Shown here one piece after another: positions 1-64,000 of a stretch of 64,000 bases of DNA (position 1 is the stretch's first letter; every line of letters starts with the position of its first letter). Both the position numbers and the translations under genes were made by a program. The stretch lies in the NCBI RefSeq assembly GCF_029633865.1, contig NC_079220.1:56581856-56645855 (forward strand). The letters are read 5' to 3'. Source of the stretch: Lampris incognitus. Its lineage: Eukaryota > Chordata > Actinopteri > Lampriformes > Lampridae. Under the pieces are notes generated by a model that was given only the letters and a program-made list of their open reading frames with translations, searched no databases and was not told the DNA's origin.

Positions 1-1240
1 GAATGTCCTGCACCTGAGCGCAGAGGAGGATGAATGGATGGATGACACCCTTTGTAATATAGTCAAGAGAGGAGTGACGACACGGGAGTAGCTGTATACC
101 TGTCAATCAAGTTGTGTTTATTAGGAGGGTTTCTACGGTAGCTGATATTTTGTATTAAATTTGCCCGCGGGCCAATCCAACACTCGGCTGAGCCAACAAG
201 GTTCGCTGTGGTTGGATTCAGCGTGCACATGTATTCTCCAGGGTAGTGGTGGGGCGGAGTGGAGGAACTCTACCATAAGCCTGTCAGCCAAAAGGGATTT
301 ACATGTCTGTGCAGCGGTGTGCGCGCATGCACAGGCATGCATGCGCGTGTGTGCGTGTGGCTGACAGCTTGAGACAAACAATGCGGATTCTGATGTTCCA
401 CTAAACGAGCAAGAGGCGTTTTCATTATTTCCACTTCCATCACTTCTACAACTTAAATCACTCTGCTCTACATGTGTTAAACATGACAGTCGCAGGCCTA
501 GATGATGAATGTATAGGAGGAGGTAGTAAGTGTGCCTTTGCCCCCCCCCCCCCCCCCCATAGGTCCTCCTCCCTCACATCCGGCCTGAGGACACTCGAGT
601 AGATGGGGTCAGCTCTCTGACAGCTTTCTGTAATGATGTCATTTCTCAGGTCGAAACCGCTGTGGCCCGGAGCTGCCCCACACCTGACACTTCATCCGGC
701 CCACATACCACGTGGAATGATGGCACTTGGGTGGTCTGCTCCTGTTTGCCAGGTCTGGGCCAGAATCAAGCCATAGCAATGTGTCACATATTTGCCAAAG
801 GTGGCCCATATTTGTTTTGTGATATTTGGGCCACATTTGCTATTATACATGTGGGCCACTTCAGGCTCACATCCATTTTGGCAGGGCCAGAAGACGGCCA
901 TCAGTGCCACATCATTGCCTGAAGTGGCCCACATCCGGATGCTATCTGGGTCACATCTCTGCACGGTGTACAGTTTTATAATCACACAGAGATCCTTACG
1001 TGCCACTTGAACAAAATGAAAGTTAAATCGTTGTGAATGGTCATTATCGAAACTTGAGTCCACGGACATGTGACATGCAGAGGTGAAGCAGTGCTGATGA
1101 ATCACCTCATCGTGTTGGAGGCCCCGCCCGGGGCCAAGTGGCCGGGCAGCAGTCAGTCCCTGTCGATCCGTCACCCGTCGTTAATCATTCACCCTTCTAC
1201 TCACACCAATAGGCCGAGGTACATGCGCTGCCCAGCAGTG
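1..1240. other. Intergenic stretch without a recognised gene
   Basis: No exon or RNA gene is recognised here. The stretch holds an 18-base run of C at about 541-558. From about 690 to 960 it holds an interspersed repeat with many TGGCCCA / GGGCCAC words on both strands. The short open frames at 662-1174 come from that repeat and show no domain. Confidence 0.5.
690..960. repeat. GGCCCA-rich interspersed repeat
   Basis: The words GGCCCA and GGGCCA recur every 20-40 bases, alternating in orientation (for example 698, 804, 828, 855, 927). This looks like a decayed MITE or a satellite fragment. The family is not identified. Confidence 0.4.
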
Positions 1241-1244
1241 TCCC

Positions 1245-1355
1245 ACACATCTAAACCCACACATCTAAACCCACACATATCTAAACCCACACATATCTAA
1301 ATCCACATATCCTACATATCTAAACCCACATATCCTACATATCTAAACCCACATA
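1245..1355 (+). repeat. Short tandem repeat (ACCCACAYATMTCTA-like)
   Basis: About seven imperfect copies of a 15-18-base unit containing ACCCACA and TATCTAA. The same kind of sequence (CTACACCCACACGTCTTAGACCC) resumes just after the Tc1-like element at about 2583. The transposon therefore appears to have landed inside this small array. Confidence 0.7.
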
Positions 1356-2577
1356 CACTATATGGACAAAAGTATTGGGACACACCTCTTAATCACTGAA
1401 TTCAGGTGTTTCGTTCAGACCCACTAGCACAGGTGTATAAAATCCAGCAGCTAGCCATGCAGTCTGCATTTACAAACATTTGTGAAAGAATGGGTCGCTT
1501 TGAAGAGCTCAGTGAGTTCAAGCGTGGTGCTGTCATAGGATGCCACCTTTGCAATAAGTCAGTTGGTGAAATTTCTTCCCTGCTGGATATTCCACGGTCA
1601 ACTGTAAGTGGTAGTATTGAAAAGTGGAAGCGTTTAGGAACAACAGCAACTCAGCCACGAAGTGGCAGACCACCTAAAGTCACACAGCGGGGTCAACGAG
1701 TGCTGAGGCGCATAGTGCGTAAAAATCTCCAACACTGTTGACTCAATAACTGCAGAGCTCCAAACTTCCTCTGCATTAACATCAGCACAAAAACTGTGTG
1801 CCAGGAGCTTCATGGAACGGGTTTCCATGGCCGAGCAGCTGCATGCAAGCCTTACATCACCAAGCACAACGCCAAGCGTCGGGTGGAGCGGTGTAACGCA
1901 CGCTGCCGCTGGACTCTGGAGCAGTGGACACGTGTTCTGACGACTCACGCTTCTCTGTCTGGCAGTCTGATGGACCAGTCTGGGTTTTGGTGGATGCCAG
2001 CAGAACGTTACCTGCCTGACTGCACTGTGCCAACTGTAAAGATGGTGGAGGAGGGATAACGGTATGGGGTTATTTTTCAGGGGTTGGACGAGGCCCCTTA
2101 GTTCCAGTGAAGGGAAATCTTAAAGCTTCAGCATACCACGACATTTTGGACAATTCTGTGCTTCCTACTTGGTGGGAACAGTTTGGGGAGGGCCCTCTTC
2201 TGTTCCAGCATGACTGTCTCCCAGTGCACAAAGCAGGGTCCATTAAGACATGGTTGGGTGAGTTTGGTGTGGAAGAACTTGACCGACCCGCACAGAGCCC
2301 TGACCTCAACCCCATCCAACACCTTTGGGATGAACTAGAACGGAGACTGTGAGCCAGATCTTCTCATCCAACATCAGTGCCTGACCTCACAAATGCTCTT
2401 CTGGATGAATGGGCAAAAATTCCCACAGACACCCTCCAAAACCTTGTGGAAAGCCTTCCCAGAAGAGTGGAAGCTGTTACAGCTGCAAAGGGGGGGGGGG
2501 CTCCATATTAATGCCCATGGGTTTAGAATGGGATGTAGGTGTAATGGCCAGGTGTCCCAATACTTTTGTCCCTATAG
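1356..2577 (+). mobile_element. Tc1-like DNA transposon (Tc1/mariner), degraded
   Basis: The left end reads CACTATATGGACAAAAGTAT and the right end carries its inverse (GGTGTCCCAATACTTTTGTC). These are typical terminal inverted repeats of fish Tc1-like elements. The left end is preceded by TA, the usual target. The full span of about 1.2 kb is close to an intact element's length, so this is a near full-length copy whose coding part has decayed. The last few bases of the right repeat no longer match the left one. Confidence 0.9.
1490..2490 (+). pseudogene. Tc1-like transposase, broken
   Basis: From the ATG at 1490 the first frame encodes a paired-like helix-turn-helix region (MGRFEELSEFKRGAVIG, then SVGEISSLLDIPRSTVSGSI) and a GRPPK motif. 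It ends at a stop at 1739-1741. The DDE catalytic region continues in other frames. DDSRFSVWQSDG is encoded near 1941-1976, and [10 protein letters not shown] followed by [18 protein letters not shown] lies at about 2206-2352 before a TGA. The C-terminal part (FPEEWKLLQ) is in a further frame near 2455. At least three frame changes plus stops separate these parts, so no functional transposase can be made. The order of motifs fits the Tc1 family, in which the enzyme is a roughly 340-residue cut-and-paste transposase. Confidence 0.88.
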
Positions 2578-3985
2578 GATCTCTACACCCACACGTCTTA
2601 GACCCACGACAGGCGGCGCGTTTACCTGAATATCCCGATTTCCTCATGATGTCCGTCGTTTTGGTCTCGTCGGCGCGGATGTGTCCTCAAACAATCAAAA
2701 TCAAATCAAAACAACACTTGAGCAACACAGCTGGTTAGTTCCCCTGAGGATAATAAAAACAGGAGTTAAGCAGGAGGCTCTCCTTTTTATCCAGGTGACG
2801 CCGCTCTTCCCTCCTTCCCTCCTTCCGCCTCCGTCCTTGCGGGACACCTTGTGGCCTTTCCCAAACGCACCTTGGCTGCCGGGAAACTCGCCGTTTTCCT
2901 GGATGTTTCTCCCTCCAGAGGCACGGCAGCTGGTCCGAGGCTGGCACTTAGCGTCGTCCTTGTTTGTGTGCAGCAGCAGCAGCTGGGACTGACAGCCGCC
3001 CAGGGAAGGAAGGAGGGAAGGAGGAAGGAAGGAAGGAAGGAAGGTAGGAGGGAAGGTAGGAGGGAAGGAGGGACTTCTCACCTGCGCCGCGAACGCACGC
3101 CCAGCCAGCCCGCGAGTGGGAGGGGTGGTTTCCGGTAACCGCAGGCCCTCTGGGGACAGGAGCCCGGCGAAGTTCAACGGCGTGATGACGTCATCGCGCA
3201 GCACGGCGTGGCCTTGAACGGCGCCCGTGTGAGGCGCAGTGATTCGCTAAAGCGCCGACTTCCAGCCAGCTGGTGGCGCCACGGCTCCCGGCCTGTCAGA
3301 GGGCGGCAGTGTAGCTGAGTCAACACGGTGTTCTTGTTATCTTTGCGTTGTATTTATTCTCTCGTCTGTGCATCCCCGACCTTACGGTTAACCAACGCAC
3401 ACGCAGTTCCGGGTGACCTGTTGTGGCGAGGGGGACTTCAATTAGTGACGCACAAGAGGCGCAGGAGTGACGTGGCTGCGTCGGTTGAACGGAGGGGTGT
3501 AATGAACGAGAGCCCGCCTGCCGCTGTTTGCCCACGCTGCTTTCTGCAGAACCCGGATCCCGGGGTGTTCTGCAGTCTGAGCAGGGGCCATGTTGGACAA
3601 CGCAAAGTCTGTTTGTGGCTGTGCACGTGTGTGTGTGTGTGTGTTTACTATTTAACGAGTGCGGTACTATACTCCTCTCAAAGGTTGGATTATGCGTGTA
3701 TGTTTGTGTATTTGTCTATGTATTATTGTGTGTATATTCCTATACGGTATTATAGGCCCGATGTGGCTTACCCAGGTTTTTCTCGGCCTCCCCGTCTTCC
3801 TAGTCCCTTCTACCAGGCCTCGCAGGATGTCCTTTGCCAGTGTCCTTTCCCTTTTTTCACCGTGGCGGGGAGAGCTGCGATGGAGAGGCAACGGGGGAAG
3901 AGACTTGTAGGGGCATCAGCTGTGCTCCTACAACCTCCATAGGTTACAGAACTGATGATGATGATGATGATGATGATGATTATAG
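2578..3985. other. Gene-free stretch with purine repeat and CpG-rich core
   Basis: A (GGAA/GGGA)n purine tract lies at about 3001-3073, with a matching CTTCC-rich tract at 2810-2830. Bases 3080-3300 are GC-rich with many CpGs and could be a small CpG island, but no exon is recognised on either strand. A (TG)n run lies at 3627-3645 and a (GAT)n run at 3951-3980. Confidence 0.4.
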
Positions 3986-4191
3986 GCCCAGGGCGGCACG
4001 GTGGCCTCACAGCAAGAAGGTCCTGGGTTCGAGCCCCGCGGTAGTCCAACCTTGGAGGTCGTCCCGGGTCGTCCCGTGTGTGGAGTTTGCATGTTCTCCC
4101 CGTGTCTGCGTGGGTTTCCTCCGGGGGCTCCGGTTTCCTCCCACAGTCCAAAGACATGTAGGTCAGGTGACTTGGCTGTACTAAATTGTCC

Positions 4192-4258
<67 letters not shown>

Positions 4259-4345
4259 CCCTGTGATGGCTGGGATAGGCTCCAGCGTCCCCGCGGCCCT
4301 GAGAGCAGGATAGGCGGTTCGGGTAGTGGACGGGTGGATTATAGG
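3986..4345 (+). mobile_element. tRNA-derived SINE, copy 1
   Basis: The head reads GGCACGGTGGCCTCACAGCAAG and then GGGTTCGAGCCCC, a clear B box. It is followed by the conserved body GTGTGGAGTTTGCATGTTCTCC and TTTCCTCCCACAGTCCAAAG, and the ending GAGAGCAGGATAGGCGGTTC. A (TG)n run of about 65 bases (4193-4257) has expanded inside the body. The same family occurs at least eight times in this window. Confidence 0.85.
4193..4257 (+). repeat. (TG)n microsatellite inside SINE
   Basis: About 32 uninterrupted TG dinucleotides. They lie at the point where other copies of this SINE family have short TG or CA runs. Confidence 0.95.
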
Positions 4346-5825
4346 CTCCCTATTCAGGAGTTGGAACGTGTGTTGTGTGTGTGGTGTGTAAGATGGAGAT
4401 GTATGCCAACGCTGTTGCTAGTGTAAATGAAGGAGAGGGGAGGGGGGCGGTGGCGGGTAGTTTGTTCTGTAAACACTGCGAGTGGGATTGCTGTGCAGAG
4501 AGTTGCATGGTCAGCCATACTCACAGCCCCTGAACGGCTCCTGCCGCCCGGCAGCAACCTGCTGCATGGCCAGAGGGCCCGCGGTATCACGCGGCATGGC
4601 AAACTTCTGTAAACCTGAGCAGCAGAGACCTCTTGTGGTCGCTGCCTGGTTCCCCTCCCCTCGTTTCAACCTGCTGGCTCGTACACGTGGCCGTATGCCA
4701 GCCGTCACGTTTAGGGGTCTTGAAATGCCGAGATGAACACATCGTCTAAACTCACGCTTAGGGTTTCACAACCGTCCAGCCAGAGGTCACAGGTCAGATG
4801 AGCAGCAGTGCTCAGTTGTGTGTTATAGGCCCGGTTTCGTCATCAAGGACGTGTGGATAGGCCGTAGGCAGGTGAGCCGGATGAGGGATGCACTTGGTAA
4901 GCAGGGGGCACTGTGGTGAGTATGGGTCAGGAGGCTATCTGCTTACTGGAGCCAATACAAGGGGAGCTGCCAACCTCCCAAGCTTAGAGACACTCTGGGT
5001 GACTCCCGTGTTGTGTGTGTGTGTGTGTGTGTGTGTGTACGTCCAGTAATAAATCACAGAACCAGACCAACTCCCCGGTGTTTGCAGTTTTCTCTCAATG
5101 TCAGGCTCATTTAAGAAGTACCAGGCGGGCGCGCTTGCCCATAATTTGGGCTCCGACCACCTGACAAAACACTCGCTGGTAGCGGACCAGTGGCCGGGGC
5201 ACCTTTAGCAGGAGGTCTGGTGGCAAAAAGTGTTCACTGTGCCCATGTGTCACAGAAAGCAGTGGCTAAAGGAGGGCATTTGGCTTCGAGGGCTTGGCAG
5301 CAGCAGTTTTGGGGCAGCCTTGGGCTGCAGCAAATACTGCTAGGCTGCAGAAGATGCAGGCGAAACAAAGAAGAAACTGGTCAGTCGGTCACAAATGAAA
5401 ACCCAAGGCTTGAACAGACCCCCCCCCCCCCAGAACTGTCCATTGATAACACCACAGTGAAGGGGGCCCAATACTGTCGCGTTGCGGTGCATCAGTGTCC
5501 CGGGTTACGCCTTACAGTGCACTTTTGTGAGTGCAGTGACGCAAAACCAATAGCGGCTGACGGTTATTGGGTCACATGACCCATCTCTGATCTTGCACGC
5601 TGCAGTCCTCAGAGGGTGTGTCTCTGACGGTTGTGTCGAGGTGTGCGTCTCCGACGGTTGTGAACTTGAGCATAAACTGAGCATCTATGAGGGATTTCGG
5701 TGCAGGGTCTCAGTCAGTGCTCTTCACCACCAAAGGATGGCGCTATTTTGCTCGCATCCACCATTTCTGCTGGGAAATCTCTCCATGGCAGTTGCAGATA
5801 TATATATATATATATATTTATTTTT
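4346..5825. other. Gene-free stretch
   Basis: No exon, RNA gene or classified transposon is recognised. A (TG)n run lies at about 5012-5038, a C run at 5420-5430, and a (TA)n run at about 5797-5817 just before the next SINE. Confidence 0.45.
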
Positions 5826-6192
5826 TAATATTGAGATACTTTATTGATCCCCGTGGGGAAATCCTTCCTCTGCATTTAACCCATCCCAGCTGTGTAGCTA
5901 GGAGCAGTGGGCAGCCGCTGTGCAGCACCCGGGGACCAACTTCAGTTGGTCTCGCCATGCCTTGCTCAGGGGCACAGACAGGAGTATTAACCCTAACATG
6001 CAGGCCTTTTTGATGGTGGGGGAAACCGGAGCACCCGGAGAAAACCCACCGCAGACACGGGGAGAACATGCAAACGCCACACAGAGGACGACCTGGGATG
6101 ACCCCCAAGGTTGGACTACCCCAGGGTTCGAACCCAGGTCCTTCTTGCTGTGAGGTGACAGTGCTAACCACTGCGCCACCGCGCCGCCCAAA
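5826..6192 (-). mobile_element. tRNA-derived SINE with LINE-like tail, copy 2
   Basis: Read on the minus strand it begins at about 6192 with GGGCGGCGCGGTGGCGCAGT, giving an A-box-like segment, and then GGGTTCGAACCC as B box. The usual body follows (GTTCTCCCCGTGTCTGCGGT). Its 3' end differs from the other copies here: it ends in GGGGATCAATAAAGTATCTC at about 5830 instead of an ATGG-repeat tail. This suggests that two SINE lineages with the same head and different tails are present. Confidence 0.8.
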
Positions 6193-6324
6193 GATTAGTG
6201 GAGTCTATGCCAAGTCACAGTGAGTACGTCTGCAGACAGATCAGCAATCCGGTTATTAGGTGTTGTCGGTTATTTGGATTGGTGCTCACATATGGATACC
6301 AGCGATACGATTACTTTAACAGCC

Positions 6325-6430
6325 GCGTCCATCCATCCATTATGGGATGGAGCTATCCCAGCAGTCACTGGGCGGCAGGCAGGGAGACACCCTGGACAGG
6401 CCGCCAGGCCATCACAGGGCCGACACATCC
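6325..6430 (-). mobile_element. SINE 3' fragment, copy 3
   Basis: Only the last 105 bases or so of the ATGG-tailed SINE family remain (GGCGGCCTGTCCAGGGTGTC on the minus strand, then CCATCCATCCAT on the plus strand). The tRNA-like head is missing. Confidence 0.75.
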
Positions 6431-6906
6431 ACAGGTCAGTAGTCTTTATTAATGACTGCACATGAACGTAACTCACTCTTAAGAGAGTGAGGCTCGAGCT
6501 TGCCCCAGAATTCACTGCATGGGCTAAACCATTGCTGGACCTGTACAGATTATACCACATCTCCCCTTCTAAGTAGAACACGTCACAGGACTGTCCCCCC
6601 CTCCCTCTCTAAACCCGAAGGCCAGGGTAGACTACCCGAACCTCCTGAGTCCGCTGAGGGATTGTTCTGCCCCGTCTCGACAGCTGCTCAGCCTGCACGG
6701 TGGACTGCATGGTCACCGTGGTATTTCCTCTGCCGCTTTAATCTAGACACACCTTTATTTGTGGTGCGACTACAAAATTAGCAAACACACCCTCTGTTGA
6801 CGCACACTTCCCTTTTGCAACTGTCTGCATATGGTCGGTCTGTAGCGACGTGCCAGTTGTGTGCTTCTGTCACAGAGTATAACCCTATTTAGGCCTATCT
6901 ACTGTG

Positions 6907-9282
6907 GCTACATGGGGGAGACGGGGCTACATGGGGGAGACGGGGCTACGTGGGGGAGACGGGGCTACGTGGGGGAGACGGGGCTACATGGGGGAGACGG
7001 GGCTACGCCGTGCTCGGTGTGGCTACGTGGGGGAGACGGGGCTACGCCGTGCTCGGTGTGGCTACGTGGGGGAGACGGGGCTACGTGGGGGAGACGGGGC
7101 TACGCCGTGCTCGGTGTGGCTACGTGGGGGAGACGGGGCTACGCCGTGCTCGGTGTGGCTACATGGGGGAGACGGGGCAATGCCGTGCTCGGTGTGGCTA
7201 CATGGGGGAGACGGGGCTACGTGGGGGAGATGGGGCTACGCCGTGCTCGGTGTGGCTACGTGGGGGAGACGGGGCTACGTGGGGGAGACGGGGCTACGCC
7301 GTGCTCGGTGTGGCTACATGGGGGAGACGGGGCTACGTGGGGGAGACGGGGCTACGTGGGGGAGATGGGGCTACGCCGTGCTCGGTGTGGCTACATGGGG
7401 GAGACGGGGCAATGCCGTGCTCGGTGTGGCTACATGGGGGAGACGGGGCTACGTGGGGGAGACGGGGCTACGCCGTGCTCGGTGTGGCTACGTGGGGGAG
7501 ATGGGGCTACGTGGGGGAGATGGGGCTACGCCGTGCTCGGTGTGGCTACATGGGGGAGACGGGGCTACGTGGGGGAGACGGGGCTACGTGGGGGAGACGG
7601 GGCTACGCCGTGCTCGGTGTGGCTACGTGGGGGAGACGGGGCTACGTGGGGGAGATGGGGCTACGCCGTGCTCGGTGTGGCTACGTGGGGGAGACGGGGC
7701 TACGTGGGGGAGATGGGGCTACGCCGTGCTCGGTGTGGCTACATGGGGGAGACGGGGCTACGTGGGGGAGACGGGGCTACGTGGGGGAGACGGGGCTACG
7801 CCGTGCTCGGTGTGGCTACATGGGGGAGACGGGGCAATGCCGTGCTCGGTGTGGCTACATGGGGGAGACGGGGCTACGTGGGGGAGACGGGGCTACGCCG
7901 TGCTCGGTGTGGCTACGTGGGGGAGACGGGGCTACATGGGGGAGACGGGGCTACGCCGTGCTCGGTGTGGCTACGTGGGGGAGACGGGGCTACGTGGGGG
8001 AGACGGGGCTACATGGGGGAGACGGGGCTACGCCGTGCTCGGTGTGGCTACGTGGGGGAGACGGGGCTACGCCGTGCTCGGTGTGGCTACGTGGGGGAGA
8101 CGGGGCTACATGGGGGAGACGGGGCTACATGGGGGAGACGGGGCTACGCCGTGCTCGGTGTGGCTACGTGGGGGAGACGGGGCTACGCCGTGCTCGGTGT
8201 GGCTACAGGGGGAGACGGGTCTACGCCGTGCTCGGTGTGGCTACGTGGGGGAGACGGGGCTACATGGGGGAGACGGGGCTACGTGGGGGAGACGGGGCTA
8301 CATGGGGGAGATGGGGCTACGCCGTGCTCGGTGTGGCTACGTGGGGGAGACGGGGCTACGTGGGGGAGACGGGTCTACGCCGTGCTCGGTGTGGCTACGT
8401 GGGGGAGACGGGGCTACATGGGGGAGACGGGTCTACGCCGTGCTCGGTGTGGCTACGTGGGGGAGACGGGGCTACGTGGGGGAGACGGGGCTACGTGGGG
8501 GAGACGGGGCTACATGGGGGAGACGGGGCTACGCCGTGCTCGGTGTGGCTACGTGGGGGAGACGGGGCTACATGGGGGAGACGGGGCTACGCCGTGCTCG
8601 GTGTGGCTACATGGGGGAGACGGGGCTACGTGGGGGAGACGGGGCTACGCCGTGCTCGGTGTGGCTACATGGGGGAGACGGGGCTACATGGGGGAGACGG
8701 GGCTACGCCGTGCTCGGTGTGGCTACATGGGGGAGACGGGGCTACGTGGGGGAGACGGGGCTACGCCGTGCTCGGTGTGGCTACATGGGGGAGACGGGGC
8801 TACATGGGGGAGACGGGGCTACGCCGTGCTCGGTGTGGCTACGTGGGGGAGACGGGGCTACATGGGGGAGACGGGGCTACGTGGGGGAGACGGGGCTACG
8901 CCGTGCTCGGTGTGGCTACATGGGGGAGACGGGGCTACATGGGGGAGACGGGGCTACATGGGGGAGACGGGGCTACGCCGTGCTCGGTGTGGCTACGTGG
9001 GGGAGACGGGGCTACATGGGGGAGACGGGGCTACGTGGGGGAGACGGGGCTACATGGGGGAGACGGGGCTACATGGGGGAGACGGGGCTACGCCGTGCTC
9101 GGTGTGGCTACGTGGGGGAGACGGGGCTACATGGGGGAGACGGGGCTACATGGGGGAGACGGGGCTACGCCGTGCTCGGTGTGGCTACATGGGGGAGACG
9201 GGGCTACGCCGTGCTCGGTGTGGCTACGTGGGGGAGACGGGGCTACATGGGGGAGACGGGGCTACGCCGTGCTCGGTGTGGC
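6907..9282 (+). repeat. G-rich two-unit minisatellite (19/20 bp), about 2.4 kb
   Basis: The array is built from two units: A, CTACRTGGGGGAGACGGGG (19 bp), and B, CTACGCCGTGCTCGGTGTGG (20 bp). A units occur singly or in runs of up to five or six. B units are always separated by at least one A. Because 19 and 20 are not multiples of three and neither unit makes a stop, all three plus-strand frames stay open for about 800 codons. This gives large artificial reading frames rich in GETGL and RRARCGY. There are no introns, no ordinary codon use and no domain. Confidence 0.97.
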
Positions 9283-10058
9283 TCAGCCTTCATCCGTGTC
9301 CAAAACAAAGTTGACTTGAAAACAAACCCACGTGCGTCACAGCTTTGGCATATCACAGTTGAAGTCATGAGCGTCAGAGCCACAACCACATCCTGTCAGC
9401 ATGACGGGGCTCGCTAAGTAGGCCACGCGATCGCTTCAGCACGTCGTGGAGGTGTTAAATAAACACGCCAAGATGTGTAGCGGCACGCCGACTCCCGATG
9501 CGGACGACGCCGATAAAGCCGGCCCAGAAGAACGACGGTATCAAAACCGTTCGAACCCGAACCGTTGCACACCGCCCGCCTCCTGACCCTGACCTTTCAA
9601 AAGGCCCCGAGGCCGGAGCTCCGCCTCCGATCTCGTCGTGCGGTTTCGAAAGGTAAAAAAAGTTGAAGTTGCTCGAAATTCACGAGAAAAAACACCTTGC
9701 TGTGCCCGTATTTGCCTAAACTGCCTCCCAGGGGGCGGGTGAGTCAAGACGTGTGTGAGGCGAACACCCGGGCCAGCTGGAGGTGGTGCGGCGGGGCGCA
9801 GCTGCCAGCAGATTTTGGGAGGCGATACTGGCACACAGCAGCGTGTGCAACGGCCGCACCACCCCAGCTGGGACGGACACACTTCGCCACATCTCTCAGG
9901 CTGCACGGGGGGCTGCTGCCCCCTCGCCATGGTGCAGGAGGCGCCACCACAGCCTTTTGTGGGCCGTGCAACAAGTAACGGCAGGTATAGTGACTCAGTT
10001 ACACAACCAAGGGATTTTCCCACCAGAGGAATTGTGCAACCAACGACTGGCTGATGGA

Positions 10059-10097
<39 letters not shown>

Positions 10098-10871
10098 ACA
10101 CCTACGCCAGTGGGCCAGTCGACGTGTCAGTCGGTCAGGCCGCGTGTCACAGCCACGTCACCATTCACACGATGCAGGAGTCAAAGTAGGTTTTTTTTTT
10201 TTTGCAAAAACAACTCTGTCTGTACCGTTTCAAAGCAAACATAGTTTCACACTCGTGGAAAGTCAGTGTGGTTAAAGGTCGTCCACAGGAAGATGTGTAA
10301 ACAAGTCCACCCATGCCGCTGGTTTTTTGTTTTTTTTGTTTTTTTTGGTGTTTTGCAGTTTCGGATGCTCTTCTTGTAAAGCGGGCCCCCACTTCCTCTC
10401 AGGCGAGACACGTTCCCCCACAGCGCCGTTTGCGTCCCTCGCCTTGTCTATAGCTCAGCGCTCAGGCTTTACTGAACCCCACCACCACAACCTCCTATGC
10501 TCACACACCCACACACACACACACGCACACACGCACGCACACACATACATATGCGCACATGCACACTGGTGCAGACAGATGCACAACTATGCACATTTGC
10601 TTTATGTGCAACAAGATGATTCATATCCAGCAAACGATTAACACGTTCAAAGGCACATAACACACACTGGTGCACACACACACACACACACATTCATGCC
10701 CAGTTTCAGCTTGACTGTCGAGCGTAGCAATCCAAATGTCACAGCTTGTGACCACACGCACACGTGGTATGTTTGCGTGGTCGCTGGCTTGTGACACACA
10801 CACACGCCAGTTTGATCAAGTAACAATAACAACCGACAACTGTGTGATTTCACAGTGTGGCAGCCAAACGT
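9283..10871. other. Gene-free stretch between two arrays
   Basis: CpG-rich sequence at about 9420-9780 has no recognisable exon. A (TAAA)n run at 10056-10097 follows sequence that could be the end of a retroposon (tail CTGATGGATAAATAAATAAA). T runs lie at 10191-10204 and 10322-10350, and CA-type runs at 10502-10545 and 10674-10692. No host gene is visible. Confidence 0.45.
10056..10097 (+). repeat. (TAAA)n microsatellite
   Basis: About ten TAAA/AAAT units in a row, possibly the poly-A-like tail of an old retroposon lying to its left. Confidence 0.9.
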
Positions 10872-13800
10872 CCTGGTGTTACATCTTGATGCTGCGTCCT
10901 GGTGTTACGTCTTGATGCTGCGTCCTGGTGTTACGTCTTGGTGTTACATCTTGATGCTGCGTCCTGGTGTTACGTCTTGATGCTGCGTCCTGGTGTTACG
11001 TCTTGGTGTTACGTCCTGGTGTTACGTCTTGGTGTTACGTCTTGGTGTTACGTCCTGGTGTTACGTCTTGATGCTGCGTCCTGGTGTTACGTCCTGGTGT
11101 TACGTCCTGGTGTTACATCTTGATGCTGCGTCCTGGTGTTACGTCTTGGTGTTACGTCCTGGTGTTACGTCTTGGTGTTACGTCTTGGTGTTACGTCCTG
11201 GTGTTACGTCTTGATGCTGCGTCCTGGTGTTACGTCCTGGTGTTACATCTTGATGCTGCGTCCTGGTGTTACGTCTTGGTGTTACATCTTGATGCTGCGC
11301 CCTGGTGTTACGTCTTGGTGTTGCGTCTTGGTGTTACATCTTGATGCTGCGTCCTGGTGTTACGTCTTGGTGTTACGTCCTGGTGTTACGTCTTGGTGTT
11401 ACGTCCTGGTGTTACGTCCTGGTGTTACGTCTAGGTGTTACATCTTGATGCTGCGTCCTGGTGTTACGTCTTGGTGTTACGTCCTGGTGTTACGTCTTGG
11501 TGTTACATCTTGATGCTGCGTCCTGGTGTTACGTCTTGGTGTTACGTCCTGGTGTTACGTCTTGGTGTTACGTCCTGGTGTTACGTCCTGGTGTTACGTC
11601 TTGATGCTGCGTCCTGGTGTTACGTCCTGGTGTTACATCTTGATGCTGCGTCCTGGTGTTACGTCTTGGTGTTACATCTTGATGCTGCGCCCTGGTGTTA
11701 CGTCTTGGTGTTGCGTCTTGGTGTTACATCTTGATGCTGCGTCCTGGTGTTACGTCTTGGTGTTACGTCCTGGTGTTACGTCTTGGTGTTACGTCCTGGT
11801 GTTACGTCCTGGTGTTACGTCTAGGTGTTACATCTTGATGCTGCGTCCTGGTGTTACGTCTTGGTGTTACGTCCTGGTGTTACGTCTTGGTGTTACATCT
11901 TGATGCTGCGTCCTGGTGTTACGTCTTGGTGTTACGTCCTGGTGTTACGTCTTGGTGTTACGTCTTGGTGTTACATCTTGGTGTTACGTCCTGGTGTTAC
12001 GTCTTGGTGTTACATCTTGATGCTGCGTCCTGGTGTTACGTCCTGGTGTTAAGTCTTGGTGTTACATCTTGATGCTGTGTCCTGGTGTTACGTCTTGGTG
12101 TTACGTCCTGGTGTTACGTCTTGGTGTTACATCTTGATGCTGCGTCCTGGTGTTACGTCCTGGTGTTACGTCCTGGTGTTACGTCTTGGTGTTACGTCCT
12201 GGTGTTACGTCCTGGTGTTACGTCTTGGTGTTACGTCCTGGTGTTACGTCTTGGTGTTACATCTTGATGCTGCGCCCTGGTGTTACGTCTTGGTGTTGCG
12301 TCTTGGTGTTACATCTTGATGCTGCGTCCTGGTGTTACGTCTTGGTGTTACGTCCTGGTGTTACGTCTTGGTGTTACGTCCTGGTGTTACGTCCTGGTGT
12401 TACGTCTAGGTGTTACATCTTGATGCTGCGTCCTGGTGTTACGTCTTGGTGTTACGTCCTGGTGTTACGTCTTGGTGTTACATCTTGATGCTGCGTCCTG
12501 GTGTTACGTCTTGGTGTTACGTCCTGGTGTTACGTCTTGGTGTTACGTCCTGGTGTTACGTCCTGGTGTTACGTCTTGATGCTGCGTCCTGGTGTTACGT
12601 CCTGGTGTTACATCTTGATGCTGCGTCCTGGTGTTACGTCTTGGTGTTACATCTTGATGCTGCGCCCTGGTGTTACGTCTTGGTGTTGCGTCTTGGTGTT
12701 ACATCTTGATGCTGCGTCCTGGTGTTACGTCTTGGTGTTACGTCCTGGTGTTACGTCTTGGTGTTACGTCCTGGTGTTACGTCCTGGTGTTACGTCTAGG
12801 TGTTACATCTTGATGCTGCGTCCTGGTGTTACGTCTTGGTGTTACGTCCTGGTGTTACGTCTTGGTGTTACATCTTGATGCTGCGTCCTGGTGTTACGTC
12901 TTGGTGTTACGTCCTGGTGTTACGTCTTGGTGTTACGTCTTGGTGTTACATCTTGGTGTTACGTCCTGGTGTTACGTCTTGGTGTTACATCTTGATGCTG
13001 CGTCCTGGTGTTACGTCCTGGTGTTAAGTCTTGGTGTTACATCTTGATGCTGTGTCCTGGTGTTACGTCTTGGTGTTACGTCCTGGTGTTACGTCTTGGT
13101 GTTACATCTTGATGCTGCGTCCTGGTGTTACGTCCTGGTGTTACGTCCTGGTGTTACGTCTTGGTGTTACGTCCTGGTGTTACGTCCTGGTGTTACGTCT
13201 TGGTGTTACGTCTTGGTGTTACGTCTTGGTGTTACATCTTGATGCTGCGTCTTGGTGTTACGTCTTGGTGTTACGTCTTGGTGTTACGTCCTGGTGTTAC
13301 GTCTTGGTGTTACATCTTGATGCTGCGTCCTGGTGTTACATCTTGGTGTTACATCTTGGTGTTACATCTTGATGCTGCGTCCTGGTGTTACGTCTTGGTG
13401 TTAAGTCTTGGTGTTACATCTTGATGCTGTGTCCTGGTGTTACATCTTGGTGTTACATCTTGGTGTTACATCTTGATGCTGCGTCCTGGTGTTACGTCTT
13501 GGTGTTAAGTCTTGGTGTTACATCTTGATGCTGTGTCCTGGTGTTACGTCTTGGTGTTACGTCCTGGTGTTACGTCCTGGTGTTACGTCTTGGTGTTACG
13601 TCTTGGTGTTACATCTTGGTGTTACGTCTTGGTGTTACGTCTTGATGCTGCGTCCTGGTGTTACGTCTTGGTGTTACGTCTTGGTGTTACATCTTGATGC
13701 TGCGTCCTGGTGTTACGTCTTGGTGTTATGTCTTGGTGTTACATCTTGATGCTGCGTCCTGGTGTTACACCTTGATGCTGCGTCCTGGTGTTACATCTTG

Positions 13801-14397
13801 GTGTTGCGTCCTAGTGTTACGTCTTGGTGTTACATCTTGATGCTGCGCCCTGGTGTTACGTCTTGGTGTTACGTCCTGGTGTTACACCTTGGTGTTGCGT
13901 CCTGGTGTTACATCTTGACGCTGTGTCCTGGTGTTACGTCTTGGTGTTACATCTTGATGCTGCGCCCTGGTGTTACGTCTTGGTGTTACGTCCTGGTGTT
14001 ACATCTTGATGCTGCGCCCTGGTGTTACGTCTTGGTGTTACGTCTTGGTGTTCCATCTTGATGCTGCATCTTGGTGTTACATCTTGGTGTTACGTCCTGG
14101 TGTTACATCTTGGTGCTGCACCCTGGTGTTACGTCTTGGTGTTACATCTTGGTGTTGCGTCCTGGTGTTACACCTTGGTGTTACGTCCTGGTGTTACGTC
14201 TTGGTGTTGCGTCCTGGTGTTACATCTTGGTGCTGCGTCCTGGTGTTACATCTTGGTGTTACGTCCTGGTGTTACATCTCGGTGCTGCGTCCTGGTGTTA
14301 CATCTTGGTGTTGCGTCCTGGTGTTACATCTTGGTGTTGCGTCCTGGTGTTACATCTTGGTGTTGCGTCCTGGTGTTACATCTTGGTGTTACGCCCC
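10872..14397 (+). repeat. 13-bp minisatellite with higher-order repeats, about 3.5 kb
   Basis: About 270 tandem 13-bp units alternate between GTCCTGGTGTTAC, GTCTTGGTGTTAC and GTCTTGATGCTGC, with few length changes. Blocks are duplicated on a larger scale. The segment at about 11136-11513 recurs at 11526-11903 (shift 390 bases, 30 units) and again at 12501-12878 (shift 975 bases, 75 units). Since 13 is not a multiple of three, every plus frame encodes the same 13-residue repeat (LVLRPGVTSWCYV-like), so the many open frames are by-products. The last 400 bases are more variable and rich in GTTGCGTCC. Confidence 0.97.
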
Positions 14398-14499
14398 GTG
14401 TGCATGTGCAGTCTGTACTCCTGTCAGGTCTACACGGTGATGGTGGTCATCTGGCTCATGTCCTAAGCTGTTCCGGTGCCATCTGGGCACTGCTTCGTA

Positions 14500-14815
14500 T
14501 TTTCATCACCATGTTCTTCATATATCTTACAATTCCATTAGAATTGTGTTATCCTCTTTCATTATTTTATTCTGTAAATTGTGTTTTATTCTGCACACAC
14601 GTCATTGCATATCTCCGTTTTGGGAGAGAGATTCTCCTCTGTTGCTGTCCCTGAGGTTTCTTCCTATTTTTTCTCCCTGTTAAAGGACTTTAGGGAGTTG
14701 TTCCTCATCCGATGTGAAGGTCTAAGGACAGGATGTTGTGTTGCTGTAAAGCCCCCTGTAGCACATTTGTCATTTGTGATACTGGGCTATACAAATCAGA
14801 CTGACGTGACTTGAT
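14500..14815 (+). mobile_element. LINE 3'-end-like repeat (L2-type tail)
   Basis: The sequence contains TGAGGTTTCTTCCTATTTTT, TTAGGGAGTTGTTCCTCATC and GTGATACTGGGCTATACAAA, ending with GACTGACGTGACTTGA. I recall this arrangement from the untranslated 3' ends of fish L2/CR1-type LINEs and related SINEs. No coding part is present. It sits between two minisatellite arrays. Confidence 0.45.
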
Positions 14816-14899
14816 TTGCTGGGAGCCTGAGCCAAGTTTGTAACACGTTGAAGAATGATATGGAAAGTGAGAACAGCTTTATCTTTAAACTGATCTAAT

Positions 14900-17103
14900 G
14901 TGGCTTGGTGGTAACAGATGACTGGGATGACTGAGTAACAAGTAACTTGGTGGTAACAGATGACTGGGATGACTGAATAACAGGTAACTTGGTGGTAACA
15001 GATACTGGGATGACTGAATAACAGGTAACTTGGTGGTAACAGATGACTGGGATGACTGAATAACAGGTAACTTGGTGGTAACAGATGACTAGGATGACTC
15101 AATAACAGGTAACTTGGTGGTAACAGATTACTGGGATGACTGAATAACAGGTAACTTGGTGGTAACAGATTACTGGGATGACTGAATAACAGGTAACTTG
15201 GTGGTAACAGATGACTAGGATGACTGAATAACAGGTAACTTGGTGGTAGCAGATGACTAGGATGACTCAATAACAAGTAACTTGGTGGTAACAGATTACT
15301 GGGATGACTGAATAACAGGTAACTTGGTGGTAACAGATGACTGGGATGACTGAATAACAGGTAACTTGGTAGTAGCAGATGACTGGGATGACTGAATAAC
15401 AGGTAACTTGGTGGTAACAGATGACTGGGATGACTGAATAACAGGTAACTTGGTGGTAACAGATGACTGGGATGACTGAATAACAGGTAACTTGGTGGTA
15501 ACAGATGACTAGGATGACTGAATAACAGGTAACTTGGTGGTAACAGATGACTGGGATGACTGAATAACAGGTAACTTGGTGGTAACAGATGACTGGGATG
15601 ACTGAATAACAGGTAACTTAGTGGTAACAGATGACTGGGATGACTGAATAACAGGTAACTTGGTGGTAACAGATGACTGGGATGACTGAATAACAGGTAA
15701 CTTGGTGGTAACAGATGACTAGGATGACTGAATAACAGGTAACTTGGTGGTAACAGATGACTGGGATGACTGAATAACAGGTAACTTGGTGGTAACAGAT
15801 TACTGGGATGACTGAATAACAGGTAACTTGGTGGTAACAGATGACTGGGATGACTGAATAACAGGTAACTTGGTGGTAACAGATTACTGGATGACTGAAT
15901 AACAGGTAACTTGGTGGTAACAGATGACTGAGATGACTGAATAATAGGTAACTTGGTGGTAACAGATGACTAGGATGACTGAACAACAGGTAACTTGGTG
16001 GTAACAGATGACTGGGATGACTGAGTAACATAACTTGGTGGTAACAGATGACTGGGATGACTGAGTAACATAACTTGGTGGTAACAGATGACTAGGATGA
16101 CTGAACAACTGGTAACAGATTACTGGGATGACTGAGTAACAGGTAACTTGGTGGTAACAGATTACTGGATGACTGAATAACAGGTAACTTGGTGGTAACA
16201 GATGACTGGGATGACTGAATAACAGGTAACTTGGTGGTAACAGATGACTGGGATGACTCAATAACAGGTAACTTGGTGGTAACAGATGACTGGGATGACT
16301 GAATAACAGGTAACTTGGTGGTAACAGATGACTGGGATGACTGAATAACAGGTAACTTGGTGGTAACAGATGACTGGGATGACTGAATAACAGGTAACTT
16401 GGTGGTAACAGATGACTGGGATGACTGAATAACAGGTAACTTGGTGGTAACAGATTACTGGATGACTGAATAACAGGTAACTTGGTGGTAACAGATGACT
16501 GAGATGACTGAATAATAGGTAACTTGGTGGTAACAGATGACTAGGATGACTGAACAACAGGTAACTTGGTGGTAACAGATGACTGGGATGACTGAGTAAC
16601 ATAACTTGGTGGTAACAGATGACTGGGATGACTGAGTAACATAACTTGGTGGTAACAGATGACTAGGATGACTGAACAACTGGTAACAGATTACTGGGAT
16701 GACTGAGTAAAAGCTAACTTGGTGGTAACAGATGACTGGGATGACTCAATAACAGGTAACTTGGTGGTAACAGATTACTGGATGACTGAATAACAGGTAA
16801 CTTGGTGGTAACAGATGACTGGGATGACTGAATAACAGGTAACTTGGTGGTAACAGATTACTGGATGACTGAATAACAGGTAACTTGGTGGTAACAGATG
16901 ACTGGGATGACTCAATAACAGGTAAATTGGTGGTAACAGATGACTGGGATGACTGAATAACAGGTAACTTGGTGGTAACAGATGACTGGGATGACTGAAT
17001 AACAGGTAACTTGGTGGTAACAGATGACTGGGATGACTCAATAACAGGTAACTTGGTGTTAACAGATGACTGGGATGACTCAATAACAGGTAACTTGGTG
17101 GAA
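14900..17103 (+). repeat. 42-bp minisatellite, about 2.2 kb
   Basis: About 52 copies of a 42-bp unit: GGTAACTTGGTGGTAACAGA followed by TGACTGGGATGACTGAATAACA. Variants have TTACTGG, TGACTAGG or TGACTCAATAACA. A block with short and deleted units at about 15890-16110 recurs at about 16461-16690, a shift of 571 bases, showing recent segmental duplication. The unit length is a multiple of three, so the minus strand stays open and gives artificial CYHQVTCYSVIPVI-type peptides. Confidence 0.97.
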
Positions 17104-17170
17104 AGGATTATGAACCGAGCTGGAAAGCGGTGAACATTTTTTGGAAGAAGTACTGTGTTTATCGAACAGT

Positions 17171-17489
17171 CCAAAGGAATTGAATCGAGTGCAACTGGAC
17201 TTGGTATATAGCCGTGAAGACGTTTCGCCTCTCATGCAAGAGGCTTCATCAGTTCGTGCCTTTCTGACTAGACCAAGCTAGTCTGCACGAACGGAACACA
17301 AAGAGCCATGGACATCGTTAGCTCTGATAACGACTCCAAAGAGGATAAATATCTGAGTCTCATCACCAGCCAGTCAGACTAGCTTGGTCTAGTCAGAAAG
17401 GCACGAACTGATGAAGCCTCTTGGATGAGAGGCGAAACGTCTTCACGGATATATACCGAGTCCAGTTGCACTCGATTGAATTCCTTTGG
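17171..17489. repeat. Foldback element with 115-bp inverted arms
   Basis: The left arm (17171-17285) and right arm (17375-17489) are near-perfect inverse copies separated by about 89 bases. Each arm carries GTGAAGACGTTTCGCCTCTC and CTTCATCAGTTCGTGCC, or their complements. This hairpin-forming sequence is familiar as a dispersed fish repeat. Each arm also contains CTGATGA, a GCCTCT/AGAGGC stem and GAAAC, which looks like part of a hammerhead core (see findings). Its element family is not certain. Confidence 0.85.
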
Positions 17490-19800
17490 ATAACCATGAC
17501 CTGGATGAATGAGAGCATTCACAGACTTTATTGAACAGTGTATTCAAATATTTATTACCCTTTGGTTAAGGCAAGACAACTTTAAAAAAAACATGTAAAA
17601 ATATATTCTGTTAAAGAAATATAATGTTGTAAACATATTTACAGGTACATCACGGCTTCATTTAAAATCTAGTCCTCAGATACTGCAGATTGGACAAAAG
17701 TAAAAACCCAAACATGTTTACATCTTTACAAAACTTACAGCCGAGGTTCAAATTTCCTGCTAATGATGCGCAAGTTTTCTACCGAAGGAATAGCCGACAT
17801 ACTGCGAACAAGAAAGCATCGAGATACAAGTTTCTGAGTGATGTGCACAAAATGATATGTATAAAATATGCACAAAATAATGTGCACAAAAGGTGAAAAT
17901 TGCAGGGGTTTTTTTACAGTCAAAGGAAATACAGCTTATGTTTGAAGACAAAAATGACTGAGAACTTGTTGCTGTTGTTGCCTATCCAGAAGAACCCATA
18001 CAAGTTATTCTTGTGCGCCAAACCAGATGGGCATCATCTCAACTGGCTAAGCTGGCGACTTGTATACCAGCGATGGACCGAAGGACATGGCAGGTACTTC
18101 AACAATCACAGCTGTTGAATTTCAATGTTTCCCAACACGTAAGCCCTTCCTTCCCTCTTCCTCGTGTGGCCCCTGGACATCAACTGGCATCTCTGCCCAG
18201 CCCGGCATCTCTACCGCTGTAGGGTGGCCCGCATGTCTTCATAAACGTCACTGCCGTTGGTGCGTCTTGGTCTCACAACGGTGTAACTGGCCTTGATCTG
18301 ACACAACAGACATCATCATCATCATCATCATCATCATCACTTTAAAGGGTGTGCACTGTATGCCTACGTCATCAGAAAAGCAATGGTAACTTATGGGAAC
18401 AGCACACATTATGATTATCTGACCAGTGTTGTTATCGTTGTTAACACAGAAGGTCTCCTGTACGTAAGGACTTGATTTCCAAGTATATTTCACCATTTTT
18501 TTCTTTCCTAAGGATACAGGAATCCTTTGTATTCTCGAATTTCATAGTTTGTGTATAGTTTAGTAAACCTGCACCAAGAGCATGACATTTTCATTTACTT
18601 GTTAATTTGAAATCAGATATGACGCCTAACAGATATATGTGAGACAAAGACTCATGCAACGATGTCTAGTGTCCAACTTTATCTGTTTTGTTTTGTTTTT
18701 CTAAATAATTGAGTATATTAGATGTATAAAAACACAAATTATCCAGCAGGGGCTCAATCCTGTTCCCTACTCTCCCTGATCTCAGCCCATTTGTAGGCAA
18801 CCCACTCTCTCACCACCGAAACATGAGCCGAATCCCAGTTCAGTATGAACCACCTATATGGCTACACATTTAAATGGGCAGTAGCGGGTTTTTGAGATGA
18901 CGAGTGCTGGCATAGGCCTGCAGCTGACTGCTCGTTAAAAACTGAACAAAGAGAGGAGATGGCGTTGAGGGAGAAAATCTTTTTTCCCCCCAACGTCCAG
19001 TAGAAAATGCACTCTATGATCAACCCTCTCCGAACTGCCGACATAACACGGGTTCACCAAAGATGCCGGGACCCGCGTGATGCTGGCGACACGTGGGGTC
19101 CAGCATGCTGGACCAACAGCATATGAGGTGAGTAGGAGAGACGATGACCTAGGCTAACTAAACCCCCTGGTGGACTCGGGCTTGGTGGAGCGCCTGCAGC
19201 TCAGGAGTGGGATTCGTTGAACAGGATAAGCAGCAGTGGCTCATCAATGTGTGTAACACAGTGACATGAAATCCAAATGGATTCAGTCTGGCAAACTTCA
19301 TCCCTCTCATGCTGAAACACCGCAAAACAACGGACTTGGCCACAGCGCCGGCTGGTGGAGGGAGGGAGGGAGGGAGGCCATCATCAAACCCTTGCAATCA
19401 AATTGAAATCCAAATATCAAAGCCCAATTCACACAGAAAATTGTGGGGTTTGTTTTTTTTCTACAACCTTATTTCTTTTTTGTAGTTTTTGCCATCGTCC
19501 ATATTGGTTATGATTTTACTCAGTGGCTTCAATTTGGAGAGTTTGAACACGAGACCACCGGTAGAGACAGTTTTACAGATGTCTTGCAGGTCAACTGAAC
19601 ACGAGCACTAAACCTGTTCTTTCAACAACCGCAAAACCCCTGAGGTAGACTGTGTACATAATTTCCCGTTAACTAAGACTTCTCAACTGAGCTGGCTGGT
19701 AGTTTACGGATAAGTACTGCTACCCACCTGCAGGAAGAGCAGGCTGAGCTACTTCCTGCAAGCTAAACCAGGAAGTAGCTCAGCAATGCAATCGACCAAT
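17490..19800. other. Gene-free stretch downstream of the CD7-like gene
   Basis: AT-rich unique-looking sequence with no recognised exon. It holds a (CAT)n run at about 18311-18340 and a (GGGA)n run at about 19361-19378. The open frames on either strand are short and show no domain. Confidence 0.5.
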
Positions 19801-19926
19801 GATTCATCCATTACCTGAACCGCCTATCCTGCTCTCAGGGTCGCGGGATGCTGCAGCCTATCCCAGCAGTCATTGGGCGGCAGGCGGGGAGACACCCTGG
19901 ACAGGCCGCCATGCCATCACAGGGCC

Positions 19927-19987
<61 letters not shown>

Positions 19988-20217
19988 ATACCTAGGGACA
20001 ATTTAGTACGGCTGAGTCACCTGACCTACATGTCTTTGGACTGTGGGAGGAAACCGGAGCCCCCGGAGGAAACCTACATAGACACAGGGAGAACATGCAA
20101 ACTCCACACAGAGGACGACCCGGGACGACCCACCAAGGTTGGACTACCCCAGGGCTCGAACCCAGAGCCTTCTTCCTGTGAGGCGACAGCGCTCACACTG
20201 CAATGCGGCCCCATGCT
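19801..20217 (-). mobile_element. tRNA-derived SINE, copy 4
   Basis: In minus orientation, with its head near 20217 and its tail near 19801 (CATCCATTACCTGAACCGCC on the plus strand). An expanded (CA)n run occupies about 19927-19985 at the usual internal position. It lies just past the proposed last exon and poly-A signal of the CD7-like gene. Confidence 0.85.
19927..19985 (+). repeat. (CA)n microsatellite inside SINE
   Basis: About 29 CA dinucleotides at the same internal position where copy 1 has TG (opposite orientation). Confidence 0.95.
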
Positions 20218-20269
20218 GCCTCGACCAATGATAATATAGAAAATTTGGGTCAATAACTTTGACCTTGCA

Positions 20270-20276
20270 CTTTTAT
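20270..20276 (-). terminator. Candidate poly-A signal of CD7-like gene
   Basis: The minus strand reads GGAAATAAAAG here, about 55 bases past the proposed stop codon at 20328. That is a sensible place for AATAAA at the end of a short 3' untranslated region. Confidence 0.4.
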
Positions 20277-20327
20277 TTCCACTTCCAAACACACATTTCT
20301 TAGATATCTGGGTTAAACTGGACTTGT

Positions 20328-23300
20328 TCAAACAAGTCTGGAGCTCGTGTTCAGTTGCTCCATACGATAAAGCTGTGTCCAGCGGTGGTCCCGTACCCAT
20401 GAGCTCTACAAGGAAGTTGGTGACTAAAATGATATAATGAATACGCACAAGGGCAAAAACTACAAAAATAAGTAATGCCCCCCCCCCACCCCACCCCACC
20501 CCACCCACACAGCTACATTATTTGTTCATGCATGGATGTTTCACAATTTTAATGTTTTGTCAGATCAGTAATACTGTGAAAAGTAGTGAGAAGAAAACAG
20601 CCTTTTAAAATTCCATCAGTGCTTGGTTGAGTCATTCGTGCAGATGGCACGACTGACTCACACACATGCACTGGGACAAACACACACATACACTCATAGA
20701 GAAGCACAAACATGAACACACATACCTTGAATACAATCCATGTGAATGTGACAGAAATGATGATCAGCAGAACTGCTGCAGAGGCCAATGTACATGTCAG
20801 GAAGAGGGGGCGCATAGCACCATGGGCCCACCACGGCACATCACACTGCTGGGCTGTGTTTGCATGGAATAATAAGAAAAAATGCTTTCATTACTTTGTT
20901 CCCTTTTCCTTTTTAATGCCAACATCTAACATAATGGGTCTGCTTGATTTAGCTGTGCCACTGCACCCACCAGCACCGACAGACAGACGGAGCTGCCTCT
21001 AACAACTGTCAAGAGTACTGCCGACGCAGGTGCTTTGGTACGCCGACATCCTACACAGCCATTCACTGGACAACGAAGATTTTGAACATTTTTGGGTGTG
21101 TTTTATGGATTTTGGGCTGCTGATCACGAAAATCACCTTAAAATGTTCCTATCACATACCGTTTTGTAGATAAAACCTATTTTTGTGATTTCCCGTCATA
21201 TTTTAAGTCTACTTGTATATTGCCCACAAAGCAAGCTGGTTTGGTCAGTCTAACTTGCGTGGGCACGCACTCAGTGTAGCTGCTATGCAGATGTTGTCTT
21301 AGGCAGCCTGGGCATGCTGAGTCAGGTTAGATGTTGTCTTAGGCAGTCTAGGCATGCTGAGTCAGGTTAGATGTTGTCTTAGGCAGCCTGGGCATGCTGA
21401 GTCAGGTTAGATGTTGTCTTAGGCAGCCTGGGAATGCTGAGTCAGGTTAGATGTTGTCTTAGGCAGCCTGGGCATGCTGAGGCAGGTTAGATGTTGTCTT
21501 AGGCAGTCTAGGCATGCTGAGTCAGGTTAGATGTTGTCTTAGGCAGCCTGGGCATGCTGAGTCAGGTTAGATGTTGTCTTAGGCAGCCTGGGCATGCTGA
21601 GTCAGGTTAGATGTTGTCTTAGGCAGCCTGGGCATGCTGAGTCAGGTCAGATGTTGTCTTAGGCAGCCTGGGCATGCTGAGTCAGGTTAGATGTTGTCTT
21701 AGGCAGTCTAGGCATGCTGAGTCAGGTTAGATGTTGTCTTAGGCAGTCTAGGCATGCTGAGGCAGGTTAGATGTTGTCTTAGGCAGCCTGGGCATGCTGA
21801 GTCAGGTTAGATGTTGTCTTAGGCAGCCTGGGCATGCTGAGTCAGGTCAGATGTTGTCTTAGGCAGCCTGGGCATGCTGAGTCAGGTTAGATGTTGTCTT
21901 AGGTAGTCTGGGCATGCTGAGTCAGGTCAGATGTTGTCTTAGGCAGCCTGGGCATGCTGAGTCAGGTTAGATGTTGTCTTAGGCAGTCTAGGCATGCTGA
22001 GTCAGGTTAGATGTTGTCTTAGGCAGTCTAGGCATGCTGAGGCAGGTTAGATGTTGTCTTAGGCAGCCTGGGCATGCTGAGGCAGGTTAGATGTTGTCTT
22101 AGGCAGCCTGGGCATGCTGAGTCAGGTTAGATGTTGTCTTAGGCAGCCTGGGCATGCTGAGTCAGGTCAGATGTTGTCTTAGGCAGCCTGGGCATGCTGA
22201 GTCAGGTTAGATGTTGTCTTAGGCAGCCTGGGCATGCTGAGGCAGGTTAGATGTTGTCTTAGGCAGCCTGGGCATGCTGAGTCAGGTTAGATGTTGTCTT
22301 AGGCAGCCTGGGCATGCTGAGTCAGGTTAGATGTTGTCTTAGGTAGTCTGGGCATGCTGAGTCAGGTTAGATGTTGTCTTAGGCAGCCTGGGCATGCTGA
22401 GTCAGGTCAGATGTTGTCTTAGGCAGCCTGGGCATGCTGAGTCAGGTCAGATGTTGTCCTGGGCAGCCTGGGCCTGCAGAGTCAGGTTAGATGTTGTCTT
22501 AGGTAGTCTGGGCATGCTGAGTCAGGTTAGATGTTGTCTTAGGCAGTCTGGGCATGCTGAGTCAGGTTAGATGTTGTCTTAGGCAGCCTGGGCATGCTGA
22601 GTCAGGTTAGATGTTGTCTTAGGCAGCCTGGGCATGCTGAGTCAGGTTAGATGTTGTCTTAGGCAGCCTGGGCATGCTGAGTCAGGTTAGATGTTGTCTT
22701 AGGCAGCCTGGGCATGCTGAGTCAAGTTAGATGTTGTCTTAGGCAGCCTGGGCATGCTGAGTCAGGTTAGATGTTGTCTTAGGCAGCCTGGGCATGCTGA
22801 GTCAGGTTAGATGTTGTCTTAGGCAGCCTGGGCATGCTGAGTCAGGTTAGATGTTGTCTTAGGCAGCCTGGGCATGCTGAGTCAGGTTAGATGTTGTCTT
22901 AGGCAGCCTGGGCATGCTGAGTCAGGTTAGATGTTGTCTTAGGCAGCCTGGGCATGCTGAGTCAGGTTAGATGTCGTCTTAGGCAGCCTGGGCATGCTGA
23001 GTCAGGTTAGATGTTGTCCTGGGCAGCCTGGGCATGCTGAGTCAGGTTAGATGTTGTCTTAGGCAGCCTGGGAATGCTGAGTCAGGTTAGATGTTGTCTT
23101 AGGCAGCCTGGGAATGCTGATTCAGGTTAGATGTTGTCTTAGGCAGCCTGGGCATGCTGAGTCAGGTCAGATGTTGTCCTGGGCAGCCTGGGCCTGCTGA
23201 GTCAGGTTAGATGTTGTCTTAGGTAGTCTGGGCATGCTGAGTCAGGTTAGATGTTGTCCTGGGCAGCCTGGGCATGCTGAGTCAGGTTAGATGTTGTCTT

Positions 23301-26300
23301 AGGCAGCCTGGGAATGCTGAGTCAGGTCAGATGTTGTCCTGGGCAGCCTGGGCCTGCTGAGTCAGGTTAGATGTTGTCTTAGGTAGTCTGGGCATGCTGA
23401 GTCAGGTTAGATGTTGTCCTGGGCAGCCTGGGCATGCTGAGTCAGGTTAGATGCTGACAGACAGGCTATAAAAACTGCTCACATGTACACATGCTGTTTG
23501 GATGCATGTTGATGCACATGTTCTTCAGGCAGCAGCATAGTCAGTATACTTAACAATAGGATTTATTGTCTTCAGGAAGATTTAATACAGCAGAAATGTC
23601 TCGTCGGTGTTGCAGCAGTTGCAATACATCCTGTTACATTTGTGGTGAGTATACGCTTAAGACTCAACGATGCACCATGACTGCACTTAACAAGAAAACC
23701 TATGAGCTCTACTTCGGATGTGACATTGGTGACCAAGAGAAACCCTGGGCTCCTCACATTTGTTGTGCAACATGTGCAGTCAACCTGAGAGCTTGGCTCA
23801 GAGGTACTCGGAAGTCAATGCCATTTGCAATCCCAATGGCATGGTGAGAACAGAGGGACCACGTGACGGACTGTTACTTCTGTCTGACCAATGTATCTGG
23901 CTTCTCTACTAACAATAAGAAATCTATTGAATACCCCAACCTGCCTTCAGCCATGACACTAGTGCCACATGATGACAGCTTGCCAGTACCAAAGCCACCA
24001 GAAACATGGAGCCTAGCTGAGGCAGATGAAGATGCCACAATGCATGAACCAGATGTGGAAAACAACACTGATCCAGATACTGAACCTTTATGCCTGGTTA
24101 TCCTCATCTGATAACACAGCCAGAATTAAATGACCTGGTCAGGGACTTAGATTTGTCCCAAGCTAACTCCCTGAGTTAGGGAAGGTTTACAAGATGGTAG
24201 TAAGACCAGCTATGTTGTATGGTTTGGAGACAGTGGCACTGATGAAAAGACAGGAGGTGGAGTTGGAGGTGGCAGAGATGAAGATGATAAGATTTTCACT
24301 GGGAGTGATGAAGAAGGACAGGATTAGGAACGAGTATATTAGAGGGACAGCTCAGGTTGGACGGTTTGGAGACAAAGCAAGAGAGGCAAGATAGAGATGG
24401 TTTGGACATGTGTGGAGGAGAGATGCTGGGTATATTGGGAGAAGGATGCTGAATATGGAGCTGCCAGGGAAGAGGAAAAGAGGAAGGCCAAAGAAGATGT
24501 GGTGAGGGAAGACATGCAAGTGGCTGGTGTGACAGAGGAAGATGCAGAGGACAGGAAGAGATCGAAACAGAAGATCTGCTGTGGCGCCCCCTAACGGGAG
24601 CAGCCAGAGGTAGTAGTAGTCAGTGACGGCTGGTCCTAAAAATGTTTGGGGGGGGGCAAAATTTAGCTTGGTGCAGCACACCTGACAGCTGCTTTAATGT
24701 CCACACAGTCGCAGAGTTATTAAGAAGGACCATGTAGCCTATAGATTTTATCAGGGTTTGTAGACGGTGGATGATTGACAGTCGGGACGAGGCGTGGTGG
24801 TGGGTATGAACATGATTGACAGCCATGAGAATTGCCCAATCACATTAGATCAAAAAACATTAAAACAGTACCAATTCACTGCCAATAAAACTGGGAGTGT
24901 CTGGGGCGGCACAGAACTGCGCCCCCTGGAAAATCTGAAGAAACCAATCAGACGGCAGCCTCAGGTCACCTGCTCCCCACAAGTTTGAGGGCTTACATAA
25001 GGTATGGTTTGGCCGGCGCCCCTCACCCAGGAAGTATATGTATTCAGACAGAAATCAACCAAATACCATTTGAACCAATATTTAATGCTGCTGACAGGTG
25101 CTCACAGACTGAAAACACTTTTATTTTATAATTATTTGCATTACAAAACCAAATTATATTTAACATGTTTCATCTCTTGATGTTTGGGGGGGGGGGCGCC
25201 CCAGCGCCCTGTACTGGCCAGCCGTCACTGGTAGTAGTAGTAGTAATAGTTGTTGTATTTCAACAGCATTTAAGGGGAAATGTATTTCTGTTAAATACTT
25301 GAGTAAATGGACCAAGTTAATCTTAATCACACCAACAACAGTACTCACCTTCCATCACCAACAGAACAGAGCCATTACCGATGACCTCTGTGGGAGTGCC
25401 GTTGACATCAATCGCTGTATATGTACACCAGTATGGTCCTGTGTCCTCTACCGTCAAGTTTGTGATGAGAATATCCAGTTTGGTTAATGTGCCTTTAACC
25501 TTAAGCCTGTATTTGAAACTCTCTTTAACGGTAGGCTCTTTTGTACTATGAAAATACAGGACTTTGACGTCTCGATCCAGACCCCTTTTCAAATTGAGGA
25601 ACTCTGGCTCTTGTTGAGAGATGCGACAATGAATGGTGACTGATTCTCCAGTGTTTTTCCTTACGAGGCCATTGCTGCCTTTGATGGGCATCGTGAAACA
25701 CAAAGAGACAACACAGAGACAAAAATACAGATGCCTTTACATACACATATGAACACATGCATGGACACACAGACACAGCACATGCCTGCTGTAGCCTGCC
25801 TTGCTATGCATTGGATCCGAATAAGGGAACGGAAACTAATGTCCATCTAGGTGCACATGATAAGAGACTTCGTTTGTTTTGGTTTACTTGGATGCAAAGA
25901 GAGGGGAAATGCAACTGGACCCCTGCAGAAAAAGGTTAATGACTGCATACCTCATCATGTGCATACTTATTGTATTCACTCATTTAAAAAAAGAAAAAAA
26001 AACATCTTTCTCGCGCTTTTACTTTAGCACTGGTTTTAGCTGCTTGTTTAGATGCACTTATGACCTCTGATGACTAGTAGTTCTCCTGATCTCCTACGGT
26101 AAATGCACTTATTGTAAGTCGCTTTGGATAAAAGCGACGGCAAAATGACTGTAATGTAAAGTAATGTAATGTAAAGTAATGTAAAAATGCCAAAAAGCTT
26201 TGATTATTTCCAGCTTACCTTGGTCACACTGAGCCATCCAGGAAAGAGGAAGGATGACGACGAGCCCTAACTGGACAGCAGACATTCTCAAAGTCACACT

Positions 26301-26303
26301 CAT
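20328..26303 (-). CDS. cd7al: CD7-antigen-like single-Ig-domain membrane receptor (4 exons)
   Basis: Exons (minus strand): 26303-26219, signal peptide (MSVTLRMSAVQLGLVVILPL... ending CDQ); 25678-25349, one V-type Ig domain; 20853-20726, transmembrane segment (LFLTCTLASAAVLLIIISV...); and tentatively 20405-20328, a 25-residue cytoplasmic tail ending TQLYRMEQLNTSSRLV. Introns are GT-AG with phases 1, 1 and 0, giving about 206 residues. The Ig exon has the disulfide cysteines in VTIHCRI and DTGPYWCTY, the latter inside the usual D-x-G-x-Y-x-C block. It ends GNGSVLLVMEG, like the G strand of CD7. The likely role is a lymphocyte surface receptor. The first ATG could also be at 26285. The last exon is the weakest part: it was chosen because its phase fits and AATAAA follows. 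The tail lacks the YxxM motif of human CD7. Other small Ig receptors cannot be excluded. Confidence 0.65.
21291..23450 (+). repeat. 40-bp satellite, 54 units, in intron 2 of the CD7-like gene
   Basis: Fifty-four tandem units of exactly 40 bp (ATGTTGTCTTAGGCAGCCTG then GGCATGCTGAGTCAGGTTAG) with no insertion or deletion over 2160 bases. Variants (TCTA, GGAATG, GAGGCA, TCCTGGGC) recur in groups, showing block duplication. Nearly every unit contains TGCTGAGTCA, the consensus NF-E2/Maf recognition element. The array lies between exon 3 and exon 2 of the CD7-like gene. It is not a CRISPR: the units have no variable spacers. Confidence 0.97.
23563..24175 (+). pseudogene. Decayed repeat-borne ORF (cysteine-rich, YPNLPSA family)
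   Basis: The frames here encode CCSSCNTSCYICGEYTLK, YELYFGCDIGDQEKPWAPHI, TRKSMPFAIPMAW, DCYFCLTNVSGFS and EYPNLPSAM, then VPKPPETW. I recall this set of motifs from a multi-copy protein family in fish, cnidarians and insects that travels with repeats. The paired cysteines suggest zinc binding. The class of the parent element is not known to me. This copy is broken and lacks the rest of the protein. It lies antisense in intron 2 of the CD7-like gene. Confidence 0.55.
24187..24620 (+). mobile_element. 5'-truncated RTE-type LINE, 3' end
   Basis: It encodes the C-terminal end of a non-LTR reverse transcriptase: MLYGLETVALMKRQEVELEV, MKMIRFSLGVMKKDRIRNEY, RWFGHVWRRDAGYIGRRML, RKRGRPK, and EEDAEDRKRSKQKICCGAP. 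These are hallmarks of fish RTE-clade LINEs. A stop and at least one frame change interrupt the reading (around 24392 and 24500). The element ends in a (GTA)n tail (24608-24620) that continues at 25231-25258, after an inserted MITE. Confidence 0.8.
24621..25230. mobile_element. Non-autonomous hAT-type element nested in LINE tail
   Basis: The left end CAGTGACGGCTGGTCC and right end GGCCAGCCGTCACTG are inverted repeats starting with CAG, as in hAT elements. On both sides the sequence GTAGTAGT is found, consistent with an 8-bp target duplication within the LINE's GTA tail (though the tail is itself repetitive). Inside are runs of G (24643-24652, 25186-25196) and no transposase. The element is about 610 bp. 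Confidence 0.75.
26020..26185 (+). mobile_element. LINE 3'-tail-like repeat
   Basis: It contains CACTTATTGTAAGTCGCTTT, GGATAAAAGCG and then repeated AATGTAAAGT. This resembles the 3' tails of L2-type LINEs and their SINE partners in fish. It lies in intron 1 of the CD7-like gene, antisense. Confidence 0.5.
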
Positions 26304-26639
26304 CCTGCAACTAACGAGCCTACTGAGCTTTCTCACTGCGTTGTAAACAGGAACACATTTCACCTGTCTGTTTCTCCCCCTCAACTATGTTGGCCCATAC
26401 GACAAAACCTCCCACCTACTTTTTCAGATCTGATTTGCTTCAGACCTCTGCAGAAGATCGTGAGGCGTGGGAGGGAGCATAAAAGGCCTGAGCCGCGCGT
26501 GGTCCGTGACATCTTCTGACACTTCCTTGTTCAACTGGAAGCTCAGATGTGTACAAGAGCTATCAAAACCAATCGGGTGGATTTTGGATAAAAGCCCATA
26601 ATTAATTGCTTGTAAAAGGAACAGGGTGCATTTGAACTG

Positions 26640-28185
26640 CATTCGGCTAACAACCTACATATATTGATTATTTTGGCGATTATTTTTCAGACGGATTCAT
26701 TGCATTTTACATATTATTGTCTCCAAATGACTAATTCTCTGTAGTATGCGTCAGTTTGATATTACTGGAAAAAAAAGTGTAAAATGAATTTATATCATAA
26801 AGGCTTCTGTAGTAACGGTAGAGAAGCTGGAGCTCCAAAACTATATGATGGCTGACCAGACGTTTTGTAGATTTACCCTGCAGTGTATCTGCTAGCATTA
26901 ACCATGCACATGGGCTTAGCATTATCACGTCATTCCTATCAGGCCATCCATCCAATAATATTCCAAACCACTAATCCGAATGTGGGGCGCGGAATGCTGG
27001 AGCCTATCCCAGCAGTCACTGGGTGGCAGGCGGGGAGACACCCTGGACAGGCCGCCAGGCCATCACACAGGACACACACACACACAAAGGGACAATTTAG
27101 GAAGGCTGATTCACCTGACCTACATGTCTTTGGAGCCCCTGGAGAAAACCCACCGCAGACACGGGGAGAGCACGCAAACTCCACCCAGAGGATGACCCGG
27201 AATGACTCCCCAGGGGGGCCGACCCCGGGGTTCGAACCCAGGACCTGCTTGCTGTGAGGCGACCGCGCTAACCACCGTGCCACCGTGCTGCCCCTGTATA
27301 TAGTCAATCCTTGTATATATATATATATATATATATATATGAAGACTTTGTGCTGTTATTCTATGTTAGGTACACTTCTATCATTATCCTTGAAAAAAAA
27401 CACAACCCTCTATGACGCTTCAAATTAAACTTAAGAAATTATGTGTTGGCACAAATTTGAAGAGCAGGGGCATTTCAATCTCTGACATAAAACTGAGGAA
27501 CAGTGTGAACTCAAAGTACAAACATTACCCAGTTCAACAAGAAGTACACAGGTCTGATTATCAAGAGATATAGGCATGAGGAAGAGTTGTGCTGTTTAGG
27601 TTTTATTTATCTGTAAACATTTCTTATTACTCCTTTTTAGTTTTCTTTCTATGACACCGAGTGGACATTTGGGTTGTGCGTAGCACTGAGATGTGTTTAT
27701 TCTCGGTACGTGACATTACGATGTGTTTTTCTCTTTTCTCTTGTTGTTCACAGTAGTTGGGTTTGTATCGCGCAGCACAACTTGCATTGAATGTGAACTA
27801 CATGGTGCAGTGGGGATTGAGTTTGACATGTATAGTGGCTGAATTAAGTTGAGAGCAGGTGAGAAGGGGTAGGAAAAAAAATAAGAACACTTCCTCCTAC
27901 TCCTTTTCCAACACGTAATAATCTGGTGTCTACGGAGATTTGTTCACCGAGCTTGGTGTGGGCTTGTTGATCACTTCAGATTATTAGCGTGGCTTATCTG
28001 TACGCTATATCCTGCTTGTTTACATGTTCAAAATGAAACATCATCATCATCATCTACGATGCCAGCAAGACACGACATCTACGATGCCAGCAAGACACAA
28101 CCATCAATAGGAGAAAAAAAACCCTAATTGGTGTCGAGATGACACTTCCCCCACTGAGTCATATTTCCACCAGTCAGTATTCATC
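26640..28185. other. Intergenic stretch between the CD7-like gene and jpt1
   Basis: Apart from one SINE and the (TA)n run at 27313-27340, this is AT-rich sequence with no recognised exon. A short direct duplication (CATCTACGATGCCAGCAAGACAC, two copies) lies at 28053-28098. Confidence 0.45.
26943..27296 (-). mobile_element. tRNA-derived SINE, copy 5
   Basis: On the minus strand the head is at about 27296 (GGGCAGCACGGTGGCACGGT, then GGGTTCGAACCCC) and the tail ends near 26943 with GGATGGATGG-type sequence. It is flanked on the right by a (TA)n run at 27313-27340. Confidence 0.85.
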
Positions 28186-28189
28186 TCAT

Positions 28190-28545
28190 CTCGTCTTGTC
28201 TCGTCTCACCATCAAGCAGCTTCTCCGGGGTGGGGTCGCGGTGGCAGCAAGTTAAGTAGGGCCCTCCAGACCTCCCTCTCCCCACCAACGCCCTCCAGCT
28301 CCTCCTGGGGGATCCCAAGGCGTTCCCGGTCCAAATTGGACATGTAGTCCCTTCAGCGAGTTCTGGGTCTACCCTGGGGTCTCCTCCCAGTTGGACGTGC
28401 CCAGAAAACCTCCAAAGCAGGCGCTCAGGAGGCCTCCTGATCAGATGCCTGAGCCACCTCAGCTGGCTCCTTTCAATGCAAAGGAGCAGCGGCTCTACCT
28501 TTTCCACTTCCCTTCTCACAACTAAATTTGAGGAAGTCATTTTGA
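28190..28545 (-). mobile_element. LINE 3'-coding fragment
   Basis: On the minus strand it encodes RREVEKVEPLLLCIERSQLR, WLRHLIRRPPERLL, then a proline/arginine-rich segment and LGSPRRSWRALVGRGR. This is the C-terminal end of a non-LTR reverse-transcriptase family that is common in fish. A longer copy of the same family lies at 59885-60555. The copy is 5'-truncated with stops. Confidence 0.65.
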
Positions 28546-29660
28546 AGATGCCACATATTCAGTGTGCAAAGTCTGCCAACTATACCGCTGCTTTCGGGGG
28601 AGCTCACTTTTTTTTTAACCGGGGGGGGGGGGGGCTTGCGCATGCCTCAAAGAAGGGGCTGACTGTGACTCTTGTTGCAAAGAAGCATTTATAGCTGCAA
28701 GCATGTAGGCCTACTTGCTTTATGTCAGCACATCTGATATATAGGAAATGTGAAGGTACATCACCCACGTTGTATGGTTAATAAGCGGGGTACAATTTCC
28801 CTTTGGGCATTCTATTCAACATATTCGACTTACACCAACTGGCAAGACAGTACAGAGCGAAATAAATGTATTTTGACTCATGTAATGTGGCCCGGCTTTA
28901 CTGTCTTGTAGTTCCCATATAGTCTGAGTATGGTGAACCATAAAATAATAATATAATATAACAATCAGTTAATGACACATCAAACCTCCACACGGGTATG
29001 AAAACCAAACATCACAGTATGCTACGATACGGCCAACTACAGCAGGGCACAGTACACTCTGCAGAGTTTCACGGCACAAATAAGACACAGATAGGTCAAA
29101 CAAACAGCCTGTAAACACACAAATATATGAGCATTAAATCAACAACACAGCACGCCAGCCTGCCTACAAGGGACTGAGTCCTCATCAGCAACTGTTAAAG
29201 TTACCCATCACACACAGACGAGCACAATAAATTCTTGGTACAATTGAGGCTTCAAATGCGAGGATCCCGTATCAACAAACCAGCCTATAACAACACACAC
29301 ATGCAGGAGCATTGTAAATACCAGCAGAAATAGGCCAGGCTGCCTACAAGGGACCCAGTCCCCATCAACACCCATCACATACAACACAGTGCTGCCAGTG
29401 AGTAATACAGCTCATTGGGAAGAGCCCCTACCTTGAAACAGAAGTGACCACAGAGGCCTGGGATCAGCTGCCTTCACTGTTCGTCCAGAAGCCCGTGATG
29501 TGGACTGGCGACAACCTGGTTTAATCCTGAATGTGAAAAGGGGGTGTTGGGTGGAACCTCTCAAAAGGGGCTCCATTAAGAGCCACAAAAAGGAGTGATG
29601 AGAGGCTGTTTTCACGCAACCTATAGCGGGTCTGCATTGCGGCCCTGTGGCCAGAAGCGC
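28546..29660. other. Gene-free stretch with old repeat remnants
   Basis: At 28550-28690 the plus strand reads MPHIQCAKSANYTAAFGG, similar to BED-finger starts of hAT-type transposases, followed by a G run (28621-28634). From 29108 to 29385 two diverged units of about 110-120 bases repeat (each with CAGGCTGCCTACAAGGGAC-like sequence and CCATCAACA/CCTCATCAGCA). Nothing else is recognised. Confidence 0.35.
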
Positions 29661-29667
29661 TTATCCA

Positions 29668-29892
29668 GAGGTTTCAGCATCTGGACAAAGTCTGATTCTG
29701 CCAGGCGAATTCGCTACATTGGATTCGTGGTCGTTCCATTGGCCCCCCTCCTTCGGGCACCATCCCACTTCTGACACCAACGTAGCGAATTCGGGGGGGG
29801 GGGGGCAGTCCGCAAATCGCCGCAGCCGGGACGCGAACCCGGATCTCCCGCACCACGGGCGACAACGTTATCCAGTCGACTAAAGGGTCCTC
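29668..29892 (-). mobile_element. Second tRNA-derived SINE family, copy 1
   Basis: On the minus strand: GACCCTTTAGTCGACTGGAT, then CGTTGTCGCCCGTGGTGCGG and GGGTTCGCGTCCCGG. These look like a tRNA A box and B box. A body follows that ends CCCGAATTCGCTACGTTGGT. The same family recurs at 54465-55072. A (G)n run at 29791-29804 lies within it. Confidence 0.65.
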
Positions 29893-29902
29893 TGTTCTAG
29901 AG

Positions 29903-30085
29903 CAGGGGTGGGCAGTCTTATCCAGACAGGGCCGGTGTGGGTGCAGGTTTTTGTTCCAACCAAGCAGTTACACACCTGGGTCTCCTCGTCAAGTTCCTCG
30001 GCAAGGACGCTACTGGCTGATCAGCGGGATCAGGTGTGCAACTGCTTGGCTTATCGAATCCCGCACCGGGCAAGAAACTAACCGG
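29903..30085. mobile_element. hAT-like MITE fragment
   Basis: It starts AGCAGGGGTGGGCAGTCTTA, the typical left end of a fish hAT-type MITE, followed by CAGGTTTTTGTTCCAACCAAGC. The matching right end is not clear. Confidence 0.4.
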
Positions 30086-30578
30086 TTACACACATCGTGA
30101 CCTAGAGCAGCCATGGGGAAAAGACACAGGAACTAGGCTACGTTTTCAACACGTGTTTGCATTTTATTCAATTATTACTTTTTACCGGATTCCACATGAC
30201 TGATATACATGATATACTACTCAATAAGGATGACGACAATAATAATGTGATAACACTGTCTGCATTTTAACTGGGTAAGGGAGACCGGGGTAGTTACCCC
30301 TTGTTTCTAGGAAAGAGAAACAAAGTTGAGCACGTGACCAAATATTCAGGGGGGAGGGGCCATTTTATGATTTTTAATGGATAAAAATACATGTGGGTTT
30401 GAAGAATGTGATCCCATTCAGACGGGTTTAGCTAACGGCGGAATTCCCAGGGATGAAGTGCGGACCGCAGACGTGAACATGTTTGCTGTCAGGATCCCAG
30501 AGCCGTCCGTCCTTGTCTTCCCTTCTGGTCGCCTGGAGCCGTTTCAGTCGTTTCTCTCCCTCCTTCTGCCTTTTAGGC

Positions 30579-31552
30579 CAGTGTTTCTCAACCGGGGGTC
30601 CGCGGACCCCTAGTGGTCCGTGGTGTAATTGCAAGGGGTCCGTGAAAATAAAATATCTTTAAAAAAAAGATCCTATGACATTTATAGAAATAGGATTATT
30701 TTACTCAGATGTGACTGAGACCTTTATCTACCTAAACTATAAAGGGTAACAGGACTTTTTTCTCTAATTACATCTGTTTCACAAGTGCAATTTATTGTAT
30801 TTTAATAAGAGATCTCGCTCCCGTTTGCATTGTTAAAAGTTACTGCATAAAAATTCTGTTTTGTCACATATATCTGAAAGTTACTGAATACATATTCTGT
30901 TTTGTTACATATATCTGAAAGTTACTGAATACATATTCTGTGTTGTTACATATATCTGAAAGTTACTGAATACATATTCTGTTTTGTTACATATGTCTGA
31001 AAGTTACTGAATACATATTCTGTTCTGTTACATATATCTGAAAGTTACTGAATACATATTCTGTTGTTACATATATCTGAAAGTTACTGAATACATATTC
31101 TGTGTTGTTACATATATCTGAAAGTTACTGAATACATATTCTGTTTTGTTACATATATCTGAAAGTTACTGAATACATATTCTGTTTTGTTACATATATC
31201 TGAAAGTTACTGAATACATATTCTGTTTTGTTACATATATCTGAAAGTTACTGAATACATATTCTGTTTTGTTACATATATCTGAAAGTTACTGAATACA
31301 TATTCTGTTTTGTTACATATCTCTGAAGTTACTGCATAAGAATTCTGTTTTGTTAACTATATCTAAGTTACAACTGAAAGCTCTTATTTTTGCCCCAAAG
31401 AGTGAATAAATGCTATAATGCAATTTAAAATGCAGTTTCTACTGTTTCTATCAAATTGCAACCCCCCTCCCCCAAGATCCTGTGGAGAGGTCCTCAGGGT
31501 AGATCAAAAACACGCAGGGGGTCCAGGACCCCAAAAAGGTTGAGAACCACTG
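30579..31552. mobile_element. hAT-type non-autonomous element inserted in the THAP exon
   Basis: The left end CAGTGTTTCTCAACCGGGGG and right end CAAAAAGGTTGAGAACCACTG form inverted repeats. Flanks TTTTAGGC (30571-30578) and CTCTAGGC (31553-31560) look like an 8-bp target duplication with two differences. It contains no transposase. A 41-bp minisatellite occupies most of its right half. Confidence 0.8.
30845..31345 (+). repeat. 41-bp minisatellite inside the hAT-type element
   Basis: About 12 copies of a 41-bp unit (AAAGTTACTGAATACATATT then CTGTTTTGTTACATATATCTG). The copies are highly alike in the middle and diverge at both edges. Confidence 0.93.
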
Positions 31553-31639
31553 CTCTAGGCAATACAAAAAAACAATATTTGGGTTGTTTTTCTTGTTAAC
31601 AGTACAGTCCACCACACAGCAACTTCTGGGCATGGTCGC

Positions 31640-32530
31640 TACGGCCAGGCTGCGTATCTAATACAGTGCGGCTTGGCGGCTTGGGGTTTCTAGCCCCCTC
31701 TCCTGGCGTCCTGTTGTCACGGTACCCGGAAGTGTTCCGGTGGCCCATTACCTTTTCAGAGAGCAGGGGGGGTTTGTGCGTCTCTGCACACTGTGCGTCC
31801 CACGCTTCCGCCCGTAACGGACGACCACGTGTCTCGAGTCTTCCATTCCCTCCGCTGCGGGCTGGTCCAGTTAGGCGGGACGGAGGGAGGGGCAGGTGGG
31901 GTCAGCGCCATCAGCGGACTCTTCCTCTTTCGAGCTGTTACCCCCCCCCCCATCCATCTCCGGCTTCTGCCGGCTTGTCCTGCGTTGCCAGACCGGAAGT
32001 TGGCGGGTTTGTGCTGACAGCAGTTCCAGCGGGTGTAGAGCGTCCGCCTCGGTTGTCGAAGACGCCTCTTGCTCTGGTGGCCCTTCGATTGGCTTAGATC
32101 CGTTGGTGAATCCGAAATGTGCCACTAAACTCCCTTGTTTTCGTTTTGACATGGCCATCTGTACGCTGACTGCAAAAGAGAAAGGGGAAATGGCGATTCG
32201 GTGCGCAGGCTGAGTGGGCCTAAGAGAGTCCCCCCCCCTCTCAGAAAGTTCATTTTTTCTGACAGCGCCACCACGCTTCGATGGTGATGGCAGGAATTGC
32301 ATGCATGGCGGTTATTAATAATAAAGTGAATTAGTGATGCTCGTGTATGAATTACGCATCAATAATAGCCTAATTTTACGCATGATTCGTAACGATGAAG
32401 ACAGAAAAAATGTCAATATTTTAGAGACCCCCCCCCCCAAATGTCACAAATCGTGTTTGCAGGGGAGCTCATGGGGAGCCAAGCTCCCCCTCCCTCCCCT
32501 GTAGTTCGCACCCCCCCGCACATCTCCTTA
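31640..32530. other. GC-rich region with a possible transposase N-terminus
   Basis: CpG-rich from about 31640 to 32230. On the minus strand from the ATG at 32158 the frame reads MAMSKRKQGSLVAHFGF and runs for over 90 codons with no further domain seen. The SKRKQ-x-LxxHF start resembles N-termini of hAT-type/ZMYM-like transposases. I cannot say more. C-rich runs lie at 31930-31951, 32230-32240 and 32429-32440. Confidence 0.35.
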
Positions 32531-33233
32531 TTTGCATAAATCGGAAACAAACGTTATTTTTATAATTATAATTATAATGGTGCGGCAGAAACTGCCATGC
32601 ATGTTTTATAACACAGAATGCTGGGCGACTTTTTACCGTCAGCTAACAAACATAACAGTGACGTGGGTGCTTATTGTGGCGATGACGTATCACTAATGAA
32701 ATTAATTAGCATTATGAGTCTGTGAGGAAAACGTTATATCCATAAAGCTAACCTTCAAAATGCTTATTTCATTGAGACTGACTATTTCATCGAGTCTCTC
32801 AAATGCATTAACAATAGGAAATACATTTCTAATTTACATTCCTAATCATTTTGTTTGTCTTAACCTCGCAATGCTAACAATTAGGAATATATAACGCCGT
32901 TAATATTTTCGATTCAAATGTAATGCACGTTTACTTGGACTTGAAGTGCTGTAGGTCTCTGTTTTGGGGACAGTGCCCTCTAGTGTCCGGAGAGCAAACA
33001 TACACACGTGTAATCGGAGCTGTGGAGGAAAAAAAGGAGTGGGGAAACTTCTAACACAGACAGAAAACTGAAACGGATCCTGCTGTCACGGAAGGGAAGA
33101 TACACGTTGAATAGACACTCTCTCTGGACACACAGACACAGCCGGTTCATTTTTGGGGGAGTAGGAAGTGACCACATCCACGGTAGAGCACCCGAGCAGG
33201 TGTGGTTAAAAGAACATAAACAATGTGTGTGTG

Positions 33234-33288
<55 letters not shown>

Positions 33289-33544
33289 TGGATAGTCATA
33301 ATTGTAAATGTATGAAAACGAATCTATTCGAAATTTGCCTTAAATCAAGATCTCATCTAAAGTGAACGTAGACTGGCAATGCCACGATACAGCGGGGTCG
33401 TGTTCATGACACATCACTTAGTAGTGACTTATGTACACAGTCATTCAGAAGCCACACGTAACAAGCATAAAGAGACCAGCTTATCCACGTATTTCCTCTT
33501 GTGTTAAGTCTCACATGCTTGTGGCGACGGGCACGGGTGCAAGT
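32531..33544. other. Intergenic stretch
   Basis: AT-rich sequence with no recognised gene. A (TA)n-(TG)n compound microsatellite lies at about 33224-33282. Confidence 0.5.
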
Positions 33545-33851
33545 CCATAAAAGCGGCCGGATGGCATCCGGTGGCTTTGCCTGTGCCCCCGTCCACAGGG
33601 TTAGCGGTTGTGTCAGGAAGGGCATCTGATGTGAAATGTTGCCAGATCAGTATGTGGATTGACAAGACCATACCGGATCAGTCGAGGCTCCATACCGGAT
33701 CGGTCAAGGCCGGGTCAACAACGACTGCCATCGGTGCTGTGGGCACCGATGGAAAGTGTAAAATCCGCCGTGGTGACCCCTTAGAAACAGGGAACAAGCC
33801 GGAAGAAGAAGAAGAAGAAGAAGAAGAAGAAGAAGAAGAAGAAGAAGAAGA
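33545..33851 (+). mobile_element. RTE-type LINE 3' untranslated tail
   Basis: It contains AAGCGGCCGGATGGCATCCG, GGGTTAGCGGTTGTGTCAGG, AAGGGCATCTGATGTGAAAT and CCGTGGTGACCCCTTAGAAA. It ends in (GAA)n at about 33797-33851. This matches the familiar 3' end of fish RTE-like LINEs and their SINE partners. No coding part is present. Confidence 0.6.
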
Positions 33852-36800
33852 ATGCTTATTTCAATACAGTGCCAGTATGTTCTTACCCCGTTGGCACGGT
33901 GCTGTTATTGTTTCAAGAAAGTGCACTTGTCTCATGATAATGGGGCTCACCCCCCCAAAAAAACAGATTGTCTTAAATCAAGTTTTGCTCTTTAAGATTT
34001 ATCTTCCTGTTTAGGGAAAATGTCTCATACTAACAAGTACACTTTCTTGAAGCAAGCAAGTTGTCCGCCAGGTTGACGAGTGAATTTAAACTCGCAGCAT
34101 CTAAAAATGAGTGTCACGAGACTTAACACAAGATAGAAATTACCTTGATGAGCTTTTCTTTTCTGATTCTCACAGCAACATATACAATTTGGTGTGCAAA
34201 CCAGCTGCGCTGAAGGGCTGAGGAACAACCTGACACGAGGTAATGTCACGTCAGCAGCCATATTGTACGTCCTGCCATTCACAAAGGGCGCGTTTGTGTT
34301 CGTTTGCCGTCTGCCCTTGTAGACCTAGAAACCGACCAGCGATAACGCCAGCCCAGTCTTTGCAGGTGAGTGTTCGTCTAATCTTTCTCTCTCTCTCCAC
34401 CCCCCTGCCCCCTCCCCAGACCGGATTAGCCTCCCCGTCCGTCCATCTAGTGCGCTACTTCCTCCATCCATTCATCCCCCCATCCTGTCTCATCCGGTTA
34501 AGAGGGCACGCTGGGGGATAAACCAGACACTAGAAGGAGAGCTCTTATATCCTCCTCTCACATAAGGCAGCAGCCCCGTCCATGTGGCTATCACAGCGTC
34601 CTGTCGGGGTCACGTTTCAAGCCTGAGGGGTCATCAGGAGGCCCTGTCCGGTCTGACGGAGAAAACGTAATAATCCCAAAAATCTCCATACGCCGTCGCA
34701 GCACCGGGAAGCACAAGATGGTTCGTTTCTGTGCCCATCCGCCACACGGTGTGACAAGTCTCCGTCTAGTCCCGCGTTAATACCAGTCATTCTGTTTGAT
34801 TTCCAGTTCACCCCCCAGCTCCGCTCAGCTCATCTGGTGTTTTATCACTGGGCGATGTGGCGACACGGACCAACACAACAATGTTTGCACACACGACTCA
34901 TCCCTGGGGGATCTCCAGCCCCCGCCGAGTCAGTGTAGTAGGATTACGTGCTGCGGGTATTGATTTACTGTTGTTGTTTATTGATGTGGTCCCAGTGGTG
35001 ACTCACATATGATGCCTCATTTCCCAGCTCACCCACACACACACACACACACACACACTCTCTCTCTCGCTTCCTGCTCAAAGTGCTCCTGGGACCCGCA
35101 GGCCTCATCTGGAGGGCACATGGAATTAATGCACCCAACAATACCATTGGAGCGGCGAGTGCAGAAGCACGCTTAAAACACTCATCACCGACATCCGTCA
35201 GAAAACTGACGCTGAGCTACGGGGGAGTAAATTGGTGACCCTCTTCCCCTCCCTCCCATCCACTCCTCCCTACGAGGTTGCTAGAGAGGCCTGAAAGAAT
35301 CCCGTCTCACATGCAACACCACACATTAAACTGCTAACAAAGGGTCCTGCCTCGACCGCGAGGCAGCGCCCACTGCTTCTGTGGCGATGCTCTCGACACT
35401 GGCAGACGTACTTTTCACAAATGAACGACTGCTGTGGCCTCTAGCTGGGCTGACCGCTGGTCTATTTTCCGGGGCTGTGTGCGTAAGAGATAGATAAGCA
35501 CAGATAAACAGATAAGCACCGGGGCTCGATGCACATTTCAAGCAAACGCGGCATTTTATCTCAAAAGGCGAAAAGCTGAGGCAACGGACTCGCGGGTACG
35601 GCGCTCAGTGAAAACAGCTCTCCTTCTCCGACTGCTCTCCAGCATCCTGGCGCTCCTCCAGGGCAGGAAGTACTTTTCCTGATCTTGACTGACCTCCACA
35701 TTCCTTTCTCAACAGATGAGCTCAAACTCTCACTGCCGCGCCACTTCGCTCTTCGCAGGCTGCTGCAGGTTTGGCTCCGAGGCGGTGTGAAGGACGTTAT
35801 TGTCTCACATATTTCCAGCGGCAGAGCTAGTAGCGCTGGCCCGACAGCGAAAAAACAGCCCGTTCATTTGGGCTTTCCTTTCTTTGGAGCTACGGAGATG
35901 TTATTTAGGCTTAATTGTACAGAGCAGGAGAAGGGATTCTTGAAAAATCAACTTTGCCAAGTGTGAGAATCGCACAACGGGACCCAGCTCTACACAAACA
36001 CTGGACCGAGATCGTCCGGACCGGCGTTGCGCTCTTATTTCAAGTCAGTGGGTGAAAAGCCTTGAAGCAACGAAGACGAGCTTTATCGTGGCTTAACGCC
36101 GCAGAAATCATCCCCCGGTGGGGATCGGCGTTCTGGGCCCCTTGAGCGGCTGCCAGCCCCAGCAGTAAGAGGCTTACCAAGAGGGGAAACACTGAGTCAC
36201 CAAGTCATTAACACAATGGCCATTCACAGCAAGGACAGCACATAAGGACAATGTGGGTTTAAACCGAGGGATTACAGGATCAGATTTAATCTGAGCCAAT
36301 CGGCGCAGATATAGACAGGTAAAAAAGTTGACCCTTGAGTGCACACCGGCCTCAGCCAAGCCTGGAAGTGTGCTCCCACTGTGACCGGACTCGGTGAGCG
36401 CGGTCAAGTCACCCAGCAATAGTACGTTTAGTTCAGCGATCTCACAACGGTTAATATCTCTGACCAAGAGCTGCGCCGCTTTGGCAGCAGGCCGGCCCGA
36501 AGTTCTGCTCAGAACTCTGTGTCCACGCCCCACAGCCTGCACACACACTTCCCTACCAGCCCAGTAGGCAGGGATCAGGGAGGCAATAAACGCACAACGT
36601 CAAACAATGAACGCCCTTGTTTTTCTTGTTTCCCACCCCGTGGAGCTTGTTCCATCCTCATATCCCCTAACTAAACCCAATCTCTGATCTGTCATGTCAT
36701 GAAAAGGTAACTGAACTGCTCCTTTTATGAAGGCAGCCAGTGTGCCAAATCCAGCAGACGTCTCCGGATTCCTTTGGCCCGTCCATAAACCACATTCTGG

Positions 36801-37140
36801 TAGTCCGCTTTCTGTGTCGAGCCACTTACGCAGGTAGACGACGAAGAAATTCAATTCTACCCCGGCGAATTGGAGCGGCGTGACAAAGCCAGTCGCAGTC
36901 AGTAATTCGGTCAGGGCATTTTGCCACTGTGAAGTTTTTAGCCGTGTCTGGACCGCGTGTTTAAATCCCTCATGCAAGCGCTCGAAACAAGGCTGCCACC
37001 CAAACATGCACATCTTCTAGGCCTAGCGATTCTATATCCCAACGACGCCTCCCCTCTTACACGCCTCACCTGAATAAACACTGCAAGAATCAGCCACGAG
37101 AAATTCATATCAATCTTTACTGTACTTAGAAATCCACGCA
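33852..37140. other. Intergenic stretch downstream of jpt1
   Basis: No exon is recognised. Open frames on the minus strand at 36174-36548 and 36600-37013 are over 120 codons long but show no domain, no splice logic and no family resemblance that I can name. A (CA)n/(TC)n run lies at about 35034-35068. Confidence 0.4.
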
Positions 37141-37148
37141 TCAAATCT

Positions 37149-37154
37149 TTTTTA
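37149..37154 (-). terminator. Candidate poly-A signal of jpt1
   Basis: AATAAA on the minus strand, about 385 bases past the jpt1 stop codon. Confidence 0.45.
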
Positions 37155-37538
37155 TTACTTTTTTTTTCCTTTACAACAGGGAAGAATGAGAGACAAGCTA
37201 AACTTCATGCCTTTTCCAGCAGGCGCAATGCACTACGGGATGGGCTGAAATGGGAGGGGAGGGGGGAGAGAATACATAAAGTGCTTTTGTCAACAGTTTT
37301 CTCTTTTTTTTTTAATAGAAAAAGGATCAAAACAAAAGGTTTGAGGGTGGAGGGAGAAAGGGTGGTTGTGGTGATCCACGGACGTGACAAGGCGACTGTG
37401 TGTGGAGCATGTGAGGGAGGGAGAGAGGAGGGGGACTTGGTAATGGGAAGGAGGAGGGTGTGAGGGATGTGGTCAGGGGGGCTATTCATCTTTCAAAAAA
37501 AATAAAAAAAGCGATCCGATGAAAAACAAGGAGTGGTT

Positions 37539-40500
37539 TCAACCCAAGATGAGGCTGGACTTGCCACCTGGTGGGTTTCTTCGGTTGCCAGCATTGGCAT
37601 TGGCACCTCCCGACGGGGCGGAGGGCTGTGGCGTCTCCCTCTGCTCCTCCGTCTCCCCCGTCTCCCCCTCGGCCTCCTCGGGACACTCTGCGTGTCCAAC
37701 ACAAAGACACCATTGGTTATTTGTATAGCAAATAATATTATCAAATCACTCATTTTCCACCCAACTGTGGAACACGAGAACCTTGTGACTCAAAGGGCTC
37801 ATCACAGATGATTTCTGGCCCACACTTCTTTCAGGCTGCAAAATGTCGGAAGGTTTCTACCGACCTTTTATAAAAAAGCCAGAGTGAAATGTTAATTATT
37901 AAAGGTAAAAGTGCATTACAGATGTTACACATTCTTCACAACAGTGCTTCATTGAGATGAGCCAGTTGTAAAATTAAAGTAGTGTTAAAGGACTGGGCTC
38001 TCATCCATTTGTGACAGAAAACAGCAGTGAGGTCCCTGGAAGAGACACCTGTCTTGCTAAAACAACAGAAAGAAAGAAACAATTTTTGCCTCTGTTTTTT
38101 TTTTAAGCATGGCAGATGCTTCAACTTGCTGAAGCCCTTTCAGTGACGTAACTGAGCTGCAGGACTGTCATGAGAGCAACACGCTGTGAGTTTCAGCCTC
38201 GGCACAGACAGGACAACAGCACAGGGCACTGTATACACATGTAAGACAAACGTGTAAATGTCCAGAGCATTTTTTTAACCCCTTGTGTCCATCACTGTCA
38301 AGCATTTTTGGCGAAGACAATGAAAACTTACCTGCTCCAAGTATGTATGTATACTGACAGCCCCCTGCTCTGCACACAGGATAAATGTCTATCTCAAGAG
38401 TTATTTGTGGCAAAACTGAAATCCGTATTACCCTGTGTGCACTCTTAAATTCATATCATTCGTCCATCAGTCTACCTTTCCGTCCAACTTGATCTACCAT
38501 GTTGCAAAAGGCAAGGAGCAACATACTCCCAAGTACATAATGTACAGTGAAAACCTTCCATTATCTAGAGCTGTTCTGTAACAAACACGCCCCTGGGGAT
38601 AATAAATGGCTTTCCATACAAAAGTGAAGGTAGGCCTCAAAGAACAGCTGCCTGACTACCGGCCACCATGCCCGGCAACATACCCTTATAACAGGGCAAA
38701 ACAACATCAGAGCAACTATGTGATGTTGACTTGTAAACGCAAACTGTGCACATCTGCCCTAAAAAGAAAGAAAACAGGCCTGTTATGGTATTCCCACAAG
38801 GTACGAAAGGGAGTTCCAACTTCTTTTAACGTCAAGGGCCGATACACATTAGAGCACGGATCCAGTGGGCTAGCTACAATACCGTCCCAAGGAGTGCTGT
38901 CTTGACAGACGTTTGTTGCTCGTTGCACCAAGTTACAGGGTGCAGTACTGCACAACTGTCTATAATGTATGGAGATTGGATGGACAATGGTGCGAGTGAA
39001 ATCTACGAAAGAATCAGTTACATTTACTCACTGCGTAAACTTCCAGGGAGTAAAAAAAACCCCAAAACTTCCTTATTTTACAGAGGATCATCTGGAGCTC
39101 TCATAAAGACCCCTGAAGGTCACCAGACCCGACTTTGAGAACCACCGGTGTGAGAGACCAAGTCGGTCACTGTGACCTGTTTTTTGTTGGGGTTTTTTTT
39201 TTTTTGTTGCAAATGCTGTTAAGAGTGGAATTGCTTGATCAACTACAGTCTACCGTAAGGCTCTTCATTGTGGAAACGGACTAATCTAAGTCATGCTGTG
39301 TGGAGGGAGGGAGGGAGAGTAGAGGTTGTCTGTACAGTATGGAGGAACGCATGTCATAAAGGCCGTCCGATAAACAACAGATGGAGTTGAGGACACTTAC
39401 CATTATTTCCTTGTTCTTGACCATTCTCCTCCTAAAAACAGATGTCAGACAAAAGGGTCAGGGAATGAATGAGTGGAATGAATAAGCTAATGAGTAGAAA
39501 AGTTTGCAAATACAACATGTCATCTGTAGTTCGGCTCATTATGCATTTCACATAATCTTGCATGCCTGAAACAAGGAAAGGCCTTGCACGCCAAGCAGGG
39601 AGGACTAACTAACTTCCAGTAGAAAAATCAAACCTAATAATCAAAAACCCACAAGTCATTGGAGGATATCCATTAAAAAAAATGATGGGTCGGTTTAAGC
39701 TACATAAACAAGCCTGGACCCGAATATCTGAGTATTCGGATATTTGTTCGTTGGGTAGGTATTCGGTCTCAATTTTGGGATTCGAATATTCGGGGTTTTT
39801 CTTTGTTTGGCTAAATGTAGGCTCTCAATAAAGGCGAACTGCAAAATACATTTATCAGCCCATTCTTGTATGAATGTGGAACTTTAGTTGGCCCCGCCCA
39901 CTGCTCCTAGTGTATAGGAAGGCTTAAACGCGGAGGACATTTCATTTCAACGTATGCAAGTATTGAGCAATGACAATAAAGAAATTATAAATATATAATA
40001 TCAATCTTAAATTTGTCGGAGCTAGTACGCCGTTTCTGCGCTCGTTTCACAGCACTTTCTCGGGCATTGTCTCAGATTTGGAGCCTATTATAATGAGCGT
40101 TTATGTAGATTTGTAATTTATCCATGATAAGAAAAAATGGTCACAAGCTGTTATGTCACAAAAAGTGGACAGATAGGACCCCGTTCAACCAAATCCCCCG
40201 GGATTACAACCATGCATAAGGCACACCAAACCTTTTGGAAAATGGTTTTTATTAACAAATAACAATGCAAAAAATATTGTAGAATAACAGAATACTTAAC
40301 AATTAATATCGTTAACTAAACCAAAAGACACATGTTGCACCGCTATGCTGTCCACGTCAGCCAACAACGGAGAAATGTCTGGCTGACTCCTCCCCGAGTC
40401 ATGCCTCCCCGAAGCTCCCAATATTCGCTGTTGATTACTACCGAAGCGCTTGAGCCCAAAAAATGGTATTCGGGATAGCCCTATAAACAAGGGCTACTCC

Positions 40501-43500
40501 TTGACAAAGAAATCAACTTCTTCCTTCTGACAATGCAACTCTTCACCGAACATTCTTGTCTCAGGTTAGACTTCATCTATGCTGGTTAAATCTGTGCTTT
40601 TCAGACCAAATACAGCACTGGGTTTTGTTTTGGAAACAGAAGCTGTCAGACTGAATAGGTACCTGTTGTCTCTGGCTCCAGACCAGGGCTGCTCCAGAGT
40701 TGTGGATGGTGGTCAGCTCCGGCTCAGGGTTCTTGGGGAAGAGAAGTGGCTGCTGGCATCGTCTAAGCGGAGCTGAGGGCTCCCCGCACAGGGTCCCTGT
40801 GGGCGATCCAGCTGTTTAAGCAAGAGAGCGAGCGAGAGAAAGCAGGTGTTAAACAATACTCAAAAGACCATTTATAGTAGTAATATACTGAACTACCACC
40901 TTCTAGAAGCACAAACCTTGTGGATTCTTTGAAGGGGATGGGCACCCAAGTTTACTGTATTGTAGTGTCTGTTCTTTTTGGCAGAGGTTTTTGTGAAGCC
41001 AGACTTGAAAAATGATAGAGGTGACCAAGGACGCCTCAAAATTCATGGCAACATAGTCATGGTTTAAGGACCCTTTCCCCAGACATTAATCCATTTGGAC
41101 AGAAGGGCACCCCGGGCCACACTAATACCCAACCATGATGCGGCCGCGTTCACCACGAGATTCATCCTCTCAGATTTGACAAAACCCTGACGTTACATGA
41201 GGGAATTTGACTGAAATAACATGACAAAATCACTGAAAACCAGCCACAAACACCAACAAATCCGATTGCCTACGTCTCTCAGACGGCTACAGACCCAAAA
41301 AATGTAATGGAACACTTCCAGGCTGACAACCTGAGTGCCAATACTCACATAACCCTCCATTGCCCACGGTCTCCTTTAGCTCAAAGGGCATTAAAAAAAA
41401 ACAGCGTTTGGCTCACTGCAGGGAAGCGGTCTGTGCTAACTAAAAACCACATAAGGCAACAGCTGTAGCCAAGGGGGCTGGGGAGGGGACAGATTGTCTA
41501 TGACACAGGGGAACAAAGCCAGCCAAAGAAGAGGGGGAGGAGTGGCCATTTTGGTCAGTAGTTGTCTGTCTGTTAATGGAGTGAAGTGAATCAGCATTGT
41601 TGAGAGCCTCACTGACTCAACAAGAGGCTCCTTCATCACAGGCTCCATAATACTTGGTCAAACCAATTCACTTCAACATTATGAGCAAAGGGAAATGGAA
41701 GAAACTAGATTGTTGGGCTGGGCTGTAATACATTATGTCATCATCACAACAACATACCAACCTCTGTTTGAACTCTGGGTCTCTGGGCTCTATATGATAT
41801 AATTGTAAATATCATGCCAGGTATCATGACAGGGAAAATGTGCACAGATGTACAAATGAAAAGACATACAACCACAGCGCTGCTGTTCACTGCCTGGGCC
41901 TTTGTGATTATAGGGTGCTCCGTGTGCGGGTGAGAGCTGAGGCCATTCAAACAAATCAACAGTGCTGTCATCTTAAGACATCCATTTCCCAACAGACAAC
42001 CTCCCTAAACACACTGTCTGAGCAACAACATCTAGGGCTATGTTTATGGCTCGGCACACACATGATAGCACATTCCAACAATCCACACTGAAACATCACG
42101 ATGAAGTATCTCTGCCAAGGCTTTCTCTCTCTACCGCGTGTAACTGCAGAATCTATGTGGGCTAGTGACAGAGCTCGCATGGACAGAGGACATAGCTTCC
42201 GAGTCAGGGTCCTTCACTCAGTGGATGAAGTTCAAAATGGCTCATTTCAGATGTACTGTAGTTTAAAGTAAAAACAAACCCTAAAATTTCTCAATTTCTA
42301 TGAGGTGTGGACTTGTTAAGTATACCTTTTATATGGTGCGACATATCAATCCTTGACATTAGACAAATCATCCAGCCTTTTCCAAGGCATTAAATCAGTT
42401 TTTTCTGCCCCCCACTGGTTGAACATAAACACCCTGCAGGACTTCTGGTCCCACCTGGATTGTGGTGTAACACAGAAAATCGCAAGATAAAACACTGGCT
42501 GAAAAGAATTCCAAGCAACTGCCACAAAAACTGGTAGCAACAGCTTATACACTATGGGTAGAGATTCTACAAAACCCCCTGGCTACCTCTACATATAGCA
42601 GAAATACCCATTTGTGCACCTTTCACATGGTGAGAAAGGCTGTCTTTTTATTGGGGATAATTTTCAAGCTAATGAAAGCAGCGTTATCTTCGTAGTCCTG
42701 TTATTCAGCAAGCTGTAGTCTGCGACTAAATTGTAACTTTGGATTGCAGTCACAATATATATCCCGGGCAATTTAAGTTTAAAATGTTTGACCACCAGTT
42801 TGCATTTTGCTGTAACTCCAGTCCACAAAATAATAGCACTCTGGCACTTCTCCCTTTCTTTGTTGCACCTCCCCAGCCTCTCTAACTGCCCCTGGGGCTT
42901 CAGCTGGTGTGTGGTTCAAAGTGATACGGTCCCAATGTCCTCAGTGGCACAAGTACTATGTAACTCATGTCACCTAAGAAGTAAAACAAATGGATGAGCT
43001 ACTGAGAATCTGAACTGACCCCTCTGCCACACACAAACTTCTTACTCTCTCACTCCCTACCTTGGCTACTCATACTTTTTAAAAGTACTTAATAGGCAGA
43101 GACATGCTGAAAACAGTGTGTTTCAAGCACTTTAGGTCTTGTAATAAACAAAAGGCTTTCACAAACATGTAAAGGGGATCTGTACAGGACACAGTGAGCC
43201 AAAGGAAACAAACCTGTTTAGCTACATTTGGGAGTTCATATTCAGGCCAGACAGCTCACACAATGCCAATAAAACCTGCTAAAGTAATAAACCTTGCTTA
43301 TTCAAACTAGTCCATGACCTCATCTGGATCCTCGGGTGCATCCGTGGAAATGGTGCTATAAAATTTGGAAGCTGGCCAGAACTTGAAACAGACCTGAGCG
43401 AAACGATGCAATCAGAAAAAACTTCCGTTAGGGAATGGCCAGTATCTGGGGAGGTCAGGGCCCAACTTTCAGGGTAAATTCCCTATTCTACATGCCGGAC

Positions 43501-46500
43501 AGATTTGCTACACCTTGTAACAGGGTGCTACAAACTGGCTAATATGACAACATGTGATCCCTTGCTCATGAATCTGCTCAGAGCCTACGGTCAAAAGGAA
43601 AGGGACTTTCCCTGCTGTAGGCTGAGCATTTTTCTCTCAAGCATTCCATAAATCTTTAAAAAATCTGTCTGACCACACAGATTGGATTAGTAAAAAGGAC
43701 AGTGCAGGTACCATGTACTGAAGACAAAATAAAACTTGGCTAAAGCTGGACCTGCAGTCTTGGACACCTAAACTCCTCAAGAGAGCCTACATTAATTTTT
43801 CATTCAGGTCTCCGCAGCTGTATGCTCGCCATGACCTTGATGATTTAAAAGTCGTCCTCAGGTCCTCACATTCCCAGTCGCTGCACTTCTCTGCCTCGTC
43901 TCAAGTTTCAAAGAATAACGGCCATGTGTCTTTGTGCGAGGACTCACATTTTCCACATGATCTGGGTCTTTGGCTCGCATGAAGAACCATCAACCAAGTT
44001 ACACATTTCTAAGTGGCCTATTTCTTTCCACTGAGGGACACTCTTCTTCCCACTGTACAAAACCAAGCTTAAAAATTACCCTTATCACAGTACTTTCTCG
44101 ACTTTTTACCTCAGACAATCAAGTTTGGGGAGGGGGGTGTACTACTTTTTTATAAAAAATGTTTTCAAATGAATACATTTTGTATGTTGTCTCACCAGCT
44201 CCCCACAAAATACTCACCTTACCATCAGCGTTACCACGCAAATCTGTCTGAAGCTACAGAAATGCCCATTACTGTAATATCCCAGGAGCTGGTGCTGCTA
44301 TACTTAGGACGAGATACGAAACGAACAAGATTAGAGGCAACAGTTGAGTGTAGTTACTTGGTGGATTGTTCCTCCGATGGGCATGGGGGTCATCAGGCTC
44401 GGCAAAGATGTTGGAGGCCATCTTGTTCTTGCGCTGGGGGGTCGATTCGTCATCTGTACCGAAGGAGAAGTTGGAGGCCCCACCGGGCGGCCGCAGTACC
44501 CTATAGGGCAACAAATGGGACCGTAATGTCATCCGATTGACAAACCTAACCCATCCCCCCGCATCCTAGGGTCAAGATAAAACACACCCAAGCCCCATGT
44601 CACACTCTGGTGATCAGCTGCACGATGTGGAAATCAATAGACTAAAAAAAAAAGAAGAGGAGGCCGGTGGCCACAAGAAGCCTTCACTCTGCTTCACCTT
44701 ACCCTCTCACTCACGCACACACATATGCATGCACGCACACACATATGCATGCACGCACACACATATGCATGCACACACACACGGCAGGGCCTCTGCTCTC
44801 TAAGCCCCGGCTGTCATCCTCATCCTATCAGAATCTCTGCCCTACAGCTGACTCCAGTCACTTACGGGTTAGTTGGCCAGCCGCTGCTCGTCTTCAGCAC
44901 ACTTCATTGCAGACACACACACACACACACAAGGGGCTGACCCCAACCCCCGATGGTATTTCTGCCATTTAACGTGCAAATCAATTTAGAAATCTCTCAT
45001 GTTACATGGGAATAAAGCATTGAGGCTATTACAGGTCACCAAGCAATTAAGACTCTTGCCAGAATAAAGCAGAAAGCCTGCACGCATATGAAGGCATGGT
45101 AAACAAAGCCCCCCCCCCCCCCCCCCGTGAAGCGACGCGGTAACGAGCGAGGGGAGCGGTCTCGTCCCCCCCCCCCCCCCCCCCCGTGTCAGCGGGGTTG
45201 TAGGGCAGAAACGGACGTGTTTGCAGAGACCCCCGCCAGACCCCACCCGCTCCTCCACCTCCCCCTTTACGCCAGTCAGACGCACACAGGCGCTTGGGAC
45301 CACCAGCTGACACACGCAGCAGCTGTCCCAGGGCCAGGCAGTGGGGCTGAATCCACATAACAACTCGGCCTCCACAAAAAGAGCAAAGGAATAACAACAC
45401 CAGAAAACACCACCACCCCCACCACAAAAGGAGGTGGAGAGACAAATGACGGGTGGGGGTTATCTATTATTTCTTGTGTACACGCTGGTGTCCGTTTCAC
45501 TTGGCTAAGGGTAAACGCCTAAAGCAGACTTGACTCCGCCGGCCAGCTCGGATGAGCTCATGCTTTCCGCGCCGCTTGCAACGTGAAAGGCTTTCGGCAG
45601 ACCCGCCTGCAGACCCGCCTGCAGACCCAGACCCGCCTGCAGACCCGCCTGCAGACCCCACCCAAGAACCAGACTGCACATATTCTCACATTTTACGAGC
45701 AGGTTTGTTTAGAGACCCGCAAGGCAGCAGCAGGCTTTCAGACATGTGCAGCCTGGCCGCACATGTGTGATAATGCAGGGCGGTTCTGGCGGCCTACTAA
45801 GGGTGTATCTCGGTACTGCTGAGGTGGACTTGCTGCTGCTGATGCAGATGTTTGGTCGGTCAGCAGCGGGACCGGCCGGAGGCTCGGCGACAGACTTGAG
45901 CTGAAGGCAATCAAGCGCAGAGACACTGCGTAAGCTAGCTAGCTAGCTAGCTGAAAGCCCGAACCCGAACCCCCCGCATCAAAACAACTAAACGAGACGC
46001 TTATTTGAACGGTTTTAACGACCGACCGGAACTGGACGGGGGGGGGCGGATAAATAACGCACCCCCCACACACACACAACAGATGGTTTCTGGCACCAAG
46101 GTGGAGCGAGCCGGGTCCGGAGCCGGGTCCGGAGCCGGCTCTTCGCCTACCGCAGCAATGACACGTCCAAACCCGTGCGTGTGCCGAAAGGCATGCGGAA
46201 CATCGCTCACTGGCGGGGCAAGACCGGCGGGGACGACTCCCCAGAACCGGCCCTCGCAGCTCGTCCAACACACCACATCTACACACACGGCACAGGTCGC
46301 CGGTCCGGATAACGCGCCTCTAACCGGGCCACGCGACCCGGCATTTAAACTTGGGTTCAACTTGACGCTTCGCTCGCCCGAGTAGCGTGATGAGATACGC
46401 AGATTCCGGTCCAGTCTTAGGAGTCTTCCCGCAACCGGGTCAAGCGTTTGGACCCCCCCCGAATCAAGCGGTTTGATCCGATTTTCGTATCGAGTTAAAA

Positions 46501-47068
46501 GTTAACGGAGGACCGGAAGCGAAGACGCTATACTTGAACGTCTTCTTTTAAGGGAGCGGTACTGCGGGGTGCTGGACTGGTGGCGGACGGAACAAAGTTC
46601 GGCTGTGGTACCGGAACAAGGTTAGCCGCCTTTTTTTATATTAGCAACGTGAAAACGACTCCTTCAGACGCCCCCCCTTCCTCCACCACCCCCCCCTTTA
46701 CTTTTTAGTGCCTATTGGCAGGAGGAAGCGGGCCTAACTGGAGCGGCTCCGATACGGAACACCGCCCCAGTAAAGATTAGCCCATTAGCAGCACCACGCC
46801 GCACTCCGGCTAAATCCAGAAAAATCCCGCACCCCGGCCGCCCGCCCGCGAGCGGCCCGACGTTCACCAGCGGGCCAATTTAGCGCCCTCCTCCTCCGCC
46901 GCCGCGGCGCGAGGCGCTAGCTAGCCGAGAGGCTTCGCCCGCGTCCGCTTTCTTTTGTTTGTCCGCGGACGGGGATTTTTCTCTTTCTTCCTTCTTCCCT
47001 TCTTCCCTTTACCTGGAGCTGCTTTTACTACCGGGGTCCATTCCTTGAAACGTGGTCGTCGTGGTCAT
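37539..47068 (-). CDS. jpt1: Jupiter microtubule-associated homolog 1 (HN1), 5 coding exons
   Basis: Exons (minus strand): 47068-47013, 44500-44358, 40811-40663, 39431-39401, 37687-37539. All junctions are GT-AG and phases agree (2, 1, 0, 1); the total is 528 bases, 175 residues plus stop. Exon 1 gives [18 protein letters not shown]. Exon 2 gives [14 protein letters not shown] and [16 protein letters not shown], the family's signature block. Exon 5 ends [14 protein letters not shown], matching the HN1 C-terminus (GGKSSLVLG in human). The middle (exons 3-4) is poorly conserved; the acceptor of exon 3 follows a good pyrimidine tract, but its donor (CAG/GTACCT) is the least certain junction. Human JPT1 has 154 residues. 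It is a small, largely disordered cytoplasmic/nuclear protein linked to microtubules and cell-cycle control. It lies upstream-to-downstream after sumo2, as in human 17q25. Confidence 0.93.
39705..40490. mobile_element. Possible hAT-type MITE in jpt1 intron 3
   Basis: The left part has CCCGAATATCTGAGTATTCG and GGGATTCGAATATTCGGGG. The right part ends TGGTATTCGGGATAGCCCTA. The GAATATTCG words at both sides and absence of coding sequence fit a non-autonomous hAT-like element known from fish, but the exact ends are not clear. It overlaps no exon (exon 3 is at 40663, exon 4 at 39431). Confidence 0.4.
44700..44785 (+). repeat. Short minisatellite (ACACACATATGCATGCACGC)
   Basis: Four copies of a 20-bp unit in jpt1 intron 1, followed by CA-rich sequence. 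ATGCAT palindromes recur every 20 bases. Confidence 0.85.
45105..45186 (+). repeat. Two C runs in jpt1 intron 1
   Basis: C runs of about 18 and 21 bases (45110-45126 and 45166-45185) flank 40 bases of mixed sequence. They are close to the jpt1 CpG-rich promoter region. Confidence 0.9.
45596..45662 (+). repeat. Small minisatellite (CAGACCCGCCTG)
   Basis: Five or six copies of a 12-bp unit, with one 6-base insertion, in jpt1 intron 1. In-frame translation gives repeated DPPA or TRLQ, which is not a protein signal. Confidence 0.85.
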
Positions 47069-47470
47069 CGTTATGCGGGTGTAGTTCGCCGCCTTTCGTG
47101 GAGACAAACAGCGGTTTGGTACAAAATAAAAGATATGCGTGTGTATGCGTGTGTGTGCGTATAAAAAGGAGGTTTCCGCGGCCCCTTCCGCAAAGCAGCG
47201 CAGCGATATAGACTCCACCCGACACTGAGCGACGCGCCGAGGCGGAGGCGTCCGCCGGCCCGCCGAGCGCCAGCCCACCGCCGCTGCGCCCGCTCTGGTT
47301 GGACGGAACCGAACAAATCACCGTCCTGGTTGGCAGCGCGTGTCGCCAGTTAAGTGTCAGCGGGCGGACGCCAGGAGTCACGTCCCGCAAAGTCCCGACT
47401 CTCGGTCTGCCCCCTCCCGGTCTCCCCCCCCCCCCCAGCCTGCCCCCCTCCAGCCTTTCAACGGCCCCCA
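46640..47470 (-). promoter_or_regulatory. jpt1: CpG-rich promoter region of jpt1
   Basis: Dense CpGs and GC boxes (GGGCGG/CCGCCC) surround the first coding exon at 47013-47068 and extend about 400 bases upstream. No convincing minus-strand TATA box is seen at a sensible distance, as is usual for broadly expressed genes with CpG islands. The transcription start itself cannot be placed from the sequence alone. Confidence 0.6.
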
Positions 47471-47659
47471 CAAAAGGTTATATTTTGTGCACTTCCGCTT
47501 CTCGTTTTCGCCAAGTGCCGGTACGGTTCCGCGTCGCTGTGGCAGGATACGGGGAGTTCGGCCGGAATGATTTGAGTTCGGATAGAAAGGCGATAACCGT
47601 TTCACGTCCCGACAGTGTTGAGTTTGCCGGCTTGTTTAACCGTCACTCAAGACCATTTC

Positions 47660-47990
47660 ACGGGTGGCGCAGTGGGTAGCGCGGTCGCCTCGCAGCGAGA
47701 AGGTCGCGGGTTCGAGCCCCGGGGTAGTCTAACCTTGGGGGTCGTCCCGGGTGTGGAGTTGGCATGTTCTCCCCGTGTCTGAGTGGGTTTCCTCCGGGGG
47801 CTCCGGTTTCCTCCCACAGCCCCGACATGTAGGTCAGCTGATACCCTCGGTGTGTGGGGGGGGGGGGGGGCTGTGTGATGGTCTGGTGGCCCGTCCAGGG
47901 TGTCTCCCCGCCTGCTGCCCAGTGACCGCTGAGAAAGGCTCCAGCATCCCTGACAGCAGGATGAGCGATGATGGATGGATGGGTGGATGG
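47660..47990 (+). mobile_element. tRNA-derived SINE, copy 6
   Basis: Head GGGTGGCGCAGTGGGTAGCG, B box GGGTTCGAGCCCC, body GTTGGCATGTTCTCCCCGTG and tail GATGATGGATGGATGGGTGG. A G run replaces the usual TG/CA run at about 47858-47870. It lies about 600 bases upstream of the jpt1 start codon. Confidence 0.88.
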
Positions 47991-48000
47991 TTCAAAAGTT

Positions 48001-48185
48001 GACCGTTTACACTTGGGCTTTAAAAATGCGTTCTGGGCGATCGGATCACAAGTGGACAGCGGGACATATTTCCGTTTACACCCGTGTCCATCATGCGTCC
48101 TGCTGACCACTTATGATCAGATTTAATTATTCCGAAGATGTCGTTACTGTCTACGTCACTTCCGCCACAAGGTCGACGTTAAAAC
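48001..48185. mobile_element. MITE fragment related to the element at 63266
   Basis: CGTTTACACTTGGGCTTTAA, GCGATCGGATCACAAGTGGA and TTACTGTCTACGTCACTTCC match the left half of the MITE at 63266-63902. Only one end is present here. Confidence 0.6.
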
Positions 48186-48505
48186 GCTTAAAACGTGAAT
48201 CGTTTCCGGTGTTACACCAAAACCTGACCCCTCAGATTTGTGTGACCCTGCCCTTAAAATATTACTTCGACCCCCCCTCCCACCACACCAAATCCACGAC
48301 AAAGGTTAACCGTCTCCAACAGAATGCCCAATCTTAACTTCTAATTTTATGCCTAAATTTAACCGCATCGATCTGACTGCCGTACCCCGTCTGAAACAGC
48401 TCGTTTTAAAAGCAGGGTCGCATAATCTGACCGACCAGACTCCAGTGTGACACCGGTGCTGTTGTGGCAGCGTGGCAGCCTCCTGGACCGATACTGGCGA
48501 GCCTT
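48186..48505. other. Gene-free stretch
   Basis: No exon or repeat is recognised between the MITE fragment and the 31-bp array. Confidence 0.4.
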
Positions 48506-49434
48506 GTTTGGGCTTGATGTGTCATTATGAGTAGATCTTTGGGCTTGATGTGTCATTATGAGTAGATCTTTGGGCTTGATGTGTCATTATGAGTAGATCT
48601 TTGGGCTTGATGTGTCATTATAAGTAGATCTTTGGGCTTGATGTGTCATTATGAGTAGATCTCTGGGCTTGATGTGTCATTATGAGTAGATCTTTGGGCT
48701 TGATGTGTCATTATAAGTAGATCTTTGGGCTTGATGTGTCATTGTGAGTAGATCTTTGGGCTTGATGTGTCATTATGAGTAGATCTTTGGGCTTGATGTG
48801 TCATTATGAGTAGATCTCTGGGCTTGATGTGTCATTATGAGTAGATCTTTGGGCTTGATGTGTCATTATGAGTAGATCTTTGGGCTTGATGTGTCATTAT
48901 GAGTAGATCTTTGGGTTTGATGTGTCGTCATAAGTAGATCTTTGGGCTTGATGTGTCATTGTGAGTAGATCTTTGGGCTTGATGCGTCATTATGAGTAGA
49001 TCTTTGGGCTTGTGTCATTGTGAGTAGATCTTTGGGCTTGATGTGTCATTATGAGTAGATCTTTGGGCTTGATGTGTAATTGTGAGTAGATCTTTGGGCT
49101 TGATGTGTCGTTATGAGTAGATCTTTGGGCTTGATGTGTCATTATAAGTAGATCTTTGGGCTTGATGTGTCATTGTGAGTAGATCTTTGGGCTTGTTGCG
49201 TCATTATGAGTAGATCTTTGGGCTTGATGTGTCATTATGAGTAGATCTTTGGGCTTGATGTGTCGTTATAAGTAGATCTTTGGGCTTGATGTGTCATTAT
49301 GAGTAGATCTTTGGGCTTGATGTGTCATTATAAGTAGATCTTTGGGCTTGATGCGTCATTGTGAGTAGATCTTTGGGCTTGTTGCGTCATTATGAGTAGA
49401 TCTTTGGGCTTGTTGCGTCATTATGAGTAGACCT
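48506..49434 (+). repeat. 31-bp minisatellite, about 30 units
   Basis: The unit is AGTAGATCTTTGGGCTTGAT plus GTGTCATTATG (31 bp), with variants ATAAG, GTGAG and GTTGCG. Each unit contains a BglII-type AGATCT palindrome. The array lies directly downstream of the sumo2 poly-A signal, between sumo2 and jpt1. Confidence 0.96.
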
Positions 49435-49582
49435 TAACAGTCTCTCGCAGTCATCTCCATGGAGGTCCCCCCCCCCCCCAATAAACACTGGGGATGATTG
49501 TTTTTCCCGTTACCTGCTGAATTCCAAACCAATTAACAAAATATTGGCAAAAACAGGAGTCTTGTTTACAAAATGTGGTCGG

Positions 49583-49588
49583 CTTTAT
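49583..49588 (-). terminator. Candidate poly-A signal of sumo2
   Basis: The minus strand reads AAAATAAAGCC here, about 420 bases past the sumo2 stop codon. This defines a 3' untranslated region of roughly 440 bases. Confidence 0.55.
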
Positions 49589-50007
49589 TTTAGCTGTGTG
49601 AGAGCACACCACACCGCCTAAACCATGATCATTCTGACGAATGGTTGGAACTTAGAAAACAGACTATTTGGGGTGAAAGCGAACTACATCTCATTCTGTG
49701 AACAGACCTGATCATTGCAACCAAGGAACAAACCCTCTGAATCTGAATCAGGTCCTGTAACACTTGCCACAGCAGGGCATGGACAAACAGAGTTCCTATG
49801 ACATAGCTTATGTACAAAAACAGGTAGATAACAAGAGAAAGAATGGAACAACACACTGTACAGCAGGAGTTACATATGGTTGAGAATGGCAAAAACTGTT
49901 TTATGGCCCTCTGTTGGGACAACAGGGCAAGTAGCAAAAAAGTAGTCTGATTGTGCTGGGGGCTCAGCAAGGACGGTCGGATGTGGCGGAAAGTGGTGGT
50001 CAGACAA

Positions 50008-53000
50008 CTAAAAGAGGCCTCCGGTCTGTTGCTGGAATACATCAATTGTATCTTCATCTTCCATTTCCAACTGTGAAGAGGGGGGAAAAATAATTTATCC
50101 ACAGGTCATATGATATTTATGGTAAGCCCTGACCAAAACCAGCTGTAAACCAATGTTCTGCATGAACTCCCCGTCACATTTCACCGCTTGCTAATCTGCT
50201 TTTCGGTACATGGAAGGCATGTGAATGTTTATTTCCAAAAATACTTTACTTATTAAAAAAAACAAAACAAAAAACACTTTGTTGAAGAAAACTCTGTCCT
50301 TTTCTGTTGATGTAACACTTACTTGTGCTGGTGTGTCCGTTTCATTTATTGGCTGTCCATCGAATCTGAACCTGATTTGCCTCATCGCCAATCCCTAGGC
50401 ACACAAAGACAGAAACACTGATTATTGTTGTCCAGTCTACACAATATCCAAGTAGTCATGTCTCCCTCCTCTGCCTAGTGGTTTATTACAGATTGACTAC
50501 ACCGAGCAAGCAATGCTCATGATTACTTGGGGTACAGGGACAGGAGGTTGGCTGGAGCTGACTGGATGGGCTCTGGAACAGCAAAGAGACAAAGGACAAC
50601 CAGGGAAATATAACTGGTGGGGAACCAATCAGGGAAATCGGGAACAGGTGAGCAAGGCAGAGCAGGAAGAGAAATGGTGAGACCGGTGAGCCTTCAAAAT
50701 AAAACAGGAAACCCAGATAACATAACCATGACAGGGGGAAGGATGTGGGTTTGGTAAGACTTGGCCTGCTTCCATGATTTCAGTGGCTGTGACATACACT
50801 TGATGCATTAGTGACGTTCTACAATGAGATTAGGCCCAGGACAGCTTGGCTAGAAGAAAAAGAAGACCATAGAGACGCTGAAACACAGTAAATACTTGGT
50901 GTTCAGATGGGTTGCAGAACCTTTTATCTTGTATCATAAATATTTTTCTCTCAACTATAAAAGAAATTGGGAGTGAAAATGGCACCTTACCAACAGGGTT
51001 GAATGCTTATGCTACCCAGTTAATCTGTTCAATATGCGACGTGTGATGTAATTACGCAAAAAAGTTTGATGGAAAAAAGGTCCAGACATAAGGGAGACAG
51101 TTTAGAGTTAACAGGCATTAAAACCTTAGCAGCAGCAACTAGGATTGCCAGATAAGGCTGTCTTTAGCCAGGTTAGGTTTAGTGAGGAGGTAAACAGATA
51201 AATCAGAAACTTAAGTTTCACAGAGCGGCCCAGCAGTGCATAGGACTGCTGTCACAGGGATTTTCACGGAGGCGGTGCACAGAAAGCCAAAGAATATGGA
51301 TTATAATGAAACACTTATTGAGTTAATTTGTGGGACAGCGGATTTACAGACCATAGAAATAGTCTAAGTAGCCTAATATTGGCTCTTGCCTTGAGTTTTG
51401 CATTGAATGCAATGGTTTTCACTGCACTGTTTTAAATATGAGCACGGTGACAAAAGTTTTGTTTTGCCCTGTTGGCAGTTCCAGACATAAGCAGTATTTG
51501 TGTGGTGGGATAAATACAGCACTTTCCTTAAGTCTCCTTACTGAAACTTGAAGCAACATTTGACTTAAATAAACTGCCACAGCAGCACTTTCCTTTCATT
51601 AGATATTCTCTTTCACCATTCCTTCCATTCATTACAAAATAAACTATGTGAAATAACTGAAAAATGAAAAGGACCATTCAATCAAGGAAAAAAAAACACT
51701 CAATGAGAGAAACTTTCAAAAGCAGAGAAATTAGTTCCTATTATTGTCTTTACAATGAGTTTATTATCAGTAGTAGAATTAAGTGAGCAATCTCTGCTGC
51801 CATAATTACAAATGCCCATCTAAAAAACAATTGTAACATGCCAAGTTCTAGAAAAGATAGTATTGCGGGTTCAAGGAAGTGGTTTGGGCAGAGATGGGTG
51901 TAAAGTGAAGCTTTAATAAATATATCTGTAACAAAAGATGTGCAGTGACCACAAGCTGCAGTCTTGCGCAGCAGGGCTGGAAATTGAGCCTGCCTGCTCA
52001 CCCCAGGAGAGTAGTTTAGAGGATAGGCAGTTCAGAAAAGAAAGCACTAGCCCATATGGCAAGTGGCAAATAAAAAGTTTATCATGTGTAGTACATGTGG
52101 GTTGTAAAATAGGCCTTAAAGCTAGAGTGTGGGACTTTTACATATAAATGAATGTCCACGACATTCATGTCCTTGCCAAACGAGTTCATACAGTGAGGAT
52201 CAAGCCTATCACCACCAGGTAAATCTCTCTGTATTTTGAAGTATACCGGAGTTTTAAATCTGGTGTCTGTGGTGACATTTCTGTGCTGCATTCCCGCGCT
52301 GGCATACTGGAGGTGATGCGTTGTGATGAGTTTTACTGCAAGCACAGGGTTCCCACTCTTTTCTGGAGATAATTTTCCTGAGATAATTTCCTAGAGATAA
52401 TGTTCCCCTCTGTGGAATTCTGATTTAAAAGACGTGCAGTCTATGGCTATAATGTATCTATGAAATATCGCTTACATGCTTAGAAACTGACGAATTGATC
52501 ACAGAATAATGCAAACATACCTGCAGATGTACAACACGTCACTTTATTAGTATAATAACCAAGTTACATGATGGTCTGGGCACCTCTCACCTCAGCCTTC
52601 TCTTTTCTCCCTTACTTTCTCTCCCGTCTCTTGCTCTAAAAAATAAAAATTAGGCCCAGTAAAAAATAAAGAGCCAGCAAAAGTATCTGGTACCTGCCTT
52701 ACTAAAAAAATTATAACAAATAAATAACTAAATAGGAGGATCAGTGAACTATGCTGCATTGTGCTCCTGAGCCTTTTCCCTGTTCACTTGTACTGACACT
52801 TGTAACACTGTGCTTCCATGACTGCCACTCAGTGGCCGTTTGTGGCTCTTGGTTTGTTGGACAGCTACTTCCTTCTCCTGTGTCTTTTGAAGATGTCACC
52901 CTCATGAAATGTGTTATTCTTCCGTCATTGTTTAATTGTCCATCAACTTTGACATGGCCTTGCCCTCGTGCATGACTCTTAGTGCCGAGATGCCCATATT

Positions 53001-55652
53001 ACCGACATCAAATATGCCCTATGCACAGCTCCTGATACTTCCCCCTAACCAGTCCCTGAACTAGGGTCTACTCTCCGCTCATTTTTGAACTTGCACTGTC
53101 TTGACATTCTGTCACTCACTCCTGTAATTAGAGGACAATATTTCAGTATATGGGCATAACCTTTATGTTTTATCACTACTTTTACTACCATCTCCTCTTA
53201 CTGTTTTTTTTTAAATTATCATTTCTTGCCTTGTTTTAATATTGTCATTATATTTTTTGTAGCATTCCGTCATTGTATTTTATTTAGTTTCTTTTGGAAA
53301 GCCCTTTGTGCTCTGTGCTTGGCAAGTGCTATGTAAATATTGTATCATTATTATTATTATTAATTTATAACCTGAATACCTTTTTTCTTATGAATTATAT
53401 TAGCCATTGCTGCCCAAACACCAATAACATGAACAGTAGCCTGCAATTTTGCCTACTGACAAATCTAGACTGAACTTTACATACCTAAATGTACGATTCA
53501 AAGTTGCCGTGGAGTTTGCCAGGATTATTAACTGCTAGGGATGTGAATGACGCGGGTTTTTGTTATCTGTTGTTTTGTTTCATTTGCAAATCACTCTGGG
53601 GGCAATTTAGACAGATGGCCAGCAAGGTAGATTAAATGTTCACCAGGTATAGTCTTGGAAATACTCCGCAAAGCTTACAAGGTAGATAGCTAGCTGCCGG
53701 TCGCGCAGATGCCTTGAGGCCTGTCAAGCCAGCAACAAGCAAGGTTTGAACGTCTGGTCAACTTTTCAAAAGAAAAGCTGTCTAGTCAAGCTCATAGGCA
53801 CTGCTGAACCGAACCTTCTTGCGCTTTTATTTTAAAGGCAAAACCGCTAAAGATGAAGTGTTGCTGCCATGACAGAGATTGCCTCGAGGTCGAGGGAAGC
53901 CATGTTTCACACTCCTACACCAGTAGCTTTGTCACAGCCTGCCAAACACTGTAACCAGTGGCCCATAATGAACAAACAGGACAATCAATCCATCCATCCA
54001 TCCATTATCTGAACTGCTTATCTTGCTCTCAGGGTCGCTGGAGCCTATCCCAGCAGTCATTGGGCAGCAGGCAGGGAGACACCCTGCACAGGCCGCCAGG
54101 CCATCACAGGGGCGACACACATTCAGACCTAGGGACAATTTAGTACGACCGATTCACCTGACCTGCATGTCTTTGGACTGTGGGAGGAAACCGGAGCGTC
54201 CGGAGGAAACTCACTCAGACACGGGGAGAACATGCAAACTCCACACAGAGGACGACCCCCACGGTTGGACTACCCGGGGGCTTGAACCCAGGACCTTCTT
54301 GCTGTGAGGCAACCGCGCTAACCACTGCGCCACCGTGCCACCCAAACAGGACAATCATTTAGCCCAAATAAGTTACACATAATAATAATAATAATAATAA
54401 TAAAAACGATTTCTGATGATTACTTTTACTGTCAACATGGAGAACATCAGTCAACATGTTGTTGCGAATTCGGGGGGCAGCCGAGAACCGGGGCAGCTGG
54501 GAACCGCCGCAGCCGGGACATGAACCCGGGTCTCCCTAACCACGGGCAATTACGTTAACCAGTCGATTAAAGGGTCTGACCCGTTAGCCAAGGGCTAGTG
54601 AGTCTATTTATCCATGCATGTTACACTACCCCCCTCCTTCGGGAAGCGTGTCCCCGTCCCCACGCTTCAGCATATCGACTCCCTCATGCCTCTGGGCGCA
54701 CGCGCTTCCGATGGCCTCACGGTCTCACTATCCCGCTTCTGACACCAACGTAGCGAATTTGGGGGGCAGCCGGGAACCGCCACAGCCGGGACGCGAACCC
54801 ATGTCTCCCGCACCACGGGCGACGACATTGACCAGTTGACTAAAGGGTTGCTACATTGGTGTCCGACCCGTTAGCCAAGGGCTAGCGAGTCTATTTAGCC
54901 GTGCACATTACACTGTACGACCACAGAGTGTAATGACGATAAGTAGACTTGCTAGCCCTTGGCTAACGGGTCGGACCCTTTAGTTGACTGGTTAACTTTG
55001 TCGCCCGTGGTGCGGAAGACCTGGGTTCGCGTCCCAGCCGCGGCGGTTCCCGGGTTGCCCCCTGATTTCGCTACAATATTTTTTCACATCCCTTTTAACT
55101 GCCACTGCCACTTCTTATTACTTTATCTCACCATAATTTAGCCCCATTTAACCTCAACAATGCAGCGTGGCGTTTGAAGAGACAGCGTTAGCAAAGTAAA
55201 ACGGTGCCGTTAGCCAGTATTTGGCCGGTGTTTGACTCACATACACAGCTGGAATCCCACTGATTGTTTTTACCCCGGCTTCCCATTCATTATTATCCAG
55301 CTCTCTCAACAACGTCCAACACATGTTTGAAACCACTGCTCCTAGAATCACAAAGCTTAAACCTTTGCAGGCAAAACAAGCTAGCAAGGAGAAAACTCAC
55401 AAACTTGAACTTGATCTGTAGCATCGCTTCCATACAGTAGCTAGGGGCTTGCTGGAATCCATTGCCTCTCCTGGATAATTTCCCTCAAATGTGAAGTAGC
55501 TGATATTTCCTGTTTTCTTTGTCAATCAAACTCGGTCGCGGAGGCTTGGCAATCTGTAGGCTGCTTGCCATCTTTAGTTTAATAAGATGCATTAACCACG
55601 TGACAACAAGACCACATGGGGCGCCTGACGACTCCGAGAGCTCCACATGGGC

Positions 55653-55691
<39 letters not shown>

Positions 55692-55705
55692 TCTCTCTCC
55701 CTCTT

Positions 55706-55764
<59 letters not shown>

Positions 55765-58132
55765 GCAGCAGGTGAGAAATATGGGAAATTTTGGTTTTGG
55801 GGAGCGCCGATAGATCGCCTAGTAGTTAATTCTAAGCTAAAGGAAAATACAAGAATGTTGAAATAATTTTCCAGGATAACAAGATTTTCCAGGACATTTT
55901 AGTGTTTCTCTCATTTTCCACGACTGGAAAATTGGTCAGCTATTTTCCAGGTTTTCCAGGACATGTGGGAACCCTGAAGCAGCAATAATTGCTTTGCCAG
56001 AGCTGAACTTCCGTGTGACGAAAGCATTCGCATGCCTCTGATTGGCTTGCCTTCAGGGCTTTCTGCCAGAAAGCTCCCAGGCTTGGAAGCTATGGCAGAA
56101 AAACCTAAGAAGCTATCCATCCATCCATTATCTGAACCGCTTATCCTGCTCTCAGGGTCATGGGGATGCTGGAGCCTATTCCAGCAGTCATTGGGTGGCA
56201 GATGGGGGAGACACCCTGGACAGGCCGCCAAGCCATCACAGGGCCGAGACACACACACACACACACACACCAAGTGACAATTTAGTACGGTCAACCTGAT
56301 CTACATGTCTTTGGACTGTGGGAGGAAACCGGAGCCCCCTAGAGGAAACCCATGCGGACACGGAAAGAACATGCAAACTCCACACAGAGGACGACCTGGG
56401 ATGACCCACCAAGGTCCGACTACCCCGGGGCTCGAACCCAGGACCTTCTTGCTGTGAGGCGACCGCGCTAACCACTGTGCCGCCCAACCTAAGAAGCATC
56501 CAAGAAAAGTTTCTGATGCTCCAAAGAAAGAAAAGAAACTCGCCATTCATAGGAAGGATTAAAGTAATAAATAAATATAAAAGAAAGCGATCAACTACAA
56601 GGACAAACATGGTTAACCGTTGGTGTAGCTTTTCCTCGTTGTAGAGCGCTTAAAGAAAAGAAGTAATTACTCTCGCTGCCAGAAGGGGGAGACAAAACGT
56701 CCGCACGGCAGGGTTAAGTATGAGTAAAAGGGGAAGTTCTGGCATATATCATGTGAGACTAAATATTTATCAGTTTAATTGATAGATATGAGGTTTGTTT
56801 AAATGTCACAATGGGATGGTGAGTACATAACTTCTTCCTCAAAATTTCCTGAAAATTTAACCAAAGGGATGTTTGAAGTCCAACGAGGCAACAAGGGCGA
56901 TGCCATGATATTAAGTTTTTATTTATTTACACTATTTTTATTTCTATTCGTACTTATTTGGTCTTATTCATTTATTGTTTTTACCTCCTCTGTGCTGATG
57001 TCCTTTGGTCTTATTCTCATTTTTGCTTTGTCTGGTTTTACTTCTTTTGCAAAGCACTTGGTAGCATTGTTAATAAAGGTGCTATATAAAGTTTATTACT
57101 GTTATTCTTCCCCTTCCACTCAAGTCCCCTTGTGGTAGATGCTTAGTTTCCACATTTAGGAGCAGAGTTTGAGCTTCCTGGCGCAAATAAGATCACTGAA
57201 TTGAAACCGTTGTTCTTTCTGCTTTGAAATGTAACTTCTGACTGCTAACAAACTTACTAACTACACTGCAATTCTGTTTGTTACCCTTGTATTGATTTAT
57301 TGCCATTTATTTAACTCTATTTTATACATCATTGTATTTATTTTTTCTACTTCATTATTTACTCCATAGCATGTTAATTACCCTGTATTTTAACTTTCAG
57401 CTACGATACATTGTTGTTTTTATTGTTAGCTGTTTTGTTTGCAAGCACTGTTTTACAAAGGAGGATACCTCCTCAATGGTCTTTTGAGGAAAGCTAAAGG
57501 TTGAATGAATGAACAGAGCAAAATTATTACCATCCCCAAAATACAGATAGGCAAGTACGCTGCATGTTAATTATGGACCCAAAAACAAATTATCCCCAAA
57601 AAACAAAAAAAACAAACTCTGAATCCCCCAATTGGTCAAAACTTGATTCCAAATATTATCAGGGCCCAGGTCTGAAGCTGGTGAATTACCATAGTAAAAG
57701 TCAGTTTCTTAGCTGTTGGCTCTTCCCAGTTGGAAAGGAACAGCAGTCACTCCTACTCTTGTTTAGCCAGATGTACAACCTGCCTTGTAAACAAAATAAT
57801 TCCGGTTGCAGTGTTATATAACGAGTTTTAGACAACATCTGTGGTTCCTGGGGGCACGGTGGGTAACGCAGGTACAGCATAAGTATCGTGCAATTTCAAG
57901 TATTTTACTACTTACCACCACCTTTACTCATTGTTAACATGAGAGATATGAGGCGTTGTCTATTCAGACTGAACGCTCTGGATCTTTGCCCTGTGCCCAC
58001 CTGTCTCTCGCAGTAGGCCTTCATGAGTTTGCTGAGCGGCGTGTGTCTTTTGATCTTGAACTGGACTACAGATCCGTCCTGACCTGCTACCTTCAGGTTT
58101 ATGTGTTCGTTGTTTTCCGTTTTCACTCCTTC
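50008..58132 (-). CDS. sumo2: Small ubiquitin-related modifier 2, exons 2-4 (5' end outside window)
   Basis: Exons (minus strand): 58132-58001 (44 codons, [20 protein letters not shown] to YCERQ), 50394-50323 (24 codons, [20 protein letters not shown] to PAQ) and 50070-50008 ([20 protein letters not shown] and stop). All junctions are GT-AG in phase 0. The beta-grasp fold, the VKTE chain-forming lysine motif and the C-terminal di-glycine are all present. SENP proteases would remove the last two residues (LF; human SUMO2 has VY) before conjugation by SAE1/UBA2 and UBC9. The short first exon (about seven residues, MADEKPK-like) was not found up to base 64000. The choice of sumo2 over sumo3 rests mainly on the neighbouring jpt1. 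Intron 2 (50395-58000) holds SINEs and a possible hAT element. Confidence 0.95.
50395..52345. other. Intronic stretch of sumo2 without recognised repeats
   Basis: Unique-looking AT-rich intron sequence with no exon, RNA gene or classified repeat that I can name. A phrase at about 52117-52150 (AAAGCTAGAGTGTGGGACTT) may be the end of an old MITE. Confidence 0.4.
53250..53382 (+). mobile_element. LINE 3'-tail-like repeat
   Basis: GGAAAGCCCTTTGTGCTCTG and GGCAAGTGCTATGTAAATAT followed by an (ATT)n run. This resembles L2-type LINE tails. Confidence 0.4.
53984..54345 (-). mobile_element. tRNA-derived SINE, copy 7
   Basis: Minus orientation: the head at about 54345 reads GGGTGGCACGGTGGCGCAGT and the tail near 53985 is a (CCAT)n run on the plus strand. 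It is full length. It is followed by an (AAT)n run at 54382-54402. Confidence 0.88.
54465..55072. mobile_element. Cluster of three copies of the second SINE family
   Basis: Two copies are on the minus strand (about 54465-54600 and 54740-54905) and one on the plus strand (about 54945-55072). Each has the tRNA-like GACCCTTTAGTTGACTGGTT, GTCGCCCGTGGTGCGG and GGGTTCGCGTCCC segments, plus GCTAGCCCTTGGCTAACGGG at the head. The last two copies face each other, making a large inverted repeat with a spacer of about 40 bases. Confidence 0.65.
55653..55760 (+). repeat. (TG)n-(TC)n-(CA)n compound microsatellite
   Basis: About 19 TG units, a pyrimidine tract rich in CTCTCT, then about 22 CA units. The TG and CA parts can pair as a hairpin. 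Confidence 0.95.
56113..56490 (-). mobile_element. tRNA-derived SINE, copy 8
   Basis: Minus orientation, with the head near 56490 (GGGCGGCACAGTGGTTAGCG) and the tail near 56113 (CCATCCATCCATTATCTGAA on the plus strand). A short (CA)n lies at 56249-56270. The flanks AACCTAAGAAGC (56099-56111 and 56487-56498) repeat on both sides and look like the target-site duplication of this copy. Confidence 0.9.
56500..57995. other. Intronic stretch of sumo2
   Basis: AT-rich intron sequence. CAAAGCACTTGGTAGCATTG and GGTGCTATATAAAGTTTATT at 57050-57103 look like another LINE tail. GGGGGCACGGTGGGTAACGC at 57851-57870 resembles a fragment of the SINE head. No exon is recognised before exon 2 at 58001. Confidence 0.4.
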
Positions 58133-59884
58133 CTGGGGGGATATGTTCAGGAGAGCACACAGGAAATCAAGATACATCATTTGACATCATAATTTGATAT
58201 TTAAAGCTGCAACAAGGAGTTTTGCCCTGCTTACCAGTCCCAATTTAATCTTTTTTCAAACGGGTTGATTTGTTCGAGTCAACTGAGCTAGATGTCGTGG
58301 ACGCTGATGGCTGTAAATTGAACTTTCGTTTTCTATTGTCAAAGCATGAGTGGTGTAAGGGGAAAGGACTAGAAAAGTTCTCAACTTTTTCTTACCCCTT
58401 TCGAACATGACCGGTATTATCCGAGTAGCGTATTTGTCTGTCACTTACATGTCGCCGACGATTTTGTTTATTCGTTTCTATGTCTTTTTAACATGTTCAA
58501 TGAAATTGATTGATTGATTTATTGAATTTTGATGCCTCTATGTGACCCACATAATCAAATGAGACCATCAGCGAGATTTGATATAATTATACAATGATTC
58601 CACATTGTTCCAAATGCTTGTCTCCAGGCCGGAGACCCCCACAAAAATCTGACAAAACAATTTGCGACAAACAGGATGCATAGAAACAACTAGAGATACA
58701 TATACAACTACATCTCCCACTCTTCTCCTCCAAAATAAATGCACAATTTACCAGATGGAGAATGTACATCTTTTTCGACGACCAAGTCGTCCTTCTGTGA
58801 AACACTGCCGCTTTTGTCCAGAGGTTACAAAAACTTAACGGAGGTTATGCAAACTGAGCAAAAATCCCAAACTCCTTGTGGCAGCTTTGATTCAAGTAGT
58901 CTGGTTTATTTACAAACAGGCAGTTCAAGTCAACTGTCATGCAGTTATTGTAGAGTTGTATTATAAACAGGGAGGTACGACACGGACACTGTACATGGAT
59001 GTAGAACCTGAGCAAACAACTTGTTTTCCTATGGAGCCCTTTTACATCAAGTGCAATTTGTTTTGGGAAAAATATCTTTAAAACCCGTTATATTGCTAAA
59101 ATGATTAGAATCAGACATGACATGACATGACATGACATAACAACACTCAGCCTTATGCTGGTGTCTTTTTGACACACGACCCCAAGACCAAATAAAGAGT
59201 AATGAGTAAAATTGGTAAATGTGTTTTCAAAATGTGTAAAACCTCCTGGCTGACTTGGACTTAGCCTGGGTGAGAGAGGTGTGACTGACCAGGGTGAGTT
59301 ACCTAGATGCAAGTATACGTCATACACTGTCAACCCATCTTACATTGTGAAAACTGAGCTCGCGAGATTTAGGAAAGCTTCATGAGGATTTATTAGCCAA
59401 CACTGTCGATGAAAACGTTCCGCTGGCACAGCATCTCCCTTAAGTCAACTCCGTCGCTTTTGGCCTTCCAGCACACCAAAATACTTGGCACACAGCTTCT
59501 AAACAAGTATCCAGGAAGTGTGGCGAGCACAACTGGGAACTCTTCACAGGACTTCAGTCCACCCTTTACTTTCGAGCTCCCGTGTGTGCAGACTTGGTAG
59601 TTTATTCGCAGCAACTTTGATCAAATTGTACTTCTCTTGGTGAGAAAATGCATTTAAAGGAATAAATGCTATTAACTGCTATTAATCAATTTTGATCAAG
59701 TTACCAATCATACACCATCAGTTAGACTGGTGAAATAACACATGGGGCAGGTGGGAAGGCTTTTGTTTTGAGCTCCCATGTTTGCAGAATTGTAGACTAG
59801 GTCGTTTTTAAATTACTGCAACTTTGATCAAATTGTACTACTCTTGGCAAGAAAATACATTTAAAGCAATAAAAGCTATTCTCA
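58133..59884. other. Stretch upstream of sumo2 exon 2
   Basis: No sumo2 first exon (expected minus-strand ATG-GC-GA-type start followed by AAG and GT) was found. The sequences at 59590-59640 and 59795-59870 (AACTTTGATCAAATTGTACT, twice) are copies of an unidentified repeat that also appears near 60560-60680. Confidence 0.4.
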
Positions 59885-60555
59885 TCCCATCATCAGCCGC
59901 TGCTCTGGGGTCAGGTCACGGTGGCAGCAAGCCAAGTAGCGCACTCCAGACATTCCTTTCCCCAGCAACACCCTCCAGCTTCTCCTGGGGGATCCCAAGG
60001 CGTTCCCAGGCCAGATTGGACATGTAGTCCCTCCAGCGAGTTCTGGGTCTACCCCGGGGTCTCCTTCCAGTTAGACATGCTGGGAAAACCTCTAAAGGAA
60101 GGCGCCTAGGAGCATCCTAATCAGATGCCCGAACCACCTCAACTAGCTCCTTTCGACACAAAGGAGCAGTGGTTCTACTCCGAGCTCCCTGCGGATGCTC
60201 GAGCTCCTCACCCTATCTCTAAGGCTGAGCCCAGACACTCTACGGAGGAAACTCATTTCAGCCACTTGTATCCACGATCTCACCCTTTCAGTCACTACTC
60301 AAAGCTCATGACCATAGGTGAAGGTTGGTACGAAGACTGACTGGTAAATTGAGAGCGTTGCCTTCCAGCTCATCTCCCTGTTCACCACAACGGTCTGGTA
60401 CAATGTCTGCATTACTGCTAATGCTGCACCAATCCACCTGTCAATCTCCCACTCTATCCTACCCTCCCTCGTGAACAAGACACCATGATAATTGAACTCC
60501 TTCACTTGAGGCAACAACTCATCCCCAACCCGGAGGGAGCAATCCACCATTTTCT
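59885..60555 (-). mobile_element. LINE 3'-coding fragment, longer copy
   Basis: On the minus strand from about 60550 it encodes EFNYHGVLFTREGRIEWEID, RWIGAALAVMQTLYQTVVVN and YQSVFVPTFTYGHEL, then the same RT C-terminal end seen at 28190-28545, ending near CCAGAGCAGCGGCTGATGATG. Stops and frame changes are present, so it is a dead fragment. Confidence 0.75.
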
Positions 60556-61486
60556 GACAATTCTAAACTATTCACTGCTATTAATCAATTTTGACAAAGT
60601 TACTTACCAGCTGTACACATTCAGTTGGATTGGTGAAATAACACATGGAACAGGTGGGAAAGCTTTACTTTTGAGCTCCCCTATCTGTGCAAACTTGGGC
60701 CATTTGCCCTGTGCTGCGGTCATAACAACCTGGAGCTGAATACAAACTGTTGAGATGACCGTGGACTTCAGGAGCCCCCCCCCCCCCCCCCAACAACCCC
60801 CCACACACACACACACTATACTCAACAGCACTGTGTCTGCTTTGGATATCTTCAAGTTTCTGGGATCCGCAATCTCCCAGGACCTAAGCTGGGCATCCAA
60901 CACAGACAAAATCATCAAAAAGGTCCAGCAGAGGATTTACTTTCTCCATCAGCTCAGGAAGTTCAACCTGCCTCAAGAACTGCTGATTCAGTTCTACTCT
61001 GCAATAATCCAGTCTGTTCTCTGCACATCCATCAATGTCTGGTTTGGCTCGGCCACCAAACAGGTTAAGAATGGACTACAATGGACAGTCGGGACTGCAA
61101 AGAAAATCATTGGTGCCAACCTGCCTCCCATTCAGGACTTCTCCAGAGTCAGGAAAGGGGCAGGCAACATCACTGCAGATCCATCACACCCTGGTCACAA
61201 CCTGTTCTAACTCCTTCCTTCTGGTAAGGCGCTAGAGCACTGTAGGCCAAAACAACCAGACACAAGAACAGTTTCTTCCTGCAGGCTGTCGCTCTGATGA
61301 ACACTTAACATTGCCATAACAAATCTAAGCACGTATATACGGTATATTGTATGTATACATGCATATTCTGTCATGTCCCTCTAACTCATGTTTAAAAGTA
61401 GCATACCAAAATAGTATTTATTCCAGCATCTTTGCACTCTACACCATTGCACTAGTGCCTTCCTGTTTCACTTGTATATAATCATT

Positions 61487-61517
<31 letters not shown>

Positions 61518-61579
61518 GCGCTTTTTTTCTGAAACCGTCAATGGTGTTGACAGAAGTGCTCAAATAATGAGGACAGGAA

Positions 61580-61733
61580 TATCAATACAGATGCAGGGGA
61601 AAAAAACATTTAATACATAGCAGTACACGCTTGTTTCGTGCGTTGCGCACTCATCAGCTGCTAATGTGCGATGCACGAAACAAGCTTGTACTGCTATGTA
61701 TTAAAAGTTTTTTTCCTGCATCTGTATTGATAT
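61580..61733. repeat. Foldback element carrying hammerhead sequences
   Basis: ATCAATACAGATGCAGG...ACATAGCAGTAC on the left and GTACTGCTATGT...CCTGCATCTGTATTGAT on the right are inverted arms, with hammerhead-like sequences back to back at the centre (61618-61696). (TA)n tracts flank it on both sides. The minus-strand arm keeps the ribozyme core. The plus-strand arm reads CTGCTAA in place of CTGATGA and is probably inactive. Confidence 0.85.
61618..61663 (-). ncRNA. Type I hammerhead ribozyme (minimal, short stem III)
   Basis: Minus strand, 5' to 3': stem I strand TAGCAG (61663-61658); core CTGATGA (61657-61651); stem II GTGCG-CAA-CGCAC (61650-61638); core GAAA (61637-61634); stem III CAAG/CGTG (61633-61626) with one mismatch and no loop; cleavage triplet GTA (61626-61624); stem I return strand CTGCTA (61623-61618), pairing perfectly with TAGCAG. 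All conserved core bases of the hammerhead family are present. Stem III is only four pairs (CAAG/CUUG in the sister arm, a palindrome). Such very short stem III is known from hammerheads in Penelope-like elements and retrozymes, which work best as dimers. Activity is inferred, not shown. The larger foldback could compete with this fold. Confidence 0.8.
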
Positions 61734-61745
61734 ATATATATATAT

Positions 61746-61826
61746 AATCCAGTGAGTCAAGTAAATTCTTTATGAGACCAGTCACGTAAAACTGTCTCAT
61801 AAAGAATTTACTTGACTCACTTGATT
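61746..61826. repeat. Second foldback, 33-bp arms
   Basis: Left arm 61746-61778 and right arm 61794-61826 are inverse copies with one mismatch (the inner 28 bases are perfect), separated by 15 bases. The core words are GTGAGTCAAGTAAATTCTTT and its inverse. It is bounded by (TA)n tracts and sits 12 bases from the first foldback. Confidence 0.9.
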
Positions 61827-61909
61827 ATTTTGCTCCTTATTTGTTGAGCACTATCCCTAATGTTGAGTGTTTCTTTTTAAAAAGTTATATATATATATAT
61901 ATATAAAGT

Positions 61910-61942
<33 letters not shown>

Positions 61943-62058
61943 GTGTGTATGTGTGTGTGTAAACGTCTCTCTCTCTCTGTATATATATTCCTGAAGATTG
62001 TTGTGTTGTTATTCCATGTATGTGCAAACATACCTGGCCAAATAAAGATTATTCTGAT

Positions 62059-63265
62059 TTCTCAGGCATTTCCGGTTTTTTTTCCCAGAGAAAAGCCGTA
62101 AGACGCGAGACCATGCTGCTGACCTGAGCCATTCCTGCATGTATACCCGACCGCTGCACAAACAAGCATTTTGTTGTCTCACTCGTCACACAGCCTTCTT
62201 GAAAATGTTCTCTGTATAGTAATGTCTGTTTGAGACTAACATTGTCCTTTAGCACAAGAAAAGGTAGAAAAAAGATGATTGGTCCAATGGGTTTTGATAC
62301 CAATGCTCCAAGTGTTACTCACCATAACGTTCATTGGGGAGCTCATGTTAAAATAGTTTCAATGGAGACGTACGTATATAGAAGGCCATGGTAATACAAA
62401 TGTCTTTACACATATCTAAAGCCTTCACTTTGTGTATAGATTAACTTTAGATATAATTTAGTATTTACGACAGTAAATATCTTATGTTGAAGCAGTTATG
62501 TACATTGTTTCAAAAGTCCATTGTCTTGGCTCTGTCATAATACAAGTCATGCTGAGACTGGCTGCATATTTTAATATTCAGGCCTCACAACCAGTGACTA
62601 CTAAACTGAAATGTATCTAAAAATATTCTAGTTTTTTGTGATAAACAATTTTAGCCGTCTGCTAAGACATTCTCAATTACATCCCCATCCATGAAAGGGA
62701 GCGGCCTTTTCACGGGTATAAATGCTGGAATTTACACACAAGAATATTACTTTATTATTGCACCCAAGGGAAAATTCATTAAAAAACAAAAAACACTTAG
62801 GGACTCAAACCCAGGTCGCCAGCATGAGAGGCACGGTTTCTCAAAATAGACCCCTGGTCTCTGGGCCCTTGCATAGGGGGCACCTAACGGCTGCCGGATT
62901 TATTGAGCTCATGATGGGGCTCCCATCATCTGACACAGACCCCTGTATGAAGAACAAAGGGGATTGTAAGAGATACATCGAGATATGGGTCAGCATCTCG
63001 CACATCAGCAACAATATGGAAACCCACTGAGTTTTCTAGCTTTTCGCCAGTCAAAACGGACCGAGTGTCCAAAAAATGTGTATCTTTGCACTTGACATCT
63101 GCACATGAAATGACATCTTGAGATATGACCTGCAAAGACGTTATTTGTAAAGACATGTTTTATCAACTTGAGCTTCCCTGTTTAATTGGCCAATGATAAG
63201 GGAATTGTTTAAAAACTGAGACATGAGCTCTTTATTTTCAGTCCTTTACATGTTAATCTAGATCA
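62059..63265. other. Stretch without a recognised gene
   Basis: AT-rich sequence that probably belongs to sumo2 intron 1 or its upstream flank. No exon or repeat is recognised. Confidence 0.4.
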
Positions 63266-63902
63266 CCCTGTTTACACTTGGTTTTAAAATGCGTTTTGGG
63301 CGATCGGATCACAAACAGACAGTGAGACACGTCGCTGTGTCTGTCACGCGTCTCCAAACGCGCCCTGCTGACCCACGTGCTGACCACTTGTGATCAGATT
63401 TCGTTACTGTCTGCGTCACTTCCGCTACAAGGTCAAAGTGCCTCAGTCAAGCGCCAGATTTGCCGAATAGCTGTGAGAACAATAGCTGATGTTTGAAGAG
63501 GTTTCAAGTACTAATACACATGTACGGACTGCTGAGACTGACAGGACTGATTCTTCTGCCCACGTGGAGGTCAGGCGTCTCGTTTCACCTGTACTCCAAC
63601 CACCTACACTCTCCTCCATCTCCATTTATTCTGAAATTGGCGCGCGGTTACCAAAACCACCACCACATCCTGCGTTGATGACGTAACTTCCTGTTACGTC
63701 CTTGTCGGGGACGCATCAGGACGCATCAGCGTTTACACTACAAACGATATGTGGGTCAAATGCGTGCCGGACCACCTCGGCAAGTGGTTTGCGTAACCGG
63801 TTCACTGAACGTTTCGGTGGTCGTTTACACTTGTATTCAGCGCCGTCCACTTGTGAGCCGATCACAAAAAAACGCATTTTAAAGCCAAGTGTAAACGGGG
63901 CG
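63266..63902. mobile_element. MITE with long terminal inverted repeats, family unknown
   Basis: The left end CCCTGTTTACACTTGGTTTT plus AAAATGCGTTTTGGGCGATCGGATCACAA, and the right end (63846-63902), its inverse with some differences, make inverted repeats of about 50 bases. Internal copies of CGTTTACACTT (63730, 63823) form subterminal repeats. No transposase is present. A one-ended relative lies at 48001-48185. Confidence 0.75.
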
Positions 63903-64000
63903 TATCGCAGCCATACCGCTCCTTCTTTCTTTACAGATCAAGACGCTTCTCAGTTTGCAGCTTCGCACGACCCAACACACCAAGCTGCATCCTGCCACCG

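What the first reader, a model, noticed from the sequence alone, without database searches (positions are those of the whole stretch)
61618..61663. Complete hammerhead ribozyme on the sumo2 sense strand
All invariant core parts are present in order and with matching stems: CTGATGA, a 5-bp stem II with CAA loop, GAAA, a GTA cleavage site, and a perfect 6-bp stem I (TAGCAG/CTGCTA). This combination is most unlikely by chance. It lies 3.5 kb upstream of sumo2 exon 2 on the same strand, so if exon 1 is beyond base 64000 the ribozyme is transcribed inside a sumo2 intron. Intronic hammerheads are known in vertebrates, and hammerheads are known in Penelope-like elements and retrozymes. This one appears to have arrived with a dispersed fish foldback element.
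Basis: partly seen in the sequence, partly recalled or inferred. Interest (0 to 1): 0.9.

Follow-up and report, generated by a model that had tools for sequence, protein, structure and literature searches.

The report
Penelope retroelement hammerhead in inverted insertion
The ribozyme motif is real, but it is a leftover copy of the hammerhead carried by a common fish retrotransposon that looks Penelope-like, trapped at the tip of a long DNA palindrome, and it is unlikely to cut the sumo2 transcript.

Summary
In detail: minus strand 61663-61618 holds every invariant hammerhead (HHR) part, three stems and a GTA cleavage site. The same core occurs 1,373 times in the window's own 1.48-Gb genome, reversed control 0.

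It is not a lone intronic ribozyme. Of 30 core-bearing copies examined, 26 lack an inverted partner by my score, and several run upstream to different points. The best long copy (L124) has a 447-aa open frame with RT-like and GIY-YIG-like motifs, stopping 518 nt before its HHR. Head-to-head inverted repeats with a 'tail' on exactly one arm in 39 of 41 palindromes fit a Penelope-like element (PLE), a published carrier of minimal HHRs. Profile, PDB and fold searches did not confirm the protein.

The window copy is two short inverted cDNAs joined head to head. Folded with its left arm the HHR has computed probability 0, so cleavage of sumo2 RNA is unlikely. Rfam HH9 scores 22 bits, cut-off 52.

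Verdict: new member of a known kind. More interesting: the one-tail rule (P = 2.5e-11).

The parts
61618..61663 (-). hammerhead ribozyme motif (predicted cleavage between 61624 and 61623)
61579..61733 (.). palindrome: two short retroelement cDNAs head to head; HHR at the centre, right copy 61663-61579 (HHR strand), left inverted copy about 61664-61733, no tail on the left side
61520..61578 (-). optional 3' 'tail' of the right copy
61490..61519 (.). TA-rich repeat (probable target) beyond the tail
61734..61746 (.). TA repeat between the two inverted insertions
61744..61828 (.). second inverted pair, of a sister repeat family (family 2); both arms start at CTG(G)TCTC, the base after that family's predicted HHR cleavage site
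61829..61876 (+). probable tail of one arm of the second inverted pair (read 5'->3' on plus strand; outer end approximate)
   Evidence: the same sequence flanks the arm in L134
58001..58138 (-). sumo2 exon 2 (approximate ends), for the claim of position

Best explanation
[quoted passage not shown] The element RNA carries the HHR in its terminal repeat (pLTR). Reverse transcription starts a short way 3' of the HHR at one of two sites (giving copies with or without a 'tail') and runs either to an RNA 5' end just at the start of the HHR (short copies) or further up into the coding region (long, 5'-truncated copies). At the window locus two such short cDNAs were laid down in opposite directions in a TA repeat and joined at their 5' ends, which makes the palindrome with one HHR at its centre. 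Shown: the HHR consensus, copy number of the core, upstream sequence of differing length, loss of similarity at the HHR, one tail in 39 of 41 palindromes, variable junctions, coding motifs upstream. Inferred: PLE protein domains (motifs recognised from memory), two separate starts of reverse transcription, 5' end of the template at the HHR, cleavage activity. In the window copy the HHR is probably silent, because any transcript should fold into the long hairpin.
For: 1,373 exact core matches, control 0. The majority sequence of 41 palindromic copies is a complete HHR and 16 of 41 pass the full descriptor. Of the first 30 places of that core search, all on C1 (L051-L080), one served as reference (L071); 8 of the other 29 share 209-603 nt more upstream, with different starts, and 21 lose similarity within query 1295-1301, the 5' strand of stem I. 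L121/L122 share 867 bp ending in the HHR; L124 has a 447-aa open frame with YRDDG and CPLEGKCQTEGVIYQAS..TYVGLTEGPFKIRFN, stop 518 nt before its HHR. The protein end matched at 150 scored places of 3,109 candidates. Tail on exactly one arm in 39 of 41 palindromes (20 left, 19 right, 1 both, 1 none), tail in 11 of 30 core-chosen copies, P 2.5e-11 under independence. 33 distinct 14-mers before the core in the 40 palindromes that could be parsed. Flank at the no-tail end at least 80% A+T in 23 of 39. Published PLE anatomy agrees: inverted head-to-head pLTRs, tail optional on one of them, palindromic junctions (PMC3846280 passages); HHR in the pLTR, AT-rich targets, both DNA strands cut and extended, two RT start sites equal to the tail (PMC11167929 passages).
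Against: Pfam, NCBIfam and PDB sequence searches give no RT or GIY-YIG match and the fold prediction failed (pLDDT 31.5), so the protein identification rests on recalled motifs. No full-length copy was read; the longest candidate, L123, has a 5-kb run of N and its own HHR lacks part of CTGATGA. Rfam hammerhead score is below cut-off. Paired changes do not support the hammerhead stems. No target-site duplication was established, and 16 of 39 no-tail flanks are below 80% A+T. Both arms of a palindrome mostly carry the same variants (61 concordant double changes against 24 one-sided and 4 non-complementary at six pairs), which also fits self-priming from one template. Four of the 21 'boundary' copies (L059, L065, L068, L076) share another upstream sequence, so theirs may be a subfamily swap and not an end.
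Confidence: 0.85

Rival explanations
1. A palindromic DNA transposon (MITE) of Tc1/mariner-like type that multiplies as a unit and happens to hold a hammerhead at its tip.
For: Near-perfect palindrome, TA-rich flanks, 3,120 first-look candidates. The six pairs of non-CpG sites changed on both arms in six or more copies are mirror positions.
Against: 26 of 30 core-chosen copies have no inverted partner by my score and long ones carry coding sequence upstream. The tail lies on either side of the HHR orientation (20 left, 19 right) and junctions differ (33 distinct of 40), so palindromes formed many times.
Confidence: 0.05
2. Animal retrozyme: small non-autonomous type I HHR element spreading through self-cleaved circular RNA.
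For: Type I layout, short size, HH9 as best hammerhead hit; retrozymes occur in vertebrates (PMC7229834, abstract passage). Two palindromic units stand head to tail in L003 and cores point the same way 1.66 and 3.08 kb apart in L116 and L115.
Against: In the 30 loci of 3 kb a second intact core occurs in 8 (four distinct pairs) and always on the opposite strand. Coding frame upstream. 5' ends do not peak clearly at the cleavage site.
Confidence: 0.05
3. Domesticated intronic ribozyme that regulates sumo2, as proposed for RECK or CTCL introns (PMC6155905, passage).
For: Same strand, 3.5 kb upstream of exon 2.
Against: One copy of a family with over a thousand intact cores; hairpin prevents the fold in the computed ensemble; conservation at this locus could not be tested.
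Confidence: 0.03
4. Chance resemblance inside a palindrome.
For: Score below the Rfam cut-off. CTGATGA (7 of 279 changed) is no better kept than many arm sites. Stem I shows no compensatory change.
Against: 12 of 16.8 million simulated contexts; the null was not palindromic, so this may overstate. Two other repeat families of the same genome keep CTGATGA and GAAA in order.
Confidence: 0.05

Closest known systems
Hammerhead ribozymes of Penelope-like elements (Poseidon PAc of Anolis, PMC11167929; reviewed in PMC6155905; passages read of both)
   Same: HHR in the pLTR, minimal form, AT-rich target, two alternative 3' ends (tail), GIY-YIG/RT-like motifs upstream
   Different: Here a stem III of 3-4 bp with a small loop can be drawn instead of none; tail about 60 nt against 30-40; many copies are short; protein not confirmed
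Canonical endonuclease-containing Penelope elements of Adineta vaga (PMC3846280, passages)
   Same: Inverted head-to-head pLTRs, tail on one of them, palindromes at the junction
   Different: There very low copy number, with TSDs of 8-10 bp in several copies; here over a thousand copies and no TSD established
Rfam Hammerhead_HH9 (RF02275)
   Same: Core, GCAG/CTGC inner stem I, G-C closing stem II, C-G second pair of stem III
   Different: 22 bits against cut-off 52; no stem I internal loop of that kind; carried by a mobile repeat
Metazoan retrozymes (PMC7229834, passages and first part of Results)
   Same: Type I HHR in short repeats
   Different: Head-to-tail arrays not typical here (one pair seen, L003); long relatives with a coding frame

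Membership tests
Hammerhead ribozyme | Invariant core CUGAUGA, GAAA, U16.1 and H17 with stems I-III | tested here: met
Hammerhead ribozyme | Rfam gathering score | tested here: not met
   HH9 22.0 bits vs 52; no gathering hit in window; at best 25.8 bits when 20 of the 40 fetched copies were given
Hammerhead ribozyme | Compensatory changes in stems I and II | tested here: not met
   stem I: 0 double changes, 22 of 29 single changes unpaired; stem II: 7 double changes, only at two CpG-containing pairs; 41 copies. Copies decay after insertion, so this is a weak test
Hammerhead ribozyme | Self-cleavage at GTA | not testable with these tools
   needs RNA; genomic 5' ends near the site are suggestive only
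Penelope-like element (endonuclease-containing) | Reverse transcriptase of the PLE/telomerase type | tested here: inconclusive
   YRDDG and FDICEFYPSI seen in L124, recognised from memory; no Pfam/NCBIfam/PDB match; fold failed
Penelope-like element (endonuclease-containing) | GIY-YIG endonuclease at the C end | tested here: inconclusive
   GVIYQAS...TYVGLTE in L123 and L124, recognised from memory; no profile match
Penelope-like element (endonuclease-containing) | pLTRs often inverted head to head, tail optional on one of the inverted repeats | tested here: met
   39 of 41; definition from PMC3846280 passages
Penelope-like element (endonuclease-containing) | HHR in the terminal repeat | tested here: met
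   HHR about 425 nt (L121) and 518 nt (L124) after the stop of the frame; a 5' pLTR was not seen
Penelope-like element (endonuclease-containing) | Insertion in AT-rich DNA | tested here: met
   no-tail flank at least 80% A+T in 23 of 39; other flanks are other simple repeats or mixed
Penelope-like element (endonuclease-containing) | Short target-site duplication | tested here: inconclusive
   flanks printed for 41 copies; TA repeats hide duplications and none was scored
Metazoan retrozyme | Short head-to-tail repeats with HHR | tested here: inconclusive
   second cores in 8 of 30 loci (four pairs), all inverted; but one head-to-tail pair of palindromic units (L003) and same-direction cores in L115 and L116
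DNA transposon / MITE | Fixed ends and a palindrome that moves as a unit | tested here: not met
   two 3' ends, variable 5' ends and junctions

The most novel reading that the evidence does not exclude
The copies record how a Penelope-like element inserts: each inverted pair comes from two separate starts of reverse transcription, one at each of the two start sites (hence one tail per palindrome), on RNAs whose 5' end lies at the edge of an uncleaved hammerhead, with a minority ending at the hammerhead cleavage site. That would tie the one-tail palindromes of PLEs to two-sided target-primed reverse transcription and would argue against self-priming.
Probability: 0.35. Interest if true: 0.55.

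Novelty: new member of a known kind. Interest (0 to 1): 0.38.

Why it matters
It turns an apparent intronic ribozyme into a countable record of retroelement insertion. How PLEs insert and what their hammerheads are for are open questions; one published PLE did not need its HHR for insertion in vitro (PMC11167929, passage). A fish genome with over a thousand intact cores, and two more repeat families with HHR-like motifs, gives enough copies to ask where insertions begin and end and whether cleaved RNA is ever the template.

Tried and rejected
Tried without result: Rfam gathering scan; one DNA pattern in viral contigs (0) and genome contigs (1 hit, in Paenibacillus, taken as chance); HH9 over the own genome (one match, 21.2 bits, none over cut-off; the same search rings below cut-off in 11 of 14 control genomes). 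The searches of the own genome with RF00163 and PF01541 did not complete. Pfam, NCBIfam, PDB for the upstream protein; structure prediction (pLDDT 31.5, no fold search made). Open-frame listings of two inverted pairs (L111, L112) showed nothing useful.

Considered and rejected: selection on the core from its low divergence (7 of 279 in CTGATGA): many arm sites are as little changed. Covariation as proof of the hammerhead: double changes belong to the long hairpin (96 cells) and follow from both arms having one source; the hammerhead stems have 7, all in stem II at CpG-containing pairs. miRNA-like Rfam hits (mir-4524 and others) are below cut-off and expected of any long hairpin. A null of random palindromes was planned and not run.

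Left open: a peak of 5' ends at the cleavage site. CTGCAATG... occurs 562 times, 437 with GTA in front. Of the first 20 of the 125 without GTA, 10 keep a HHR with a changed GTA and 10 have none. Among 20 stretches fetched for places lacking CTGC, ends also fall 1-4 nt further on and several keep a HHR with a changed CTGC. The ends are frequent near the site but no sharp peak was shown.

Scripts that failed: (no result used); one search stopped with an error after printing the tail table.

Full report
What is there. On the minus strand at 61663-61618 the window reads TAGCAG CTGATGA GTGCG CAA CGCAC GAA ACA AGCG TGT A CTGCTA, a complete hammerhead: stem I of 6 bp (3 more after one bulged T), stem II of 5 bp, stem III of 3 bp, cleavage expected between 61624 and 61623. 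A descriptor scan finds it as the only case among 14 CTGATGA sites, and simulation puts chance at about 1e-5 (strict) to 2e-4 (loose) per window (the null is a first-order Markov sequence, not a palindrome). Rfam is lukewarm: no gathering hit, HH9 at 22.0 of 52 bits. Alone, the 46 nt do not have the hammerhead as minimum-energy fold.

Surroundings. The motif is the centre of a palindrome, 61579-61733. A second, different palindrome lies at 61744-61828, and TA repeats separate and flank them. sumo2 exons lie on the same strand from 58138 downwards; exon 1 was not found in the window.

Copies. The window's genome is held (1.48 Gb); the palindrome has 3,120 first-look candidates, of which 40 were scored. 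I fetched 40 copies and oriented them by the centre, a choice that favours the strand with the better HHR. With the window copy the majority sequence is again a complete hammerhead; 16 of 41 pass the full descriptor. GAAA is intact in 29 of 41 and AAAA in 10; CTGATGA is intact in 33 of 41. Six pairs of non-CpG sites changed on both arms in six or more copies, and all are mirror positions (10/148, 16/142, 27/131, 39/119, 48/110, 51/107). This is pairing of the long hairpin. Counted apart, hammerhead stem I has no double change, stem II has 7, stem III none with pairing kept.

What the element is. An exact pattern for the core gives 654 + 719 = 1,373 matches and 0 + 0 for the reversed control. 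I read the first 30, all on C1. By my score 26 of 30 have no inverted partner. Taking L071 as reference, 8 of the other 29 share 209-603 nt of further upstream sequence with different starts; 21 lose similarity within 7 nt at the 5' strand of stem I; four of these 21 share a different upstream sequence with one another. The longest copies end in a protein frame: L121 and L122 share 867 bp; L123 has the GIY-YIG-like part but a damaged HHR; L124 has 447 open residues with YRDDG, a C-x-C / CPLEGKC cluster, GVIYQA...TYVGLTE and a conserved end, then 518 nt, then the HHR. I recognise these as Penelope-like motifs from memory; profile, PDB and fold searches did not confirm them.

Anatomy that speaks for a PLE. 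Published canonical PLEs have inverted pLTRs joined head to head, palindromic junctions, and an optional tail on one of the inverted pLTRs (PMC3846280, passages). They favour AT-rich DNA; the Anolis PLE cuts and extends both strands, starts reverse transcription at two nearby sites that explain the tail, and carries an HHR (PMC11167929, passages). PLE hammerheads usually are minimal and lack helix III (PMC6155905, passages). Here: the no-tail flank is at least 80% A+T in 23 of 39 palindromes; there are two 3' ends, one with a tail of about 60 nt; and among 41 palindromes 20 have the tail on the left, 19 on the right, 1 on both, 1 on neither. With a tail frequency of 11 of 30 in core-chosen copies the chance of 39 or more one-tail palindromes is 2.5e-11. 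The side of the tail is not tied to the side that keeps the HHR, and 33 distinct sequences precede the core in 40 palindromes (post-insertion changes add to this number), so the palindromes arose many times, not by copying one palindrome.

How it works, most likely. The RNA starts at or near the HHR. Reverse transcriptase begins at start site 1 or 2, roughly 45 or 105 nt 3' of the cleavage site, and runs to the RNA 5' end, giving short copies; on RNA read through from an upstream copy it goes on into the coding region. When both target ends are extended, one from each start site, two cDNAs meet head to head and are joined, making a palindrome with one tail. All of this paragraph is inference from the copies and from the published Anolis PLE. 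Against two separate templates: arms share variants in 61 double changes against 24 one-sided ones, which self-priming from one template, the published proposal (PMC3846280, passage), explains as well; but I do not see how self-priming by itself gives one tail.

Function at this locus. Isolated with short flanks, the pairs of stems I and II have probability 0.82-0.94 except the first and last pair drawn for stem I (0.49, 0.37); with the left arm present the pairs computed have probability 0, also at seven growing 3' ends. The left arm is transcribed first in sumo2 sense, so the hammerhead should be outcompeted. I expect no cleavage of sumo2 RNA; this is a computed equilibrium statement, not a measurement.

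Cleavage in the record. If self-cleaved RNA were the usual template, copies would begin at CTGC. They mostly do not: 437 of 562 have GTA in front, and 19 of 21 family-2 places. Ten of 20 sampled copies without GTA have no HHR and begin about there, but ends also lie 1-4 nt on. A minority role of cleaved RNA is possible, not shown.

Literature. Searches of the held library for hammerhead with MITE and fish, with Penelope, with teleost and transposon, with inverted repeats and palindromes (25 of 922 papers listed), and with Penelope and fish genome showed no title or abstract start on this element; the key paper on PLE hammerheads (Cervera and de la Pena 2014) is not held, so novelty of the family is not established.

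Conclusion. Real hammerhead, ordinary origin: a PLE-type HHR in an inverted insertion. Interest lies in the one-tail rule and the boundary at the HHR, which are testable on the whole genome.

Noticed in passing
window 17170-17490: Inverted repeat (116-nt arms, 97%, 89 nt apart), each arm with CTGATGAAGCCTCT..AGAGGCGAAACGTCTTC, a hammerhead-like motif without helix III, as described for PLEs. The exact GG variant occurs 433 + 659 = 1,092 times in the genome, reversed control 0. Rfam gives no hammerhead hit there.
   Followed up: partly
window 61744-61828: Second inverted pair from another repeat family (1,150 + 1,203 pattern matches, control 0) with its own hammerhead-like stretch GACAG CTGATGA TTGCTTATGGCAT GAAAC AGGCTT GTA CTGTC; stem II starts with a T-T mismatch. 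The window arms begin at the predicted cleavage site.
   Followed up: partly
window 16800-17146: Tandem repeat of 42-bp units next to the 17-kb inverted repeat.
   Followed up: no
L059, L065, L068, L076: Copies of family 1 that share a different sequence just upstream of the HHR (...GCCAACTTG), perhaps a subfamily with another upstream part.
   Followed up: no
L003 1251-1721: Two palindromic units with tails stand head to tail about 250 nt apart.
   Followed up: no
L123 484-5483: A 5-kb run of N inside the longest apparent copy, so its 1,952-aa 'open frame' is mostly N.
   Followed up: no
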